Source of the DNA: Polyangiaceae bacterium | Lineage (GTDB): Bacteria; Myxococcota_A; Polyangia; Polyangiales; Polyangiaceae | Reading direction: 5' to 3' | Assembly (NCBI GenBank): GCA_025937785.1 | Contig: JAICQQ010000001.1 | Location: 1-64,000 of the forward strand | DNA length: 64,000 bases | Shown here: positions 1-64,000 of the stretch, in pieces | How positions within the stretch are numbered: position 1 is the stretch's first letter | How the letters are laid out: the number at the start of each line of letters is the position of its first letter | Program-made: the position numbers and the translations under genes | Notes under the pieces: model-generated | What the model was told of the DNA's origin: nothing | Database searches by the model: none | Seen by the model: the letters and a program-made list of their open reading frames with translations, nothing else

Positions 1-204
1 GCGAGAATCAACGTGCGTTGGACGTTCTTCCGAGACCAGCGCGAGGAAACGCGCGACTCGTCCATCCGCGTCTACACCTGCCACGAGCTCTTGAGCATCT
101 TGAAGCGAGGTGGGCTCTCGACCTTCAATTGTTTGGGGCCCAATTGGACGCCGTTTCAAATCGGTTCAACGAAATTGTGGCTCGAAGCTCGCAAGGCTGC
201 TTAG
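1..204 (+). CDS. C-terminal end of a class I SAM-dependent methyltransferase (5' truncated by window start)
   Basis: Open frame from base 1: ARINVRWTFFRDQREETRDSSIRVYTCHELLSILKRGGLSTFNCLGPNWTPFQIGSTKLWLEARKAA*, resembling the C-terminal 'hELl.ml..aGF..v...g...gtpf..gs.rlwlvark' end of small methyltransferases. Confidence 0.6.
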   Translation, partial: ARINVRWTFFRDQREETRDSSIRVYTCHELLSILKRGGLSTFNCLGPNWTPFQIGSTKLWLEARKAA

Positions 205-225
205 ACCACCGACGTTCGGCACCCT

Positions 226-1329
226 TTAGACCGCGACTGCCTCGATGATCCCCATGCCCGTCGATGTGCTGAGGGTGCGCTGCATGCGGAACCCCGTCGC
301 TTGCAGCAGCCGCTCGAAATCTCGGCGCGAGCGCTCGCGGCCTTCGCCGCAGACGACCATCATGTGCATGTCGATCGTGACCCCGTAGTGATCGCAGTCC
401 GCTTCGACGATGAAATCGACGTTGACGAGACGCGCCCCGGGCTTCATCGCCGAGCGCACGATCGAGAGAATCTTTCTCGAACGTTCGTCGTCCCAGTCGT
501 GGAGGACCGTCTTCAGCACGTAGATGTCGGCGCCGCTCGGTACGGAGTCGAAGAAGCTGCCAGGCACGAGCTCGACGCGATCGCGTACTCCGCGCGCGTC
601 CAACAGGTGCTTCGCTGACGCGAGGACGCCAGGAGCATCGACGAGGACGCCGCGTACCTTCGGGTGATGAAGCAGGATTTCGCTGAGCAGTGTTCCGCGA
701 CCGCCACCCACGTCACACACCTTCTGCGCCTCACCGAAGGGGTAAGTCGAAGCAATACCCGCGGCTTCAGCGATCGTGATGCTCATCATCGCGCAGGCGA
801 ACGTCTCGCGTTCTTCGGGGTGAGCGTCGAACCAGTCCCAAACGCTAGTCCCATGGACGCGCTCGAATGCATTTTTTCCTGTACGGAGCGTCTCTGCGAA
901 GTCGGCCCAGGCGTGTTGGTTCGACTTGGAAGCAAAATAGATGGCGAATGCGCGCGACGAAGCGTCTTCATCGAGCAATGCGCGAGACACGCGGTTGTTT
1001 CCGAACTTCCCGTCCGCGCGCCGGGAAAAGACTCCCGCATAGACCAGAGCCCGCATCGTCCGCGCCATCGCGTCCGGATTGCTCCCCGTGCGCTCGGCGA
1101 TCTCATCCGCACTGAGCGGCTCTTGTTCGAGCAGATCCGCAACCCGGAGCCGTCCCAGTTCGCCGAGCATGTTCGCCTCACAACCCGCGATGACCCGTTC
1201 GAGGATTGCCACTCGAGCTGGAACGACCGCTTCGGCGGCGCGGAGCAGCGACCGGCGGAGGGTGATGGCTGCACGTACGGCCAGGCCCGGAGGCGGCGTG
1301 AGGGGCTTGGGAGTGAGTGCCACGCCCAC
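226..1329 (-). CDS. O-methyltransferase (acetylserotonin O-methyltransferase-like, family 2)
   Basis: 367 aa; N-terminal dimerisation/winged-helix region and SAM motif VCDVGGGRGTLLSEIL...VLKTVLHDWDDERSRKIL. Confidence 0.85.
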   Translation of the reverse strand: MGVALTPKPLTPPPGLAVRAAITLRRSLLRAAEAVVPARVAILERVIAGCEANMLGELGRLRVADLLEQEPLSADEIAERTGSNPDAMARTMRALVYAGVFSRRADGKFGNNRVSRALLDEDASSRAFAIYFASKSNQHAWADFAETLRTGKNAFERVHGTSVWDWFDAHPEERETFACAMMSITIAEAAGIASTYPFGEAQKVCDVGGGRGTLLSEILLHHPKVRGVLVDAPGVLASAKHLLDARGVRDRVELVPGSFFDSVPSGADIYVLKTVLHDWDDERSRKILSIVRSAMKPGARLVNVDFIVEADCDHYGVTIDMHMMVVCGEGRERSRRDFERLLQATGFRMQRTLSTSTGMGIIEAVAV

Positions 1330-1439
1330 CCTGTTACACCGAGCGGCGCCTGGTCGTCGAGTCGTCCGTACCCCGAAGTCGAACCTGTGCGAATCGCCGC
1401 GATTTGCTAAGATGTGCTGCGGAGGTACCGGAGGTACGG

Positions 1440-1901
1440 ATGCTCGTCAGCAACCTGAACGAGGGCAAGGCGATCCTGGTCGTTCGCTACGCGAACCCAT
1501 ACGATCCAGCCGATTACGCCGCCTACCACAAGGAGTTCGTTCGTGTCGTCGCCGCCGCGCGGAAACACATCCGCCCCATCGTCCTGCTCATCGATCTCCA
1601 GGACGGTTACCCTCAGCCCAATGCCGTGCAACGCAAGGACATCGGCGAAGCCTGGGCGAAGATCCCCGACGTCGGTGGGGTCATCGCGATCATCACCAGT
1701 TCGGCCCTCATTCGCGGCATCATCACGGCCATCGAGTGGTTCATGAAGAACTCACCGACTCGTCGAGTCACTCGAGCCTTCTCCCGCTCGACTGATGCCG
1801 TGCCCTGGCTCGCGGAGCAGAGCGGAGTCTCCACGTCGGAGCTGAACGCGTCCGTCGAAGCATTGCGAACGCCGTCTCGCGTCGGCCGCGCGCGCCCCTG
1901 A
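1440..1901 (+). CDS. Conserved hypothetical protein, STAS/SpoIIAA-like fold possible
   Basis: MLVSNLNEGKAILVVRYANPYDPADYAAYHKEF...; start set at ATG 1440 behind a GGAGG-like site. Confidence 0.55.
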   Translation: MLVSNLNEGKAILVVRYANPYDPADYAAYHKEFVRVVAAARKHIRPIVLLIDLQDGYPQPNAVQRKDIGEAWAKIPDVGGVIAIITSSALIRGIITAIEWFMKNSPTRRVTRAFSRSTDAVPWLAEQSGVSTSELNASVEALRTPSRVGRARP

Positions 1902-1976
1902 GCCCTCTGCTCATTGGTTCGCGTGAAGCCCGTGGGTCGAGCGAAGCTCCGCCAGGCGCGGAACGGACATCGGCGT

Positions 1977-4897
<2,921 letters not shown>

Positions 4898-4964
4898 CTA
4901 GCACACGCGGAGCCGTGGGGGACTACTGGCATTTTCCCCGCAAGTGGGTACGTTCCACGCTTCG

Positions 4965-5717
4965 ATGTCGTCCGCGAGTGAAGCGCCCCCCGCCACAGCC
5001 TGGAAGGAAGCCAGCGGCCCGTGGACGGATCTCGGACTCACCCTTCCCATCTTCGTGGGCTATCACCTGGGCGTCGTCCTGCTCCCCGTGCGCAACGCCG
5101 CAGATCTCGTCACCTTCGAGCTCATCACGCTGGCGAACAACAACATGTTCGCCTACAGCGCGCTCACTCTAGCCATCGCCGCGGTCTACGTCGGCGTACT
5201 CTGGGTCGCCGGACGCGGGCGCGCTCTCCGCTGGGAGCGCTTCGTGTGGATCGGCATCGAAGGCATCGTCTATGCCTTCACCATGCGCCTGATCGCCGCC
5301 AACGTCGTCGGCAACCTCGGTCTCACGAGCCTCGTCGGCCCGACTGGCGTCCCTCTCGCGCGCGGCATCGACAGCGGCTTCGCCGGCCTGGTCATGTCCT
5401 TCGGCGCCGGCTTCTACGAAGAGGTCATGTTCCGCGTCGTGCTCTTCGGCCTGGGCGCACGCCTGCTCATCTACCTGTTCCCCATCCCCGTTCCGGCCAA
5501 GCGCTTCGTCGTCAAAGTCACTTGGGCCGTCGTCACCGCCGCCATCTTCAGCGGCTGGCACTACGTCGGCCCGATGGGCGACGACTTCGATCTGCTCTCC
5601 TTCGTCTTCCGCTGGGTCTGCGGCATCGTGTTCTGCTTCATCTACTGGTTCCGAGGCTTCGCCCCCGCCGTCTGGACCCACGCCCTCTACGACGTCTGGG
5701 TGCTCGTGCTCAACTAG
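4965..5717 (+). CDS. CPBP family intramembrane metalloprotease
   Basis: Multi-TM; FYEEVMFRVVLFG, FSGWHYVGP, HALYDVWV motifs. Confidence 0.8.
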   Translation: MSSASEAPPATAWKEASGPWTDLGLTLPIFVGYHLGVVLLPVRNAADLVTFELITLANNNMFAYSALTLAIAAVYVGVLWVAGRGRALRWERFVWIGIEGIVYAFTMRLIAANVVGNLGLTSLVGPTGVPLARGIDSGFAGLVMSFGAGFYEEVMFRVVLFGLGARLLIYLFPIPVPAKRFVVKVTWAVVTAAIFSGWHYVGPMGDDFDLLSFVFRWVCGIVFCFIYWFRGFAPAVWTHALYDVWVLVLN

Positions 5718-5767
5718 CCTGTCCCTGAATGGGCCGGCCCATGAACGTGACGTGCCCCTGCCCGTGC

Positions 5768-5883
5768 CGAGAAATCGAGGAAAGGGCTGTCCGCCTCGCG
5801 GTAGCCTTCGATGATCGCGCTCGCGATGCCGAGAAACTCCAGTGCGACTCGATACACTTCCAATCCCTCATATCGAGCATCAT
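5768..5883 (-). pseudogene. Truncated, frameshifted four-helix-bundle (23S rRNA IVP/avd-like) protein remnant
   Basis: Minus strand reads RYEGLEVYRVALEFLGIASAIIEGYREADSPFLDF, matching the N-terminal 'ye.LeVYrvalefl' signature of the family; the ATG at 5880 is 1 nt out of frame. Confidence 0.55.
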
Positions 5884-5922
5884 GCTCCGGTCATCGTCAT
5901 CTTGGTATCGGTTGCACTGCTT

Positions 5923-5955
5923 CGGGCACGGGCACGTTTACGTTCACGTTTACGG
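5923..5955. repeat. Hexamer tandem repeat (GGGCAC GGGCAC GTTTAC GTTCAC GTTTAC)
   Basis: Direct reading of the sequence. Confidence 0.8.
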
Positions 5956-5984
5956 GGTCGTTCAGCCGAATTCAGGGGCAGGGC

Positions 5985-6737
5985 CTAGCCACCCCGGCGT
6001 GCCAACACGAAGTGCTCGAGGTTGCCCTTCGGGCCTTTGATGGGCGAGGGGCATTCGCCGACGATCTCGAAGCCATGGTTTCGAACCGCTGCGAGGGTCT
6101 GGGCAATCGCCGTCTCGCGCAGCGCCTCGTCCTTGATGACCCCGCGGTGCTTGCTCGCCTGCTCGCGCCCCACCTCGAACTGCGGCTTCACCAACGCCAA
6201 CAAATGCCCGCCCGGCTTCAAGATCTTCCCGATCGCCTCCAGCAGCTTCTCCAAGCTAATGAACGACGCGTCCACCACCACCAGATCGACCAGCTTCCCC
6301 AGGCTATCCGCCTCGAGGTGGCGCGCGTTCGTGCGCTCCATCACCACCACCCGCGCATCCCCGCGCAACGACTGCGCCAGCTGCCCATGGCCGACATCGA
6401 TAGCGAAGACCTGCACAGCTCCCCGCTGCAGCAGGCAATCGGTAAAGCCGCCAGTCGAAGCACCAACGTCCGCCGCGACCACGCCAGCGACATCGAAGCC
6501 CAGTGCCGTCAAGGCACCGTCGAGCTTCGTCCCCCCTCGCGAAACGAACTGCTCCGTCTGGCGCACCGTCAGCACGGCATCGCTCGAAAGCAGGGAACCG
6601 GCTTTGTCGACGCGCTGCTCGCCCACGTACACTCGCCCCGCCAAGATCAGCGCCTGCGCCTTCGCGCGCGAGTCTGCGAGCCCCTGTGCGAGCAAGAGTC
6701 GGTCAGCGCGATCGCGTTTGGGTGAAGCCGGAGACAT
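5985..6737 (-). CDS. tlyA: TlyA family RNA methyltransferase (S4 + FtsJ domains)
   Basis: RADRLLLAQGLADSRAKAQALILAGRVYVGEQRVDKAG (S4); VVAADVGASTGGFTDCLLQRGA..VFAIDVGHGQL. Confidence 0.92.
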   Translation of the reverse strand: MSPASPKRDRADRLLLAQGLADSRAKAQALILAGRVYVGEQRVDKAGSLLSSDAVLTVRQTEQFVSRGGTKLDGALTALGFDVAGVVAADVGASTGGFTDCLLQRGAVQVFAIDVGHGQLAQSLRGDARVVVMERTNARHLEADSLGKLVDLVVVDASFISLEKLLEAIGKILKPGGHLLALVKPQFEVGREQASKHRGVIKDEALRETAIAQTLAAVRNHGFEIVGECPSPIKGPKGNLEHFVLARRGG

Positions 6738-7030
6738 GAGGGGGGGGTCGCTTCCGGCAATTGCCAGAGTTTAGGACCGCTGGGTAGTAACCGCGACGCC
6801 GTGAGTCAGCCAGCATCGCTCAACGCGGCATGAGCGTGGGGACCACCTGACGCTTGATCCGCCGGTATCTCTTTCTACAGGAGGGTATTACACCACGCGG
6901 TCCGGGGCAACCGCGCTCGGTACACGGGGCGACCGAGCCATACTTCGTCCGACGCTCGCTCGAGTCGCCAAGCACGGCGAGGGTCCGACCACATGGCGGC
7001 TCAGCCAGCCTGTGCTTCGCCGGAGTCTTG

Positions 7031-7447
7031 CTACAAAGCGAAGACTCCGATCCTTGAAAACGGTGCCGCGAGACGCCTGATGTCCTTGGGATCGCCGGTC
7101 GCGATCACAGCGGTATCGAACTGCAACGCAATCGCGACTACGAAAGCATCGATCGCGTGAGCGGAAGCGAGTTTGTGACGAGCCAACAGATGCCCGGCTT
7201 GCTGCGCGGCAGTGCGGCTCAACTCCACGACTCGGACCCCAGGGTTGTTCAGCAAATGGTTGACCGCCGAGTCGTAGCGCACGCCGCGACAAACTTCGGC
7301 GAGGACGGGTGCAGGAACGCGAACGAGCGCCCGCTTTTGATAGGCAAGTTGCAGAATCGCAGCAGCTCTGTGGGCCTGCGTACCGCGAGCCTTCGGGTCG
7401 GCGAGAGCGCTGACACCCTCGGAATCGAGAACTAGCGCTTCGGCCAT
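7031..7447 (-). CDS. PIN-domain (VapC-like) toxin
   Basis: ALVLDSEGVSALA...SAHAIDAFVVAIALQFDTAVIATGDPKDIRRLA: PIN acidic residues and GD motif. Confidence 0.8.
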   Translation of the reverse strand: MAEALVLDSEGVSALADPKARGTQAHRAAAILQLAYQKRALVRVPAPVLAEVCRGVRYDSAVNHLLNNPGVRVVELSRTAAQQAGHLLARHKLASAHAIDAFVVAIALQFDTAVIATGDPKDIRRLAAPFSRIGVFAL

Positions 7448-7659
7448 GCTCTGCGGGCCCGAGCCATGTCCGCCTTGGAAGGTTGACCAAGCTGGTCTTG
7501 GAGGTCGGTGAGAAGCACCTGAACACCTTCACGCTCGAGCTCGTGGGCAACAGCGCGCGCGACGAAGCCCGATAGACCGCGAGCACCAACGCGCTTTCGA
7601 ACAGCCTCGGCGAGTTCTCCCGGAATGCTGACGGACAACTTAGCGGCAGGCTGAGCCAT
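7432..7659 (-). CDS. Ribbon-helix-helix/CopG-like antitoxin
   Basis: 75 aa; KLSVSIPGELAEAVRKRVGARGLSGFVARAVAHELE; overlaps the PIN toxin start by 16 bp. Confidence 0.75.
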   Translation of the reverse strand: MAQPAAKLSVSIPGELAEAVRKRVGARGLSGFVARAVAHELEREGVQVLLTDLQDQLGQPSKADMARARRAWPKR

Positions 7660-7665
7660 GGCAGA

Positions 7666-7683
7666 TTCCTACCAGAGTAGGAA
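7666..7683. promoter_or_regulatory. Perfect inverted repeat TTCCTAC-CAGA-GTAGGAA upstream of the toxin-antitoxin operon (candidate operator / RBS-occluding hairpin)
   Basis: 7-bp perfect arms, 7 bp upstream of the antitoxin ATG (7659). Confidence 0.55.
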
Positions 7684-7874
7684 GCCCCAAGCAAGCTGAG
7701 TGCATTCGTAACCTACGACGCGCGACTGACCCTGACACGCCGCTTCGCCAGTCCGGTGGCTACTCTTTGGTTGTCGTCGTTTCGGCCCCGGAGGATCCGG
7801 CCGCACGACGGAGCGAGGGCTTGCTGCCTTTGCCAGGGGAGGCCACCCCGACTGCACGTGCTAGCCTCCGGTTA

Positions 7875-9107
7875 ATGTCGATCGCCATCGTCTCCCTAGG
7901 TACCGAAGTCGTGCGCGGCGAGCTCGTGAACACGAACTCGCAGTGGTTGGCTGAGGCGGTGTCGGACGACGGGTTCGAAGTTTCCGAACTCGTTTCGGTG
8001 GCCGACGATCACGCGCAGATCATCGAGTGTTTGACGCGGCTGGCGGGGCGCAACGACGCAATCGTATGCACGGGCGGGCTGGGACCGACTACGGATGACC
8101 TGACGACGGAGGCGGTGGCCGCGATGCTGGGCGAACCGCTGGTGCTCGACGAAGCTTCGCTGGAGCACATCCGGCAGCGGTTTCGGCGGGCAGGTAGGAC
8201 GATGGGGCCGAGCAACGAGAAGCAGGCGCGTTTTCCGAGGGGAGCGCGGATCTTGAGCAACCCGGAGGGGACCGCGCCGGGGTTTGCGGTGACGATCGGG
8301 CAGGCTGAGGCGTTCTTCATGCCGGGCGTGCCGCTGGAGATGCGCGCGATGTTCGAAGCGCACGTGCGGGCGGCGCTGCCGCGACGCGGCGGCGAGAGCG
8401 TGGTGCATCAGATCCGGTTGAACACGTTCGGTCAGACTGAATCCGCCGTGAACGACGCGCTGGCGGGGATCGAGGCGGAGCATGGCGTCGTGCTCGGGTA
8501 CCGCGCGCACTTTCCGGAGATCCAGGTGAAGGTGTTGGCGCGAGGCCCCGACAAGGCGGCGGCAGCAGCGCGCGCGGCGCGGGTGGCGGACGTCGTGCAG
8601 CAGCGCCTCGGTCCCATCGTGTTTTCACGCGGCACCACGTCGCTCGCGGGGGCTGTCGGCGAGCTGCTCGAGCAGCGCGGACTGACGTTGGGCGTGGCCG
8701 AATCGTGCACGGGTGGCTGGGTGGCCCAGCTGCTCACCGAAAACGCGGGTGCGAGCGCGTACTTCGCGGGTGGGGTGGTGTCGTACGCGAATCAGGTGAA
8801 GCACGACGTGCTCGGGGTGCCCGAAGAACTGCTGGCGGCGCACGGGGCGGTGAGTCAGCCGGTAGCGGAGGCAATGGCCCGCGGGGCGCATCGTGTGTTG
8901 CGAGCGGGCGTCGCACTCGCCATCACGGGGATCGCAGGACCGAGCGGCGGCAGCGAGGAAAAGCCGGTCGGAACGGTGCACATTGCGGTGTTCGACGGCA
9001 CGACGCTGCTGCACGAGAAGTGTTTGTTTCCGTGGGACCGGAAGCGGGTTCAGCTGGTGTCGGCGTTCAGGGGGCTCAGTCTGGTGCGCCAGCTGATTTC
9101 CGGCTAA
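7875..9107 (+). CDS. cinA: CinA-like competence/damage-inducible protein (nicotinamide-nucleotide amidase domain)
   Basis: MSIAIVSLGTEVVRGELVNTNSQWLAEAV...CTGGLGPTTDDLTTEAVA...VAESCTGGWVAQLLT...AITGIAGPSGGSEEKPVGTVHIA. Confidence 0.93.
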   Translation: MSIAIVSLGTEVVRGELVNTNSQWLAEAVSDDGFEVSELVSVADDHAQIIECLTRLAGRNDAIVCTGGLGPTTDDLTTEAVAAMLGEPLVLDEASLEHIRQRFRRAGRTMGPSNEKQARFPRGARILSNPEGTAPGFAVTIGQAEAFFMPGVPLEMRAMFEAHVRAALPRRGGESVVHQIRLNTFGQTESAVNDALAGIEAEHGVVLGYRAHFPEIQVKVLARGPDKAAAAARAARVADVVQQRLGPIVFSRGTTSLAGAVGELLEQRGLTLGVAESCTGGWVAQLLTENAGASAYFAGGVVSYANQVKHDVLGVPEELLAAHGAVSQPVAEAMARGAHRVLRAGVALAITGIAGPSGGSEEKPVGTVHIAVFDGTTLLHEKCLFPWDRKRVQLVSAFRGLSLVRQLISG

Positions 9108-9117
9108 GTCGGACGCT

Positions 9118-9687
9118 GTGCATCGCTGCTTCATTGCCCTCGAGCTCGACGATTCGGTCAAGGCTGCGCTCAAGGGTTCGGTCGAGCCGTTCAAGCGCGC
9201 GAGCCGGGCGGAGAAGCCGCGCCTCGTGGATACGACCGGATACCACGTCACGCTGAAGTTTCTGGGTGCGGTGACAGCGGAGCGCCTCGCGGAGCTTCGC
9301 AGGCAACTGCCGCCAGCGCTCGCGGGGAAGTCGGCCGTCGACACGGGCTGGGCGGGCTTCGGGGGATTTCCGCGGCGCGGGAGCGCGAACGTGCTGGTGG
9401 CGGTGCTGCGCGACGACCTGGGGCAGCTGACGGAGCTGTACGAGGCCGTTGAGGCGGTGTGCGAGGGTTTGGGGTTTGCGCGCGAGAGCCGGCCTTTCAA
9501 GCCACACGCCACGCTGGCCCGCTTCCGAACCAGCGTGGATCTGCGGCCGTACCTGACCGGCATGCCTCCGGCCGGGGCGGTGCCGCTCAGGGCGGTGGCG
9601 CTTTACGAGTCGGTGCTGGCCCCGGGCGGCGCGCAGTACAGCGTGCTCGAGCGTTATCCGCTCGCCGCAGCGGTCACCGACGGGTAG
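9118..9687 (+). CDS. thpR: RNA 2',3'-cyclic phosphodiesterase (2'-5' RNA ligase family)
   Basis: HRCFIALELDD...YHVTLKFLG...FKPHATLARFR: two HxT motifs; GTG start. Confidence 0.9.
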   Translation: MHRCFIALELDDSVKAALKGSVEPFKRASRAEKPRLVDTTGYHVTLKFLGAVTAERLAELRRQLPPALAGKSAVDTGWAGFGGFPRRGSANVLVAVLRDDLGQLTELYEAVEAVCEGLGFARESRPFKPHATLARFRTSVDLRPYLTGMPPAGAVPLRAVALYESVLAPGGAQYSVLERYPLAAAVTDG

Positions 9688-9697
9688 CCGTGACCCG

Positions 9698-12370
<2,673 letters not shown>

Positions 12371-12589
12371 GTAGTGCTCGAGGAATCGCAGACACCGGCG
12401 CTCCCGTCGCCCGCAGGTTCTGGGCGTTCCCGCGCGATGGCCGGCGCGGAAACCAACCTAAGTCGTCGCACCGATGGATCAAGCCCCCGAAATTGATGAG
12501 GCGTGAACGGGCACTCTCCCCCACGCGGACAGGCGCGAGGGCCCGCTCGCACTGGACAAACGCCTACGTTTGACGCGCGGGTTCGGGGC

Positions 12590-13252
12590 TTACGGGGCCC
12601 CGCCGGCGCCGCTCGGACCCGGGTCGCAGTCCGGCGGATCGTCGAAGTCCGGATTCGGAAGCTCGCGGCTGTCGATGCAGCCCAGGTTCAGCTGCACCGC
12701 GCCGAGCAGCGCTTCATCCAGCAAGAACCCACACTTGCCGGAGGGTAAGCAGCACCCCGGGAAACCCGGCAAGGATAGGGTTTCGCTCGGCCTCAATGGC
12801 GGACTGTCCGGACAGTTCTCGTCGAGCTCGCCGGGGCTGTTCAGCGGTTGGCACTCGCGATCGAGGTTGATGTCGTACATCTCGAGGAAGTCCGTCCGCA
12901 CGCCGCAGGGATCGACCTCGGGGTCGTCCGGGCAGCAGGCATCCGTCTGGAGGCCGAGGATCTCCAGTTCGAGACCTTCGCAGAGCATGCCGTCGCACAT
13001 CGCGCTCTGGGGCTCGGAGCTGGTGCCGCCGCCCGCGGTAGTAGTGCCGCCCGCGCCGCTCGTTCCCCCGTCGCTATTCGCGCCACCGGTGCTGGTGTTT
13101 GCGGTTCCGCCGTCTCCTATAGGCGCGGTTCCCCCGCTGCCGTCGGTGTTCGAGCCGTTACTGTTGGACTCGGACTCACCGCACGCCGCCAGAGCCAATG
13201 CCAAAAGGCCGCCAGCGGCCAGGGGTCGAAGCCAGCTGTTCGCTCGAAGCAT
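12590..13252 (-). CDS. Hypothetical lipoprotein with Ser/Gly/Thr-rich linker
   Basis: Lipobox LALAAC followed by low-complexity GTANTSTGGANSDGGTSGAGGTTTAGGG. Confidence 0.65.
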   Translation of the reverse strand: MLRANSWLRPLAAGGLLALALAACGESESNSNGSNTDGSGGTAPIGDGGTANTSTGGANSDGGTSGAGGTTTAGGGTSSEPQSAMCDGMLCEGLELEILGLQTDACCPDDPEVDPCGVRTDFLEMYDINLDRECQPLNSPGELDENCPDSPPLRPSETLSLPGFPGCCLPSGKCGFLLDEALLGAVQLNLGCIDSRELPNPDFDDPPDCDPGPSGAGGAP

Positions 13253-13308
13253 GCACGAAGCTTGACCCAACTCTGCCGCGCTGAAAAGACCGCGCGGCGG
13301 GGCGGGCG

Positions 13309-15942
<2,634 letters not shown>

Positions 15943-16164
15943 TGGCGGCAAAACGAGGAGGAAAACCGGCTTTGATTTATAACCACTCGCACGCTTCCAA
16001 GCAAGTCGTTTGCTGCATTAAAACAGCTAGAATGTTGATTTTTTGGCACTTGGGCCGAACCGCGATTCGTGCGGGGCAGCGGCGCCGAAAAACGGCCCTG
16101 CAGGCGGCTCGGGTGACACCCCGAAACCTGCGCCTCGACCCCTGCCCCGGTGCTGCGCGAACAG

Positions 16165-17262
16165 CTACGAGAACCGACCCTGTCGCAATACGAAATCGGA
16201 GCGTTCACCCAGGCTCAGTGTGGGTGTGACGAACAGGTCTGGGCGGGTCGTCGTCACGAACACCTGGCTTTGGCTCTGGCGGACGAAATCGTAAACCGCG
16301 CCGGTCCGCGTAGGATCGAGCTCACTCGAAACATCGTCCAAGAGCAGCAGGGGCTCGGCGTGGCTGGTCTCGGCGACGCACTCGAGCTCGCCCATTTTGA
16401 TGGCCAAGGCGAGCAGTCGCTGCTGCCCCTGAGAGGCGTACGCCTTGGCGGCGCGGCCATCGACATCCAAGCTGAGATCGTCGCGCTGTGGCCCGAAGCT
16501 GGCGGAGCGGCGGAGACGGTCTTTGTCGCGACGGATCCTGAGCTGCTCGGCGAACTCGCCCGCGTCGGAACTCCCACCGGGGACGTAACGCGCGCCGAGC
16601 GCGAGGGCCTGTCCGGTCAAGGTGCCAAACGCGCGGCTCACGGCGCCGCCCAGGCTCTCGGCGGCCTGGGCGCGGGCTTGCGCCAGACGCGCCCCCTGCC
16701 CGGCTGCCACGGCTTCGAGCGCCGCGAGCTCGCGCGCCCCACTGCCGCGCTGTTCGAGGATGCGCTGGCGGGACTTCAGCGCGCGCGTGTAACGCTGGCG
16801 GGCGTCGCTGCTTACCGGATCGCTGAAGAGCGCCACGCGATCGAGCAGCGTGCGGCGCCCCTGAGCGGAGCCGTGCACGAGCGCGAGATCGCCCGGGTGA
16901 AACACGACGACGGGCGTGCGCGTAGCGTAGTCCACCAGGCGCGGCGGCTTCTTGCCATCCAAGCGCCAGGAACGCCCGCGTGCGCTCAGCTGACCCCGCT
17001 GCTCGCCGCGTTGCCCGTCCCGCATGACGCGAAGCTCGATGTTGGCGTAGGCGTTGCCTTGTCGAATCACCTCTGCGAGGCGATTGGTGCGGAAACTTCG
17101 GCTCGTGGCCACCACATACAAGGCTTCGATCAGGCTGGTCTTGCCTTGCCCGTTGTCACCCGCGATCACGTTGAGGCGGGCGGCAGGCGTGAGTTCGAGC
17201 TGCTCGAGGTTGCGGAAACCGGCGAGGCGCAGTCGCTCGACGACGATGCGACTTCGCGCCAC
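16165..17262 (-). CDS. recF: DNA replication and repair protein RecF
   Basis: LRLAGFRNLEQLEL...VIAGDNGQGKTSLIEALYVV...LLLLDDVSSELDPTR. Confidence 0.95.
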   Translation of the reverse strand: MARSRIVVERLRLAGFRNLEQLELTPAARLNVIAGDNGQGKTSLIEALYVVATSRSFRTNRLAEVIRQGNAYANIELRVMRDGQRGEQRGQLSARGRSWRLDGKKPPRLVDYATRTPVVVFHPGDLALVHGSAQGRRTLLDRVALFSDPVSSDARQRYTRALKSRQRILEQRGSGARELAALEAVAAGQGARLAQARAQAAESLGGAVSRAFGTLTGQALALGARYVPGGSSDAGEFAEQLRIRRDKDRLRRSASFGPQRDDLSLDVDGRAAKAYASQGQQRLLALAIKMGELECVAETSHAEPLLLLDDVSSELDPTRTGAVYDFVRQSQSQVFVTTTRPDLFVTPTLSLGERSDFVLRQGRFS

Positions 17263-17265
17263 GGG

Positions 17266-18396
17266 TCAGATGCGCATGGGCATGACTACCGCCAAGTAGT
17301 CGAGGTTGGTGGCAGGCCCGCCCGGGCGCAGCACGGCGGGGTCGAGCTCACCGCTGATCGCCAGCAAGAGCTCGTCGGTCTCGATGGCCATCGCCGCATC
17401 CAGGAAGTAGCGGGCGTTGAAGCCCACCGTGATCTCTTCTCCATCGTAGTCGACGGGCACTTCGTCGAAGCCCTCGCCGCTCTCGGGGCTCTCGCTTTCG
17501 AAGCGCAGGTTCCCACCGGAGAGCGTCAACTTGACACCGCCGGTGCGATCGCTCGCTGCCAGGGACACCGCCTTCAGCGCGTCGGACACCTGCGCGCGGG
17601 GCGCTCGGACCACACGCGCGCTAGTTTCGGGGATCACCTGCTGGTAGGGCGGGAACTGCGCCTCGACGAGCTTGACGCTGAAGCGGAAACCCGCCGCGGT
17701 GAAGAACACGTTCGCGCCCGACTTGACCATGTGCAGCGTCGCGGCGGCATCGACGGCGATCGCTTCGTCGCACAGACGGCGAAGCTCTTGCACGCCCTTC
17801 AGCGGGATCAGCATGCTCACGGGTGACTTGGGGTTGTCCGCGCGGATCTCGATCTTCGAAAGGCGGTGACCGTCGGTGGTCACCATGCGCACGCGTTCGG
17901 CATCCCACTCGAACAGCGCGCTGTTCAGGTGCAACCGCGTCTCGTCGGTCGAGATCGAGAAGTGCGTTGCCGAGATCAGCTTCGCGAGTGACGTCGCACC
18001 CAGCTCGAACTCGTCGCTCGAGGGGTCGGGCGCGGGCAAGGTCGGGAACTCGTCACCGGGCAGTCCGTGCAGCGTATAGCGGCGTGCTGAACCCACGGCA
18101 CGCAACACTGTCGCAGCGTTGTCGCCCACCGCGATCGAGACCTGTCCGTCGGGCATCATCTTGACGCGATCGAACAAATCTCGCGCCGGGACGGCTACGG
18201 ATCCCGGCTTCTCCAGCTGTGCTTCGATGGTACCGCTCACCGCGAGGTACAGGTCCGTCGCTGCAACGCGCAGGCCCTCTTTGCTGGCTTCGAGCAGCAC
18301 GTTGCCGAGCACGGGCATGGTGCTCTTCTTGTCGGCGACCCCCTGGCAGCGCGCGAGCACTCGCACCAAGTCTTTTTTGCTGACGGTAACTTGCAT
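17266..18396 (-). CDS. dnaN: DNA polymerase III sliding clamp (beta subunit)
   Basis: MQVTVSKKDLVRVLARCQGVADKKSTMPVLGNVLLEA...YLAVVMPMRI; internal ATG 18396 preferred over the upstream ORF start. Confidence 0.96.
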   Translation of the reverse strand: MQVTVSKKDLVRVLARCQGVADKKSTMPVLGNVLLEASKEGLRVAATDLYLAVSGTIEAQLEKPGSVAVPARDLFDRVKMMPDGQVSIAVGDNAATVLRAVGSARRYTLHGLPGDEFPTLPAPDPSSDEFELGATSLAKLISATHFSISTDETRLHLNSALFEWDAERVRMVTTDGHRLSKIEIRADNPKSPVSMLIPLKGVQELRRLCDEAIAVDAAATLHMVKSGANVFFTAAGFRFSVKLVEAQFPPYQQVIPETSARVVRAPRAQVSDALKAVSLAASDRTGGVKLTLSGGNLRFESESPESGEGFDEVPVDYDGEEITVGFNARYFLDAAMAIETDELLLAISGELDPAVLRPGGPATNLDYLAVVMPMRI

Positions 18397-18469
18397 CCGG
18401 CATCCACCTACTAGTCGCGCTTCAAGGCCAACACCAGGATTCACGTGCGGGAAGAACAGCGGGGTGTAG

Positions 18470-18760
18470 TGCCCTCACCCCGTCTCTCCACAGATCTTCG
18501 GAATGACTATGGATCGATCGATCTTAAATTTAATTTTGGTCATCGTAGTAGGGGCTGTGGAGAGTGGGGAAAACATTGCAAACAGTTGATTTAATAGATG
18601 AATCTCTCGTTCCAGTAGTAGAGAAACTCGTGGGTCCGCTTGTAGGTGAACTGGGAACGGCCCGCGGTATGTGGATACATCGAAGGGTTGCGCACACCCA
18701 CTTCCTCAGGGTTCTCCGGAGGTTATCCGCAGCCTGTGGATTACAGTAATTCGGCACGCT
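18470..18760. other. oriC: Probable chromosomal replication origin (oriC) region
   Basis: Intergenic, next to dnaN; AT-rich GATCGATCGATCTTAAATTTAATTTTGGT (18511-18540); near-consensus DnaA boxes TGTGGATAC (~18671), TTATCCGCA (~18723), TGTGGATTA (~18735); weaker TGTGGAGAG (~18556). Confidence 0.7.
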
Positions 18761-18763
18761 CGC

Positions 18764-18790
18764 CGCCCCCCGGACTCCACGTTCGGGGGC
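18764..18790 (-). terminator. GC-rich hairpin between the ccm-linked operon and the oriC-like region
   Basis: Minus strand GCCCCCG...CGGGGGGC about 40 nt downstream of the stop at 18829; no U-tract. Confidence 0.35.
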
Positions 18791-18828
18791 TCGTCAGGGC
18801 GTAGCCGCAGAGCGGATCGGAGGGGAAG

Positions 18829-20355
18829 TCAAGACTGCCCGGAGACCCCGGGCTGCACGATGCGCGCCAGGGCCGTCACGAGCGCTCGACGGGTCTGTTC
18901 GTAGCTCTGGGGGCCGACCTTGCCCTGGGTCTTGGCGCGCTCGAGCTGCACCAGCTCGTCGAGCAAAACGTCGCGAGCCTTCTTCAGCTCGCCGGTGAGC
19001 TTGCGCCGGCGGCCGCGGCTCGCTGGCGGCGCCTGGCTGGCGACGTAGATGCCGCTCGCCGCCGTCGCCATCGCGAGCAACACCGCGAGCCACGGAGCGT
19101 TGCCTCGCGTCGGCAAGCCGGTGAGCTCGAAGTGCACGTTGTCGAGGTCGTGGTTCTGAGCGCGCTGCTGCGTCACGAGCACGCGCTCGCCTTGGGGTCC
19201 GACCGAGACCTGAACCGGCGGGAAGTCGCGGGCGCTCAGGCTCATGCCTTTGGCCGCTGCCGCGACGACCCGGAACTCACCGACCTTGGGTGGCAGCCCG
19301 AGCTGGAAGGCCACAGCTGCGTCCTGCGGGTTGTCGATGTGGAAGTTGAAGCGAACGTCGTGCTGCCCTGGCGTGAATGTGCCGAGCAGCTTCACGCGCG
19401 AATCACCGTCAGCTTCGGCGCGCGTGTCCGCCTCGCTCTCTCGCGGAGAGAATGCTTTCACGCCGGCGGGGAGCTGCATGCCCACGCCCGACGGTACCCA
19501 GGTCACACCGCCGAGGTTGTACACCTGCAGCCAGACTTCGAACTGGAAGACGTCGTCACGCGGCTCGACGTACACCAGACCCCGCATCGCGATCCGCGCT
19601 TCGTCGATGTTGCTGGTGACGGGGTACACGTGGAGCAGCACCCGTTGGCCTCGATCTTCGGCCAAGCGAAACGGGGTGGTCGCGTACTCGGCCGGACCTT
19701 TGCTGACCGTGACGCGGTAGCTGAAGCGAGTCGAGGCTTCGAGCTTCGAGAAGCGGACCTCGCCTTGCGCGTTGCTGGTTTGGGTCTCGGAGTCGCGTTG
19801 GTCACCCTCGGCAATCGACTGGAACATCTTGCTCAGGCGCACGGGGACGCCCGCGAGGGGCTGGCCGGAACCGTCCACGATGGTGGCGACGATGCTGCCG
19901 ATCGGCACGGAGGCGTCCGGCTTCGAGCTGTCGCGCGCCGCGTTCATGCCGCCGTGGGGGCTCGCCGCGGCCTGAGGGGCGCCGCCGGCTGCAGGAGGGG
20001 GGGCGGCTGCGCTCGGCGCGGCAGTCGTTGCGGGGCCTGTCCCAGGTACCGGAGGGTGCCCCGCCGGCAGGGGACCGCTGGGCGCGGGAGCCACTGGGGC
20101 GGTGCCTGCGACGGGGGGGTGCCCCGCGGGCAAGGGGCCGCTGGGCGCGGGAGCCGCTGGGGCGGTGCTTGCGACGGGGGGATGCCCCGCGGGCAGGGGA
20201 CCGCTGGGGGTTGGAGCTGCGGGAGCCGTTGCTCCGGCCGCTACCGGGGGATGCCCGGGGGGCAGTGGGCCCTGAGGCGGTGCTTGCCCCTGCGCAGCGG
20301 CAGCCAGTGGCCAGGCGACGGCCAGCACGCACAACCAACGGGTGTAGCCCTTCAC
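18829..20355 (-). CDS. Exported/membrane protein with GPLPAGHPPV tandem repeats and a carboxypeptidase-regulatory-like domain
   Basis: Signal peptide; four ~21-aa GPLPAGHPPVA(S/G)TAPAAPAPS units; IGSIVATIVDGSGQPLAGVPVRL; C-terminal TM. GTG start overlaps the upstream TGA. Confidence 0.6.
   Translation of the reverse strand: MKGYTRWLCVLAVAWPLAAAAQGQAPPQGPLPPGHPPVAAGATAPAAPTPSGPLPAGHPPVASTAPAAPAPSGPLPAGHPPVAGTAPVAPAPSGPLPAGHPPVPGTGPATTAAPSAAAPPPAAGGAPQAAASPHGGMNAARDSSKPDASVPIGSIVATIVDGSGQPLAGVPVRLSKMFQSIAEGDQRDSETQTSNAQGEVRFSKLEASTRFSYRVTVSKGPAEYATTPFRLAEDRGQRVLLHVYPVTSNIDEARIAMRGLVYVEPRDDVFQFEVWLQVYNLGGVTWVPSGVGMQLPAGVKAFSPRESEADTRAEADGDSRVKLLGTFTPGQHDVRFNFHIDNPQDAAVAFQLGLPPKVGEFRVVAAAAKGMSLSARDFPPVQVSVGPQGERVLVTQQRAQNHDLDNVHFELTGLPTRGNAPWLAVLLAMATAASGIYVASQAPPASRGRRRKLTGELKKARDVLLDELVQLERAKTQGKVGPQSYEQTRRALVTALARIVQPGVSGQS
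20057..20260. repeat. In-frame 63-69-bp tandem repeat encoding GPLPAGHPPV units
   Basis: Unit starts at 20057, 20120, 20183, 20252 (63, 63, 69 bp spacing). Confidence 0.8.
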
Positions 20356-20963
20356 GATGCCGCCTCCAGCGGGGTGCCGCAGCTCTTGCAGAAGCGCGCG
20401 TCGGGGTCGTTCGCGGTGTTGCACTCGGGACACTCGGTGTCCTTCTCGAGCGGCGCGCTCTTTTCGCCGTCGCTTGCCCGTTTCTCGCGCTTGACCTTGT
20501 GCGGTTTGGATTCCTTGGCAGGCTCCGCTGCCTCGCCCATGCGCTTCGCCAACAGGCGCTCGACCTGGGAGCGTGCGTCGCCCATGTCGGCGTCGACCGC
20601 CTGGATCAGCTCCTTCGCCCGCGCCGTGTACTTCGCCACCAGCTCTGCGTAGTCTTCGTCGCTGATTTTTCCGACGCTCTTCTCGTACTCGAGATCTTTC
20701 AGGGTGCGGAGCACGGAGCGCTTCTCTTCTTCTTCCGCCGAAGGGGCCGCGAGGCTCAGCGCCTCTTCCAGCGTGAGCTCCGCCTCACCCGTCAGCCCTT
20801 GCACGCTGTTCCACAGGATGAAGATCACGCCCACCAGCACCGCGCCCGCGAGCACCAGGATGCCGAGCTCGATGCCCATGAGCACGCCGACCACCACGCT
20901 CGCCAGGGCAGCGCAGAGCGGCAGCACCCAGCGCAGCGTTCTCGAAAGCTCGGGTTGGTTCAT
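20352..20963 (-). CDS. Membrane protein with C-terminal zinc ribbon
   Basis: Two N-terminal TM segments; ECPECNTANDPDARFCKSCGTPLE; start codon overlaps the ccmF stop (TGATG). Confidence 0.65.
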   Translation of the reverse strand: MNQPELSRTLRWVLPLCAALASVVVGVLMGIELGILVLAGAVLVGVIFILWNSVQGLTGEAELTLEEALSLAAPSAEEEEKRSVLRTLKDLEYEKSVGKISDEDYAELVAKYTARAKELIQAVDADMGDARSQVERLLAKRMGEAAEPAKESKPHKVKREKRASDGEKSAPLEKDTECPECNTANDPDARFCKSCGTPLEAAS

Positions 20964-23305
20964 CAGAGCTGGTGAGTGCGACGAATTCGCTTGCGACTCA
21001 ACCCCGCAATGCTGAGGCCGCCCAAGGCCAGGCCCAGGCCCGCCGTTGCCATCACCCAGGTGAGGTCGGGAGCGGGTGCCGTGCGGGTGACCGCGCGCGC
21101 CGCGGTCTGCTTGGTTTCAGGCCGCGGGTGCGCATAAGCGGTCGCGGGCGCCATCGCCAGATAGATCGAGAGCGCGATGCCGGCGGTCGCCCCGCCTGCC
21201 GCTCGCACGTAGGCCCAGACACCGAGCTCACGCGTGCGGACCTCGGGCCAGAGCGAGATCGAGCAGCCGGCGATCAGGATCAGCACCCCGAGCCAGATCC
21301 AACCCACCAGCGGGTTGACATGGAACTGGAAGGTCGCGCGCTTCGAGCTCGGATCGACGGTGCCGACGATGACGTACAGATCCTCGCGCAGGCCACGCAA
21401 CAGCGCGACCTCGGTCGTCGGCCCCATCGGACTGTTCTTGTAGATGAACTTGGCGGGATCCAGCGAGGCGACGACCTCGCCGCCGCGCGCGACCGACACG
21501 CGCGCAAAGATCATGCGCTTCTCTACGTCCGCTGCTTCGGCGGGGCTGCAGTCCGGGTTGCCGGGGCACATGCGCGGACCCTCGTAGGTGATGTCGTAGC
21601 TCCCGATCTGGTAGGTCTGCCCCGGCGTCATGCTGGTCTCTTTGTCGATACCCCAGGCCTGACCCACGAAGCCGATGTACATCGCGATGATGCCGAGGTG
21701 CACGATGTACCCGCCATAACGACGGCGGCTCTTGGCGACGAGGCGCCACAGGGCGACGCCGGCAGTCTCCTGATCGTTGCGCTTCTCGGCAGCGGTTTGG
21801 CGCGCCCGCACGCCGCGGTAGAACTCTTGAACGATGACCGCGATGTTGAAGCCCACGAGCGTCATCGTCACGAGCGGCAGCGCCTTCTTGAGCGGGTCCA
21901 GGATCACCGAAGCGGCACCGGTATCGAACGAGGCGGAGTCGACGAAGGCGGGGAAGCCGAGCGTACCGCCGAGAGTGAGGTGCGCGAGCGCGAACACCGC
22001 CGCCGCGCTGAGCGGGAAGGCGAAAGCCCGTTTCAATGAAACCTGACTCGTCTTGCGCCAGCCGAACAACGGGGCGAGGCCCATCAACGCGAACACGACG
22101 ATCCCGAGCGGAGCGATCCAGCGATCGAAGAAGGGCTTGCCGAAGGTCACGGACTCGTCGCTGAAGAGCTCGCTGATCTTCGGCCACATCGTGAAGATCA
22201 GGATGAAGGTCATCATGCCGAGCAGCGCCCAGTTGTTGATGACGAACATCGCCTCGCGGCTGGCCATCGACTCGATCTGCGCGCGGCCGCGCAGGCGGGG
22301 CATGCGCCACACGATGAGCCCGGCCGTCACCGCCACGATCACCCCCATGAAGCCGACGAAGTAGATGCCGATATCGCTCTTCGCGAAGCTGTGCACGCTG
22401 GCGATGAGCCCGGAGCGCGTGAGGAAGGTCCCGAAGATGGTCAGGAAAAACGTGAGGCAGATCAAGAACACGTTCCAGATCTTCAGGAAGTTCCTGCGCT
22501 CCTGGATCATCGTCGAGTGCACGTAGGCGGCCGCGGTGAACCAGGGCAAGCAGGCGGCGTTCTCGACCGGGTCCCACGCCCAGTAGCCGCCCCAGCCCAG
22601 CTCTTCGTACGCCCAGAGCATGCCGAGCACGTTTCCGATCGAGAGAAACAGGAACGCGAACAGCATCCATTTACGCACCGCGATGATCCACTCGTTGTCG
22701 AGGCGGCCGGTGACCAGGGCCGCGACCGCGAACGCGAACGGAACCGCGCAGCCCACGAAGCCCATGTACAGCGCGGGTGGGTGGATGATCATCCAGTAGT
22801 TCTGCAGCAGTGGGTTCAGGCCCTCACCGTCCGCCGCCGCCCCGCTCATGTTGGTCTGGAAGGGGTTCGCCGCGAAAATCATGAGGATCGCGAAGAACCC
22901 CACGATCACCATGAGGGTCGCGATCACGTACGGTTGGAGCTCGCGATAGCGCCCGCGCAGCCAGCGGATGCAGGTCGCGATGTAGCCGCCGAGCAGGAGT
23001 GACCACCAGAGCAAAGAACCGTCCTGCCCACCCCACAGCGCGGTCAGCAGATAGGTGGTCGACATCGAGCGATCGCTGTACCGCGACACGTAACGGATGC
23101 GAAAGTCGTGGGTCACGAACGCGTACGCGAGCAGCAGCACCGCGAACAGGATCAGGCCCGACGTGGCGTAAGCCCCCAGGCGCGCCGAGCTCAGCAGGCG
23201 GGGTCGCCCGCTACCAGCTGCTACGGCGACTGCGAACGTGTACGCGGCGCAGATCAACACGGCGTACACCATGAGTGATCCGAACTGAGGAAGGGTGAGC
23301 CACAT
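20963..23305 (-). CDS. ccmF: Cytochrome c biogenesis heme lyase CcmF/NrfE family
   Basis: 780 aa multi-TM; LWGGQDGSLLWWSLLLG, WAYEELGWGGYWAWDPVENAACLPWFTAAAYVHS. Confidence 0.95.
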   Translation of the reverse strand: MWLTLPQFGSLMVYAVLICAAYTFAVAVAAGSGRPRLLSSARLGAYATSGLILFAVLLLAYAFVTHDFRIRYVSRYSDRSMSTTYLLTALWGGQDGSLLWWSLLLGGYIATCIRWLRGRYRELQPYVIATLMVIVGFFAILMIFAANPFQTNMSGAAADGEGLNPLLQNYWMIIHPPALYMGFVGCAVPFAFAVAALVTGRLDNEWIIAVRKWMLFAFLFLSIGNVLGMLWAYEELGWGGYWAWDPVENAACLPWFTAAAYVHSTMIQERRNFLKIWNVFLICLTFFLTIFGTFLTRSGLIASVHSFAKSDIGIYFVGFMGVIVAVTAGLIVWRMPRLRGRAQIESMASREAMFVINNWALLGMMTFILIFTMWPKISELFSDESVTFGKPFFDRWIAPLGIVVFALMGLAPLFGWRKTSQVSLKRAFAFPLSAAAVFALAHLTLGGTLGFPAFVDSASFDTGAASVILDPLKKALPLVTMTLVGFNIAVIVQEFYRGVRARQTAAEKRNDQETAGVALWRLVAKSRRRYGGYIVHLGIIAMYIGFVGQAWGIDKETSMTPGQTYQIGSYDITYEGPRMCPGNPDCSPAEAADVEKRMIFARVSVARGGEVVASLDPAKFIYKNSPMGPTTEVALLRGLREDLYVIVGTVDPSSKRATFQFHVNPLVGWIWLGVLILIAGCSISLWPEVRTRELGVWAYVRAAGGATAGIALSIYLAMAPATAYAHPRPETKQTAARAVTRTAPAPDLTWVMATAGLGLALGGLSIAGLSRKRIRRTHQL

Positions 23306-23552
23306 GGCCCGCCCAGCTTACTCCAAGGCCTCGCGCATACCAGAGAATCACGCTGGGCGAACCCGCGCCGCGCCGGCTCCAACGCCTGTCGTTACGCCTG
23401 GTAAATTCCGTTACTAACGGTGTTCTCGTGCTTTTCTCGCGAGCCATCGCCGGAAACCCGCAGCCTTTGGGTTTCATTCCCCGCGCCTTCGAAGTGACCT
23501 CGATGAACACCGGATCGGTAGGATCGCCGCGGGCCCCCGCAGGCGGCGTACC

Positions 23553-24296
23553 TCAGACCTCGCCGGTCACGGTGGTGCCGACATCGCCGCCGAGGCAGAC
23601 CCGGCGGATGTTGCCGGGAGTCATCTTGAACACCCGGATCGGCAGACCGTTTTCGCGACAGAGCGTCACCGCTGTCGAATCCATCACGCCCAGCTTTTTC
23701 TCGAGGAAACGATCGTAGCTGAGTCGAGACAACAGCGTAGCCGAGGGATCACGCTTCGGGTCTCGATCGTAGATGCCGTCGACCTTGGTGGCTTTGAATA
23801 GCCCGTCCGCGCGGATCTCGGTGGCGCGCAGGGCGGCCGCGGTGTCAGTCGAAAAGTAGGGGTTGCCGGTGCCGGCGGCGAAGATGACGATGTAGCCGCG
23901 TTCGAGGTGGTGCATCGCGCGGCGGCGGATGTACGGCTCTGCGACCTGCTTGATCTCGAGAGCGGTCATGACTCGGGTGGGCACGTTGCAGCGTTCGAGC
24001 GCATCTTGCAGCGCCAATGAGTTGATGACGGTGGCCAGCATGCCCATGTAATCGCTCTGCGCGCGGTCCATGCCGTGAGAAGCGCCCCGCAGCCCGCGAA
24101 AGATGTTGCCACCGCCCACGACGATACCGATCTGTACGCCGGTCGCGTGCACCTCACCGAGCTCGGTCGCGGTGGCGCGCAGGGTCGCGGTGTCGATGCC
24201 GAACCCGCCTTCCTGACCGCAAAGTGCCTCGCCACTCAACTTGAGGAGGACACGCCGATAGTGAAGCTTCCCGGATTGTGCTTGTACTTCGTCCAC
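23553..24296 (-). CDS. pyrH: UMP kinase
   Basis: [15 protein letters not shown]...[12 protein letters not shown]...[20 protein letters not shown] start 24296 preferred. Confidence 0.94.
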
Positions 24297-24405
24297 GAAG
24301 GCGAGTCGTAGCCTCCTCGCTCGTGAATCGCAATCGCCAGGTCGCCACAACCTCGCATTTGCCCGTGGCCAAAGCCGAGTGTGCGTAGTAATCCGTGGCG
24401 GGTCT

Positions 24406-25416
24406 ATGCACGCGTGCCGCAGCCTGCGGAGAGCCCTGTTGGGGGCATTCCTTACCGTGACAGCGGCAGGCTGTGCGGACGGATGTCAGAGTTCGGACCC
24501 AGTCGCAGGTGCACCGAGCGCGAGCGCGTCTGCTGCAGCCGCGCCGCCCGCTGTCGCGCTGAGCCCCGAGCTGCGGGGCAAGGTGCTCGCCCGCGTCGGC
24601 AAGCGCGAGATCACGCTGGGTGAGTACGCAGCCACGCTCGAGCGCATGAACGAGTTCGAACGGCTGCGCTACCAGTCGCCGGATCGACGCAAGCTGCTGT
24701 TAGAGGAAATGATCCAAGTGGAGTTGCTCGCCGAAGAGGCGCGGCGCCGCGGCCTCGACAAGCAGCCAGCGACCCAGGCGCGTCTGCGACAGATCCTGCG
24801 CGACGAGGTACTCAGAAGCGCGCGCGAGGCGTTGCCCAAGCCTGAAGCGATCCCGGTTTCGGAGGTGCGAGCCTACTACGACAAGCACCAGGCAGAGTTC
24901 CAAGAGCCCGAGCGCCGGCGTGTCGCACACCTCGAGGTGCTGAGCGAAAAAGAGGGCACGGAGCTGTTGAAGAAAGCCAGTACGGCCTCGCCCAAGGAAT
25001 GGGGCCAACTCGTGGGTGCGCACTCGGTCGACCGCGGTCGCTCGACCGCCATCGGCGATCCCGACGAATTCGCCGGCGACCTCGGCATCGTCGCCAAGCC
25101 GGGCGTCGAAGGTGGTGAGAATCCGAAGGTCCCCGAAGCCGTCCGCGCGGCGGTCTTCCAGATCGCCAAGGTCGGTCAAGTCCATCCCGAGCTGGTGCGC
25201 GTGGGCAACTCGTTTCACATCGTGCGTTTGATCGGAAAGACCGACGCCCGTGCCCGCAGCGTGCAAGAGGCGGAGCGCGCGATCCGCGTGCGCTTGCTCG
25301 AGGAGCGCGCCAAAAAGCTCGAGGCCGATCTCGAACGAGAACTGCGGGCGAAGTACCCCGTCGTGCTCGACGAGGCGCAGCTCGCGAAGCTCAAGATTCC
25401 CAAGCACGCGCCATGA
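24406..25416 (+). CDS. Peptidylprolyl isomerase (SurA/PpiC-type) lipoprotein
   Basis: Lipobox-like VTAAGC; SurA-like N-terminus and parvulin-like domain ([14 protein letters not shown]...FHIVRLIGK). Confidence 0.75.
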
Positions 25417-26525
25417 CGGAGCCGCACCAGAACCTCGACCTCGTCACCCTCGAGCATCCGACCCGGGAGTCGTGGCGCTGGCAGCTCCAGAACAGCGTGC
25501 GCAGCGTCGCGGATTTGCGGCGGGCGCTCGACCTGACGGCAGAGGAACTCGCGGGCGCGGAGCGCGCCGAACGCGGTGGTTTCCCGTTCGCGATCCCGCC
25601 TTATTACCTCGCCCTCTGCGACAAAAGCGATCCCAGCTGCCCGATCCGGCGCCAGGTCGTGCCGCACGCGGCGGAGGGCCAACCGACGCAGGGAGATCTG
25701 CGCGACCCCCTGGGCGAAGAGGCCCACGAAGTCGCTCCGGATCTGATCCAGCGCTATCCCGATCGCGCGCTCTTGTTGGTGAGCGACCGCTGCGCCGTGT
25801 ACTGCCGCTTCTGCACGCGCAGCCGCATGGTCGGCGCAGGCGGCGGGCCGCGTTCGATCGCACGGCTCGAGCCCGCCTTCGCCTACCTCGCCGCCCACCC
25901 CGAGGTCAGCGACGTGATCGTGAGCGGTGGCGACCCCCTGATCATGGCCACGCCGCGCCTCGCCGCGATCCTCGCGCGGCTGCGCGAAATCCCGAGCGTG
26001 CAAACGCTGCGGCTCGCCACGCGGGTGCCTGTGGTGCTGCCCCAACGTATCACCGCCGAGCTCGTCGAAGCGCTGCGTCCCTACCACCCGATCTGGGTCA
26101 TGACCCATTTCAACCATCCGAACGAGGTCACGCCCGAGGCGAGCCAGGCCTGCCAACGCCTGGCCGATGCCGGCTTTCCCGTGATGAACCACACCGTGCT
26201 CTTGCGCGGCATCAACGACGACGCGGCGTGCCTCGCTACCCTCTTCCGCGAACTCGTGCGAAACCGCGTGCGCCCGTACTACCTGCTCCAAGCCGACCCC
26301 GTCAGCGGCACCGGTCACCTGCGCACACCGCTACGAACCGGCGTCGAGATCATGCGCCAGCTCCAGGGCAAGCTCTCCGGCATCGCGCTGCCGAAGCTCA
26401 TCGTCGACACCCCCGGCGGCCACGGCAAGGTCCCGGTATCACCGGACTTCGTCATCGGCAGCTCCCCCGGCGCCACGCGCTTTCTGGCGCCTAACGGCGT
26501 CGAGGTCGACTACATCGACCCGTAA
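25413..26525 (+). CDS. KamA family radical SAM protein (lysine 2,3-aminomutase/EpmB-like)
   Basis: CAVYCRFCTRSRMVG (CxxxCxxC); DVIVSGGDPLIM; PYYLLQADPVSGTGHLRTP; LIVDTPGGHGKVPVSPDFVI; ATGA overlap with the upstream gene. Confidence 0.88.
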   Translation: MTEPHQNLDLVTLEHPTRESWRWQLQNSVRSVADLRRALDLTAEELAGAERAERGGFPFAIPPYYLALCDKSDPSCPIRRQVVPHAAEGQPTQGDLRDPLGEEAHEVAPDLIQRYPDRALLLVSDRCAVYCRFCTRSRMVGAGGGPRSIARLEPAFAYLAAHPEVSDVIVSGGDPLIMATPRLAAILARLREIPSVQTLRLATRVPVVLPQRITAELVEALRPYHPIWVMTHFNHPNEVTPEASQACQRLADAGFPVMNHTVLLRGINDDAACLATLFRELVRNRVRPYYLLQADPVSGTGHLRTPLRTGVEIMRQLQGKLSGIALPKLIVDTPGGHGKVPVSPDFVIGSSPGATRFLAPNGVEVDYIDP

Positions 26526-26970
26526 CGTGACGCGACGACTTCGCGCAGATCTCGGAAAAACTCGGGTGCGAGTTCGCGGCTGGGCAGGCCCGCCACTTGA
26601 CCGTCGCCGAGCTCGATCACGATCCAGGTTCCGTCCTCTTTCAACGCGACGTCCATGGTGAAGAAGGCGCTATCGATGCGCCCCACCACTCCTTGCATCC
26701 AAGCGAGCGGCAGCTCGGTATCGAACGACGTCAGGTCGCCCCAGTACTTGTGAGACAGGACCAGCTTTCCGTCGAACCAAAACGAACGAAACTCGGCGGC
26801 GAGCGGCATTCCGCTTTCCGGGTGCTGCCCAACGACCTCGAGCGGCAGGTACGAGCGGAACACGAGGCCGCCGTTCAGCTCGGATCCCTGCAACTCTAGA
26901 AACCGGCGCACCACCCACGCTGCTGAAGCGTGTCGATCAGCTCTGCAGGCAGGGCCTCGCGGCAAGCAGC
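26510..26970 (-). pseudogene. C-terminal fragment of an ATP-grasp (DUF4343-like) protein, frameshifted near 26917
   Basis: VVRRFLELQGSELNGGLVFRSYLPLEVV...DVALKEDGTWIVIELGDGQVAGLP without the N-terminal ATP-grasp part; another frame supplies REALPAELIDTLQQRGW immediately upstream. Confidence 0.55.
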
Positions 26971-26972
26971 GG

Positions 26973-27596
26973 CTAGCGTACCGGCTCGACAGGCTTGACG
27001 AACGGATTCGCCGACCCGGCCGTAGGCGTTTTAGGTGCGCGGCTGCTGGCGCCAGCGTCGCTGCCCGCGCCGGGGGCGGGTCGCACGTCGTCCACCCAGC
27101 GTAGGGCCAACACGCGCAGTTGGAGATCGGGTAACGCGCGCGCCATGCCGACGAGTTCGTCGCGGCTCGCACCCTCGTTGCGGCGGCGCAGCATCGCATG
27201 AACCGCCGGGGGTGGTTCGCGCTGGAGTTCGCGTTCGATGCGTCCGAGCAGCTGGAGATCCGCGGGTTGCGCAGCGGCCCGCGCGCGCGAGACGGTGTTG
27301 CCCCCGCTGGCGGCCGGTGAGGTTTCGGTCAACGCGGGCGCGGTAGCGACGGTGTCGCTCGCCGGCTCAGCGTCGTCCTGCGTGGGATCGACGACCGACT
27401 CGCGGGCACGGGCGGGCGCCACCTGATTCGGCTCGCCGGGGTTGGTCTGGGCCGGAGCTGGCGCTGTCCGTTCCGAGGCCGCGGGGCCCTGCGCCGATCG
27501 TGGTTCCCCGTCGGTGCAACGCGCGAGCGCGAGTGCCCCGCCGAGCGCACCCAGCGCTACGAGCCCGAATCCAACCAGTGCGCTCTCGCGTTTCAT
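26973..27596 (-). CDS. Hypothetical membrane-anchored, Pro/Ala-rich protein
   Basis: N-terminal TM; extended open frame with high-GC codon bias. Confidence 0.55.
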   Translation of the reverse strand: MKRESALVGFGLVALGALGGALALARCTDGEPRSAQGPAASERTAPAPAQTNPGEPNQVAPARARESVVDPTQDDAEPASDTVATAPALTETSPAASGGNTVSRARAAAQPADLQLLGRIERELQREPPPAVHAMLRRRNEGASRDELVGMARALPDLQLRVLALRWVDDVRPAPGAGSDAGASSRAPKTPTAGSANPFVKPVEPVR

Positions 27597-27628
27597 GCTG
27601 AAGGTCTCGAGCTTAGCTCAGCACTGGA

Positions 27629-29779
27629 CTATTGCCCCAGCGGTTCGAGCAGAACCACTGCGTCGCCTTCCGCCCCAATGTTGCCCCACACGTCGCTGAG
27701 TAGATTCAGCAGCACGTAGGTGCCTGCATCGAGGTAACCGAGCGAGAACGCATACTCTCCGCTCTCTGGCAGCGCCATCGGATCGCCCGCGACCATGGTC
27801 AGCTCGCTCGTGGTGACGTCGACCACGTAGTAAAGGGGCGTGAGCGTCGCCGACGGCGCCGCTTCCGCGATCTCTGCGAGCGACAGCGTGCTCCCGACGC
27901 TGCCGAGCGAAACGACCGCGACGCTGGCGGCCCCTTCCGAGGGGCTGAACACGAGGTTCGCTTGGAGCGGCTCTTCCGCCACCCCATCGAGCAGAACGGG
28001 CACCGAGAGCACGGGTTCTAGAGATGCGGAGCCGCTATCCAGCCAGATGTCCAGCATCGCGGGCTGCCCGTCCGGGAAGAGCGCGACGGCAGCGTCCCAG
28101 GCGAACTCGTAGGGCTCGTCGGCCTCCACGATTCCGCTGCCCACGAGCCCGTAGAGCAGCACCTGATCGCCGTCGACCTCGCCGGCGTACACCGCGGACT
28201 TGGCGATGTCGGCCGCATCCGACTGAAATTGGAGCACCGGCGGATATGAAAGGCTGGCGCCTTCCGCGTTCGCGACCGCGTGTTCCGAGGTCGGCGCCTC
28301 GGCATCTGCGGCGTCCGCCAGCGCCTCGAGCACGCGCGGCCAACCGCTGGCCTCGACCCAGGCGCCGGCTCGCTCGTCGTACTGCTCGGCTCTCTCCGCC
28401 GTGATCTGCGACGCGAGGCTCAGCTCGACGTGCACACCCACCTGCTGCGCCGCCTCGCGGAGCTCGCCCTGAGAACGCGCGAGCACCAGTTCTTCCAGAG
28501 CGTTCCCCGCAGCCGTCGCAGCTTCAGCGACGTTCGAGTCCGAGCCCACCTGCCCGAGCGCGCGGAACACTTGCCCGGCGTCACGCAACCCGGGGGTCTC
28601 GCTACCGCTCTCGAATTTGCTCCAATACGGGGGCGATGCGAAGAACCCGGCGCGCCCGAGCTCCACCACCTCGAACCCGGCGCTGCTCACCAACGTCGAC
28701 GTGAACTCGGCGGCGGCCTCGACGAAAGCATCGACCTTCGACATGTCGATCGCCACGTGTGACCGGAGCAGCGCGTCGTTCGGCGATGCCGCGGCGTGAT
28801 GCTCGTCCCAGTGACCCACCTCAGCGCGCGCGATCTCGATCGCCGACGCATCCAGATTGTCGGCAATATACGAGAGCGTGGCGGTGTAGTCCCAGCCCGC
28901 TCCGTAGTCGATTTCTGCGTTTGCGATGTAGACCTTGGTGAGATCCCGGAATGGATACGCGACCTCGGCGCCCGCCATCAGGCACGTGTCGAACGCGAAG
29001 AAATCGAGCGGGGGTTCCGCCTCGACGCCGGCCGCCGCCAGACCTTTCGCCACGGCCGGCGCGATCGCCTCGATCGGCATCGGCGTCGTGCGCGTGGCCG
29101 TGCCGTTCTGCGAGTCAGCACCGAAACCACCACTCCACGCGCCGCCGTGATCCCACAGCACCACGCCTCGGCGCCGCGCTGGGAAGGCCTCGAAGACGTC
29201 GCCCACGATGCTCGTCAGAATCTTCGGATCGTCGAGGTTCTGTTCGGACCCAGTCGCCACCACGTCGGGCTCCTCCCCGCTTCCGGGGATCCGATACAGC
29301 TCGACGCCGGCCGGAAACTGATCGCCCGCGGTGGTCTGCTGCGACGCGTCCCAGTCGGCGAGGACCAACACGTTCACGTCGCCAGGGTCACCCAGGTCGG
29401 CATCCATCATCTCGAAAATATCAGCCAGCAAGCTGTTCGAGAGATTGTGGTCGCCGTGTCCGTACACGAAGATCGTCCACTCGGCCTCCGCAGCCGGATC
29501 CAGATCGTCGAGCCCCGGAGCCGTTCCGCCCCCGGAGCCGCCGCTCCCGCCCGCCGCTGACCCCCCCGCCGACGACCCGCCGGAATCGCCGCTTCCGCCT
29601 GAACCGCCGCTTCCGCCTGAACCGCCGCTTCCGCCTGAACCGCCACTGCCACCATCGCCATCGGAAGTGCCATCACCACCGCCACCACCGCAGGCCGCCG
29701 TTGCAGCGAGCGACGTGAATGCTGCGAGCAGTGCGGGAGTGTAGCTACGAGCGAGGCGGCGGAAGCGAGGTGTAGACAT
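27629..29779 (-). CDS. Clostripain-family (C11) cysteine peptidase, lipoprotein
   Basis: Lipobox AATAAC; (GGS)n linker; EWTIFVYGHGDHNLS...RRGVVLWDHGGAWSGGFG...LDFFAFDTCLMAGAEVAYPFRD. Confidence 0.85.
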   Translation of the reverse strand: MSTPRFRRLARSYTPALLAAFTSLAATAACGGGGGDGTSDGDGGSGGSGGSGGSGGSGGSGGSGDSGGSSAGGSAAGGSGGSGGGTAPGLDDLDPAAEAEWTIFVYGHGDHNLSNSLLADIFEMMDADLGDPGDVNVLVLADWDASQQTTAGDQFPAGVELYRIPGSGEEPDVVATGSEQNLDDPKILTSIVGDVFEAFPARRRGVVLWDHGGAWSGGFGADSQNGTATRTTPMPIEAIAPAVAKGLAAAGVEAEPPLDFFAFDTCLMAGAEVAYPFRDLTKVYIANAEIDYGAGWDYTATLSYIADNLDASAIEIARAEVGHWDEHHAAASPNDALLRSHVAIDMSKVDAFVEAAAEFTSTLVSSAGFEVVELGRAGFFASPPYWSKFESGSETPGLRDAGQVFRALGQVGSDSNVAEAATAAGNALEELVLARSQGELREAAQQVGVHVELSLASQITAERAEQYDERAGAWVEASGWPRVLEALADAADAEAPTSEHAVANAEGASLSYPPVLQFQSDAADIAKSAVYAGEVDGDQVLLYGLVGSGIVEADEPYEFAWDAAVALFPDGQPAMLDIWLDSGSASLEPVLSVPVLLDGVAEEPLQANLVFSPSEGAASVAVVSLGSVGSTLSLAEIAEAAPSATLTPLYYVVDVTTSELTMVAGDPMALPESGEYAFSLGYLDAGTYVLLNLLSDVWGNIGAEGDAVVLLEPLGQ
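29583..29658. repeat. 18-bp minisatellite encoding the GGSGGS linker
   Basis: GAACCGCCGCTTCCGCCT repeated about 3-4 times with near-perfect identity. Confidence 0.8.
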
Positions 29780-30086
29780 AATGGCGGGATGGTCGGCGAC
29801 CCCGCGTGACGAGACAAGTCCATTCGACCGTTGGCACCGGCGTGCGTGTGCACGGGCGTAACAGAGCAAGCGACCGGCGCTGCGGCGCGCAGACTCGGGT
29901 AAGCGCAAAGCCTTGGCACGCCAAGGGCCGTCGGCGGCGAACGCTGTCCGTGAACCCACCCTCAGTGTCAGGTCTACTTGACAATGCGGCGCGCCGTCGA
30001 ATGCCCGTGGACCGAGCTTCGAGCGAGACGTAGCCTATGGGATGAACGGCGGGTCGCGTCCGGCGCCGCTGGCGAGGCCGGAAGTC

Positions 30087-30614
30087 ATGGACAAAGACAA
30101 CAATCCGTTGGCCGCAAAAACATGGCTTCGCCTCGGTGTTTCCAGCGCCGCGCTCGCGGTCCTCGTCATCAACCTTGCGGTCGTGAAGCTCGACGCGATC
30201 GGCCTCGGCCTGGTGGCGCTTGCGGTGTTGCCTTGGCTGTCGCCCATCGTCGAAAGCGCGAAGCTACCAGGCGGGTGGGAAGTCAAGTTTCGCCAGGTCG
30301 AGCGCGAGCAAGAGCGGCAGCGCACGGATCTCGATCGGCTCGTTAAGTTTCTGGTGGAGAATTTCGTGTCCGAGTACGAGTTGATTCACCTGAAGAAGCT
30401 TGCGTCGAAGGACCCGTTCCCATTCAATCGCTCCGATGCTTTCGCGGCTGAGCTCCGCCGCTTACTCAGCCTGGGTTTGCTCCGCCGCAAACCCGACAAA
30501 GGTATTCGATCACTTTTTAGAACGGGGGACGACGTGCGAAATCATCTGGAGATCACTCCTCGTGGTGAGCAATACCTCAACGACCTGGCCACGTTGCTGC
30601 ATCCGAAGTCATGA
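30087..30614 (+). CDS. Hypothetical membrane protein with C-terminal winged-helix-like region
   Basis: Two TM segments, GGWEVKFRQVEREQERQRTDLDRLVKFLVENFVSEYELIHLKKLAS, C-terminal LLSLGLLRRKPDKG...LEITPRGEQYL. Confidence 0.65.
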   Translation: MDKDNNPLAAKTWLRLGVSSAALAVLVINLAVVKLDAIGLGLVALAVLPWLSPIVESAKLPGGWEVKFRQVEREQERQRTDLDRLVKFLVENFVSEYELIHLKKLASKDPFPFNRSDAFAAELRRLLSLGLLRRKPDKGIRSLFRTGDDVRNHLEITPRGEQYLNDLATLLHPKS

Positions 30615-31069
30615 ACACGCCGCGAGATCACCACGAGCGATTGGGCTATCGGATCACGACCGACGTTGCAGCAATGGACATCGATGCCGTGCACGCGTTC
30701 TTGACTCGGTCGTATTGGGCGCCGGGCGTTCCGCGCGAGGTGGTCGAGCGGTCGCTGCGGGGCGCGCTCTGCTTCGGCTTGTTCAAGGACGGGGCGCAGG
30801 TGGGGCTGGCGCGCGTGATCACGGACCAAGCAACTTTTGCCTATTTGTCCGACGTCTACGTGCTGGAAGAGCATCGCGGACAGGGGCTGGCCGCTTGGCT
30901 GGTGCAGGTGATCTTGGCGCACCCCGATCTTCAGGGGCTCCGGCGCTTCATGCTCGCGACCAAGGACGCACACGGCCTCTACGAAAAGCTCGGGTTCGCG
31001 CCGCTCGCGCACCCCGAGATGTTCCTCGAGATCCTGCAGCCGGACCCTCACCGACCTCCTCGAACTTAG
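30611..31069 (+). CDS. GNAT family N-acetyltransferase
   Basis: YVLEEHRGQGLAAWLVQVILAHPDLQGLRRFMLATKDAHGLYEKLGF; ATGA overlap with the previous CDS. Confidence 0.9.
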   Translation: MNTPRDHHERLGYRITTDVAAMDIDAVHAFLTRSYWAPGVPREVVERSLRGALCFGLFKDGAQVGLARVITDQATFAYLSDVYVLEEHRGQGLAAWLVQVILAHPDLQGLRRFMLATKDAHGLYEKLGFAPLAHPEMFLEILQPDPHRPPRT

Positions 31070-31102
31070 GAAACCTTCGCTACCTTCCGCTGTCTGCTGA
31101 CC

Positions 31103-31879
31103 ATGCCCGCGCTGCCGTCGGCGACTACGCGCTTCTTCGTTCTCACTTTTGCCATCACCTGGGGGTTGCAGCTGCCCGGGGTTTTCGCGCAGCGCGGGCT
31201 TTTGCCGGGCCCGATGCCGGTATACCTGGCGCTAGCGGGGCTCGGTATCTTCGGGCCGATGGTCGCCGCGACGGTGCTCGCGTTCCACGATGCTGGCGGT
31301 GCGGGGGCGCGGCAACTCTACACGCCCCTCCTCCGCTGGCGGGTGCATCCTGGGTGGTACGTGGTGGCGGTGGTGGTGCCGGGCCTGCTTTTCACGCTGC
31401 TTCTCACTGGCTTGAACCTCGCCGGTCGCGCGGGACCTACGTCGTACTTCCCCGCGAGCGGCGCGATCGCGTTCGCCCTGGTGATCTCGGTCGCAGAAGA
31501 GGTGGGCTGGCGCGGTTACGCACTGCCGCGGCTCGAGCAGCGCTTTGGGGCCTTCGCCGCGAGCACGCTGCTCGGTGTGATTTGGTACCTCTGGCACCTC
31601 CCGATGTTCGTCGGTCAAGGGCGCCCGCTCGATCTGGTGCTGGTGAAGCTACTGTACTTCACGGGCGCGAGCTTGATGTTCAACTGGATCTACAAGGGCA
31701 CCAACGGCAGTTTGCTGCTCGCGGTCCTGACGCACGTAGGGGGACACCTCAACAACTCGTTCCGCGCGCTGCCAGACGAAGTAGCGCCGCTCGTGGCGCA
31801 GTCGATCATATACGCGGGGCTCGGTCTGTGCCTGATGCGGCGCTCACTCGAAGTGCGGCAATTTGCACGCGCGCGCTGA
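31103..31879 (+). CDS. CPBP family intramembrane metalloprotease
   Basis: SVAEEVGWRGYALPRLEQRFGAFAASTLLGVIWYLWHLPMF. Confidence 0.9.
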   Translation: MPALPSATTRFFVLTFAITWGLQLPGVFAQRGLLPGPMPVYLALAGLGIFGPMVAATVLAFHDAGGAGARQLYTPLLRWRVHPGWYVVAVVVPGLLFTLLLTGLNLAGRAGPTSYFPASGAIAFALVISVAEEVGWRGYALPRLEQRFGAFAASTLLGVIWYLWHLPMFVGQGRPLDLVLVKLLYFTGASLMFNWIYKGTNGSLLLAVLTHVGGHLNNSFRALPDEVAPLVAQSIIYAGLGLCLMRRSLEVRQFARAR

Positions 31880-32013
31880 TGCAGGATCGGCGCCCGAGCG
31901 CCGTCCGCGGCGTGAATACTACGCTTACGACGTCTCCAGCGTGTCGCGGGCGCATCTGATCGACCTGCCGAGGCTCTAGCGGAGGCTGCTGGCGTCGGGC
32001 TAGGCTCAGCCGT

Positions 32014-33570
32014 ATGGCATCGAAGCTCCGGGACCGCGCAAACGACTTGGACGCCCTGAACGAGCGGGCGCTCGCGGGTGGAGGCGCCGATCAGGTGGCG
32101 CGCCAGCACGCGCAGGGGAAGCTGACGGCGCGCGAGCGACTCGACCTGTTGCTCGACCCAGACAGTTTCGTCGAGCTCGATCGGTTCGTCGTACACCAGT
32201 GCAGCGAGTTCGGAATGGAACAGAAGCGCGTGCCAGGGGACGGCGTGGTGACAGGGCACGGCACCATCGACGGGCGCAAGGTGTTCGTGTTCGCGCAAGA
32301 CTTCACGGTGCTCGGTGGCTCGTTGGGCCCGGCGCACGCGTCGAAGATCGTGAAGATTCTGGACCTGGCGCTCAGTGTGGGGGCGCCCGTGATCGGGTTG
32401 TGCGACTCCGGCGGGGCCCGCATTCAGGAAGGGGTGGCTGCGCTCGGGGGCTACGCCGAGATTTTCTATCGCAATACTCTCGCCAGCGGTGTTATCCCGC
32501 AAATCAGCGTGATTTTGGGGCCGAGCGCGGGCGGGGCAGTGTATTCACCGGCGCTCACCGACTTCGTCTTCATGGTCGAGGGGATCAGCTACATGTTCAT
32601 CACTGGGCCCGACGTGATCAAGGCGGTCACCCACGAGCAGGTCGACAAGGAGGCGCTGGGCGGCGCCGAGACGCATGCGACGACGAGCGGGGTGTGTCAC
32701 TTCGGGATGCCAGACGAAGCGAGCTGCATGCGAGCGGTGCGGACGCTGCTCTCATACCTGCCGGCAAACAACGCCGAGGATCCTCCGCTGACATTTTCGG
32801 ACGATCCGCCGGGGCGCCTGGTGCACCAGCTCGACGACTTCGTGCCGGTCGATAGCCACGAGCCGTACGACATGGCGGAGCTGGTGCGGCTGCTGGTCGA
32901 CGACGGCAAGCTGTGCATGGTGCACGAGCGCTACGCGAAGAACATGGTAACGGCGTTCGCTCGCATCGGCGGGCGGGCCGTGGGTATCGTGGCGAACCAG
33001 CCGAGCCATCTGGCGGGCGTGTTGGACGTGGACGCCAGCATCAAGGCGGCGCGTTTCGTGCGCTGCTGCGACTGTTTCAACGTGCCGCTGGTGACCTTCG
33101 TGGACGTGCCGGGCTTTCTGCCGGGCGTCGACCAAGAGCACTCGGGGATCATCAAGCACGGCGCCAAGCTGCTCTATGCTTTCTCGGAGGCAACGGTGCC
33201 GAAGATCACGGTCATCGTGCGCAAGGCCTATGGCGGCGCTTACGACGTGATGAGCAGTAAACACATCGGCGCCGACTGCAACTTTGCCTTTCCGACTGCC
33301 GAGATCGCGGTCATGGGGCCCGCGGGCGCCACCAACATCATCTTCCGGCGGGAGATCGAAAGCGCAGAAGATCCCGAGGCGCGTCGCGCGGAGCTGCTCG
33401 AGGACTATCGCCAGCGCTTCGCGAGCCCGTATCGCGCGGCGGAGCTAGGCTTCGTCGACGAGGTGATTCACCCGCGAGACGTGCGGCACCGGATCCACGC
33501 AGCGCTCTCCGTGCTGGCGACCAAGCGCAAGAGCTTGCCGCACAAGAAGCACGGCAACATACCCCTTTAG
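32014..33570 (+). CDS. Acyl-CoA carboxylase carboxyltransferase (beta) subunit
   Basis: GDGVVTGHGTIDGRKVFVFAQDFTVLGGSLG...CDSGGARIQEGV...GPSAGGAVYSPALTDF...VDVPGFLPGVDQEHSGIIKHGAKLLYA. Confidence 0.96.
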   Translation: MASKLRDRANDLDALNERALAGGGADQVARQHAQGKLTARERLDLLLDPDSFVELDRFVVHQCSEFGMEQKRVPGDGVVTGHGTIDGRKVFVFAQDFTVLGGSLGPAHASKIVKILDLALSVGAPVIGLCDSGGARIQEGVAALGGYAEIFYRNTLASGVIPQISVILGPSAGGAVYSPALTDFVFMVEGISYMFITGPDVIKAVTHEQVDKEALGGAETHATTSGVCHFGMPDEASCMRAVRTLLSYLPANNAEDPPLTFSDDPPGRLVHQLDDFVPVDSHEPYDMAELVRLLVDDGKLCMVHERYAKNMVTAFARIGGRAVGIVANQPSHLAGVLDVDASIKAARFVRCCDCFNVPLVTFVDVPGFLPGVDQEHSGIIKHGAKLLYAFSEATVPKITVIVRKAYGGAYDVMSSKHIGADCNFAFPTAEIAVMGPAGATNIIFRREIESAEDPEARRAELLEDYRQRFASPYRAAELGFVDEVIHPRDVRHRIHAALSVLATKRKSLPHKKHGNIPL

Positions 33571-33574
33571 ACCA

Positions 33575-35005
33575 TCACAAGAAGCCGCGGAGCAGCAGGT
33601 ACGCGAGCGCGAAGACGAATGGCGCGAGCGCGAGTTTGATACCCAGCGCGTACGTCCCGTGGTCGTAGGCACCCAGCGCGAGGGTGAGCTTCTCGACCTC
33701 CCTTTCGTGTGCCTCGACCCGGTCGTCGGCACCCTGGACGCGATCCAGCAGGATTCGATCCACGGGGATGGCGCCTTTCAGGTCGAGCACGGCGAAGGCG
33801 ATGCGCTTGGCCACGCCGACGTAGCTCGCCTTCGCGCTGCGGGTTCGTGAAACTTCCTGCTCGACTTGCTGCTGAGTGTTCCTGACAGTCAATGCTCTCT
33901 CGGCGCGGACGGCGGCGATTTGTCGCTCGATATCGAAGAGAGGCTGCTCGCCCTCTTCGAGCGCCAGGCTCGCCGCTGCCACCGGCGCTTCGCAGCCTTT
34001 CAGCTCGGCCTCCAGCGTGGCTTCGGTCCCGCTCAGCTCGGAGTGCAGGCGAGCCAGCGCCGCGGGCATCGCGCCGCCGTCGGGCCCCACGATGGCGCGG
34101 GCCTTCTCGGTAGCGTTGCGAAGCTCGATCCGCACGCGCTTGAGCTTGGCGCTCGTACGCTGATGATCGGCTGCCCGTGCGTCACGCTCGCGCCGGAGCT
34201 TCTCGACGACTTTGGCTCGTTCCCCTCGTTCGGATTCGAGTCGGTTCAAGTCCGCGTCGTGAACGCCGATCACCTGGCTGACGGTCGAGTTGGTGGTTGC
34301 CAGCGTCTGCTCCTGACCTTCGAGCGCCCGCTTCGCCTCCGACAGCTCGGCCAGCAAAGCCTGGAAGCGGTCTTGTTTCTCGAGCTGCTCCGTGAGCGAC
34401 AGCGTCAGATCGACGAGTAAACGGTCGCGCTCGGCTTCGCGTGTGGCAAGTTCATCCTGCCGGAAACGCAGCAGACGCGCGAGCTCGTGCTTACGGTTCC
34501 AGACGCGCCACGCGTAAGCAGGCGCGAGGTAAAACGCAGTGCCCCTCCCATAAGCCGCGCACTCGGCGATCTCCTCGGGGGTCACGCTGCTCGGTTTTGC
34601 GTCGTTCGCCCGTCCTCGCGGCCACGGTCGCGTGTCGACGGGTGCATCGACGGGTTCGACCGCGACGACCTCGTCGAGCGCGAAGTCGTCGTCCAGGGAC
34701 GCGAGTGTGCCATAGCCCGGCGCGGGCTGATGGCGTTGGGTGCGCGCGAACGGCGCTTCGCTTTCGAGCTCGAGGGATCCAGCCAGCTCCAGGTCCAGCT
34801 CGAGGTCAGCCTCCGCTCCGGCGGGGGATCGTCCGCGCGTTCCGATCTGGTGAGAGCCCGATCGGGGCCGGGTCGCCGTGGACCGAACAGCGGGGGTACG
34901 AGCTGGCGGCAGAGGCGGCCCGAGGTCGAGGTCCGGTACGTCGAACGTTGGCGCGGGAGGGGCTCTCCTGGAAGTGGACACCATCGCAAAGTCTAGCGTC
35001 CCCAC
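33575..35005 (-). CDS. Hypothetical long coiled-coil protein with C-terminal TM anchor
   Basis: Extensive heptad-rich region; C-terminal LALAPFVFALAYLLLRGFL. ATG at 34984 is an alternative start. Confidence 0.6.
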   Translation of the reverse strand: MGTLDFAMVSTSRRAPPAPTFDVPDLDLGPPLPPARTPAVRSTATRPRSGSHQIGTRGRSPAGAEADLELDLELAGSLELESEAPFARTQRHQPAPGYGTLASLDDDFALDEVVAVEPVDAPVDTRPWPRGRANDAKPSSVTPEEIAECAAYGRGTAFYLAPAYAWRVWNRKHELARLLRFRQDELATREAERDRLLVDLTLSLTEQLEKQDRFQALLAELSEAKRALEGQEQTLATTNSTVSQVIGVHDADLNRLESERGERAKVVEKLRRERDARAADHQRTSAKLKRVRIELRNATEKARAIVGPDGGAMPAALARLHSELSGTEATLEAELKGCEAPVAAASLALEEGEQPLFDIERQIAAVRAERALTVRNTQQQVEQEVSRTRSAKASYVGVAKRIAFAVLDLKGAIPVDRILLDRVQGADDRVEAHEREVEKLTLALGAYDHGTYALGIKLALAPFVFALAYLLLRGFL

Positions 35006-35012
35006 GCCACCC

Positions 35013-35768
35013 CTACAAACGCTCTTCTAACTCTCGTTGGAAGTGATGGAAGACGGAGTCTTCGGGCCAATTGGGTACGCTCTGGAGCAGCTCGCGCGCC
35101 TTCAGTGGCTGACCTAGGTCTACATAGGCGACTGCCGCCGCATACCGCATGGGCCAGTGGACGAGCGGGTTCTCTCCGGCAGCGTGCTTCAGCGCGGCGA
35201 TGTCGCGGTCCTCGGCCTGGTGTGCGAACGACTTGGCGAACGCCACGACCGCTGCGCGCAGCGACGCGATGCGCGCCTGCATGAAGGGGCTCGCCGGCAC
35301 GATCGGCAGGCTGGCAAGGTGGTTCGCGCTGCTCAGCGCTTGCGCGGACTGCCCGTCGAAGGCCGAAATCAGGGTCTGCAACAGCAGTCGGTGTTCCAGC
35401 GCAGCGTCCCAGGCGCGTCCGCGTTTGGCTTGATCGAGGGCGCGCCGCGCCCCGTCGAGCATCCCGTGCGCGGCGAGCAGCGTGGCGATCACTAGCGGGC
35501 GCATCGTTTCCGAGTGGGGGACGCGCCGCAGGGACTCGTGCCAGGCTTCGAGCACCAGCGCGACGTTGCCGGAGGTGAGCAGTCGCCGCATGCGCCGGCG
35601 ATCGAGGAAACGCTTGAGTGCGAACACGCCGAGGCCGAGCGCCAGCGCAGCACCCAACCATGGGGTTTCGATGCCGGTTTGAATCGTCAGGGCGACCGCG
35701 GCGGCGGAGCCCACGAAGAAGAGCCAGGCGCCTAGCTTCGAGCGCATGAACCAAGGAATCAGCATCAA
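35013..35768 (-). CDS. Hypothetical membrane protein, possible TPR-like C-terminus
   Basis: N-terminal TM pair; helical repeats; overlaps the upstream cox3-like gene. Confidence 0.55.
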   Translation of the reverse strand: MMLIPWFMRSKLGAWLFFVGSAAAVALTIQTGIETPWLGAALALGLGVFALKRFLDRRRMRRLLTSGNVALVLEAWHESLRRVPHSETMRPLVIATLLAAHGMLDGARRALDQAKRGRAWDAALEHRLLLQTLISAFDGQSAQALSSANHLASLPIVPASPFMQARIASLRAAVVAFAKSFAHQAEDRDIAALKHAAGENPLVHWPMRYAAAVAYVDLGQPLKARELLQSVPNWPEDSVFHHFQRELEERL

Positions 35769-36367
35769 GTACCTACGAGCAAGGTGACGAAGAGCAGCAG
35801 CCAGACGATTCCCAGAAAGTGCCAGTATTGCACGCAGTATTCGAGCCCTGCGCTGCGCGAGCTCGAATAGTCACCGCCGTTCATCTTGCTGGTGACGATC
35901 GCCAGCGGAACGAAGCCCGCCAGCACGTGCGCCGCGTGGAGCCCGGTCAAAAAGTAGAACGTGAACGGATAGAGCGTGTTTTGCTCTGGGACGGCGCGAC
36001 CGAGATACAACCAGCACAAAACCTGGCACAAGACGAACAAGAGCGCGAGCAGCCAAGCGGCGCTGAGCGCACGGCCTGCGCTCAGCAGTCGATTCTGGCG
36101 CGTGCTCCGCAGGCTGAACTCGAGCGTGGCGCTGAGTGCGACGATCGTCGCCGTGCTAAGCCATAGCGTCTTGGGCAACGGAGGCATGCCCGGCGCGATC
36201 CAAGTGGTGTTTTGCGCGCGCGTGATGGCGTAGCCGGCGACGCTGGCGGCGAACAAGACCGTCAGAGACGCGAGCAGGATGCACATCCCCAGCTGGCCGC
36301 TGGACACGCGAAACGAGGGTTCGCGCGGGCCGTGCCGTTCGGTGTCGGCGGCAGAGGGACGGTGCAC
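35765..36367 (-). CDS. Cytochrome c oxidase subunit III-like protein
   Basis: GLHAAHVLAGFVPL...GLEYCVQYWHFLGIVWLLLFVTL. Confidence 0.88.
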   Translation of the reverse strand: MHRPSAADTERHGPREPSFRVSSGQLGMCILLASLTVLFAASVAGYAITRAQNTTWIAPGMPPLPKTLWLSTATIVALSATLEFSLRSTRQNRLLSAGRALSAAWLLALLFVLCQVLCWLYLGRAVPEQNTLYPFTFYFLTGLHAAHVLAGFVPLAIVTSKMNGGDYSSSRSAGLEYCVQYWHFLGIVWLLLFVTLLVGT

Positions 36368-36526
36368 CCGCTAAGTTTGGCTCTTCGTCTCCGGAACGCC
36401 CACCCGTGCACCGAAAACTCGCCGTGGGCGCTGGCTCGTACGGCAAAAAAGCCCGCGATTGCCCGGTGGGCGCTGGACAAAGCCTCCGCCCTGCATTAAG
36501 TCGACTCGAGAGTTCGAGGACTCCAT

Positions 36527-36610
36527 GTGGGTCCGCCAACAGCGCAGCCAGAACCCCGCCAGGCCCGGAAGGGAGCAACGGTACGGAAAAGCGAGTGTGG
36601 CGGGCCCTTC
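36527..36610 (+). ncRNA. ffs: Bacterial small SRP RNA (4.5S-type)
   Basis: CCAGGCCCGGAAGGGAGCAACGG apical motif with GGAA tetraloop; terminal helix GGGTCCGCC (36529-36537) pairs with GGCGGGCCC (36599-36607); AATTTTT follows. Confidence 0.9.
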
Positions 36611-36623
36611 AATTTTTCGTGGG

Positions 36624-37307
36624 TCAGACGCCGAACATCTCGATCACACCGCCGTTGTGGGCGAGCGGTGCCTCGAGCGCGTAGTGCACTAGCGTGCTCG
36701 CGACGTCTGCGGGCGTCATGCGCGGTGAGAACCCGCTGCCAGCGAGCATGGTGGTATCTACTGAACCGGGGAGCACGGCGACCGCCATCAATCCGTGGTC
36801 GCTCACTTCTTCCGCCAGACTTTTCACGAAGCCGACGAGTCCCCATTTCGAAGCACAGTAGGCGGCTGCCCCCGCTGATCCCAACGTGGACGAAATGCTC
36901 CCGACGAACACCAGGCGGCCCGAGCGCCGCTCCAGCATGCTCGGCAGCCACTCGCGCGTGATCAGGAATGGCGCCGTCAAGTTCACCGCCAGCTGGCGTG
37001 CGAGCGAGCCCGGTGTGGTGTCGACGATGCGGGCACGCTCGACGACGCCGGCGTTGTGAATGACGGCCGCGGGGGTACCGAGCGAGTCCTGCACGCGGCG
37101 CGCGACGGCCACGGTTTGCCCGGTGTCGGCGAGGTCGGCGTGAAAGCTCGTAGCGCTGACCCCCTGGCTCGCGAGTTCGCGGACCGTCTCCGCCAGCTCG
37201 GGGGACTCGCGGCCGATGAGCGCCACTGCCGCACCCCGGCGCCCCAGCATGATCGCGGTGGCCCGGCCAATACCGCGGCTCGCGCCGGTGATCGCGACCA
37301 GGGTCAC
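36624..37307 (-). CDS. SDR family oxidoreductase
   Basis: VAITGASRGIGRATAIMLGRRGA...IHNAGV...FVGSISSTLGSAGAAAYCASKWGLVGF; GTG start overlaps folE stop. Confidence 0.93.
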   Translation of the reverse strand: MTLVAITGASRGIGRATAIMLGRRGAAVALIGRESPELAETVRELASQGVSATSFHADLADTGQTVAVARRVQDSLGTPAAVIHNAGVVERARIVDTTPGSLARQLAVNLTAPFLITREWLPSMLERRSGRLVFVGSISSTLGSAGAAAYCASKWGLVGFVKSLAEEVSDHGLMAVAVLPGSVDTTMLAGSGFSPRMTPADVASTLVHYALEAPLAHNGGVIEMFGV

Positions 37308-37882
37308 TGCTCGGGTTCCGAGCCGAGCGCCAGTGAGAGCGCTGCCAGACCGGGGGCCGTGGCGAAGCTGCCAGCGGCGGCCGTGCTCGCGACCGAAGCG
37401 TGGTGCTGTTCGGCGCCACGGGCGCTCAGGCAGCTGTGCCGCAGTTCGAGCCGGCAGTACGCGCCGCCGGCACCGTGGCTGACCAGGCTGTCCACGACGT
37501 TGGTGCCGATCTGCTCTTGGAGGCTCAGCCGACGAGCGTAGGTTTGCACCAACTTCGCGAGCGTTCCGAGCCCGAGGATGCGCGGCCCAGGCTCGTAGGC
37601 CACGGTCGCGGCGCCCACGGCGGGCATCAGATGGTGAGGGCACACGGTGGAAACGTTCACGCCGCGCACCACCACGATCCCGGAGCGTCCGCCGGGGGAG
37701 GGTTCTGAACCCGCCTGCAAAAGCTCCGGGATATCGACGCTGTAGCCGGCCAAGAGCTCGTCGAGGAAGGCGTCGACGACCCGGCGTGGCGTGTCGCGCA
37801 GGATTTCCGTGGTCGGGTCATGACCGAGAGCTTTCAGGAAGTCCCGGATGGCCCGTTCGGCGTCGGGTCTCGAAATGGCCAT
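37304..37882 (-). CDS. folE: GTP cyclohydrolase I
   Basis: LRDTPRRVVDAFLDELLAGY...VSTVCPHHLMPAVGAATVAYEPGPRILGLGTLAKLVQTYARRLSLQEQIG...LRHSCLSARGAEQHHA. Confidence 0.88.
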   Translation of the reverse strand: MAISRPDAERAIRDFLKALGHDPTTEILRDTPRRVVDAFLDELLAGYSVDIPELLQAGSEPSPGGRSGIVVVRGVNVSTVCPHHLMPAVGAATVAYEPGPRILGLGTLAKLVQTYARRLSLQEQIGTNVVDSLVSHGAGGAYCRLELRHSCLSARGAEQHHASVASTAAAGSFATAPGLAALSLALGSEPEQ

Positions 37883-38421
37883 CACTCGGTTCGGTCGAGC
37901 TTCCACAATACGCCCACCGCACTCGGGAGCTCCTTGTCTCCGTGAAAGCGTTCGCACTCCGCGCAGCGCTTGGGGAACAAGGGACTCGAGGTGCAATCCT
38001 TGCAGCGCTCCAGGTACTGGCACGCTCCGCTCAGGCTGTCTTTGACGCGTTGCAAGACGGTGAGGCGTTCGGTGATCGTCGCGAGTTGCTCGTTGAGGCG
38101 GGCCAAGAGCAGGTTCACGGCCTCGGCGCCGCTGGCCGCAGTGTCCTTCATGTCGAGCAGCTCTTTGATGCTCTCGAGGGAAAAGCCAGCTGCCCTGAGG
38201 TCGGTGACGAGCGCCAGCTTCTTCAACTCCCAAGCACCGAACAGCCGATGGCCGCCCTCGGTGCGGTGCTGAGGAACCAAGATACCGGCCTCTTCGTAGA
38301 AGCGCACCGTACGCAACGTGCTGCCCGAGAGGCGCGCCATGTCGCCCGTCGTGAGCAAGCCGTCGCGGCGGCGGGGCGAATCTTCGTCAGGCTTGTCCGC
38401 GGGTGCGGATCGAGTGGACAT
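37882..38421 (-). CDS. MerR family transcriptional regulator with Cys-rich C-terminus
   Basis: LLTTGDMARLSGSTLRTVRFYEEAGILVPQHRTEGGHRLFG; C-terminal CQYLERCKDCTSSPLFPKRCAEC. Confidence 0.9.
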   Translation of the reverse strand: MSTRSAPADKPDEDSPRRRDGLLTTGDMARLSGSTLRTVRFYEEAGILVPQHRTEGGHRLFGAWELKKLALVTDLRAAGFSLESIKELLDMKDTAASGAEAVNLLLARLNEQLATITERLTVLQRVKDSLSGACQYLERCKDCTSSPLFPKRCAECERFHGDKELPSAVGVLWKLDRTE

Positions 38422-38450
38422 CGAGGAAAACTTTCGCGGGACTCATGAGG

Positions 38451-38485
38451 AAGATAGAAGCAGCCCGCCAACCGGTCAAGCGGGC
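38451..38485 (-). promoter_or_regulatory. Candidate sigma70-like promoter (TTGACC-17-TATCTT) with overlapping dyad GCCCGC-N11-GCGGGC for the merR-folE-SDR operon
   Basis: -35 at 38479-38474, -10 at 38456-38451 (minus strand); inverted repeat 38463-38468/38480-38485. Confidence 0.45.
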
Positions 38486-38564
38486 GGCTCGAATCCGGGC
38501 GTGAGGACGGCCGCCACCTCGCGTGAAACCCCGCGATTCCACGCCGCAGTTGGTCGCTCGCTGC

Positions 38565-39449
38565 CTATTCGGCAGCTGCGGGCCAGAGGGAGATCACGAA
38601 CTTGGTCAGGAAGAAGTCTGCGATCAGAATGGCGATGGAAATGACCACGACCGTTCGAGTCGTGCTGTTCCCGACCCCGGCGGTGCCTCCGGTAGTCATC
38701 ATTCCGAAGTAGCAACCCGTAAGGGCGATGATGGCGCCGAAGAACGGCGTCTTCGCGAGCCCCATCAGTACGTCCATCATCTGCAGGGTCTCGAGCGCGC
38801 TCGTGTAGAAGAAGGCAGCCGGGATGTCGAACTGAGTGTCGACGATCAGCATCGCGCCGCCGAAGCCGAGGTAGAGCGAAAACATACCCACCACGGGAAT
38901 GACGATCACGGACGCCACGAAGCGCGGCCATACCAATTTCTTGAGAGGGTCGGCGCCGAGCGCGCGGATGGCGTCAATCTGCTCCGTGACAGCCATCGAG
39001 CCGACTTCAGCCGCCATACCGGCGCCGATGCGCCCACCGACGATCACGGCGGTCAACGTCGGTGACAACTCGCGCGCGAAGGTGAGCGCGATCACGCGGC
39101 CCGTGTATTCGAGCCCGCCGAACTTTCGCAGACCAAAGGCGAACTGCACGGCCATCACCATGCCTACGAACACGCTCGTCACGACGACGATGCCGAGTGA
39201 TCGGACCCCCACCGTCTCTAGCTGTCGGACGATCTCGCCCCACTCGAAAGGTCGTCGGAAGCCGGCCCGGAAGGTGCCGACCGTCATCTCGAAGATGCGA
39301 CCCAAGTGGTTGAGAAATGCCAAGAGCTTCGCGCGCCGCTCCTGGGCGGGGGTCGGCAGCGGCGGCGGCAGCACGCTGGCTCGGCCGACGCTGGGCCGAT
39401 CGACCATGCTGGGCCGATCGACGGAGTCGGGTGACGTCTGATCCGTCAT
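38565..39449 (-). CDS. mlaE: MlaE/YrbE family ABC transporter permease
   Basis: 294 aa; VTSVFVGMVMAVQF...LSPTLTAVIVGGRIGAGMAAEVGSMAVTEQIDAIRALGADPLKKLVWPRF. Confidence 0.93.
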   Translation of the reverse strand: MTDQTSPDSVDRPSMVDRPSVGRASVLPPPLPTPAQERRAKLLAFLNHLGRIFEMTVGTFRAGFRRPFEWGEIVRQLETVGVRSLGIVVVTSVFVGMVMAVQFAFGLRKFGGLEYTGRVIALTFARELSPTLTAVIVGGRIGAGMAAEVGSMAVTEQIDAIRALGADPLKKLVWPRFVASVIVIPVVGMFSLYLGFGGAMLIVDTQFDIPAAFFYTSALETLQMMDVLMGLAKTPFFGAIIALTGCYFGMMTTGGTAGVGNSTTRTVVVISIAILIADFFLTKFVISLWPAAAE

Positions 39450-39976
39450 GTCTTCACCGTCTCGAAGCCACCGACGAACGCGTCGAAGGGTTGAACCTCG
39501 ACCCCGTCGGAGTCAGCGATGAGCATGAAGTCGAACACGCAGCCGTCCTTCTTCAGGACGTACACCACGTAGCGCTTGGGCACGCCGTCGAGGCTCGCCG
39601 TAATCTCGGTCCGGAGCGACTCGCGGCCTGCGACGTCGATGCGCTTTTGCGAGTGCACCTGGCGTTCGGTGAAATGCAAAAAGAGATGGTGGGTTAGCGA
39701 AGCCAGGGGAACGTCGTCACCGTCCAAGTTGCAGCGACCGTTCACCGCAACGGTGGCCCCGTGCTGATCGTCGCGGTACGCGAGCAGCGCTTGGTTCACC
39801 TCGATCGGACGCCAACTGTCAGGCGTGGGCCCGACGCGGAACGCGAACTCGTCGTTCTGGTAAACCCGCCCATCGAAGCTCGGCCCCGACGCACATCCGA
39901 AGACCGCCAGCGCCAGCGCGAGCCCGGCGCAGCTCTGCTGAACGCGACCGAAAGTGTTGGCGGTTCGGGAACCCAT
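39446..39976 (-). CDS. Hypothetical lipoprotein
   Basis: Lipobox LAVFGCASG; stop overlaps mlaE start. Confidence 0.65.
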   Translation of the reverse strand: MGSRTANTFGRVQQSCAGLALALAVFGCASGPSFDGRVYQNDEFAFRVGPTPDSWRPIEVNQALLAYRDDQHGATVAVNGRCNLDGDDVPLASLTHHLFLHFTERQVHSQKRIDVAGRESLRTEITASLDGVPKRYVVYVLKKDGCVFDFMLIADSDGVEVQPFDAFVGGFETVKT

Positions 39977-40042
39977 TCGGCGCGAGAGTAGCACGGGTTC
40001 GCGCGGTGGCGGCCCCGACACGCGGTTTCGGAATGGAAAGCG

Positions 40043-40780
40043 TCAGACGCCGATGAACAGCCGGTGGGCGAAGTTACGTTCCAGCTTGGCGCGAAGCACC
40101 TTGTCGGCCGCAGTCTCGATATCGTATTCGACACGCTTGAATTCGAAGCGCTTTTTGTCGGTATCATAGACCGTGTAGCTGGCGCGATTGTCGTAGTCGC
40201 GGGGTTGACCCACCGAGCCCACGCTAACGATGTACTTCTGATCGGGGTGTAGGTCGAAGTCGATCGGGGGTAGCTCTTCTACCGAATTGCGGGTGAGCGC
40301 GAAGACCTTGCACAGGTGAGAATGCCCGATCAGGGTGAGGTGCCCGAGCTCTTCGTACATGGGCAGGCACTCGCGCGCTTGTTCGGGCGCGAAGATATAC
40401 TCGAACTCTTCCAGGCGCACGGGTGAGCCGTGGCAAAGTTGCACGTTGTGTTCCGGCAATCGCACCTGGTACGGGAGCCCGCGCAGCCACACCATGTTCT
40501 CTTCAGAGAGCAGCTGCGCGTGAGTGTCGAGGGCGTTGCGAGCGGCCTCGTAGTAGTACGAGTAGTCCATGCGGCCGGCGACCGCGGCGTCGTGGTTCCC
40601 CAGGATCGTCGCCTCGACCAGCCCGCGCACCACGTCCGCGCACTCGTTCGGCGAGCCCCCGTAACCCACCGTGTCGCCCAAGCAGTAGTAACGGTCGATG
40701 GATTCGGACTTGAACGCCTCGAGCACCGCGCTGAGCGCTTCGTAGTTGGCGTGGATATCGCTGAGAATGCCCAGACGCAT
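40043..40780 (-). CDS. Metallophosphoesterase (YfcE/MJ0936-like)
   Basis: RLGILSDIHANYEALSAVLE...YCLGDTVGYG...ILGNHDAAV...LIGHSH. Confidence 0.92.
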   Translation of the reverse strand: MRLGILSDIHANYEALSAVLEAFKSESIDRYYCLGDTVGYGGSPNECADVVRGLVEATILGNHDAAVAGRMDYSYYYEAARNALDTHAQLLSEENMVWLRGLPYQVRLPEHNVQLCHGSPVRLEEFEYIFAPEQARECLPMYEELGHLTLIGHSHLCKVFALTRNSVEELPPIDFDLHPDQKYIVSVGSVGQPRDYDNRASYTVYDTDKKRFEFKRVEYDIETAADKVLRAKLERNFAHRLFIGV

Positions 40781-41030
40781 GAGAACAGGTAGCCTAGCAC
40801 GGCCGGCCCTAAACCGGACGTAGGGTTAGATATTCCGCCGCCAGGGGGTGGCACAAGGGGGTTGGGGGCCGATTTCTAGCCAAGTCCTGCAGGGTGCGCG
40901 GAAAGGCGTCCGTTTTCCAGAAAAAAAGGGACAGGCGGCGGGCCCGCCCGCGTGCTGCCCGCTCATTGGCGGGAACCCTTTCCAGCCGGCGCGGCGTACC
41001 CCCGGATCTGGCGGCCTGGGGCGAGCGAGG

Positions 41031-41633
41031 ATGCTACCTTCGCAGACCGTGCTGGAGTCAGTCCAAACCCCCGAGAACGTGCGTGAGCTGGCTGAGGCGT
41101 GTGAACAGTACGTGGTACGCGCGCTTGGATTTCAGCTCGACTACTCGACCGAAACCTTGCCCGTGCTGGACCAGTACCTGCTCGACGTGCGCGAGAGCGT
41201 CGAACGACGCCCGGATTTGATGCCGCTGCTGTCCCACGCCGTCGGGGCGTACTTCGGCGAGGTGATGTGCCGCACCATGGGCGGTTTCTGGCGCACGCCC
41301 TCGGCAAACGTCGTCGACTGGCAGGTGTGCTTGACCCATGTGTTCCTGTGGCTGAATCCGGTGGGCGCGGCGTGCGACGCGATCGCCGGCCACACCGGCC
41401 ACGGAGGGCCCAGCTCACAGCTGCGGGTCTCGCCCGAAGATCGCGAGTTCGTCCGTGCGCGGCTGGCACGTCTCGCGGAGGTCGACGAGGCGCAATACTA
41501 TCGCCTCTCGACACGGATCGAAGCCCTCGAGGTCGTCATCGAGGAGCTGCGCCGCCGGATGGAAGAACGCGGCTACGGCGACAGCGAGTTCGACGCCTCC
41601 GACTACGAAGCCGAGCAGCAACCGCCGATTTAG
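41031..41633 (+). CDS. Conserved hypothetical protein
   Basis: About 200 aa, acidic C-terminus; plausible start ATG 41031. Confidence 0.6.
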   Translation: MLPSQTVLESVQTPENVRELAEACEQYVVRALGFQLDYSTETLPVLDQYLLDVRESVERRPDLMPLLSHAVGAYFGEVMCRTMGGFWRTPSANVVDWQVCLTHVFLWLNPVGAACDAIAGHTGHGGPSSQLRVSPEDREFVRARLARLAEVDEAQYYRLSTRIEALEVVIEELRRRMEERGYGDSEFDASDYEAEQQPPI

Positions 41634-41647
41634 AGCTGAAAGCCCCC

Positions 41648-42931
41648 TTACAGCGCGTCTTCGTCGCGCTTCGGGGTTCCGAGCCAACGCCGGCCAGGCG
41701 TGTTGAGCACGAGCGTCTGCTCTGACTCGAGCCCCAAAAAGTCACGCGCGACCACGTTGTAACTGCCTGGACGCAGGCCCTTCAGCGCGAGCTCGGCGCC
41801 CGGCGCCACCCACCCGGTGAGGTCGCCGTTGATCAGAATGTAGCGCGGAGTCTCGTGGTGGTTGACGAGCACGAGGCCCTTGGTCGGCAGCGGGGCCGCG
41901 TCGGCCGGAATGTCGGCGGGCGTTGGCTTCACCCTCGCGCCGGGCTCCAACCGCTGTTGGCCGGCCTCGTCGAGCCAGGGCCTCGGGGGCTTCTCGGGCA
42001 GCTGGCGGTCGCGGAAACCACCCTTCTCGGGGGGTGTGAGAAAGTCGGTGGTTTTCAGATCGGTGACGCGCTCGAGCGTGTTCACGAGGAAGCCGAAGCG
42101 TCCGCTTTCGACCCAACCGAACTCGGCTTTCAGCGGCACCCAGTCGCGGCGGCACGCGGCGTTGTCGGGGGTAGCCAGTACCAGCTCGGACAACATCCGG
42201 CACAAGAGCACGCCGCTTTCACCGAGATCGCCGACTTGCGCTTGCTCCAGCACCAGCGTGCCCATCGCGGTCTGAATCGTGTCGACGTTCACCGGCAGCC
42301 CCAGGAGCTTGCCGCCGCCCGTGCGCAGTGTCTTGGCGGCCTGGAGCGGCGACACGTCGGCGCGCAGTTCTTCGAAGACGGAGCGCAGCGTGCCGGGCGC
42401 CACCACGCGATAGCCACCGTCGTCGGGCCACACCAGCACGTGACCGTAGCGGTCGAGCCGGGCTCGCAGCTCGGTGTGCTTCGGCAGCGGCATACGGTCG
42501 GACTCGACCGTCAGCCGCATGCGACCGATCGCCGACAAGTCGATGCGCAGCGGAAACCTGCTGCGCGGATCACCGCGTCCCGCGGTGCGCGGCTGCCAGG
42601 TGAAATGCGCCTCGAGCCGAGCGCCGGGTGTCTCGGTGGCTGCGAGCGACTCGAGCTCCAGGGCACGGCTGGTCTCGAGGTAGGTCGGCGGTGGGGTCGC
42701 CAAGTCCACCGAAGCATCCCCGGCGGCCGCAGCGTCGGAGGCGGGAGCCGGTGCGCCCGCATCTTTCAGCGGCAGGGGCCGCGCGGACGCGAGCGGGGAA
42801 GGCAGGATGCTGGCGTTGGGGCTCGGCTCGCTGCTGACAGGTTCCGCCTCTTCTGGTTCGTCTTGGCAAGCCCAGAGCATGCCTACGAGCAGCGCAGCAC
42901 CACCCACCCGCCTCAGCGCGCAACGCATCAC
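41648..42931 (-). CDS. Hypothetical lipoprotein
   Basis: 427 aa; lipobox LVGMLWAC; C-terminal PEGA-like stretch (ELALKGLRPGSYNVVARDFLG). Confidence 0.65.
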   Translation of the reverse strand: MMRCALRRVGGAALLVGMLWACQDEPEEAEPVSSEPSPNASILPSPLASARPLPLKDAGAPAPASDAAAAGDASVDLATPPPTYLETSRALELESLAATETPGARLEAHFTWQPRTAGRGDPRSRFPLRIDLSAIGRMRLTVESDRMPLPKHTELRARLDRYGHVLVWPDDGGYRVVAPGTLRSVFEELRADVSPLQAAKTLRTGGGKLLGLPVNVDTIQTAMGTLVLEQAQVGDLGESGVLLCRMLSELVLATPDNAACRRDWVPLKAEFGWVESGRFGFLVNTLERVTDLKTTDFLTPPEKGGFRDRQLPEKPPRPWLDEAGQQRLEPGARVKPTPADIPADAAPLPTKGLVLVNHHETPRYILINGDLTGWVAPGAELALKGLRPGSYNVVARDFLGLESEQTLVLNTPGRRWLGTPKRDEDAL

Positions 42932-43389
42932 TGCGCTGGCCCTCGGGGCGGGCGCGGATCGAGGTCGAGGCGCATGCAGACCGCGTTCTCCACGGGGTCA
43001 CGGTAGTAGTTCTTGCGCTCGTGGACCACTCGAAACCCGTGTTTGGCGTAGAGCGCAAGCGCCCCGTGATTGCTGCTCCGCAGCTCGAGGAACACGGCGC
43101 TGGCGGCGAGGCTCACAGCGGTGCTCGTGAGCTCCTGCAAGAGCGCGCTGGCGACGCCGCGTCGGCGCTGGCTCGGCTCGGTCGCGAGGTCGAGCAACTC
43201 GATCTCGTCAGCGACGTGCCAGGCGCTGAGAAACCCGAGGAATCGTCCGTCGATCCGCTCGCGCGCGCACGACAGGCGCGCGTGGGGCAAGGTCAGCGAG
43301 CGGGCAGCGTCGACCTCGAGCCCGGCGAGTCGTGCCAGCCGATCGATGTCGGGCACGTCGAGCGGCGTGGCGTTCGTGCAGGCTATCAC
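42928..43389 (-). CDS. rimI: Ribosomal-protein-alanine N-acetyltransferase RimI-like
   Basis: DEIELLDLATEPSQRRRGVASALLQELTSTAVSLAASAVFLELRSSNHGALALYAKHGFRVVHERKNYY. Confidence 0.88.
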   Translation of the reverse strand: MIACTNATPLDVPDIDRLARLAGLEVDAARSLTLPHARLSCARERIDGRFLGFLSAWHVADEIELLDLATEPSQRRRGVASALLQELTSTAVSLAASAVFLELRSSNHGALALYAKHGFRVVHERKNYYRDPVENAVCMRLDLDPRPPRGPAQ

Positions 43390-43431
43390 AGGGCCAGCTA
43401 TGCCACGCGTTCGCGCGCGCGCCAGCTCCGC

Positions 43432-44859
43432 TCAGGCGGCGTGACGTCGCACCAGGCGCGAGTTCAAGAACTGGTACAAGATCTTGCACAGCTCGAAAGA
43501 GCTACCGCCCATCACGTCGACGATCTCGCGCACGGTGCGCTCGCCGTTGATGGCGTCGAGCACCGCCCGCTCTTGTGCGGTCAACTTGGAGCGCTCCGCA
43601 AGAGCCTTGATCGCGGCTTGGTCGCGGAACAGCACCTCATTGAAGTCGAAGCTGCCCTCGATCAGCTGCCACTCGTCTACCCGCCGGAAGCCCTCCATGA
43701 TGAGCCCGCCCACAGCGAGCTGAAGCTCGGACTTCTTCGCGATGGGATTGTCCGCGGCAGCCACGAATTGGAAGCGACCCTTCTTCCAGCGCACCACTTC
43801 GTACAACAGTTCCGAAGTCTGCTGCACCAAAGCGCGCTTGACCTGCTCTTCGGTCACGAGCTGCAACCGCACCAAGGTTTCGCCGAGGAGCCGCAGCGAG
43901 CCCGCCCGATTCTCGAGCACGTTACGCAGATCTTTGCGCGACACCGCCTTGCTTTGGATCAAGTAGCGTCCGAGCAGATACTCGCGCGGCAAGCCTTTGC
44001 TCGCGGCATAATCGAGATTGCCCTGGCCGAGGTAGAGCGTCACCTCGGTGGAACGCTGCATCAGCTTCAGCGCCCCGGTCTGTCGCTGCATTTGCAACAT
44101 CTGCAACACCTCGGGCAGCGCGATCACCGAGAGGTCGCCAGAGAGTACTTCGTGGCTCTCTTCGCCGAGCTCCATGTTCTTCAGCAGCGCACCGAGTTCG
44201 GTGACGCATTCGGGTGTGATGGCCTGCTGGATGGCGCGCCCCAAGAGCGCGTCGTCACCGCGCAGGGCGTGCGCGCGGCGGAGCTCGGGCGTGAGCAGCT
44301 GGCTCATGTAGTTGCCCACCTCTTGCGAAGCTTGGACTTGCCGCAGGCCTGGGTCGTCACTCAAGCTGATGCGTACGGCGGCTGGATAGATGCTCTCGCG
44401 CGGCTCTTCGGCGGGCATGTGCTGCGCGTCGGGGATGGGCCGCCCCCGCCCCTCCTTGGTGCGATGCAGCGCGTGCTCCACGACTGCCACCAGGCCGCGC
44501 GCATCGAAGGGCTTGGTGATCGCGTCGATGGCGCCGGTCTGCTGCACGAACTGCCCCCGGATCTTGTCCGCCTTGGCGCTCATCAGGATGACTGGTAGCT
44601 CTTTCAACTTCTCGTTGGCCCTGAGTTCGCGGCAAAACTGGTAGCCGTTCATGCGTGGCATCACGAAATCCAACAGGATCAGATCGACGGAGCGCCACGC
44701 CAGCGTCGACAGCGCCTCTTGGCCGTCACGCGCGGCCAATGTTTCGTAATCGCGTCGTTCGAGGATCGCCGAGACGACCTTGCGGATCGTGGGGCTGTCG
44801 TCGACGATGAGGATCCGCGCGCCCATGGCTCCCACGATCGTGAATGCGACCGTGAACAC
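43432..44859 (-). CDS. Response regulator with DUF4388 (PATAN-like) region
   Basis: ILIVDDSPTIRKVVSAILE...LILLDFVMPRMNGYQFCRELRAN...MSAKAD; LSGDLSVIALPEVLQMLQMQRQTGALKL. Confidence 0.88.
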   Translation of the reverse strand: MFTVAFTIVGAMGARILIVDDSPTIRKVVSAILERRDYETLAARDGQEALSTLAWRSVDLILLDFVMPRMNGYQFCRELRANEKLKELPVILMSAKADKIRGQFVQQTGAIDAITKPFDARGLVAVVEHALHRTKEGRGRPIPDAQHMPAEEPRESIYPAAVRISLSDDPGLRQVQASQEVGNYMSQLLTPELRRAHALRGDDALLGRAIQQAITPECVTELGALLKNMELGEESHEVLSGDLSVIALPEVLQMLQMQRQTGALKLMQRSTEVTLYLGQGNLDYAASKGLPREYLLGRYLIQSKAVSRKDLRNVLENRAGSLRLLGETLVRLQLVTEEQVKRALVQQTSELLYEVVRWKKGRFQFVAAADNPIAKKSELQLAVGGLIMEGFRRVDEWQLIEGSFDFNEVLFRDQAAIKALAERSKLTAQERAVLDAINGERTVREIVDVMGGSSFELCKILYQFLNSRLVRRHAA

Positions 44860-45006
44860 AGGTCAAGGCACGCTGGAGCGCCTCCCTCGACAGGTGTGCG
44901 ACCGAGTGGCACGCAGTGGTTGTCAGGCATACCAAGGGGAATGGCAGCCTGTACCTCGGGCACAAAATTATGATGGGACGCTCACGATTCGTCGTCGTGG
45001 GCCAGG

Positions 45007-45668
45007 TCAGACAACGATGTTCGACGGCCGAAGTAGGTTTTTCGCGCTCAGCAGCGAAGGGTCACCCGCCTTCAAGAGCTTGACGAACACTCGGTACTGA
45101 CCCAAGCGATGTAGCAAGAGGTCTTGTGCACGAGCTGAGTCCCTCTCGCCATAATGCACGCAGATTGCGGTCAACTGGGTTAGATAGAAATGGGCATGGG
45201 AGACGAGGTCGCGCACGCGGTCTGACCCGGACCCAACGTGCGCAATGCTGTTTCGGGCCCGGTAGATCCGTGCCACTTGTCGAGAGACACGTTCACGAGA
45301 TTGCTCGTGATACTCCGCTAGATGCGCTCCAGTTTGCTCCGGCGTGCTGGAGCCCAGCGCCTTCCAGATGTGAGGGCCGTCTCGAAACCTCGCGCGCCAG
45401 CGGTCATGCGCTCCATGCCGCTCCAGAGCAGGAGCAGACGACTTTCCGGGTCTGGCGCGAGCAACGCCGCGTAGCCTGATGGCGTCGTGGAGTGGGTCGG
45501 AGGCACGCAGCGTGCTTACTCGCCATGCGGATCGCAGAATCCGCTCGGCTCATCGAGAGCGGCAAACGTGCTGAGTGTCTTAGGGCGACGGGGGACGAAC
45601 GTGGTTTGGAGCTGCTCGAACCATCGCTCAAAGAATAGCGTTAGAGCGCGTGCTCGACCGTCCGTCAT
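45007..45668 (-). pseudogene. Decayed HEPN-like domain protein (one in-frame stop, one frameshift)
   Basis: MTDGRARALTLFFERW...CDPHGE*ARCVPPTHSTTPSGYAALLAPDPESRLLLLWSGMERMTAG (frameshift) WRARFRDGPHIWKALGSSTPEQTGAHLAEYHEQSRERVSRQVARIYRARNSIAHVGSGSDRVRDL... Confidence 0.5.
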
Positions 45669-45793
45669 GCTCTCTCCCCAACAAAGGAAAGGCCGCACGG
45701 ACTCGCAAGTCCTGCACGAACTCTAATGCGGGCTGCTCATATGTCGAGTGCCGAACGCGCGCAAGGCGGCCCGAGCCGACGCAGCCGTTCCAG

Positions 45794-47686
45794 CTACTCG
45801 CTCTTGGCGACGACGCGGATGCCGAGCTCGACCAGCTGCTCCGGCGCCACGAGGTTCGGGGCGTCGCTCATCTGGTCGGAGCCGCGCTGCGTCTTGGGGA
45901 ACGCGATCACGTCGCGCAAGCTCTCGCGGCCCGCGAGGAGCATCGCCAGGCGATCCATGCCGACGGCGATACCGCCGTGCGGGGGAGCGCCGAACTTCAA
46001 CGCCGACAATAAGAAGCCGAACTTTTGCTGCGCTTCTTCCTTGTCGATGCCGAGTGCGTTGAACACGCGCTCTTGCACCTCGGGGTCGTGGAGGCGGATC
46101 GAGCCGCCCGCGATCTCGAAGCCGTTCAGCACCAGATCGTAGCGGTAGCAAAGGACGCGGCCCGGATCTGTCTCGATCAGCTCGACGTGTTCGTCGTGCG
46201 GGCGCGTGAACGCGTGGTGCGCCGCGACCCAACCCTTGCGATCCTCGTCGTACTCGAACAGCGGCGGATCGACCACCCACAGGAACTGGAACGCGTTGCC
46301 GTGACCGACTTGCGGGATCAGACCGAGCTGTTTGCCGAGGTGCACGCGCAGGTTCGCGAGCACCGTGTGCACGAGCGAGGCTTTGCCGAACTGGAACAGG
46401 ATGACGTCGCCTGCTTGGGCTCCCACGGCCTGGTTGATGGCGACGCGCATCGCATCGCTGACCGTCTTGGCCAGGGGCGATTGCGTCCACTCGCCAGCTT
46501 CGCCCACCTTCGCGCGCGCGAGACCAGCGGCGCCCATGCCGCGCGCGATCTGCTCGAGTTTGTCACCGTCGCTGCGCGAGAGCCCTGCGGACGCGGGAAT
46601 CACGAGCGCCTTCACGATTTCTGCGGGCAGATCGGTGCGGTAGGTGCCGGCCTTGAACTTTTCGGCGATCGGCGTCCAGAACGGGATGTTGCCGCCGTCG
46701 TGCTCGACCACCAGCGCCGTGAGATCGACGTGCTTCATGCCGAAGCGTAGGTCGGGCTTGTCATTGCCATAGTCGCGCATCGAGTCGTCGAAGCGCATGC
46801 GGGGGAACTTGCCGCCGGGGTACTGCTGCTCGAGATCGATGCCGAGCGCCGCCTGCCAGACCGCGCAGATCAGGCCTTCGACGTGTGAGAAGATATCGTC
46901 TTGGTTGACGAAGCTCGCCTCGATGTCGATCTGAGTGAACTCGGGCTGGCGGTCGAGCCTGAGATCTTCGTCCCGGAAGCAGCGCACGATCTGAAAGTAC
47001 TTTTCGAAGCCCGCCACCATGAACAGCTGTTTGAAGAGCTGAGGGCTCTCTGCGAGGGCGAAGAACTTGCCGTTCTGGACCCGCGACGGCACCAAGAAGT
47101 TGCGCGCGCCGCCCGGCGTGTACTTGACGAGGAAAGGCGTTTCTAGTTCCAAAAACCCTTGACTACTCAAGTAGTTACGAGTCGCCTGGTTGATGTTGTG
47201 CCGCTGTCGCAAGGCGGCCTGCAACGGCGCGCGGCGCAGGTCGAGGTAGCGGTACTGCAGCCGGACCTCTTCGCGCGTGTCGATGTTGTCCTCGAGCGGG
47301 AACGGCGGCGTCTCGGACTTGTTGAAGACGGTGGACTCGAGCACCTCGACCTCGATCTCGCCGGTGGCGAGATTGGGGTTCGCGGCGCTGACCATCTTGT
47401 TTTCTTTCTTGCTGAACTGTTCCCCGCGCGAGCGAACCTTGCCGCGTACACCCACGACCCACTCCGGGCGCAACGAGTCTGCGACCCGGTGCGCCTCGGC
47501 AGACGAGTCCAGATCGAACACGATCTGAGTCAGACCTTCGCGGTCGCGCAGATCGACGAACACGAGGTGACCGTGGTCGCGCCGGTTGGCGACCCAGCCG
47601 AACAGCACTACTTCGCTGCCGATATCGGCGGCGCGCAGCGCACCGCAGTCGTGGGTTCGTTTGAGTTCGTCGATGAAGCGAGCCAT
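45794..47686 (-). CDS. aspS: Aspartyl-tRNA synthetase (bacterial type)
   Basis: FGWVANRRDHGHLVFVDLRDREGLTQIVFD...RYLDLRR...FRDEDLRLDRQPEFTQIDIEASF...GIAVGMDRLAMLLAG. Confidence 0.97.
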   Translation of the reverse strand: MARFIDELKRTHDCGALRAADIGSEVVLFGWVANRRDHGHLVFVDLRDREGLTQIVFDLDSSAEAHRVADSLRPEWVVGVRGKVRSRGEQFSKKENKMVSAANPNLATGEIEVEVLESTVFNKSETPPFPLEDNIDTREEVRLQYRYLDLRRAPLQAALRQRHNINQATRNYLSSQGFLELETPFLVKYTPGGARNFLVPSRVQNGKFFALAESPQLFKQLFMVAGFEKYFQIVRCFRDEDLRLDRQPEFTQIDIEASFVNQDDIFSHVEGLICAVWQAALGIDLEQQYPGGKFPRMRFDDSMRDYGNDKPDLRFGMKHVDLTALVVEHDGGNIPFWTPIAEKFKAGTYRTDLPAEIVKALVIPASAGLSRSDGDKLEQIARGMGAAGLARAKVGEAGEWTQSPLAKTVSDAMRVAINQAVGAQAGDVILFQFGKASLVHTVLANLRVHLGKQLGLIPQVGHGNAFQFLWVVDPPLFEYDEDRKGWVAAHHAFTRPHDEHVELIETDPGRVLCYRYDLVLNGFEIAGGSIRLHDPEVQERVFNALGIDKEEAQQKFGFLLSALKFGAPPHGGIAVGMDRLAMLLAGRESLRDVIAFPKTQRGSDQMSDAPNLVAPEQLVELGIRVVAKSE

Positions 47687-47840
47687 GGGGCGGCGGTCAT
47701 AGCGCGCCCGGCCCGCCCGCTCAACTCCCCACCCCTGCGTCGCCGCCGCACACCGCATGCCGAGCCGCGGGCCTGGCCGTTGCTCGCAAAGTGGTGCGCG
47801 AAAGTGGGCCAAAATCCTCGAAAATGGCAGGCAAGGTGCG

Positions 47841-49655
47841 GTGAGTCCCCCTGCAAGCGTCACCCTGGGTGGCCCTGGGGCCCCGCACTGGCTGCGAGGC
47901 ACCTGCCGCTGGCTCGCCGTCGTCGTCCCGCTGTTCGTCGCGATCGCCGGCCTTTCGCCCGCCAGCCAGTGGCGCAACGACGTCGCGATCGTCCGTAGCT
48001 TGGGCTTCGTTCCGATCGGAGCGGAAGGCGTGCTTTCGGCGGTGCTGGCGCAAGTCAGCTCGCTGCTCCCGCTCGGGGGGCGGGTACTCCGCGCCGCCCT
48101 GCCCAGCGCGCTCGGCGCAGCCTGCGCAGCCCGCCTGATCTACGAGTTCGCGTTGCGCCTGCTCGACAAGAATGCGCCGACCGAGCGCCTGGCTCCCGTG
48201 CTCGCTCTGATCGCCGCCTGGGGCGTCGTGCTCACGCCCGCGTGGCAGGCCGAAGCCACGCAAGCTGGCGGAGCCACGGTCGCGGTGACCCTCGTGCTCC
48301 TCGCGACCGCCGTGCGCTTCCGCCTCCGCCTCGACGAACGCGGCTGGCTCGTGTTCGGGGTGCTGCTTGGCGCGGCCTGCCTCGAGCAGCGGCTCGCCGG
48401 GCTCGCTTGCCTCGCCCTCTTACTCGCCGATGCAGCCCTACTGCGACAGCTCCCCACGCAGCGCCAGCTCCTCGAACTCGCGGGCAGCGCTGCCGGCGTC
48501 GTCGCTCTCGGCCTCGTGCCCTTCTGGTTCCAGCGGACCAGCGGCGGGATTTGGAGCGACTGGGGCACCGAGCTCGCCCGGCTCTCCGGTGCGGACACCG
48601 CCCTCCCCCTTTCCGGTACACTCGACGCCTGGCTCGACGCGCTCGGACTGCCCTTGCTCGCCGCGGCCGCCCTCGGCTGCGGCTGGGGCATCTCGCGGCC
48701 CCGGACGCGCCCCTGGATCTTGCCGCTCGCCGTGTTCCCGCTGCTCGACCTGGTGCTCCCCGCAGCAGCCCCAACGCTGGCCGGCCCGCTCACCGGGCGC
48801 GCGGTCGATCTGCTGGCGCTCGCCGTGCTCGGCATCGCCGCAGCCGTCGGCGCGCAAGTCGCCGGCCTCGCGCTCGAGCGCGCCCGCGTCCCGCTCGCGC
48901 GCCCGGTGCAAGCTCTCGTGATCGTCGCGGGCCTCACCTTGGTGCTCGTCCGCATGGAGGAGTCGGGAGAGCAAGCCGAGGCGCAGACCCGCGGTGCCGC
49001 CGAAGCCTGGACCGACGAGGCCCTGAGCAGTCTGCCGCCGCATAGCTTGCTCATGGTGCGCTCCGAGCCCGCTGCCTGGCGCCTGTGGGCATCGCGCGTC
49101 GCGCGCGGTGAACGTCCCGACCTTACCGTGGTTCCGCTCCCGCTCCTCGATCGCGGCGACACCGCAGCGCGCCTGCTCGAGATCGAACCGCACCTGGCCC
49201 CGCTGGTGCGCGAGCTGCGCATGAACGGCAGACCCGGCGAGTACGCCCTCTCGACCCTGGCCGATGCGCGCCCGCTCTTCCTCGAGTTCGACCCGAGCTG
49301 GGACCGCCGCCTGCTCGAGCACGTCCTGCCGCACCCTTTCTGGATGCGCTTCGAAGCCCACGCCCTGGGCCGTTCGGATCGCACCGCCGCGCTCAGTCAG
49401 GGCAAGCAAGCCTTCGCGCGCGTGCTCGATTCCATCGACCCGCGCTACCCGGACCTCGCCACGCTTGGCGTGCTCACCACCCGAGCCCGCGAACAAACCG
49501 TCATGCTCGCCGCACTCGGTGACCGTGAGAGCGCCCTCACGCTGCTCGAGCAACTCCGCGACATCCCCAGCGAACGCGCCTTCGTGAGTTCCATGGAAAA
49601 GAAGCTCGCCGACAAGGAAAAGCGGCGCGTGGATTGGCTCGCCCAGCTGCAGTGA
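47841..49655 (+). CDS. Multi-TM protein, DUF2723/glycosyltransferase-39-like
   Basis: About 604 aa; repeated TM segments and C-terminal soluble part; GTG start. Confidence 0.55.
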   Translation: MSPPASVTLGGPGAPHWLRGTCRWLAVVVPLFVAIAGLSPASQWRNDVAIVRSLGFVPIGAEGVLSAVLAQVSSLLPLGGRVLRAALPSALGAACAARLIYEFALRLLDKNAPTERLAPVLALIAAWGVVLTPAWQAEATQAGGATVAVTLVLLATAVRFRLRLDERGWLVFGVLLGAACLEQRLAGLACLALLLADAALLRQLPTQRQLLELAGSAAGVVALGLVPFWFQRTSGGIWSDWGTELARLSGADTALPLSGTLDAWLDALGLPLLAAAALGCGWGISRPRTRPWILPLAVFPLLDLVLPAAAPTLAGPLTGRAVDLLALAVLGIAAAVGAQVAGLALERARVPLARPVQALVIVAGLTLVLVRMEESGEQAEAQTRGAAEAWTDEALSSLPPHSLLMVRSEPAAWRLWASRVARGERPDLTVVPLPLLDRGDTAARLLEIEPHLAPLVRELRMNGRPGEYALSTLADARPLFLEFDPSWDRRLLEHVLPHPFWMRFEAHALGRSDRTAALSQGKQAFARVLDSIDPRYPDLATLGVLTTRAREQTVMLAALGDRESALTLLEQLRDIPSERAFVSSMEKKLADKEKRRVDWLAQLQ

Positions 49656-49670
49656 GCGCGCGGCGCCTAC

Positions 49671-50813
49671 CTACTGGGCCTTGTCCTTCTTCTTCTTCCG
49701 CTTGGGCTTCGTTTCCCTGTCTTTGTCGGCCGTATCGGTGGGTTTCGCCGGCTCGTCCGCCTTGGCTTCGTCTTTGTCTTGGTCCTTCGGATCGCTCGGA
49801 GCGGTGCCGCCGTTGCCGCCTGCAACCCGGTCGATCTTCTTCCGCACTTCCTTCAGCTTGTTGTCCTTGAGGGTCCACTCGGTGCGGATCTTCAGCAAGT
49901 CCTCGGTCTTCTTCGGATCGAACTCCTCCCAGACGCCGACGAGTCGATCGCTTTCCACGGAGTACACGGGTGGCTTGAGTACGCTAGTCGTCGCGCCGTG
50001 AACGGTGGCGATGGAGTCGCGGTGCCGGATGTTGCATTGCCCGTCGCCCTCGAAGACCGCGACCATCGAGGAGGTAATGGATGCCCGGGCGTCGTCCGGT
50101 TGCACGTCCGCGCCAACCAACGCCTCCGTTGAGCCATCGCCGTCGAGATCGGCGTGCAGAATCTGATTCAGGCGCACTTGGTGCACCTGGCTTTTGCTCG
50201 CCCCGGCCTTGATCTCCCAGAAGTTGTCGTCGTCTTGCCCGGCAATCTTGAAGAAGCCCTGCGGGTACCGGTGGTTCTTCCAGTCGACGGTTTTGATGTT
50301 GCACGTGACGTCGATCAGCCGATTCAAGTACTCCTGGCAAGAAGCGGGCGCTTCGCCCGTGAGGCAGCCGTTCTGGATACCGTGGTGCAGTCGGGAGCAA
50401 GAACGCGATTGATTGGCGAAGCAATTCTCCCTCTGAAGGTTGTCCGGGCTACGGTCGGCGGACGCCGCTAGGCAGTCGCGCCAGAGCGTGCGGGCGCGAT
50501 CCACGCCCACTTCTTTGGAGCACGTCGGGATGATGTCCTCGGGCTTCGTGGTCTCGGCGGACGCGGCGGGTTCTGCACTGGCACTGGCACTGGCGCTGGC
50601 GGACGCGGACGCCGCCTCGGCCGCGCTCGCGGAGGCCGAGGGTGTTTGAGCAGTACTTACGGGAGCGGGTGCGGTCGGGGCCGCGGCGCTGCCGGAGGCC
50701 GCGGGCGTGGCGGCGTCCTTCTCGGCCCTGAGGTCGGCGATCTTCTTGGCGAGGTTGCAGCCGGTCGTGGTCGCTGCACAAAGAAACACGAGTATCGAAA
50801 ATCGAGGTGACAA
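49671..50813 (-). CDS. Hypothetical lipoprotein with (SA)n low-complexity linker
   Basis: Lipobox TTTGC; AEAASASASASASASAEPAAS; C-terminal Lys-rich tail. Confidence 0.65.
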   Translation of the reverse strand: MSPRFSILVFLCAATTTGCNLAKKIADLRAEKDAATPAASGSAAAPTAPAPVSTAQTPSASASAAEAASASASASASASAEPAASAETTKPEDIIPTCSKEVGVDRARTLWRDCLAASADRSPDNLQRENCFANQSRSCSRLHHGIQNGCLTGEAPASCQEYLNRLIDVTCNIKTVDWKNHRYPQGFFKIAGQDDDNFWEIKAGASKSQVHQVRLNQILHADLDGDGSTEALVGADVQPDDARASITSSMVAVFEGDGQCNIRHRDSIATVHGATTSVLKPPVYSVESDRLVGVWEEFDPKKTEDLLKIRTEWTLKDNKLKEVRKKIDRVAGGNGGTAPSDPKDQDKDEAKADEPAKPTDTADKDRETKPKRKKKKDKAQ

Positions 50814-50932
50814 GTTCGGGGGCTACCTTCCGCGAGTAGAAGAGCTCACCCTCGCTTACGCCGCAACCTCGAACAGCTTCCAAAGCTTTCACTCGTGGCC
50901 AAGCGATCGTCCCGACGTTGGGACGCCTCCCG

Positions 50933-51433
50933 TTATTCGGCGGGATGGCTCGAGCTCGCCACTCGGTCCCACGCTCGACCGTTCTCGATGGCCTGCTTTC
51001 GCGCCTGCATGCGCTCAGCGAGCTCCACGAGTTCCTGCTTGGTGAAAGCTTCTCGTGCGCGAGGAAACATCTCGTTCTCTTCTTCCTCGACGTGATGTTC
51101 GATGAGCTCTTTCAGCACCTTGGCCTTGGCCCCGAACGCGACGGATGACGCGTCCGCACGGGCTAAATCTTTGAGCACCGCCTTGGCCGCCTTGTGCTCC
51201 TCGTGCGCCTCGTAATACAGGCGCTTGTCTTTCTTGCGTTCCACGGCGGCCTTGAACGCAGGGTAGAAAATCTCCTCCTCGAGCAGCATGTGCTGCGTCA
51301 GCTCGCTCCTCAGCTTCGCCAGTAGCTCATGGCGGATCTTGATGCCGCGCTCGGTAGTATTCGTCAGGGCCATCAAGGTTTCCTGCGTCGACTTGTGTTG
51401 TTGCTTCAGAAGAGAGATTGCATCCTGTGGCAT
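50933..51433 (-). CDS. Hemerythrin (HHE) domain-containing protein
   Basis: DAISLLKQQHKSTQE...HMLLEEEIFYPAF...EAHEEHKAAK...LIEHHVEEEENEMFPRAR. Confidence 0.93.
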   Translation of the reverse strand: MPQDAISLLKQQHKSTQETLMALTNTTERGIKIRHELLAKLRSELTQHMLLEEEIFYPAFKAAVERKKDKRLYYEAHEEHKAAKAVLKDLARADASSVAFGAKAKVLKELIEHHVEEEENEMFPRAREAFTKQELVELAERMQARKQAIENGRAWDRVASSSHPAE

Positions 51434-51591
51434 GGTTACCTCGCGTCGTATGGACCGAGGCAGCTGCACATGGCGTGCCATGCCAGCCGCTGATTCTCGC
51501 GCGTAAACGACGGCAGGCTGGTGTCATCTGGCATCCTCGCCTCGCCCCGGCGCATTCCGCCGCGCCACACCGATAGGTTGCCCCCGTCAGA

Positions 51592-51816
51592 TCACCGGCG
51601 CGTCGGGTGCGGCTCATCGGCCGAATCTCCGTCGCCGGGGGGGCGCTCGAGCCGTGCCCCGTCCACTTGGCGCTGCAGCTGCCGCTTTTGCAGCTCATCG
51701 CGAGCGCGTTCCGCCTTGGTGCGGCCGTGCAAGCGGCGGTTCACCTCGGCGCGCTTGCTGCGCTCGGCCTTCGCCTTGCGCTTGCGAAACTTGTTCAAGT
51801 TGACGACGTTGCCCAT
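51592..51816 (-). CDS. DUF4169-like small basic protein
   Basis: MGNVVNLNKFRKRKAKAERSKRAEVNRRLHGRTKAERARDE. Confidence 0.75.
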   Translation of the reverse strand: MGNVVNLNKFRKRKAKAERSKRAEVNRRLHGRTKAERARDELQKRQLQRQVDGARLERPPGDGDSADEPHPTRR

Positions 51817-51866
51817 GGCGCCCTCCAACCTGAGCACGCCTCGAGCCCCCGTGCCAGCACCCAGCG

Positions 51867-52484
51867 TCAGGTTCCGGGGTCGTCCTCGACGCAGCTCTTG
51901 CCCACGAAGAGCTTCCACGGATAGCGATCGCGCTGGGTTTCGGCTTCGGTCGCCAGCGCGGTCAGTAACGCAGCAAACGAGCGGGCCACCTTGGAGGAGC
52001 CCCACTCGGGAGCGAAGCCGTGAACGACGGCGCCGTCCGAGAGCCGGACTGCGAGGTAGTCGTAGTCGGAGTGGACTGCGAGCATCACCGGGAAGTGCCC
52101 GTCCCAAAACGACCGCACCTCGGCTTGCTGCGCCGGGTCACCTTCAGCATCCTCGAGCATCATCAGCTCGATTTCGTTCCAGTGGAACCCCGAGCCACGC
52201 TTGCGCGCAAAGTCGCGGGCGGTCAGAAACCACGCGCTCTCGTTGGGACTGACGCAGATGTCGAGCGTAGTCAGGAAGGCTTCGACGCCGGCGGGGAGGA
52301 TCGGATAGCGCTTGGCGAGGGTGGCTGGCAGGAGCTTTCCAACGCTAGCAGCGAGCTCGACGGACCAACCGCGCCGGCGGAGGATCTGCAGCAGGTTGCG
52401 CTTACGTCGGGTTGGCGTTGAGGTCGGCGTCGGCTGCTGCTTGCCGGGGCGCACCCGAACTTTGAGCTTGCGGCGTTGGGTCAT
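51867..52484 (-). CDS. Conserved hypothetical protein (SMI1/KNR4-like region possible)
   Basis: 205 aa; WDGHFPVMLAVHSDYDYLAVRLSDGAVVHGFAPEWG. Confidence 0.6.
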   Translation of the reverse strand: MTQRRKLKVRVRPGKQQPTPTSTPTRRKRNLLQILRRRGWSVELAASVGKLLPATLAKRYPILPAGVEAFLTTLDICVSPNESAWFLTARDFARKRGSGFHWNEIELMMLEDAEGDPAQQAEVRSFWDGHFPVMLAVHSDYDYLAVRLSDGAVVHGFAPEWGSSKVARSFAALLTALATEAETQRDRYPWKLFVGKSCVEDDPGT

Positions 52485-52669
52485 TGGCTACTCGTCCTCC
52501 TCGAATCGATAGTCACTGAATCCCTTCTCGCGCTGACGATCGGCTGGTAGACCGTTTCCTCGAGGCGCTGGCAGTCTTCGAAGCCCGCTCAGGCGAATTT
52601 CGAGCAATGGGAACGGAAATGCGACTCGGCAGGTTGTAGAAGGCGCTGAAGTCGCTGGCGACACGCCCG

Positions 52670-53317
52670 TCATTCTAGCGCATTGGAAGCCTCGCCGGTG
52701 TCGCTCGAAGCTGCGGTCATGATCCGCCGTAGACAGTGCACCAGATACACACCGATCCCGAACCACACGGCTCCGATCACACCCAGTACAGGGCTGCCCA
52801 GGTGCCATTGTGAAGAGGCGAAGATCAGGCTCCAGGCCGCGCACACGACGAGGGGTGGGCACAGGGACGCGAGCGTGCCCAGGGGGACGGCCGGATCGCT
52901 GCCGCCGTCAGTAAGCATCGGCAAGCTGGGGGGGTGTGTGCCCGCTCTGTGGTACGCCACGAGCAAATGTTGGATCGCCCTGTGCGCCGCATAGATTCCA
53001 CTGGCAGCTGCCAGGCCGATCAAAATTCCAAAAAGCGGAATACCCCACGTGGCGAGCGCCTGGAGCACGTCGCCAGCGCCCAAGGAAGGATTCCCCTTCG
53101 TACTGACGAGTGCGAACGCCGCGAATGCGAAGGACTGGATCGTGAGGCTCCACACCAACCGGTTGTTGATGAGCCCGTCCTCATGCTTGAGGTAGTCGCG
53201 GAAAAGCTCGTAGCGCTTCGTGGGGTCGAGCGTGGGTTCACGCTTGATTCCGGCCGTGCGAGCGAATTGCGCAGGTAACGGGCGAGCCGCGCGGGTGCAA
53301 ATGAGTTTCAGAGCCAT
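52670..53317 (-). CDS. Small multi-TM hypothetical protein
   Basis: RYELFRDYLKHEDGLINNRLVWSLTIQSFAFAAFALVS and further TM pairs. Confidence 0.6.
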   Translation of the reverse strand: MALKLICTRAARPLPAQFARTAGIKREPTLDPTKRYELFRDYLKHEDGLINNRLVWSLTIQSFAFAAFALVSTKGNPSLGAGDVLQALATWGIPLFGILIGLAAASGIYAAHRAIQHLLVAYHRAGTHPPSLPMLTDGGSDPAVPLGTLASLCPPLVVCAAWSLIFASSQWHLGSPVLGVIGAVWFGIGVYLVHCLRRIMTAASSDTGEASNALE

Positions 53318-53412
53318 CGCAACTCTCTGCGGGCAAACTTGTCACCTCGCCGGGCTCGGCGACAGTGCGTCAGCCACGGTTGGTTCAAGTGTCCCGACGT
53401 CGGGACAGCTCA

Positions 53413-55350
53413 TCAGCGGGTGCGCGATCGCGCTCCATCGGACAGCGGTGGGAAGCTGCGCAACTTGTTTCTGAGCCATTCGGCGCCGGCCTGGGCTTCG
53501 AGCTCGGTGTCGCCGCCGTTCTTGGAGATGCCGAGGGAGACGTGCTTGCCGCCGACGACGAGCGCGACGCGACTCTGCTTTTCGCCGACGTACACTCGAC
53601 CCGTGAGATCCAGGACGTCGCTTTGGACCTCGTCGAGCACGATGTCGATGACGCCGGGGTGCTTGCGGAACTTCGCGTCGACGTTGAGATTGTCGAGGCT
53701 GACGAGGTCGGCCACGACATCGGGCACCTCGTCTTTCTTGGCGAGCGCTTGCAGGATGGGCTCGGCGTTCTTGGCGACGATGGAGAGGTCGGTCGTGACT
53801 CGCTCCGGGGGCCAGCCGACGGCGCTCACGAGCGGGCTTTCGAGGCGCATCCACCAGTCATTCACGCGAACGTCGCCGGCGTGGAGGCTGACGGGGCGTA
53901 GCTCCCCTGAGAGTTTGCCGAGCGCAGCGGCGCGTGCGTCGAGATCCACATCGAGGTAGCCCGCCAGGTGGCCTGTGCCGGCCAGCGCGATGCCCCCGAA
54001 GCGAACAGAAACGCCGTCGAAGCGCAGGCGCGCGGGGCCTTGCAGCGAGCCGCGTTCGCTCTCGGTGAGCGTGAGGCTCCCGCGCAAGCTGCCGCGCTTG
54101 CTTTCGACGCGGCGCTCGTCGCCGAGCAGGTTGTCGAGGTCGTCGACATCGGAGGAGGTGATGTTGGGGAAGCGCAGCCGGTAGTCTCCGACCGCCGTTT
54201 GTCGATCGATCTGCGTGGAGCTCAGCGCTGCTGATTGCTCATGCCCGTGGAGCTGAAGCGTGAAGGGCGAGCTCTTGCCTCGAGCCCAGGACAGCGTGCT
54301 GAGCTCGGCACGGGAGCGCAGGCGCGGCAGCTCGTCTTGATCACCAGCTGCGTCGGGCGCCCCCCCGACGAAGGCAGCCAGCTCCCAGTCGCTCTTGATA
54401 GCGTAGCCGTCGCCGAAGACGCGGATGTCGTCGGTCTCGAAAGCGACCTCGGTCTTGCGGCTGAGCTTGCCCCGTTGCATGCCGAGGCGGATTCTCAAAG
54501 GTCCGGCGCCGCCTGTGACGCGCAGACCCTCCACGTAGTCGCCCAAGTGCTCGAGAGAGACCAGGTCGCCGTCGAGCTGAATGTCGGCGTCGACCACCTC
54601 GAAGATGCCGAGTACGCCGCGATCGGATGGATCGATTTCGGGGATGTGACCCCGCACGCGACCCCGAAAATTCTTCGAGATGACGTGCTTTTCACCGAAG
54701 CTGAGCCTCCCGGGTGACAGCTCTTGGACGGAGTCGTCGACGTAGAGTCGCTCCGGGCTCTTCATGAATCCGCCGCGGACCCGGCCCTGGCCGACGTAGC
54801 GGTATTGGAGGAACCAAAGTTCGCTCGCGCGCGCGTCGATGCCGTCGATGCGCACGGTCCACTTCTTCTTCTTGGGCTTGTCGTCGTCGTTTTTCTCTTT
54901 CTCTTTCTCGTCGGGTTCGCGCACGATGCCCGTGTCACCCGGGAGTTCCGGCATGGGCGGGAACGCTGCCACGTAAGGCGCGGTCTTCTGCGATTCCGGA
55001 ACGCGCGTCCGTAGGCGAAAGCGAATGTCGTTGGCGGACAACCGGTTCACGTGAAAGCGCCGCTGCAAGAGCTCCATCAGCTCGACATCCACCCGTGCGT
55101 CGGCGACGGAAAGCGTAACTTGCGTGTCGCCGTTCACGTACACGCCGATGCGCTTGACATGCAACGAGCCCGGCCAAATCGTCCAGGCCGGGTTCTCGAG
55201 TTCGACCCTCACGTCGTCGCCCGAGATCAGGCGTTCGACCAAGCCTGATGTGAGCGCCAGCGTCGTGATCACAGGATACGCAGCGACCACGGCTGCGGTG
55301 ATTGCGATCCAGCGCGACCACTTGCGAAGGAACGCTGTTACTCGAGACAC
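53413..55350 (-). CDS. AsmA/DUF748-like large periplasmic protein
   Basis: N-terminal TM (WIAITAAVVAAYPVITTLAL), repetitive beta-rich body; GTG start 55350 preferred. Confidence 0.65.
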   Translation of the reverse strand: MSRVTAFLRKWSRWIAITAAVVAAYPVITTLALTSGLVERLISGDDVRVELENPAWTIWPGSLHVKRIGVYVNGDTQVTLSVADARVDVELMELLQRRFHVNRLSANDIRFRLRTRVPESQKTAPYVAAFPPMPELPGDTGIVREPDEKEKEKNDDDKPKKKKWTVRIDGIDARASELWFLQYRYVGQGRVRGGFMKSPERLYVDDSVQELSPGRLSFGEKHVISKNFRGRVRGHIPEIDPSDRGVLGIFEVVDADIQLDGDLVSLEHLGDYVEGLRVTGGAGPLRIRLGMQRGKLSRKTEVAFETDDIRVFGDGYAIKSDWELAAFVGGAPDAAGDQDELPRLRSRAELSTLSWARGKSSPFTLQLHGHEQSAALSSTQIDRQTAVGDYRLRFPNITSSDVDDLDNLLGDERRVESKRGSLRGSLTLTESERGSLQGPARLRFDGVSVRFGGIALAGTGHLAGYLDVDLDARAAALGKLSGELRPVSLHAGDVRVNDWWMRLESPLVSAVGWPPERVTTDLSIVAKNAEPILQALAKKDEVPDVVADLVSLDNLNVDAKFRKHPGVIDIVLDEVQSDVLDLTGRVYVGEKQSRVALVVGGKHVSLGISKNGGDTELEAQAGAEWLRNKLRSFPPLSDGARSRTR

Positions 55351-55525
55351 TCTACCGTGGAAGCTGGAGTCGGACACAGCGATCGGCAAGGTAGGTCCGC
55401 GCAACACGGCAATATCTCCAGACTGCCCCGTGGCCGAACGCGCCGGCGGAGAACCCCGGGCGAGGAAACAGGCGGATCTGCGAGGGTGTTGCCGCCCGGC
55501 CGGGCCTACGGCAAGACAGTGCCGC

Positions 55526-56224
55526 ATGAGACAGGCCGCATTCAGACTAGTCGCGCTCGCGTTGATCGCGGCCGCGAGTGCCGCCTGCAAGGAGCACGAC
55601 CCCGCCACGGCGCGCGCGGCGCTGGATGAACAGATGGCACCCGCGCGCACGTTGGAACAAACCTTTCAGCGGATCCACGCGCAGCTAGGCACGCTCGAGC
55701 CGGGCCCCTGTTCTGATCTGACGATCCGTAGCGCCATCGCCCAGAGCCAGAGCCGCAAAGTTCCCTTCATCGACGCGTCAGCGCTCGCGTTGACGGCGAA
55801 GGGCGCGCCCGTCGATCCCAAGTTGCCGCTGGCACGCTTCGTCTCGAAGGTGCTGCTCGATCGACGCGCGACCGGCGCGGTCACGGATCAGCAATCGGCG
55901 ACCGACGCCGCCTTCGACGCCCTCACGCTCACGAAGGGCCACGACTTCCTCGCCGCGATTCGTTACGAGTTTCGGGCGCCCAAGGCGGATGACCAGGGGT
56001 TTCACGGCGGAGAGCTCAAGGGCACGCTGGGCCTGTTCGAGCTCCGTAGCGGCAAGCTGGTGTGCGCCGCGCCGGTTTTCGCGCAGAGCCACGAGGAGAT
56101 CGCTGCGAAACCGGGCCAGACGCCACAAGAAGCTGCTGCCACCGATCTGGAGCTCGAGAGCCGGCGCGCGCTCCATGAAGCCTTCGCGGGCATGACCAGC
56201 GAGCTGAACCTGGACCTCGGCTGA
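55526..56224 (+). CDS. Hypothetical lipoprotein
   Basis: MRQAAFRLVALALIAAASAACKEHD lipobox; about 232 aa. Confidence 0.65.
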   Translation: MRQAAFRLVALALIAAASAACKEHDPATARAALDEQMAPARTLEQTFQRIHAQLGTLEPGPCSDLTIRSAIAQSQSRKVPFIDASALALTAKGAPVDPKLPLARFVSKVLLDRRATGAVTDQQSATDAAFDALTLTKGHDFLAAIRYEFRAPKADDQGFHGGELKGTLGLFELRSGKLVCAAPVFAQSHEEIAAKPGQTPQEAAATDLELESRRALHEAFAGMTSELNLDLG

Positions 56225-56533
56225 CGTTGGCCCTCGACGCGCCGAGCGACGCGCGTCCGGGGTCATATCGGCTCGCGCCGACGGCGACACGCGATCGCTT
56301 GAAGTAGTGCACCCGGTACCTGCGACTGCTTTGAAAGACGTTGGCTCGTGCGAGGCTCGTGGTGAACTCGCTGCCCTCGATGGTCCCCGTGAACCCCGGT
56401 CTCTCCATACGAGAAGCGGATCGCGCGCGCTCCTTGGGATGCGCGGCCCGTACGACTTGACCTCCATTCACGAAACTGACCCTCGACCCCGCAGGTATGG
56501 CCTGAACAGCCATAGGAGCAGTCCTTCGGCAGC

Positions 56534-56890
56534 TCAGAGTAACCCCTTCGACCGAAGCAGCTCGTAGATCCTGCGGTTGTGCTCGAAGTAGGCGCGCTCG
56601 GCGCGCTCGCGATCACCAGGCACCTTGGGATCGTGGATGAAAAGCTCTAGCGGAGCGTCGAGGTGCTCGAGGCGTCCGTCCTCGTGAATGCGGACGTGCC
56701 GGTCGTTCGTGAAGCGGTTCGTTGCGTAAAAGTCGAGACACGGCCGCCCGTCACTCTCGCTCAGCAGGTAGTTCACGCTCCAGCGAGCCATGGTCACTTG
56801 ACCGCGCACCGCCAGCGGCGCTTGCGGCAGCGTGACCGTTCCGGAAAAGTAGGCAGCAAACGCCTGACGGATCGCGGCATGGGCTAGCAT
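56534..56890 (-). CDS. Hypothetical protein
   Basis: MLAHAAIRQAFAAYFSGTVTLPQAPLAVRGQVTMARWSVNYLLSES... Confidence 0.55.
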   Translation of the reverse strand: MLAHAAIRQAFAAYFSGTVTLPQAPLAVRGQVTMARWSVNYLLSESDGRPCLDFYATNRFTNDRHVRIHEDGRLEHLDAPLELFIHDPKVPGDRERAERAYFEHNRRIYELLRSKGLL

Positions 56891-56989
56891 GCGTGGCTCA
56901 CTGTAGCATGCGATCGCGGGGCGAGAGGGCGGCGCAAACAGCGGGTGACCCACCCTCCGATAGGCACGATCATTGCTGGGATCATCCCC

Positions 56990-57922
56990 ATGCAGCGCGA
57001 GGTGCGGATCGGCATTTCTGGATGGAACTACGCTCCCTGGCGCGGCGTGTTTTATCCGAAAGGGCTCAAGCACTCGCGCGAGCTTGCTTTCGCCGGCGGC
57101 ATCTTCTCGAGCGTGGAAGTCAACGGCACCTTCTATTCCTTGCAGCGTCCCTCGAGCTTTCGACGCTGGTACGCCGACACACCGCCGGGGTTCGTGTTCG
57201 CGCTGAAGGGCAGCCGCTACATCACGCACATGTTGCGACTGAGGAATGCCGAGCAAGCGCTCGCGAACTTCTTCGCATCGGGGTTGCTGTGCTTGGGCGA
57301 AAAGCTAGGTCCCATCTTGTGGCAATTGCCGCCGCGGACCGTGTACGATCCGGGGCTGCTAGACGCATTCTTCGAGCAGCTTCCGCGTACATTGGGTGAA
57401 GCGGCTCGGCTGGCTCAGAACCACGATCAGCGGGTAGCAGGCCGCAGCGTCGTCGACGTGCCGAGCGAACTGGCGGCCCAGGCAGTGCGTCACGTCTGCG
57501 AAATTCGCCATGAAAGCTTTCGCGATCGCGAGTACGTGCGCCTGCTCCAGCGCCACGAAATTGCCCACTGCATCGCCGACACAGCGGGGCTTTACCCGTG
57601 CTTTGGCGACGTCACGACCGACTTCGTGTACGTGCGTTTGCATGGCTCGAGCGAGCTCTACGCGAGTGGGTACGATGTCCGGGAGCTCGCTACCTGGGCG
57701 TCGCGTATTCGCGCGTGGACACGCGGTGAGGCCCCTGCGACTCCTCCCCGCGTGAGCGGCGGCGGGCTGCGCCCGCGGCCGCGACAAGTGTTCGTTTACT
57801 TCGACAACGACATCAAGGTGCACGCGCCGTTCGATGCGCAGAATCTGACTCGTTTGCTGGAAGGAAGGCGGATCAGGAAGCGGCCGGCTGTGCCGGCTGA
57901 TGGGCGAGCAGTTCGCGCTTGA
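56990..57922 (+). CDS. DUF72 domain-containing protein
   Basis: RIGISGWNYAPWRGVFYPKGLKHSRELAFAGGIFSSVEVNGTFYSLQRPSSFRRWYADTPPGFVFALKGSRYITH. Confidence 0.93.
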   Translation: MQREVRIGISGWNYAPWRGVFYPKGLKHSRELAFAGGIFSSVEVNGTFYSLQRPSSFRRWYADTPPGFVFALKGSRYITHMLRLRNAEQALANFFASGLLCLGEKLGPILWQLPPRTVYDPGLLDAFFEQLPRTLGEAARLAQNHDQRVAGRSVVDVPSELAAQAVRHVCEIRHESFRDREYVRLLQRHEIAHCIADTAGLYPCFGDVTTDFVYVRLHGSSELYASGYDVRELATWASRIRAWTRGEAPATPPRVSGGGLRPRPRQVFVYFDNDIKVHAPFDAQNLTRLLEGRRIRKRPAVPADGRAVRA

Positions 57923-57987
57923 ACCCCGGGGTTCCGGTGGCGCGCCCACGCTCCTTCCCGTCCGAGTAACGTGCTAAATTCCCGCCC

Positions 57988-58950
57988 GTGAAACGGCTTC
58001 GGGCAGTCTGGATAGGCGGGTTCACGTTGGCCTGCGGCGCGCAGCCGGTGGCAGGCCCAACTGCACCACGCCCCGTTGCACCTGGTCCGGTCCCCGCGTC
58101 CACCGAATGCGTGGAGGCGCCCGGGGCAGTCACCCAGGACGAGATTCGGCCGCTCACCGAGCCGCTGGCGTTCTACGAGGATCGATCGAGGGCGCATCCG
58201 AACGACAGGGCGGCGCTCGTCGATCTGCTGCGTGCGTACGAGCGGGAAGGGCGCTGGGGCTACGCTGCGGCGGTCGCCTGGCGTTTGACCCAGTACGCGC
58301 CGGACAACGCAGACTACCAGCACCGCCGCGCCTTGAATCTCATGCGCGTACTCCAGGCGACGCACGATAGGGTGCGAGTCGGGGAAATGCAGGAGCCGCT
58401 CGACAAATGCATCGAGTTGGATCCCAAATTCGCCGACTGCCACTTCCTGCTCGGCGAAGTCGCCTTGTGGTCGGACGACGAAGAGCTCGCCGAGGAGCGC
58501 TACCGGCGGGCGATCGAGCTCGACCCGCGGCGAGCCGCTTACTACCAGCGCCTCGCCGAGTTGTATGCGGCTTACCGGCAAGATCGAGCGGCGGCGGCGG
58601 TGCTGAGCGAGGCCTTGCGTTTCGCGCCGGTGAACGGTGAGCACGCGCAGGCCCGCTTTCCGTTGCTGATCTTGCTCGCAGATCTGACAGCGAAAGGGGA
58701 CGATCCCCCGAGCGCTCTGCGTTACCTCGAGCAGGCGGAGCCCCTGGCGACAGCAGGCCCGGCTCCGCTCGCTTATGAGCTCGCTGCGGCCTACGCCAAC
58801 ACCGATCCGCCACGAAACAGTCAGGTGCAGGAGAAGGTGGTCACGTTCATGAAGCGGTTCTACGAGGCGGCGTGTCGCGGAGACTCTGCGGTCAACTACA
58901 GGGAACAGTGCCTGCGGGCCAGCCTCTGGGTCATGGGCTACGCGCAATGA
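57988..58950 (+). CDS. TPR-containing lipoprotein
   Basis: GGFTLACG lipobox; tandem TPR helices. Confidence 0.75.
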   Translation: MKRLRAVWIGGFTLACGAQPVAGPTAPRPVAPGPVPASTECVEAPGAVTQDEIRPLTEPLAFYEDRSRAHPNDRAALVDLLRAYEREGRWGYAAAVAWRLTQYAPDNADYQHRRALNLMRVLQATHDRVRVGEMQEPLDKCIELDPKFADCHFLLGEVALWSDDEELAEERYRRAIELDPRRAAYYQRLAELYAAYRQDRAAAAVLSEALRFAPVNGEHAQARFPLLILLADLTAKGDDPPSALRYLEQAEPLATAGPAPLAYELAAAYANTDPPRNSQVQEKVVTFMKRFYEAACRGDSAVNYREQCLRASLWVMGYAQ

Positions 58951-59672
58951 CGGCCCTCCATCGTTCGGCGGGTTGGCTATGGGGTGCCCTTGCTTGCGCG
59001 TGCGCGAGCGAGCCGACGGCGCCTCCAGCGGCGCCGCCTCACGCAGGCGTGGTGATCGCACCGGTGAAGCCGTGCCCCCCTGCCGATCCTGAGGCGGGCC
59101 CAGAGCTGCCAACGGTCGAGCTGCGCAAGCAACCGATCAAGGTGGACGACGGGTACACGGTGTGGGGCCTTGGCTATTTGCTGCGGAGCCGCCAGCACCG
59201 CAGCGCAGTCACGGGCGAGCCCGTCACCGTTCTTGGCTACGTGGTGGCCACTAACCTATCCAGCGCGCCCGCGTGCGCGGTGCACGAGACCGGCCAGGCC
59301 GATCCCGAGGACTGCTCCGCCCCCGTCCCCGCGTTCTGGCTCGGCGATCGCCCGGACGCGCCCCGCGCCGAGTCGGTGAAGGTCATGGGTTTCGCCTCGA
59401 ATTACGCACAAATCTACGACGCCATCCGGCAATTCGATAGCGGTCACCCGGCGCACGACGCTTTCTGGGGTCAGGAGATCCCGAACCCGCTACCCGCGGC
59501 AGGCGCTCGCGTGCGCGTGCGGGGGCGCTTCGGCCCGACGTTTTCCTTGGCCTCGAGCGGTGGCGAGAGCGACGACACTATGGGGATCGTCACCTTCATC
59601 TCGATGGAAACACTCGAGCCTGCCAGCGAGCTAGCCACGCTACCGGGAGTAACACGGTCCCCGCAGCCCTGA
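58947..59672 (+). CDS. Hypothetical lipoprotein
   Basis: LACACASEP lipobox; ATGA overlap with the TPR lipoprotein. Confidence 0.65.
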   Translation: MTALHRSAGWLWGALACACASEPTAPPAAPPHAGVVIAPVKPCPPADPEAGPELPTVELRKQPIKVDDGYTVWGLGYLLRSRQHRSAVTGEPVTVLGYVVATNLSSAPACAVHETGQADPEDCSAPVPAFWLGDRPDAPRAESVKVMGFASNYAQIYDAIRQFDSGHPAHDAFWGQEIPNPLPAAGARVRVRGRFGPTFSLASSGGESDDTMGIVTFISMETLEPASELATLPGVTRSPQP

Positions 59673-59807
59673 GACGCAGCGCGGTGGGTTGGCGTTCGAG
59701 TAAATCCTGTAAGCCAAATAAAGACGCCACCGAATGCCCAGATCGAGGCCGAGCTCCGACCTCTGCCGGGTTCCCCCGGGCCGCAGTTCGGTCAGGCGAA
59801 GGGAACA

Positions 59808-59832
59808 CAGCCGCCCTCTCAATGGGCGGCTG
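59808..59832 (-). terminator. Intrinsic-like terminator after tRNA-Ser
   Basis: Perfect 9-bp stem CAGCCGCCC-ATTGAGA-GGGCGGCTG followed by TGTTCCCTT on the minus strand, 2 nt after the tRNA. Confidence 0.7.
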
Positions 59833-59834
59833 GG

Positions 59835-59919
59835 CGGAGGCGAAGGGATTCGAACCCCTGGTAGGTTGCCCTACGGCGGTTTTCAAAACCGCTGCCTTCG
59901 ACCACTCGGCCACGCCTCC
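59835..59919 (-). tRNA. tRNA-Ser(UGA)
   Basis: GGAGGCGTGGCCGAGTGGTCGAAGGCAGCGGTTTTGAAAACCGCCGTAGGGCAACCTACCAGGGGTTCGAATCCCTTCGCCTCCG; class II variable arm, TGA anticodon. Confidence 0.95.
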
Positions 59920-60000
59920 GCCGGTCGAGATAGTGTCTTGCTGCCGGCCTGGCAAGAGGCTTCAAGGCGCCAGATTGTCAGGCCGCTGCCAAGCTGGCAG

Positions 60001-63000
60001 TCAGAGCTTGTCCTTGGGGACGGCGGAGGGGGGCGGGGCTATGTGGAGGGGAGCTCCGCGCTGGAACGTACGACCTTCGCTGACGACGTAGGCGATGCTG
60101 AGCGTGTTGTGGATGTCAACGAGCGGATCCTTGTCGAGCAGGACCAGATCGGCGAATTTGCCGGGTGCGAGGGAGCCGAAGTGTTCCGCCGTGCCGAGCG
60201 CTTCGGCGTTGCCCAGCGTGGCTTGGCGCAGGATTTGGAGCGGGGTGAGGCCCGCGTGGGCGAGGTGCCAAAGCTCGGTATGGAGGCAGTGGCCGTAGAA
60301 GCAATCGGCGTCGGGCGTGCCGCTGCCGACCGCGATGCGAACATCCCCATGGTGGGCGAGCTGAAAGCCCCCGACGGTGCGATCGTAGGCTTGCTGCCGG
60401 AGCTCGGGGGTGAGGCTGCGAGCCCAGTCTGGACTGTGACTACGCTCGGCCGCGGAGGTGAGGGCCGCCAGCAGGGGGTCGTTGCGGCGTTCGGACTCTT
60501 GCCGGAAGAGAACGAGGTTGCCCCAGGGAGCGGCGAGCGAGGTCACCACGGTGGTTTGGGTTTTGGCGAGAAGCTGCACCAGGTCGTTCGCGATGGGGGT
60601 GGCTCCGCTGAGGCCCGGCGCTGACCAATGGCCGAGGAGGGCACCGAGGACGAGCTGCTCGCGGTCGTGGCCCGCGCCTGAAATGACGAGACCTTGCTTG
60701 GCGGCTTCGTTCGCGAGTACGCGCTGCAGTGGCCACGAGAGCTCCGGGGCTGCGAGGAGGCCGTGGGCGCCTTCCGCCTTCGCGGCCCGTACTCGCTCGC
60801 GCAGCGCCTGTTCGGTCAGGACGGGTCCGCCCCCGTTTGAGTACGCGACTGTTTTTATAATGCTGGGGTGGCTGAGAATCCGGGGGACGGCAGCGCCCCA
60901 GACCCGACGCCGGTCGGTCCAGCCCTGACTCAGCGCCTGGTCGCTCCCGACATCCAGCACGGTCGTGACCCCGAAGGCGAGGAAGGCGGCGAGCTGCGCG
61001 ACGCCAGCCGGAGCGCTCCTCGTAGAGCGCGGGGCGAGGCGGGTACGGGCGTCAATGAGGCCCGGGAGGGCAAAGCGGCCGGCGGCGTCGAGGATTCGAG
61101 CTTCCAGGGTCGGTTTGTGGTCCTTTTCGGCGCCGATCCACTGGATGCGGCCCTTGTCGATGTAGATGGAGACTGGATCGTTGAAACGGCCGCGCTCGAA
61201 GTCGATGGGGCGGGCGTTGCGCACCAGCAGGGGTTCATCCGCCGAAGGCGGTAGCTCGAGCGACGCGATGGCCTTCCTGTCCGTGGCCACGCTCTGTTGC
61301 AGGACCTGGCGGCCGCTCGCGTAGACGAAGGTTGGGGCCGTGCCGCTAGCGCTCGGAGCAAAGCTGAAATCGCGGCCCCCGGTCGCTGACACCATCATGG
61401 CCCCTTCGTCGGGGATGGTGACCGACTCGGACTTGGGTGATGCCCACCACAGCTCGTCACCGCGACCGAAGGCGACCGATTGACCGTCGGGAGCCACGAG
61501 CGCGCGGTCGAAGGGGGTCGCGAAGCTGGTGACGGGGACAGGCACGACTTTCCCGGTCGCTTTCAGGGGCAGCTTCATGACCTGGCCGCCGTCGCTGTAA
61601 TAGAGCCAGGCCCCGTCGCCGGAGAAGTGTGGCGTCGGCTGCCAGCTGCCCTGAGTCCCCCAGGTCGAGCGCTTCGCCGAAGGCAGATCGATGAGGTGGA
61701 TGTGCGGCACTCCGGCTACCGGGGCGACGTAGGCCAGTTCCGTGCCGTTCGGGTGCCAAGCGGGTTGAAAGTTAACGGTGCGATCACTGGTCGCCAGCGT
61801 GCGCACGGTGGTGCCGCTCAGCAGCTCGATGACCCGAAGCTCCTGGTTGAAGCCCTGGGTGACCTGCACCGCCACGCGGGTGCCGTCGGGTGAGGGCGCG
61901 GCGGGTCCCCATTCGAAGCCGTCGAGATCGCGGAGCACCCGTCTCGCCCGGGTAGCGTCCTTGGCCTGGTGCCAGAGAAAGCCGGCGGCCGTGAACAGGA
62001 GCTCGCCGCTCTTCGGGATCACGCGGGGATCGGTGGGCGCCATCGGTCCCGCTGCGGGCAGACTCCAGCGCGGCGTCGCATGCGGCAGCACCTCGAGGGA
62101 GGCCTGAAGCGAGAGGCGCAACGGCTGCTTCTTGCCGGTCCCCGTATCCACCTGCCAGAGCGTGCCGCGTTCACACAGCCAGAGCTGGCCGCCCTGGGCG
62201 CTGAAACGCGCATTCGGAGCCGCAGGTTCCACGCTGGTGACGGGCTTGGGGTCGCCTCCCGGCAGCCGCACGCTCACGATGCTGGTGGGCTGAGGATCGG
62301 CGGGACCGCCGCCGGGAGCCGGCAGCACCTCGAGAAAGATGCTGTCGCTCTCGGGGTCGCGGACGATGTCGACGACCGCACCCTTCACGTTGAGTTCCGT
62401 CGTCGCCTTTCCGGTCTTGTCCAGCGCCAGAAGCTGGCTCGTAGCGGCCCCGGGCTCGCGCGCGGACCACACCAGCCGGCCATCATCGAGAAAGCCGACG
62501 GCTTCGATCGGCCCGGGTTCGGAGCGCGTGTAAATGCGCCCCGCGCCGAGCTCGACCCAGCGCGCCTGGGTACCGCCCGTGGGTGGTCGGCTCAAAAAGC
62601 TGAGTGCCTTGCCGTCCGGAGACCACGAGGGTTGAGATGCGTGCGTCGCTCCCTTGATCTCGGAAGTCTCCCCCGTGCTGAGATTCAGCAGGAACAGGTT
62701 GGCCACGCCGCTTGGGCCTCGGTTCGACACGAACGCGAGGCGGCGGCCGTCGGGCGAAACGGCCGGCTCTCGGTCGTAGTGAGGGCCGAAGGTCAGCTGC
62801 TCGGCGTCACCACCTTTGGCCGAGAGGCGGTACAAATGGCCGAGGGCGTTGAAGGCGAGCCACTTGCCGTCGGGCGCGATCGCGACGTCAGCCGCGGTGA
62901 CGTGCGCTGCGACGATCTCCAGGCTTTCGGTGCCGGGGGTGCGCTTTGCCGCTGATTTCGCGGAGGCAGATGGGGGCGGCGGCAAGGTCGACGGCGCATT

Positions 63001-63096
63001 CGTCGGCGGCGGTGAACCGCACGCCGCGCTGCTCAGGGCCACCAGCACGAACGGCCATGGAAACCTACGGGACCCCTGCTTCCGCTTGCCTCGCAT
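60001..63096 (-). CDS. TolB-like beta-propeller (PD40) plus amidohydrolase fusion lipoprotein
   Basis: SPDGRRLAFVSNRG, SWSPDGKALSFLS repeats; C-terminal GRFALPGLIDARTRLAPRS...PLQILRQATLGNAEALGTAEHFGSLAPGKFADLVLLDKDPLVDI. Confidence 0.88.
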   Translation of the reverse strand: MRGKRKQGSRRFPWPFVLVALSSAACGSPPPTNAPSTLPPPPSASAKSAAKRTPGTESLEIVAAHVTAADVAIAPDGKWLAFNALGHLYRLSAKGGDAEQLTFGPHYDREPAVSPDGRRLAFVSNRGPSGVANLFLLNLSTGETSEIKGATHASQPSWSPDGKALSFLSRPPTGGTQARWVELGAGRIYTRSEPGPIEAVGFLDDGRLVWSAREPGAATSQLLALDKTGKATTELNVKGAVVDIVRDPESDSIFLEVLPAPGGGPADPQPTSIVSVRLPGGDPKPVTSVEPAAPNARFSAQGGQLWLCERGTLWQVDTGTGKKQPLRLSLQASLEVLPHATPRWSLPAAGPMAPTDPRVIPKSGELLFTAAGFLWHQAKDATRARRVLRDLDGFEWGPAAPSPDGTRVAVQVTQGFNQELRVIELLSGTTVRTLATSDRTVNFQPAWHPNGTELAYVAPVAGVPHIHLIDLPSAKRSTWGTQGSWQPTPHFSGDGAWLYYSDGGQVMKLPLKATGKVVPVPVTSFATPFDRALVAPDGQSVAFGRGDELWWASPKSESVTIPDEGAMMVSATGGRDFSFAPSASGTAPTFVYASGRQVLQQSVATDRKAIASLELPPSADEPLLVRNARPIDFERGRFNDPVSIYIDKGRIQWIGAEKDHKPTLEARILDAAGRFALPGLIDARTRLAPRSTRSAPAGVAQLAAFLAFGVTTVLDVGSDQALSQGWTDRRRVWGAAVPRILSHPSIIKTVAYSNGGGPVLTEQALRERVRAAKAEGAHGLLAAPELSWPLQRVLANEAAKQGLVISGAGHDREQLVLGALLGHWSAPGLSGATPIANDLVQLLAKTQTTVVTSLAAPWGNLVLFRQESERRNDPLLAALTSAAERSHSPDWARSLTPELRQQAYDRTVGGFQLAHHGDVRIAVGSGTPDADCFYGHCLHTELWHLAHAGLTPLQILRQATLGNAEALGTAEHFGSLAPGKFADLVLLDKDPLVDIHNTLSIAYVVSEGRTFQRGAPLHIAPPPSAVPKDKL

Positions 63097-63199
63097 GCTC
63101 GAAAAACTAACACCCCCGCCCCGGCCGCCGTCGAGGAAAAGCCGAGGCCATCGAAAGCGGCTGTTGCTTCTCGTTGGCGCCGACCATAATCCCCAAGCC

Positions 63200-63970
63200 G
63201 TGCAGTCAGCTCGCACTTTTCAGATTTGGTCACTGTTCGCTCTACCGCTCGCTTTGGCAGCAAGCTGCGGACCGGGATTGCCCTCGGAAGTACCTTTGGG
63301 CGGGTTCGACAGCCCTGTTGACTCCGAGTCGCGGGGAGGCAGCTCGCGTGCGCCGGACGGAGCGCGCGCCGAGGGCTCGGATTTCGAGGGTGAAGGGGGC
63401 GCGGGGGACGAGGCCGAGGCGGAGAAAGACGGCGCCGACGGCTCCGACGACACCGACGAAGCGACCGCCACACCAAGCGCTCCCGCGCCCAAAAAGGACG
63501 AGAAGAAGCCAGCAACGGAGGGGCCCGCCGCGCCGGCAGCCGCCGCTACCACACCCGCGGCACCCTGCGACGACACGAGCGGGAGTGAACCGGGCTGCGG
63601 CGAGCTCCAGAGCGGTGCCTGCGGCTCCGTCTTCGGTCCCCTGTGCGAACAGCTGGGCGCCGCCCTCAAGCCGAAGGTCGCGACGGCGATCGTTCAGTGT
63701 CTGGTCGAAAACAACCGGCGTTCGCGCTGCGAGTCGATCGAAGAGTGCCTCGAGCGGGGGCTCGAGCAGGTCTGCGTGGCACCCCCCGATCGCGAGGTGT
63801 GCGAGAAGCTGTTCGCTCGCTGCGATCCGCCTGAGGAGGGCCCGTGGCAGGACGTCGACCACTGCGCCAAAGGCGTGGCGTCGCTCAAGAAGGCGGCCCG
63901 AGCGAAGGTCGTGGAGTGCCTCGAGGACAGCTGCGGCCTCGAGACGTGTTTCCTGAAAGCTGGCACCTGA
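63200..63970 (+). CDS. Hypothetical lipoprotein with acidic/Ala-rich linker and Cys-rich C-terminal domain
   Basis: SLFALPLALAASCGPG lipobox; Cys-rich body (CGELQSGACGSVFGPLCEQ...CLEDSCGLETCF); GTG start 63200. Confidence 0.6.
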   Translation: MQSARTFQIWSLFALPLALAASCGPGLPSEVPLGGFDSPVDSESRGGSSRAPDGARAEGSDFEGEGGAGDEAEAEKDGADGSDDTDEATATPSAPAPKKDEKKPATEGPAAPAAAATTPAAPCDDTSGSEPGCGELQSGACGSVFGPLCEQLGAALKPKVATAIVQCLVENNRRSRCESIEECLERGLEQVCVAPPDREVCEKLFARCDPPEEGPWQDVDHCAKGVASLKKAARAKVVECLEDSCGLETCFLKAGT

Positions 63971-64000
63971 GCCAGCCCGCTGGCACCTGAGCCAGCCCGC
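63961..64000. repeat. 20-bp perfect tandem repeat (TGGCACCTGAGCCAGCCCGC x2), cut by window end
   Basis: Two identical units read directly; begins inside the last codons of the preceding CDS. Confidence 0.85.

Follow-up and report, generated by a model that had tools for sequence, protein, structure and literature searches.

A block between the convergent stop codons of a CPBP-protease-like gene and tlyA is very probably a miniature derivative of an IVP-carrying IS5-family insertion sequence

The block that fills the gap between a CPBP-protease-like gene and tlyA in a Polyangiaceae genome is very probably a MITE, i.e., an internally deleted, non-autonomous derivative of an insertion sequence (IS) of the IS5 family (IS427-like), which is about 1.37 kb long and carries an IVP gene. 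This assignment is based on terminal repeats of the IS5 type, on the CTAG target and on a convergent DDE transposase, which is the most likely mover of the element. Sequence comparison supports the derivation by shared ends, intermediates, full-length relatives, the copy number, the CTAG ends and an empty junction in relatives. The window, i.e., the whole stretch of 64,000 nucleotides (64 kb), contains this copy of the element, and further copies were analyzed in the genome, its relatives and GTDB MAGs.

The block occupies the whole gap between the stop of the CPBP-protease-like gene (4944-5717, plus strand; TAG at 5715-5717) and the stop of tlyA (5985-6737, minus strand; cta at 5985-5987, complementary to the stop TAG). 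Both genes have their native length, and their names are those of the first-pass annotation, which had described an inverted-repeat block of about 268 bp between the two stops. The block was indeed found, but its extent was corrected to 275 bp, from the left CTAG target copy (5714-5717) to the right one (5985-5988). The terminal inverted repeat (TIR) at the transposase-side end (5718-5730, CCTGTCCCTGAAT) lacks two G's of the consensus (GGGCCTGTCCCTGAATT or CTAGGGCCTGTCCCTGAATT), and the TIR at the IVP-side end spans 5969-5984 (reverse complement GCCCTGCCCCTGAATT). The outer repeats pair at 5718-5730/5970-5982 (13 nt, 92%). Further inside, inverted pairs at 5738-5750/5944-5956 (13 nt, 85%) and 5750-5764/5923-5937 (15 nt, 93%) lie in the subterminal inverted arms of the transposase side (5738-5768, with GTGAAC/GTGCCC-type short repeats) and of the IVP side (5923-5956). 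As had been predicted, RNA folding joined the outer and inner pairs into one long stem. The folding energy was -129.8 kcal/mol for the plus strand, compared with -96.1 (sd 5.1) for 200 dinucleotide shuffles (z -6.65), and -115.0 kcal/mol for the minus strand (z -3.67); none of the 200 shuffles folded as well as the element. An Rfam search of positions 5500-6300 yielded no match.

Between the arms, a leader remnant upstream of the lost transposase gene (5769-5792; the transposase would read on the plus strand) is followed by the first third of an IVP (four-helix-bundle) gene as a frameshifted pseudogene (5793-5883, minus strand). Longer copies are 84-85% identical to positions 5717-5792 at their transposase-side end, and the alignment breaks at 5792/5793 (between query positions 195 and 197). 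What the window copy has retained is the IVP-side end up to 5793 and, from 5792 on, the end of the transposase side; the last two thirds of the IVP gene and the transposase gene are deleted. The reading frame of the IVP-like peptide is shifted by one base from that of the ATG at 5883, in agreement with the truncated, shifted minus-strand ORF of the first-pass annotation. The remnant itself has no family match in Pfam (only a chance BPS match at 0.12), and thus its identity was taken from the alignment to longer relatives, in which the same region of the full IVP is 45% identical (E 3.5e-5). Longer copies (412 bp, C120:89717-90128; C446) read on into FTRASLSIVLNIAEGAGKHSKPDKRRYYLTARGSATE, which matches PF05635, and the complete IVP protein encoded on contig C14 matches TIGR02436 at 3.7e-19 and PF05635 at 1.7e-20. 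Full-length and 412-bp copies pass the profile cut-off of the IVP/S23 four-helix-bundle family (PF05635, TIGR02436), so that the resemblance to proteins encoded by rRNA intervening sequences (IVSs) was confirmed via the relatives. The nearest solved structure is 2GSC (E 1.2e-13), a homopentamer of four-helix bundles (PMC4990558).

The long relatives of the block are IS5-family ISs (NF033580; DUF4096 plus DDE; two ORFs) of about 1.37 kb with a full IVP gene. On contig C14 of the same genome, the full IVP gene is joined to a convergent IS5-type transposase gene. Six further loci have this convergent pair (L105, L079, L081, L110, L139, L140); relatives (G037, G065, G095, G010) as well as GTDB MAGs contain it in variously decayed form. 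CTAG and a TIR are present at both ends of two elements of full length, one of 1373 bp in a Labilithrix MAG (L140/L330) and one of 1368 bp in a Polyangiaceae MAG (L139/L331). Their layout is CTAG, GGCGTGTCCCTGAACG, (CCCGTG)n, the IVP gene, the convergent ORFB/ORFA, (CACGGG)n, TIR and CTAG, with slight differences between the ends. In both, the IVP gene is intact and the transposase frame is damaged. Among the copies in the genome, the relatives and the GTDB MAGs, none of full length had a transposase that was clearly intact, and we therefore only infer mobility.

The transposase matches NF033580 with its C-terminal part (E 1.9e-41) and its N-terminal part (E 2.8e-32), as well as PF13340 and PF01609. 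In L139, L140 and G011, a run of G's marks the junction of ORFA and ORFB, where a frameshift is predicted, and the two ORFs overlap similarly in G032. IVP-less ISs with the same ends and a transposase that is 63-70% identical are 844 bp (G032, a complete genome) and 831 bp (G011) long. Members of the IS427 group of the IS5 family have a core of about 0.83-0.87 kb, a TIR of 13-21 bp, a 2-bp (or CTAG) duplication and two overlapping ORFs with a frameshift motif (PMC3281130, PMC9241763), and the two IVP-less relatives fit this description. The IVP-carrying parent likewise has a DDE transposase, two overlapping ORFs with a frameshift run, TIRs and a TA/YTAR target duplication; it differs by the extra IVP gene convergent to the transposase and by the inverted short-repeat arms, which belong to its length of about 1.37 kb. 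The window element shows the features of a MITE, i.e., the ends of the parent, no transposase gene and many copies, while copies of the parent were found with damaged transposase frames. Contig C1 of G032 carries four copies of the IVP-less IS of about 844 bp (881773, 3438385, 3486470, 10778754; L325), and in the copy examined the terminal repeat includes the stop codon of the transposase. Contigs C173, C189, C4 and C306 of the genome under study (L056, L057, L059, L063) encode another family of IS5-type transposases, which is 45-48% identical to the IVP-linked one, in the N-terminal part where covered.

The IVP gene of the IS-linked clade is under purifying selection: dN/dS was 0.08-0.26 for seven members of the clade (six IS-linked ones and L083), with synonymous sites nearly saturated in several pairs. 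In the tree, the IS-linked IVPs form one clade (support 98/91) that also includes the transposase-free L083 and a copy at a contig end (L091), and the clade is nested inside a large tree of stand-alone IVPs. This single supported clade that includes L083 suggests that the IVP was captured once by the IS and that the association was later lost. A tblastn search for the IVP in plasmids gave no match. A contig labelled as a Klebsiella pneumoniae MAG (L142, CAMASI010000012) encodes an IVP that is 64% identical to a Polyangia IVP; the contig is possibly misbinned or mislabelled.

The first-pass annotation had proposed a non-autonomous relic of a mobile element, and the dispersal of the element bears this out. 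The terminal repeat (TAGGGCCTGTCCCTGAATT, at most 3 mismatches) had 92 matches in the genome, compared with 0 for the reversed control, and a DNA search revealed about 50 copies, the best of which were 79-87% identical. Many of them lie at contig ends, and so do most element ends in this assembly (9.39 Mb, 501 contigs, contamination 8.6). The genome has at least 45 copies of this dead miniature element, the window block included. Of twelve pairs of ends that were listed, one (1311 bp) is a spurious pairing; complete copies are about 258-496 bp long and include deletions and remnants, and intermediate copies have kept more of the IVP gene or the start of the transposase gene. Among the 55 ends for which 110 inner bases were available, 27 had a neighbour at 98% or more, so that part of the amplification is recent; the window copy, with a value of 0.86, is old. 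Among 108 genomes of the family, 15 contain the terminal repeat, which is abundant in a few (81, 31, 28 and 21 ends), and the control was nearly silent. Several element ends (outer flanks of L061, L205 and L212) are preceded by a near-identical flank (AACGCTTTCCTAG-like), which suggests insertion into another dispersed repeat.

Most complete copies have TIRs and CTAG on both sides, and about 95 element ends were flanked by CTAG in 68 cases and by TTAG in 7 cases. The target duplication may comprise 2 bp (TA) or 4 bp (CTAG); for one pair flanked by CTAG/CTAA (L012), a duplication of TA is the better fit. CTAG is rarer than expected in the window (44 versus 203 expected). The TAG of the element ends was the in-frame stop of a coding-like ORF in 17 of 76 cases (strict) or 24 of 76 cases (relaxed), whereas the controls gave 0 for shifted frames and 0/86 for other CTAG sides in the window. 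Only two coding-like ORFs of the window have CTAG stops, both at the element. Another copy (L028) also lies between convergent genes, and both flanking ORFs end in CTAG. The target of IS5 is Py-T-A-Pu, mostly CTAG (PMC5493358), and the overlaps of 4 nt between convergent stops are CTAA, TTAA, CTAG and TTAG (PMC2174442). The IS5-type YTAR target is the same set of tetramers, and therefore insertion with target duplication keeps both stops. A CTAG target that coincides with stop codons explains the window site better than insertion at a terminator, which had been suggested previously.

A comparison with 30 relatives of the same family, rather than of the same species, showed that the CPBP-protease-like gene and tlyA are convergent in many of them, and none had the element at this junction. 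The empty junction that was anticipated for a mobile element was thus found. Where the two genes are directly adjacent, their stops are -66 to +253 nt apart. The ancestral window locus would have had a CTAG overlap shared by both stops; the observation that the stops in relatives are mostly apart or overlap differently counts against this. It was also considered that the element created the stops by truncating the genes, but this was rejected, because the genes have their native lengths in relatives (in almost every genome, the TlyA homologue extends to query residues 248-250) and because the C-terminal domains of ten other genes flanking element ends are complete or nearly complete. The insertions have thus not truncated these genes, and neither the CPBP-protease-like gene nor tlyA was harmed.

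The following course of events may be proposed. The parent consists of a TIR, a short-repeat arm, the IVP gene convergent to a two-ORF DDE transposase gene, the inverted arm and the second TIR, and the transposase would have moved copies by acting on the repeats. The target of one copy would have been a CTAG (class YTAR) in which the two stops overlapped, copying of the target would have preserved both, and the window copy would have decayed after insertion. The IVP gene would be a passenger that is kept for the function of its protein in full-length elements, and it may stem from a wider pool of IVP genes within inverted short-repeat arms.

Such a pool is indicated by stand-alone IVP genes. 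At 45 IVP loci without an IS, the adjoining flanks were mutually inverted-complementary, with a median score of 23.5 compared with 9.5 for the control, i.e., flanks 500-900 bp further out at the same locus. The control maximum within the locus was exceeded at 26 of the 45 loci, with related loci not being independent. Stand-alone IVPs in inverted short-repeat arms were found in Myxococcota, Planctomycetota and other phyla.

These loci speak for a different origin, in which a free-standing, IVS-like IVP hairpin has its own, IVP-dependent means of movement and was joined by the IS5 transposase only later. In addition, the IVP gene is intact where the transposase is broken. However, terminal repeats of the IS type are common to the copies of the genome and are mostly flanked by CTAG, and two short MITEs with the same ends, 169 bp without an IVP remnant or short-repeat arms (G049, L329) and 290 bp with nearly all of the IVP lost (G124, L343), have retained repeats and flanks. 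Because these MITEs, which appear to be separate derivatives, have lost all or nearly all of the IVP gene, it cannot define the mobile unit here, and a free-standing element is improbable. Of the IVS-like relic proposed initially, the mobile relic with an IVP remnant thus stands, but instead of a self-moving rRNA-type IVS it would be a MITE of an IS5-family IS. The same junction of IVP and transposase genes recurs in several Polyangia MAGs, and chance nested insertion of a transposase into an IVP element was therefore rejected.

Even less credible is a structural element kept by the host, i.e., a bidirectional terminator or an RNA-stabilising hairpin and not a transposon relic. The very strong fold of both strands and the location between convergent genes, which L028 shares, would be in line with such a function. 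Yet the inverted ends and arms account for the fold, the copies range in length between about 258 and 496 bp and include deletions and remnants, and the junction occurs without the element in relatives. A secondary role as a terminator is compatible with a MITE of the IVP-carrying IS. REP/BIME repeats were rejected, because they are much shorter than the element, which moreover derives from an IS5-type parent.

MITEPsy1, an IS5-type MITE of 100 nt, targets CTAG or YTAA (PMC3189936), and the window element is likewise small, transposase-less, TIR-bounded and CTAG-targeted, but it additionally has the passenger IVP remnant and the short-repeat arms. The 23S rRNA IVSs that encode IVP/S23p (Coxiella, Leptospira; PMC4990558) also combine inverted repeats with an IVP gene (PF05635/TIGR02436), and origins as transposition remnants and mobile elements have been proposed for them (PMC4990558). 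In contrast to them, the window element lies outside rRNA genes, between the CPBP-protease-like gene and tlyA, and is distinguished by the terminal repeats of an IS, by its CTAG target and by its association with a DDE transposase; a search of the genome with RF02541 found no 23S gene in the assembly. Avd of diversity-generating retroelements (cd16375, which resembles PF05635; PMC10053308) connects the IVP fold family with mobile-element machinery, but no reverse transcriptase was noticed beside the IVP genes examined in a search that targeted the transposase only. An IVP passenger in an IS was not found in the open-licence PMC papers searched.

The function of IVPs and the spread of IVP-encoding intervening sequences have been open for decades, with a transposition origin only proposed (PMC4990558). 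The IVP gene described here is a physical part of a DDE-transposase element and is conserved as a protein, which makes the question testable by transposition. Furthermore, the identity of the YTAR target with the stop-overlap tetramers offers a simple reason for a high copy number without gene breakage. A more speculative view, which we hold only tentatively, is that IVP genes outside rRNA are widespread hairpin mobile elements with short-tandem-repeat arms, that the IVP aids movement, e.g., by binding the arms or single-stranded ends, and that one of them fused with an IS5-family IS in Polyangia, the YTAR target of which allowed harmless insertion at gene tails. The arm sequences of stand-alone IVPs vary (CGTACT in Planctomycetota; CCCGCT, CCCGTG, GTCGTG and others). 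At several planctomycetal loci (L158, L161, L165, L168, L179 and others) the stand-alone IVP lies between conserved inverted arms (TCGTACTCGTACTCAGTG..ACGGTACTCGTACTCG), and these loci apparently make up another large family, distinct from the one described here, of hairpin elements with an IVP.
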